6,502 bases of DNA, taken from assembly GCA_040757115.1 (NCBI GenBank), contig JBFLYA010000212.1, positions 1-6,502 of the forward strand, read 5' to 3'. Shown piece after piece: positions 1 through 6,502 of this stretch. This DNA comes from a bacterium (lineage in GTDB: Bacteria; UBA9089; CG2-30-40-21; SBAY01). The notes below the pieces were generated by a model. That model was not told the DNA's origin. It was given only the letters and a program-made list of their open reading frames with translations, and did no database searches. Position 1 is the first letter of the stretch. Each line of letters opens with the position of its first letter. A program made the translations under genes and the position numbers.

Positions 1-96
1 CTACCAATATATCGTTCCTACGGAACTGATTGATTTGTCTATCTATTTCTACCGATATTATGTTCCTAACGGAACGATTATTCTCCTGCCTTATTT
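1..96. repeat. Two tandem 48-bp units with GTTCC/GGAAC palindromes
   Basis: Two 48-bp units (1-48 and 49-96) both begin CTACC-ATAT and end in TATTT. Each contains a palindrome: GTTCC-TAC-GGAAC at 14-26 and GTTCC-TAAC-GGAAC at 62-75. The unit centres have diverged, but the period and the palindromes are kept. The array may extend left of the window. It lies downstream of the minus-strand toxin gene and looks like a dispersed intergenic palindromic repeat (inference). It is too divergent and spacer-free for a CRISPR. Confidence 0.5.
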
Positions 97-150
97 ATGG
101 GTATTATCCTATGTAGACTTCCAGTTAATAACCGCTATATTTTTCGTAGG

Positions 151-174
151 GCGACCCTTTAGGGTTGCTTCTTG
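151..174 (+). repeat. 24-bp repeat, copy 1, flanking the TA pair
   Basis: GCGACCCTTTAGGGTTGC and the following TTCTTG match 706-729 at 22 of 24 positions in the same orientation. Read as plus-strand RNA, the first 18 bases can fold into a 7-bp stem (GCGACCC / GGGTTGC, one G-U) with a TTTA loop. The two copies bracket the toxin-antitoxin pair, so they may mark the ends of an inserted or exchanged segment. They could equally be members of a dispersed repeat family. Confidence 0.55.
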
Positions 175-203
175 CTTGCCTTACAATCTTGATGCTTTTA
201 CTA

Positions 204-473
204 TTATGGGAAATATCTGTAAATTTCCTTGCGGTGTAAAAAGCGTACCATATCAACGGTATCCCTTTTCATTTTCACACCCAGACGATAATCCCCAACC
301 TTAATTCTAAAATATTCTGTGTAACCCTGTATCTTTTTAACATCCTTCAGCGTAGTCAGTTCTTTAGTTTCTTTGATCTGTTGAATAAGTTTCCAGAGGC
401 GTTTTTTTACGGTAGTCTGATTCTTAATCTTATCAATATCTTGACTAAATTTCTTTGTGTATTTTATCTTCAT
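204..473 (-). CDS. RelE/ParE-family toxin
   Basis: This 89-residue basic protein has the layout of the RelE/ParE toxin superfamily. The N-terminus (MKIKYTKKF) is a first beta strand and is followed by lysine-rich helices (residues 10-45). A C-terminal sheet then carries YFRIKVGDYR (54-63) and FLHRKEIYR (78-86), the typical 'RvGdYRv...hRreiYr' signature. RelE members cleave mRNA at the ribosome and ParE members poison gyrase; the sequence does not settle which applies here. The start is well placed: GGAAGG lies 7 bases upstream and the stop of the upstream partner is only 3 bases away, so the two are translationally coupled. Length is normal for the family and no disruption is visible. Confidence 0.85.
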   Translation of the reverse strand: MKIKYTKKFSQDIDKIKNQTTVKKRLWKLIQQIKETKELTTLKDVKKIQGYTEYFRIKVGDYRLGVKMKRDTVDMVRFLHRKEIYRYFP

Positions 474-476
474 AGA

Positions 477-680
477 TTATCCTTCCAACTTTGCCAGAAT
501 CTCTTTTTCAGAGACATATTCACCTATATCTCCTTCTTCTATTGCCAGACCAAATTTCATATCCAAAATAGCTTCAGATACTGCATCTTCTAACAAATCT
601 TTTCTTTCACTTAACACGCTAATAAAGACCTCTCTAATTACTTTTTTAAGTTCCATTACTGATGTTTGTTGTGTCCTCAT
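477..680 (-). CDS. Small antitoxin partner of the RelE/ParE toxin
   Basis: This 67-residue acidic protein sits directly upstream of the toxin with a 3-bp gap, the usual antitoxin-toxin order. The start chosen is the ATG at 680 (MRTQQTSVMELKK) because AAGGAG (688-693 on this strand) lies 7 bases before it; the longer frame to 704 would bury that site. I see a helical N-terminal half rich in Lys/Leu/Glu and a short C-terminal tail (GEYVSEKEILAKLEG) like the toxin-wrapping tails of small antitoxins. No clear ribbon-helix-helix or Phd/AbrB motif is recognisable, so the subfamily is unassigned. The antitoxin role is inferred from position and size. The stop of the upstream DUF1257 remnant (685-687) falls in its leader. 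Confidence 0.65.
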   Translation of the reverse strand: MRTQQTSVMELKKVIREVFISVLSERKDLLEDAVSEAILDMKFGLAIEEGDIGEYVSEKEILAKLEG

Positions 681-705
681 TCTGTCACTCCTTTCTCTTA
701 TCAAT

Positions 706-729
706 GCGACCTTTTAGGGTTACTTCTTG
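706..729 (+). repeat. 24-bp repeat, copy 2, at the DUF1257 3' end
   Basis: This copy matches 151-174 at 22 of 24 positions, in direct orientation and 555 bp away. Its complement encodes the last residues of the DUF1257 remnant (EVTLKGR), so the repeat has replaced or interrupted the gene's natural C-terminus. Its hairpin is weaker than in copy 1 because of two changes. Confidence 0.55.
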
Positions 730-954
730 ACTAAGAAACTCATTTTGTTTTATGTCGTGTATTCCATACCAGTCAGCCACAAGCTCAAACACGCCTTTAT
801 TTATTTTGAATCCAATATCATAGCCGGGATTTTTTGTTGGAATCATCAAGTCAACCTCTGTGGTCATCCCACCGTATCCCCGTTTCTTGACTCTGTCTTC
901 TACGGGTTGATATCCAAGGTCTTGCAGGGCTTTTAGTAAATGTTCTTTTTGTAA

Positions 955-1040
955 CTATTCACCATTCACCATTCACAATTTCTTCCCTAAATTTCCTTAA
1001 TAATGGTGAATGGTGAATTGTCAATTGTGAATTGTGAATT
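955..1040. repeat. Inverted heptamer array 1 (ATTCACC / GGTGAAT)
   Basis: The left arm (955-980) is built from 7-base words such as ATTCACC and ATTCACA. The right arm (1002-1040) carries the complementary words AATGGTG, AATTGTC and AATTGTG. The arms can pair around a central AT-rich spacer. The same architecture with different words recurs at 1291-1357 and 2219-2291. Confidence 0.7.
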
Positions 1041-1065
1041 ATCACTCTTCACGGTGTCAAGCAAA

Positions 1066-1172
1066 CCTGGCCCAAGAGTTCGATGCACCGCTATAGCGCA
1101 TCCAATGACTCTATTCGATAATTCATCAAATTTCACTTCGTGCTCTCCGTACCCTTCGTGGTGAATAGTTAC
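1066..1172 (-). pseudogene. GxxExxxY-family gene, N-terminal fragment
   Basis: The minus strand encodes HHEGYGEHEVKFDELSNRV and then IGCAIAVHRTLGPGLLD. This is the characteristic N-terminus of GxxExxxY proteins (usually HEGHE...FDELSNRVIGCAIEVHRALGPGLLESVYE). The fragment breaks off at GLLD, just before the G-x-x-E-x-x-x-Y motif that names the family, and then runs into heptamer repeats. It is read in frame from the DUF1257 start, so a chimeric peptide from 1217 to 987 could be translated, but neither domain would be complete. A second remnant of the same family lies at 4655-4714. Confidence 0.75.
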
Positions 1173-1290
1173 TTCGTTTTTTACAAGTTTTGTTTTGATG
1201 CGAGTAAAATGCGACATAGTTTTCTTTACCTCCTCGTATAATATAGTAGTTATTAACGAAAATTTCTCATAGAACAGATATAGCAACAGG

Positions 1291-1357
1291 GTTGATGGTT
1301 GATAGTTTATAGTTGATAGTTTCATAGACTATCAACCATCAACTATCAACTATCAAC
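1291..1357. repeat. Inverted heptamer array 2 (GTTGATA / TATCAAC)
   Basis: Four 7-base words, GTTGATG, GTTGATA, GTTTATA and GTTGATA, fill 1291-1318. They face TATCAAC, CATCAAC, TATCAAC and TATCAAC at 1330-1357. The arms form a near-continuous stem of about 30 bp around a short TCATAG centre. The hairpin lies between the nucleotidyltransferase gene and the DUF1257 start. No T-run follows on either strand, so it is not a typical intrinsic terminator. Confidence 0.8.
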
Positions 1358-1378
1358 AATACTAATGTGAACTTTTGG

Positions 1379-1450
1379 TTAATACTTACTTATAGAAGCC
1401 TTCAATAAGGTTATTGCTTTTTTTAGATGTTCAAATTCCTGTAATATCAA
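1379..1450 (-). pseudogene. Possible stub of an HI0074/HEPN-like partner gene
   Basis: Overlapping the nucleotidyltransferase stop in another frame, a 23-codon frame from a TTG encodes LILQEFEHLKKAITLLKA and stops after SISKY. The F-x-x-L-x-x-A-x-x-x-L pattern resembles the first helix of the HI0074-type substrate-binding (HEPN) proteins that normally follow such nucleotidyltransferases. The overlap is also typical of the pair. The rest of the domain is missing, and heptamer array 2 lies 21 bp beyond its stop. The match is short, so this is tentative. Confidence 0.3.
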
Positions 1451-1721
1451 GCCTTTTTGCATTTTTTAATACCTCCTGGCAAAAAGCACTTTTATCGTCA
1501 TAAACAATAATATCAATCTTTTCCTCACATCTTAGAAAAAATCTTGCTTGAATCTTAAGAGATAACTTTAAAGGATTTATCTTTTCTTGAGAAATGAGGA
1601 GGATATCTATATCTCCTCCTTTTTTTGTCTCATCAAGCCTTGAACCAAATAGATAAACTGCTCCTTTGAAATCAGTTAAAGCAAACTTTAATGCCTCCTT
1701 TTCCTCTTTATCCAGACGCAT
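1431..1721 (-). CDS. MNT-type nucleotidyltransferase domain protein
   Basis: This 96-residue protein is of the minimal nucleotidyltransferase (MNT, pol-beta superfamily) kind. Residues 26-41 carry the motif GSRLDETKKGGDIDIL: Gly-Ser, then metal-binding Asp37 and Asp39. A third acidic residue, Asp70, lies in EKIDIIVY (67-74). Such proteins act as antitoxins that nucleotidylate HEPN toxins, or as stand-alone transferases. The start chosen is the ATG at 1721 (MRLDKEEKEALKF), which gives the family's usual length. The frame stays open to 1820, but that extension (SESNIRIRAKRKSC...) looks unlike the family and has no ribosome site. No intact HEPN partner is present, only a possible stub at the 3' end. 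Confidence 0.75.
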   Translation of the reverse strand: MRLDKEEKEALKFALTDFKGAVYLFGSRLDETKKGGDIDILLISQEKINPLKLSLKIQARFFLRCEEKIDIIVYDDKSAFCQEVLKNAKRLDITGI

Positions 1722-1876
1722 AATCTTTTCCAACTGATAAGAATTTGTTTTTTGGATATTTTTTGCTTCGCAAGATTTTCGTTTTGCTCGAATTCGAATA
1801 TTAGATTCACTTTTGCTCATTATGGAGATATTTTACCAAAGATTTTAACTCATGTCAATAGAAATTTGCCTACTGC

Positions 1877-2160
1877 CTGTGATTCAGACACTGGACATCA
1901 GACACAAGACTATAGATTCTATTTATGCAGGAAATTAGTGACATTTGGGAAACCATCCTCAAAACTTCACTCCCTGAATTTTTCCTGAGCCTTACCTATG
2001 TCAGTGACAGTATCAGTGTCAGTGTCAGTTAAGGAAATGTTTTCAACACTTCCAACTCCTTCAACACTTTCAACACTTCCAACTCTTCCAACATTCTTCT
2101 GCAATTTCTGCCCGCTTTAGTCTGAGGTCTGATGTCTATAGTCTACTGTCTAAATCACAG
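1877..2160. repeat. Inverted pair of GAC-heptamer arrays bounding 284 bp
   Basis: The left arm begins CTGTGATTCAGAC (1877-1889) and continues in 7-base words ending in GAC (ACTGGAC, ATCAGAC, ACAAGAC). The right arm ends GTCTAAATCACAG (2148-2160), the reverse complement at 12 of 13 positions. It too is built of 7-base words (GTCTGAG, GTCTGAT, GTCTATA). Between them lie two further word-repeat tracts (2001-2030 and 2041-2096). The region could be a non-coding element with inverted ends, or two pieces of one dispersed repeat family. Confidence 0.55.
2041..2096. repeat. Direct short-word repeats TTCAACACT / TTCCAACTC
   Basis: Six consecutive words of 8 to 10 bases alternate between TTCAACAC-type and TTCCAACTC-type. 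Together with the TCAGTG-rich tract just upstream (2001-2030) they form low-complexity DNA without coding potential. Confidence 0.65.
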
Positions 2161-2179
2161 TTCCAGGTAAAAAAAATAC

Positions 2180-2208
2180 TTGCAATTAATCTTAATTTAA
2201 GGTATAAT
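2180..2208 (+). promoter_or_regulatory. Sigma70-like promoter for the FN3 gene
   Basis: TTGCAA (2180-2185, four of six consensus positions) and a perfect TATAAT (2203-2208) are separated by exactly 17 bp. Transcription would start near 2215 and give a leader of about 95 bases that contains the whole hairpin 2219-2291. This is the best promoter-like sequence in the window and lies at the left edge of the cassette array. Confidence 0.6.
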
Positions 2209-2218
2209 ATAAAAATAT

Positions 2219-2291
2219 GTAAGCGTTCAGCATTCAGTTTTTGAAAGATGGCTAAATGCTGACAACTGATGGCTGACCGCTGAACGCTTAC
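2219..2291 (+). repeat. Inverted heptamer array 3, a 5'-UTR hairpin
   Basis: GTAAGCGTTCAGC (2219-2231) and GCTGAACGCTTAC (2279-2291) are perfect 13-bp inverted arms. The pairing continues imperfectly inward (TCAGCATTCAGTT against AACTGATGGCTGA). The right half reads as 7-base words: GCTGACA, ACTGATG, GCTGACC, GCTGAAC. The hairpin lies between the promoter and the ribosome site AGGGGG (2297-2302), so it may affect mRNA stability or translation, but it could simply be another inserted repeat. Confidence 0.75.
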
Positions 2292-2308
2292 CTTTCAGGG
2301 GGTTAATA

Positions 2309-3025
2309 ATGATGTTAAAAAATATCATAAGATTAGTTATTGCTATTTATTTAGGTGGGGATTTTTATACTTATGCGGCGGATAAGTTAGAATTAGATGA
2401 GTTAACTATAACTTTACCAACGACAACTGTTTCAAGCACATCCTCTCTTCCTTCTACTTCATCTACTCTGTCTTTTGAGGACATTTTTAATCAAACTTCA
2501 GAAGGTATCTTGACGCCAGCTCTTAAAGAGATAGTCCCGCCTACTTCTATTAAAGATTTAACGGTTGTCCATAAAAGACAGGATTCTATTTCCTTAACCT
2601 GGACTACTCCAGGAGGAAGTGTGACGACCTATGATATTCGCTATTCCCTTGTTCCAATTACAGATGAGAATTGGGATGATACTATCCAGGTAGAAAAAGA
2701 GCCAAAACCAGGGAGTTCAGGAACCCTTGAGCGATGGACGATAGGAAATTTATCTCCTCAAACTACCTACTACTTTGCGATTAAAACCTCAGATGAAACA
2801 TCAAATTGGTCTCCATTATCCAAAATAGCAAACTGCACAACCTTTAAATTAGAAGATACGGATATTCCTCAGACAATAAAATTTATAGTTGGCTGTGAAT
2901 ATGCGATGGGAGATATTAGGGTCAGACCGGGGGAGATATTAGGGTCAGACCGTGAATGTGGAATGCACAATAATTCGGTGAGGCAGAGGAAAAGGAAAAG
3001 ACAGCGAATCAGAGCTTTTGTCTAA
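2309..3025 (+). CDS. Secreted fibronectin type III protein, 3'-truncated and fused to cassette DNA
   Basis: The protein has 238 residues. The start is supported by AGGGGG 6 bases upstream. Residues 1-24 look like a signal peptide, with Lys4 and Arg8 before a short hydrophobic run and probable cleavage after TYA. A Ser/Thr-rich linker (38-55) follows. Residues 77-179 form one fibronectin type III domain, with TSIKDLTV, SLTW (W98), YDIRYS, the core LSPQTTYYFAIKT and W167. FN3 domains bind proteins or carbohydrates or act as spacers in extracellular proteins. From about residue 200 (DNA 2908) the frame enters repeat DNA shared with 6188-6406. This adds an Arg/Lys-rich tail (RQRKRKRQRIR), and the stop TAA (3023-3025) lies inside the attC1 R'' box. 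The natural C-terminus, perhaps more domains or an anchor, is missing. Confidence 0.75.
   Translation: MMLKNIIRLVIAIYLGGDFYTYAADKLELDELTITLPTTTVSSTSSLPSTSSTLSFEDIFNQTSEGILTPALKEIVPPTSIKDLTVVHKRQDSISLTWTTPGGSVTTYDIRYSLVPITDENWDDTIQVEKEPKPGSSGTLERWTIGNLSPQTTYYFAIKTSDETSNWSPLSKIANCTTFKLEDTDIPQTIKFIVGCEYAMGDIRVRPGEILGSDRECGMHNNSVRQRKRKRQRIRAFV
2908..2952 (+). repeat. Tandem 22-bp duplication with GGTCAGACC palindrome
   Basis: Positions 2908-2929 and 2931-2952 are identical 22-bp copies separated by one G. Each contains GGTCAGACC (2920-2928 and 2943-2951), four-base arms around an A. A third copy, with one change, opens the other long repeat at 6188-6208. The duplication sits exactly where the FN3 coding sequence stops looking like itself, so it may mark a recombination or insertion junction. 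Confidence 0.75.
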
Positions 3026-3150
3026 CCCTGCGTTGCAGTTGACGGCGGGGGACTGTGCCGTGGTCAGAGTTTTGTGGTCTCTCAAAGTTTTATCTTGCTA
3101 TCAAACTTTTGTGGTAATCCTCCCCGCCGCACCTGAACTTTATCGTTAGG
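2932..3150 (+). repeat. 219-bp direct repeat, copy 1 (includes attC1)
   Basis: This matches 6188-6406 without gaps and with four mismatches (2940, 3012, 3102, 3119). The unit holds 88 bp of purine-rich cassette 3' sequence and nearly all of an attC site. Its near-identity indicates a recent duplication or cassette gain from the same source. Confidence 0.95.
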
Positions 3151-3151
3151 C
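3020..3151 (+). other. attC1 integron recombination site (132 bp)
   Basis: R'' is GTCTAAC (3020-3026) and R' is GTTAGGC (3145-3151). The inner arms GTTGCAGTTGACGGCGGGG and CCCCGCCGCACCTGAAC pair with an unpaired G and an unpaired A on one side, the extrahelical bases that direct integrase strand choice. The long centre (about 3050-3118) is the variable terminal structure. Cleavage would be in R' between G3145 and T3146. It closes the cassette that holds the FN3 frame. Confidence 0.88.
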
Positions 3152-3202
3152 AATCCATTTGTTTCCTATATATAAAGAAAATAAACTTTTGAGGGATTTT
3201 TA

Positions 3203-3652
3203 ATGGTAAAAAGGATAATAATAAGTATAATAATAATTATAGTAATAGGCTGTGGTAGGACTCAAGAGATAAAGACTAAAGAACTTATTAAAAAGTTCAA
3301 TGGAATGAGTTTTCAATTGAGTATTCCACAGAGGACTTATTATAGGGATATTAAAGATAAACCCTCAATAGAGTTTAATCTTGACATCGTCAGTGACAAT
3401 ATCGCCATTAGACTATTTGAAGGAGAAGATACAAATGGTCGATTAATTACTGATGCAGTCGTTATTCTACGAATAACCGTGGAAGGAATTAAAGGATACA
3501 ATGAGGAAATATTAGTTTGTCGTGATGGAATCTATAAAGCCCACCCCCCATGGTTAAGTGGTAGTATGACGCAAAATCTTGAAATACTCGTTCAATACAA
3601 AGGAAAACAAACTTCTGTGATGAAAGCCAAAGTTCTACTTGTAAAGGGATAA
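3203..3652 (+). CDS. Predicted lipoprotein with YtkA/FixH-like domain
   Basis: This 149-residue protein starts with a signal peptide, VKR followed by an isoleucine-rich core. It ends in the lipobox V-I-G-C, with lipidated Cys17, so it is likely anchored to a membrane facing the periplasm. Residues about 35-147 look like a small beta sandwich. TDAVVILRITVEG (83-95), CRDGIYKAHPPWLSGSM (106-122) and the closing strand VMKAKVLLV resemble YtkA-like/FixH-type domains (pattern 'DA.V.l.v.m...dGvYka...L.G.w...v.v'). The family match is from pattern memory and is moderate; the biochemical role is unknown. GAGGG (3191-3195) is its ribosome site. It starts 58 bp after the attC1 cleavage point and shares the cassette with the next gene, 19 bp downstream. 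Confidence 0.75.
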   Translation: MVKRIIISIIIIIVIGCGRTQEIKTKELIKKFNGMSFQLSIPQRTYYRDIKDKPSIEFNLDIVSDNIAIRLFEGEDTNGRLITDAVVILRITVEGIKGYNEEILVCRDGIYKAHPPWLSGSMTQNLEILVQYKGKQTSVMKAKVLLVKG

Positions 3653-3671
3653 AAATTAAATAGGAGTAAAA

Positions 3672-4211
3672 ATGAAAAATGACGAAGCAAAAAGTCTCAT
3701 CGGGTGCTGTGGAATATATTGCGGGTTATGCAACAAGTACCAATCAAAAGCACCAAGCAGATGTATTGGTTGCAAATTGGGTGAACAACATTCATGGTGC
3801 AATATTTGGAACTGCTGTGTAACGAAGCGTGGATTTGAGACTTGTACCGAATGTAGTGAAATATTTAGTTGTGAAATTTTCCAAAGAAGAAAAGTTACAG
3901 AATGGATTCCAGCCGCTGATAATTTACGCCAAATTAAAGAAGTCGGTTTAGAACATTGGTTACAAGAACAAAAAGAAAGACAAAGATTAGTAGAAGAGTT
4001 ACTACAGAATTATAATGAAGGCCGATCAATGAATTTTTACTGTAAAGTCTGTGAAAGGATGTCGCTTGAGTTGATTAACAAGGCAATAAAAGAAGCGAAA
4101 GAAAAACTTGTAAGAGAAAAAGTAGATAAATCTGATATAAAATCAAAAGCAAAAGTTTTGAAAGGAATAATGAAAGATTTGGCACTAAAGGCTAATGTTA
4201 GTTTGAATTGA
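3672..4211 (+). CDS. DUF3795 cysteine-rich protein
   Basis: This 179-residue cytoplasmic-looking protein has dense cysteines in its first 70 residues: C12, C13, C17, C20, C31, C34, C43, C48, C49, C58, C61 and C67. They sit in DUF3795-type phrases (CGIYCGLC, CIGCK, CTECSEIFSCE). These probably bind zinc or another metal. The second half is helical and charged, with the family-like phrase LLQNYNEGRSMNFYCKVCERM (two more Cys, 124 and 127), so the domain seems complete. The family's function is unknown. AGGAG (3662-3666) lies 5 bases before the ATG. The stop is 14 bp before the R'' box of attC2, a classic cassette layout. It probably shares its transcript with the upstream lipoprotein. Confidence 0.82.
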   Translation: MKNDEAKSLIGCCGIYCGLCNKYQSKAPSRCIGCKLGEQHSWCNIWNCCVTKRGFETCTECSEIFSCEIFQRRKVTEWIPAADNLRQIKEVGLEHWLQEQKERQRLVEELLQNYNEGRSMNFYCKVCERMSLELINKAIKEAKEKLVREKVDKSDIKSKAKVLKGIMKDLALKANVSLN

Positions 4212-4225
4212 AAGATTATTTTGTT

Positions 4226-4285
4226 GTCTAACAACTCGCTGCAGCCGACCTCGCTTTGCTCGGCGGCTGAGCTTGGTCGTTAGAC
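4226..4285 (+). other. attC2 integron recombination site (60 bp, short type)
   Basis: R'' is GTCTAAC (4226-4232) and R' is GTTAGAC (4279-4285). The inner arms GCTGCAGCCG (4238-4247) and CGGCTGAGC (4264-4272) pair with one extrahelical G, and a short loop lies between them. This is the classic 59/60-base element and is quite different from the long attC1, 3 and 4. It ends the lipoprotein/DUF3795 cassette (3146-4279, 1134 bp). Cleavage would be between 4279 and 4280. Confidence 0.93.
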
Positions 4286-4636
4286 AGGCCGGGCAGACAA
4301 GAAGGAGTAAGGAGGAGTTATTCCTGGTGGAAGTTTCGGTGAGAATATTTGCTCCTTTAGTGGTCTATACCATGCCTACGAGATTGATGCTTTCTTGAAA
4401 GAGTTGCTTATCCATTAGAAGCAACAGGGGGAAGCTAAGAAAGTCTACTGAAAGGTGATAGTTAGGTAAGATAGAGGAAGCAAGAAGAAACAGACGGCGA
4501 AGTGCAGCTTTTTCTAACCATTCGCTGCACCTGACTGCGGGGGCTGTGCCGTAATTAGAGTTTTGTGGTATCTCAAGCTTTTATCTTGTTTACAAAGTTT
4601 GGTGGTAATCCGCCCCGCAGCAGGTGAGCTCTATCG
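4280..4636 (+). other. 357-bp cassette without a convincing gene
   Basis: This is the cassette between the attC2 and attC3 cleavage points. No frame has a good start and family match. A short frame, about 4313-4420, ends ENICSFSGLYHAYEIDAFLKELL plus two residues; GGAGGAG sits just before it but there is no ATG. Read with a frameshift (VRIFAPLVVY, then YEIDAFLKEL) it loosely recalls the C-terminus of class V aminotransferases, so this may be a decayed gene end. The match is weak. The rest (4421-4511) is purine-rich and mildly similar to the DNA preceding attC1 and attC4. Confidence 0.5.
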
Positions 4637-4642
4637 TTAGAC
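4512..4642 (+). other. attC3 integron recombination site (131 bp)
   Basis: R'' is TTCTAAC (4512-4518) and R' is GTTAGAC (4636-4642). The inner arms GCTGCACCTGACTGCGGGG and CCCCGCAGCAGGTGAGC pair perfectly apart from one extrahelical G and one extrahelical A. By my hand alignment it is roughly 80% identical to attC1, including the central structure. Several differences are paired changes that keep the stem (for example GTT/AAC to GCT/AGC). It closes the gene-poor cassette, with cleavage between 4636 and 4637. Confidence 0.92.
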
Positions 4643-4654
4643 TAAAAGAGATTA

Positions 4655-4714
4655 AACCACGAAGGACACGAAATAAAATTTGATGAAATATCTAATAAAG
4701 TTAGCAAATATTAA
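4655..4714 (+). pseudogene. GxxExxxY-family remnant (N-terminal stub)
   Basis: The plus strand encodes NHEGHEIKFDEISNKV, SKY and then a stop. This is the same N-terminal block as the fragment at 1066-1172 (HEVKFDELSNRV). There is no ATG in frame, an upstream stop lies at 4643-4645, and the conserved IGCAIEVH continuation is lost. The stub begins 19 bp after the attC3 cleavage point, so this cassette may once have begun with a GxxExxxY gene. Confidence 0.6.
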
Positions 4715-4921
4715 ATATGCTATTATATAATCATAAGGGATTAGGAATTAAATCCCCCTTTCAATTGTAGATAGGAATCAAAAAAAAGAGATATCGCTAT
4801 ATCTTATTGAAAATCAGATGGTTGTGCTAAATTTTTGCCTTTAAATAGAGGGGAAGTTCCGTTAAAAAGTGGGGGTGAAAGAAAGGTTCGAGGTGTGTGA
4901 AGGCTAATAAACCTGTGCTGG

Positions 4922-4940
4922 TCCTGAACTTGATTCAGGA
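4922..4940. repeat. Palindrome TCCTGAA-CTTGA-TTCAGGA
   Basis: Seven-base perfect arms (4922-4928 and 4934-4940) flank a 5-base loop. The words resemble a 'CTGAACTTGATTCAGGA' palindrome that is dispersed in many bacterial genomes (from memory). No T-run follows, so a terminator role is unlikely. Confidence 0.5.
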
Positions 4941-5194
4941 TAGGTTAGGAATCAACCCTCAATTTTATCCGAAAGCGTTGTTTTTATAGATAGCAGGTGA
5001 GATTTAGCGTGCTTTTTTTGTGCCTGATTAGAAAGTCTGATGGGCTAAGTTTATCCTTATTCACCATCCCATAAAAAGGTGCGAAATAGAAGAAATTTAT
5101 CGAATAATTACAAAAATATTATTCGTTTATATATCGGTGGAAGTGAGTTGATTTTTAAAGAATCAAATAATCTTTGAGAAAGGAGGACAAAGAG

Positions 5195-6016
5195 ATGTTA
5201 TTTTTATCAAGGAAGACAAATAGGTTATTGGTGATAAGCGTGTTGGCTGTAGTGTTTTTAAGTTGTGGTTTGATGAGGGAAACGGCTGCCTATACTTTAT
5301 TTAGTGACGATTTCGAATCAGGCTTGGATTTAGCAACAAAATGGAAAACAGAAACCATTGCAGGTGCGACTTGGGTATTAGCAGGAGATGCGAGCAATAA
5401 ATTTATTACCGCTCAACCACACATGGGAGCTGGGGATCGACATCTGGACATCGTTACCCAAAAAAACGATTTTTCAGACTTCACCTTCAACTGGAGTATG
5501 CAATTTAAGAACCAGGGTTGGCATGTAGACATCCGGCACGTATGCTTTCGCTGTGGCGATCTTTCTCCTATAGAGGCTCATTCCGGCTATTATCTTATCA
5601 TTCAAGCCCAGAATGTTTTTACTAATCATTCTCACATCAGACTTATGAATTACCGACAAACAGGTCCCAATTACAATTTAGTCAGTATGGATCTTGGGCC
5701 AAATTATTTTGAGCTCTCAAAGTGGTATAACTTTGAGTTGGAAGCAATAGGGAATAGTTTCAATCTAAAAACATGGGAGCAAGGGAGTCCCTATCCGAAT
5801 AATTGGCTATTCACGGCTGTGGATACAAGCAGTACCCCATTTAATAGTGGTAGAATTGGATTTGGCGATTATTGGGGAGGAATTACCTATGTAGACAATG
5901 TAAGAGTAGATTCTCCGATTCCTGAGCCAGCAACGGTATTACTATTCACTTGTGCAATAGTAGGTTTGGGAGTTTGGAGAAGAAAAATTCGTGTCGAACC
6001 CAAGTTCATGATCTAA
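5195..6016 (+). CDS. PEP-CTERM sorted exported protein
   Basis: The start chosen is the ATG at 5195, because AGGAGG (5181-5186) lies 8 bases upstream; a TTG at 5174 would place the ribosome site inside the gene. The 273-residue product begins with a signal peptide (SRKTNR, a hydrophobic core at 11-26, probable cleavage near ETAA-Y33). Residues 34-238 look like a beta-sandwich domain of the concanavalin/LamG kind: LFSDDFESGLD at the front, GRIGFG and VDNVRVD at the back. No catalytic motif is recognised. The C-terminus is a textbook PEP-CTERM tail: PIPEPATVLL (PEP at 243-245), a membrane helix 247-260 and WRRK. Exosortase systems cleave such tails and export the protein to the cell surface or matrix. 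No exosortase gene is in the window. The gene sits inside an integron cassette (4637-6401). Confidence 0.9.
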   Translation: MLFLSRKTNRLLVISVLAVVFLSCGLMRETAAYTLFSDDFESGLDLATKWKTETIAGATWVLAGDASNKFITAQPHMGAGDRHLDIVTQKNDFSDFTFNWSMQFKNQGWHVDIRHVCFRCGDLSPIEAHSGYYLIIQAQNVFTNHSHIRLMNYRQTGPNYNLVSMDLGPNYFELSKWYNFELEAIGNSFNLKTWEQGSPYPNNWLFTAVDTSSTPFNSGRIGFGDYWGGITYVDNVRVDSPIPEPATVLLFTCAIVGLGVWRRKIRVEPKFMI

Positions 6017-6083
6017 AAAATAAGTTGTGTGTTATCAATAAGTTACAGATTAGGGGGAGATGAGGGTCAACCTTGAGTGAGTG

Positions 6084-6112
6084 TTGACAAGAGGTATAGA
6101 TTTAGGTATGAG
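6084..6112 (+). promoter_or_regulatory. Possible promoter after the PEP-CTERM gene
   Basis: A perfect TTGACA (6084-6089) is followed at 17 bp by TATGAG (6107-6112, four of six). It would read through attC4 into the DUF4160 gene. One good box in AT-rich DNA can arise by chance. Confidence 0.3.
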
Positions 6113-6187
6113 TTATTTCTTTGGATAACAAGGAGTTAGAGACACAAGATAAAGAAGCAACTTTGAGGTCAATTAAAAAAAATTAAA

Positions 6188-6406
6188 GGAGATATGAGGG
6201 TCAGACCGTGAATGTGGAATGCACAATAATTCGGTGAGGCAGAGGAAAAGGAAAAGACAGCGAATCAAAGCTTTTGTCTAACCCTGCGTTGCAGTTGACG
6301 GCGGGGGACTGTGCCGTGGTCAGAGTTTTGTGGTCTCTCAAAGTTTTATCTTGCTATTAAACTTTTGTGGTAATTCTCCCCGCCGCACCTGAACTTTATC
6401 GTTAGG
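6188..6406 (+). repeat. 219-bp direct repeat, copy 2 (includes attC4)
   Basis: This is the gap-free partner of 2932-3150 with four mismatches (6196, 6268, 6358, 6375). Here the repeat lies about 170 bp beyond the PEP-CTERM stop and is not part of a gene, whereas in copy 1 it is translated as the FN3 tail. That supports the view that the repeat is a cassette 3' end and not coding DNA. Confidence 0.95.
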
Positions 6407-6407
6407 T
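6276..6407 (+). other. attC4 integron recombination site (132 bp)
   Basis: R'' is GTCTAAC (6276-6282) and R' is GTTAGGT (6401-6407). It is identical to attC1 except for two central bases and the last R' base (T for C). The inner arms carry the same extrahelical G and A. It closes the PEP-CTERM cassette, with cleavage between 6401 and 6402. Confidence 0.9.
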
Positions 6408-6443
6408 GTATAACTGACATACGAGGAGAGGGTAAATTATACA

Positions 6444-6502
6444 ATGCCAACAATTAAAAATATCCCAGGTCCTTATCGGTTTTTCTTTTATAGCTTCGAT
6501 TG
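6444..6502 (+). CDS. DUF4160 family protein, 5' end only (cut by window edge)
   Basis: Only 19 complete codons are present: MPTIKNIPGPYRFFFYSFD. This is the typical N-terminus of DUF4160 proteins, which usually continue with an E/N-PPHIHV motif and run to about 80-100 residues. They often pair with a DUF2442 protein in putative toxin-antitoxin modules, a frequent integron cargo. GGAGAGGG (6425-6432) lies 11 bases before the ATG. The start is 42 bp after the attC4 cleavage point, so this is the first gene of the next cassette. The rest of the gene and any partner lie outside the window. Confidence 0.75.
   Translation, partial: MPTIKNIPGPYRFFFYSFD

Follow-up and report, generated by a model that had tools for sequence, protein, structure and literature searches.

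A transposon-end-like arm joined to attC as a composite tail behind unrelated genes in the chromosomal integron of an uncultured bacterium

Sedentary chromosomal integrons, such as those of Vibrio and Xanthomonas, carry many co-oriented and similar attC sites of ~130 nt, have an integron integrase gene (intI) in the genome, and hold short cassettes of unknown-function or toxin-antitoxin type. Mobile elements are also associated with attC, namely group IIC-attC introns and IS1111-attC elements, for which a role in the making of cassettes has been proposed. Introns linked with integrons have been reviewed (PMC7923331). A different kind of element, TIRYT or TIRtron, encodes Y1 HUH transposases with a C-terminal DnaA-like HTH, and its terminal repeats contain GGGGWSAS (PMC3733652; PMC6006769, subclass 2.1). 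The systems IntI/attC and TnpA-REP have been treated in parallel as single-strand systems, with no link drawn between the two (PMC8266576). Degenerate REP units that adjoin unrelated stem-loops in Pseudomonas (PMC3733652) are a loose precedent for the arrangement reported here.

The locus described below shares all the listed traits of the sedentary integrons. Unlike in these, the repeat unit reaches ~90 nt upstream of R'' and starts with a transposon-end-like arm, and several of the intI copies are broken. The association of attC with a mobile element is shared with the group IIC-attC and IS1111-attC elements; here, however, the repeated unit has attC as its own 3' part instead of targeting it, and the window has no intron match, an Rfam search of it having given no match at the gathering score. 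No report of such a composite was found in the open-access literature.

The window, that is, the whole stretch of DNA that was analysed, is the entire 6,502-bp contig C212 of a 4.32-Mb genome (462 contigs, rated 99.87% complete), and it forms part of a large sedentary chromosomal integron in a bacterium that has not been cultured. The left half contains minus-strand genes for a RelE/ParE toxin, a RelB-like antitoxin and a nucleotidyltransferase. In the right half, four co-oriented attC sites bound three complete cassettes and the beginning of a fourth:

2309-3025, plus strand: ORF of an fn3-domain protein; the reading frame crosses the attC1 extension and stops at a TAA within R'' of attC1
2931-3019, plus strand: attC1 extension, consisting of the transposon-end-like arm (GGGAGATATTAGGGTCAGACCGTGAATGTGGAATG) and a purine-rich linker
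3020-3151, plus strand: attC1, long type, 132 nt (R'' GTCTAAC at 3020-3026, R' GTTAGGC at 3145-3151)
3146-4279, plus strand: cassette A, from R' of attC1 to R' of attC2, with a putative lipoprotein ORF (3203-3652) and a DUF3795-like ORF (3672-4211)
4226-4285, plus strand: attC2, short type, 60 nt, without extension (class 1 attC model, 63.3 bits, E=2.5e-13)
4280-4636, plus strand: cassette B, gene-less, with no ORF above 41 codons
4458-4511, plus strand: diverged linker part of the extension before attC3, without a clear arm (profile positions 38-87, E=0.003)
4512-4642, plus strand: attC3, long type, 131 nt (own finder, covariation, long-attC model)
4637-6401, plus strand: cassette C, with a PEP-CTERM protein ORF (5174-6016) followed by the composite module (6187-6407)
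6187-6275, plus strand: attC4 extension, arm and linker, 98% identical to the attC1 extension
6276-6407, plus strand: attC4, long type, 132 nt, 98% identical to attC1
6402-6502, plus strand: beginning of a further cassette, with a DUF4160-like ORF that starts at 6444 and runs off the contig after 19 codons

To the left of the fn3-domain ORF no attC or attI was found in the window, and this ORF may or may not be a cassette gene. Two of the cargo names proposed in an earlier note on this DNA could be compared with family cut-offs. The PEP-CTERM name passes that of NCBIfam TIGR02595 (17.6; cut-off 16) and misses that of Pfam, and the DUF3795 name falls just under its Pfam cut-off (21.4; cut-off 22.6).

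The four sites are genuine attC. Our attC finder, which looks for R''/R' pairing plus an L''/L' duplex, returned on the window exactly the four plus-strand sites that the earlier note had placed there, and one weaker site elsewhere in the reversed-sequence control. All four display the traits that the note had read in them, with R'' (NYCTAAC) paired with R' (GTTAGNN), inner L''/L' arms and an invariant extrahelical G. Two of the checks that the note had proposed were run, by covariance model and by folding, with the results that follow. A covariance model made from nine attC of class 1 integrons on six plasmids, with the variable loops shortened, found attC2 with the score listed above and matched 28 places in the genome. 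The sites of ~130 nt were missed because this model lacks their long loop (~70 nt), and a second model was therefore built from 27 long attC of this genome. It found all four window sites, three of which are training sequences, and in an outside check on plasmids it matched the class 1 attC of aadA1 (E=1.7e-11), blaOXA, catB8, blaGES and blaIMP-1. The bottom-strand folds of the window sites gave z values of −3.0 to −4.2.

Covariation among the 27 long sites points in the same direction. In the stem, 95.5% of the cells are paired, and 46 cells show double changes, compared with a mean of 18.3 after shuffling (reached in 0 of 500 shuffles); pairs such as C-G/T-A and C-G/G-C are exchanged as sets. 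Sliding the stem partner lowers the pairing to 33 to 58%, and the extrahelical positions 16 (G) and 23 (A) are invariant in the alignment. It is hardly conceivable that these are chance hairpins or REP-like repeats that merely resemble attC: nothing weighty speaks for it, the REP-like character of the arms being all that could be cited, and it is at odds with the reciprocal covariance-model matches with class 1 attC, the covariation, the spacing and the co-orientation. This explanation is already refuted in effect.

The array extends well beyond the window. At least 131 attC matches with E≤0.001 were obtained in the genome with the long-attC model (from only 150 candidates scored), and a loose attC pattern hit 138 genome places, compared with 2 for the reversed pattern. 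The sites are clustered and co-oriented within contigs, for instance 12 of 12 on both C118 and C98. Hairpins scattered singly, which the earlier note had named as evidence against an array, were seen for a few sites on the chromosomal contigs C5, C15 and C143. An intact integron integrase gene lies on C39 (13643-14572, minus strand; TIGR02249, 368 bits, cut-off 265), followed by plus-strand attC at 15825, 16545, 18538 and onwards in the classic layout, so that this contig holds one complete integron. The integrase is of a widely transferred type, with relatives 60 to 83% identical in MAGs labelled Deltaproteobacteria, Nitrospirae and Planctomycetes. All copies of a second, more canonical intI type (C30, C63, C118, C114 and C324) are truncated, interrupted or cut off by a contig end. 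Elsewhere, another genome of the same phylum (G010) has an intact integron integrase (471 bits), and the congener G001 gave no intI above the TIGR02249 cut-off.

These data bear on the choice, left open in the earlier note, between the interior of a sedentary integron and a CALIN, that is, an attC stretch without any integrase that is the remnant of a dead integron. The absence of intI from the window contig, the damaged state of the canonical copies and the lack of an intI over the cut-off in G001 would suit a CALIN. Against this, an intact intI adjoins the attC array on C39, and the assembly cuts the window at both ends, which makes a CALIN quite improbable. The genome thus combines structured attC, two or more in the same orientation with cassette-like spacing, with a TIGR02249 integrase that adjoins attC outside the window contig. 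The reading as a cassette array and sedentary interior stands, the appearance of a CALIN is probably an effect of the fragmented assembly, and the term "integrase-less" used in the note holds only for the 6.5-kb contig.

In two of the window sites attC is part of a larger unit, a composite that the earlier note had not seen. A repeat finder returned a direct repeat (2932-3150 and 6188-6406) of 219 nt, 98% identical and 88 nt longer than attC itself, and attC1 and attC4 are the 3' portions of two near-identical ~220-bp modules, each made of transposon-end-like arm, purine-rich linker and attC. About 50 copies of the module are present in the genome, where 51 places match the arm, or core of the extension, nearly all before this attC class; conversely, the same ~90 nt is nearly always found ahead of this class. 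Conservation sets in at about −92 relative to R'', remains at 0.85 to 0.95 and drops to ~0.4 within 20 nt past R', so that the module ends are sharp, with near-background conservation on either side. The linker next to R'' was found at 51 of 51 extension sites tested and at ~8 further sites without an arm, compared with 1.2% of random windows. With an iterated profile, a weaker extension was also detected before other attC classes, including attC3 of the window.

The module is found on 36 of 86 complete cassettes. The cassette bodies fall into 62 clusters, 26 of which, unrelated in content, include module cassettes, and therefore one tail serves many unrelated genes. Among the genes so tailed are what we take, from reading of the sequences, to be PIN-domain, RelE-like and aspartyl-protease-like genes. 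Outside this genome, G005, G007 and G010 have an arm and linker 75 to 80% identical, ahead of different AT-rich hairpins that were judged by eye to be attC-like, and G014 has a single copy of the extension, 93% identical, which suggests transfer. The extension was not found in plasmids or, as an exact 26-mer, in viral contigs. Four relatives were searched for an empty site corresponding to the single C5 copy; none was found, the flanks being absent from these genomes.

Two functions for the extension were considered. A conserved coding C terminus was rejected, as it does not agree with the indels among the copies, which shift the frame. Refolding of the attC hairpin by the extension would bring a gain of only 1 to 2 kcal/mol; in the predicted fold the bottom-strand L''/L' stem is kept, although the extension competes with the R''/R' pairing.

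Comparison with other members of the phylum revealed a resemblance, at the level of sequence, between the arm and the terminal inverted repeat of Y1 transposase elements. Genes with Y1_Tnp and Bac_DnaA_C domains in G010, G003 and G006 lie inside ~1.05-kb elements with inverted ends (GGGGTCAGACCTCGAAAGCAGAATTAACT or, in G006, a variant), and these elements fit the TIRYT/TIRtron description: in L264 and L265, and probably in L260, terminal inverted repeats with GGGGWSAS lie on both sides of a Y1_Tnp gene. Against the NCBIfam REP-associated transposase the Y1 protein reached 69 bits, below the cut-off of 80, and it is therefore a relative and not a clear RAYT. Between the L088 module copy and the transposon end, 33 of 36 positions agree (score 30; shuffled maximum 14), and the copy at window attC1 scores 17 against 14. 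Other copies score 14 to 22 (shuffled maxima 14 to 18), and this test alone does not set the commonest module class, with 14 against a shuffled maximum of 16, apart from chance. The link between arm and transposon rests on the L088, L090, L065 and G010 copies together with that of window attC1.

Further likenesses to the TIRYT elements were observed. Two arms facing each other form palindromes (GGGGTCAAACC...GGTTTGACCCC), and these are dispersed in this genome and in others of the phylum. At attC1 the outermost ~22 nt of the arm is tandemly duplicated (2908-2929 and 2931-2952), and the end of the G006 element L260 has the same kind of outer-end duplication. These elements differ from the module, which lacks a transposase gene and has just one arm, the position of the other being taken by an attC hairpin. 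The two terminal inverted repeats of a MITE are likewise missing, the arms in the arrays having the same orientation as attC in 29 cases and the opposite one in 1. The only Y1 gene with ends of this kind that was seen in the window's own genome is decayed.

The left end of the module carries traces of earlier attC sites. The first hint came from four homologous nucleotidyltransferase cassettes, two of which end in a short attC and two in a cut attC followed by the module. A loose pattern for attC remnants was discarded as unspecific (6 of 44 versus 1 of 71; 8% of random windows), and an attC profile was scanned over all cassette bodies instead. Remnants were found in five module cassettes, where they stop at model positions 34, 42, 55, 97 and 123, and all five end 84 to 97 nt ahead of the cassette's own R'', which is the left end of the module. 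Among the 50 cassettes without the module no remnant was found (Fisher p=0.011, with the small sample of five cases). Two further likely cases of a cut attC were recognized by eye, L074 and, in G001, L237. Short-read assembly may permute the left and right flanks of a 220-bp repeat; mis-joining inside the repeat would not, however, produce the left joints, since each lies within the length of one read. The missing 3' halves of the cut attC were not found downstream, a pattern search having yielded nothing but unrelated sequence and complete sites that the finder had overlooked, and one-sided joining or replacement is therefore favored over simple insertion.

As a whole, these observations are best explained if attC spreads in this genome as a composite tail that converts genes into cassettes, or reconverts existing ones, a reading to which we assign a probability of about 0.7. 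The genes of the window would then be ordinary cassettes that IntI would excise and insert at attC, whereas a large share of the attC in this lineage would spread as the 3' part of the ~220-bp module and not alone. Joined behind unrelated genes, the module would make cassettes of them; joined behind cassettes that already have an attC, it would cause loss of the 3' part of the old site, and the cassette would be re-tailed. We infer, on good support, that the module was added as one unit, and we conjecture that the joining was done by a TIRYT-type Y1 (HUH) single-strand transposase, which would cut at the arm and join the folded module to new 3' ends. IntI would account for the right end (R') and for the subsequent shuffling. 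The single arm, compared with the two of a transposon, speaks against the composite tail as a standard nonautonomous element. Other points that weigh against our reading are the weak match of the commonest module class to the transposon end, the decayed state of the Y1 gene in this genome, the failure to find an empty site for the C5 copy and the small number of truncated sites.

Two other explanations were weighed. The locus could be an ordinary sedentary integron with homogeneous attC, in which the upstream sequence is a selected, extended functional part, such as a host-factor binding site or a regulatory element, and has nothing to do with mobility. The linker beside R'' is indeed the most widely kept part, being present also at sites that lack the arm, and arm and linker persist in other families of the phylum though the hairpin sequence differs. 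We nevertheless find this explanation rather doubtful, given that the extension is absent from over half of the attC sites in the arrays that contain it, and that this explanation accounts neither for attC remnants cut at the left end of the extension nor for the likeness to transposon ends. Alternatively, cassettes may have fused, replication slippage deleting attC hairpins and so joining a gene to the next, gene-less cassette of arm, linker and attC. Gene-less cassettes that end in the module are common (c1, c2, c25, c30, c36, c54, c66 and c73), and near 9808 in L065 the sequence immediately before the module is TATCGTTAG, as at a cassette start. At most joints, however, a GGAGATATT-type sequence precedes TTAGGGTC with no trace of R', and if the deletions were random, 26 unrelated bodies would not share one left end again and again, for which reason fusion appears unlikely to us.

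With the composite tail as the preferred reading, the appended piece bears a marker on its upstream side by which its left end can be recognized in dozens of genes of unrelated kind, and the old attC cut at this end reveal the order of events. A joint tail behind dozens of unrelated genes may thus show how genes turn into movable cassettes. Only tentatively do we extend this to the suggestion that in this phylum a TIRYT-type transposase makes new cassettes by joining a folded arm/attC tail 3' of genes and of existing cassettes. If this is true, tail joining driven by TIRYT would be a mechanism of cassette genesis; and if the link to the transposon holds, IntI and Y1 HUH transposases, both of which act on folded single-stranded DNA, would cooperate in the making of cassettes.

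One canonical type of the integron integrase gene (intI) was found in several broken copies in two genomes of one genus, the window's own genome (G000) and a congener (G001), where the lesion differs in each copy or a contig end cuts the copy.

G000, contigs C30, C63, C118, C114 and C324: broken canonical intI copies
G001, contigs C77 and C297: broken canonical intI copies

The broken copy on C118 sits within an attC array. An integrase gene on C118 is interrupted (locus L065, about 6700-6950) by a dispersed repeat (frame YQYIVPTELIDLSIYFYRYYVPNGTIILLPYLWVLSYVDFQLITA), one copy of which forms the left end of the window's own contig, window 1-145.

The composite module (transposon-end-like arm, purine-rich linker and attC) is the end of a recurrent gene-less cassette (GTTAGACTAATAAAAATAATCACACAGAGACACAAAG...AAAATAAAAAGGAGATATTTTAGGGTCAACC), which was observed on loci L083, L062, L065, L088 and others. 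A Y1 transposase domain is part of a frame of ~1111 codons on L072, in a cassette that carries no extension (arm plus linker).

L072 (G000, C205) 1846-2208, minus strand: Y1_Tnp domain, 151.8 bits
L070, cassette c38, about 5825-5960, minus strand: attC cut by the palindrome GGAAATAGGGGGACATTTCCCCTATTT
Window 954-1039, 1291-1360 and 2219-2291: three long near-perfect palindromes

This second palindromic element, GGAAATAGGGGGACATTTCCCCTATTT, leaves the R' of the L070 attC in place and is also present on L094, close to a module. The three window palindromes are simple-looking sequence located between minus-strand genes.

An extension of the arm-plus-linker kind also precedes short AT-rich attC-like hairpins, e.g., GTCTAACAAAAAAATGAACCAGGCAGAGCTGGTTATTTTTGTCGTTAGGG.

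L196 and L202 (G010), L193 and L200 (G007), L194, L201 and L219 (G005), L062 about 7015-7062 (G000): attC-like hairpins of this type

These hairpins may represent a distinct type of attC in this phylum.
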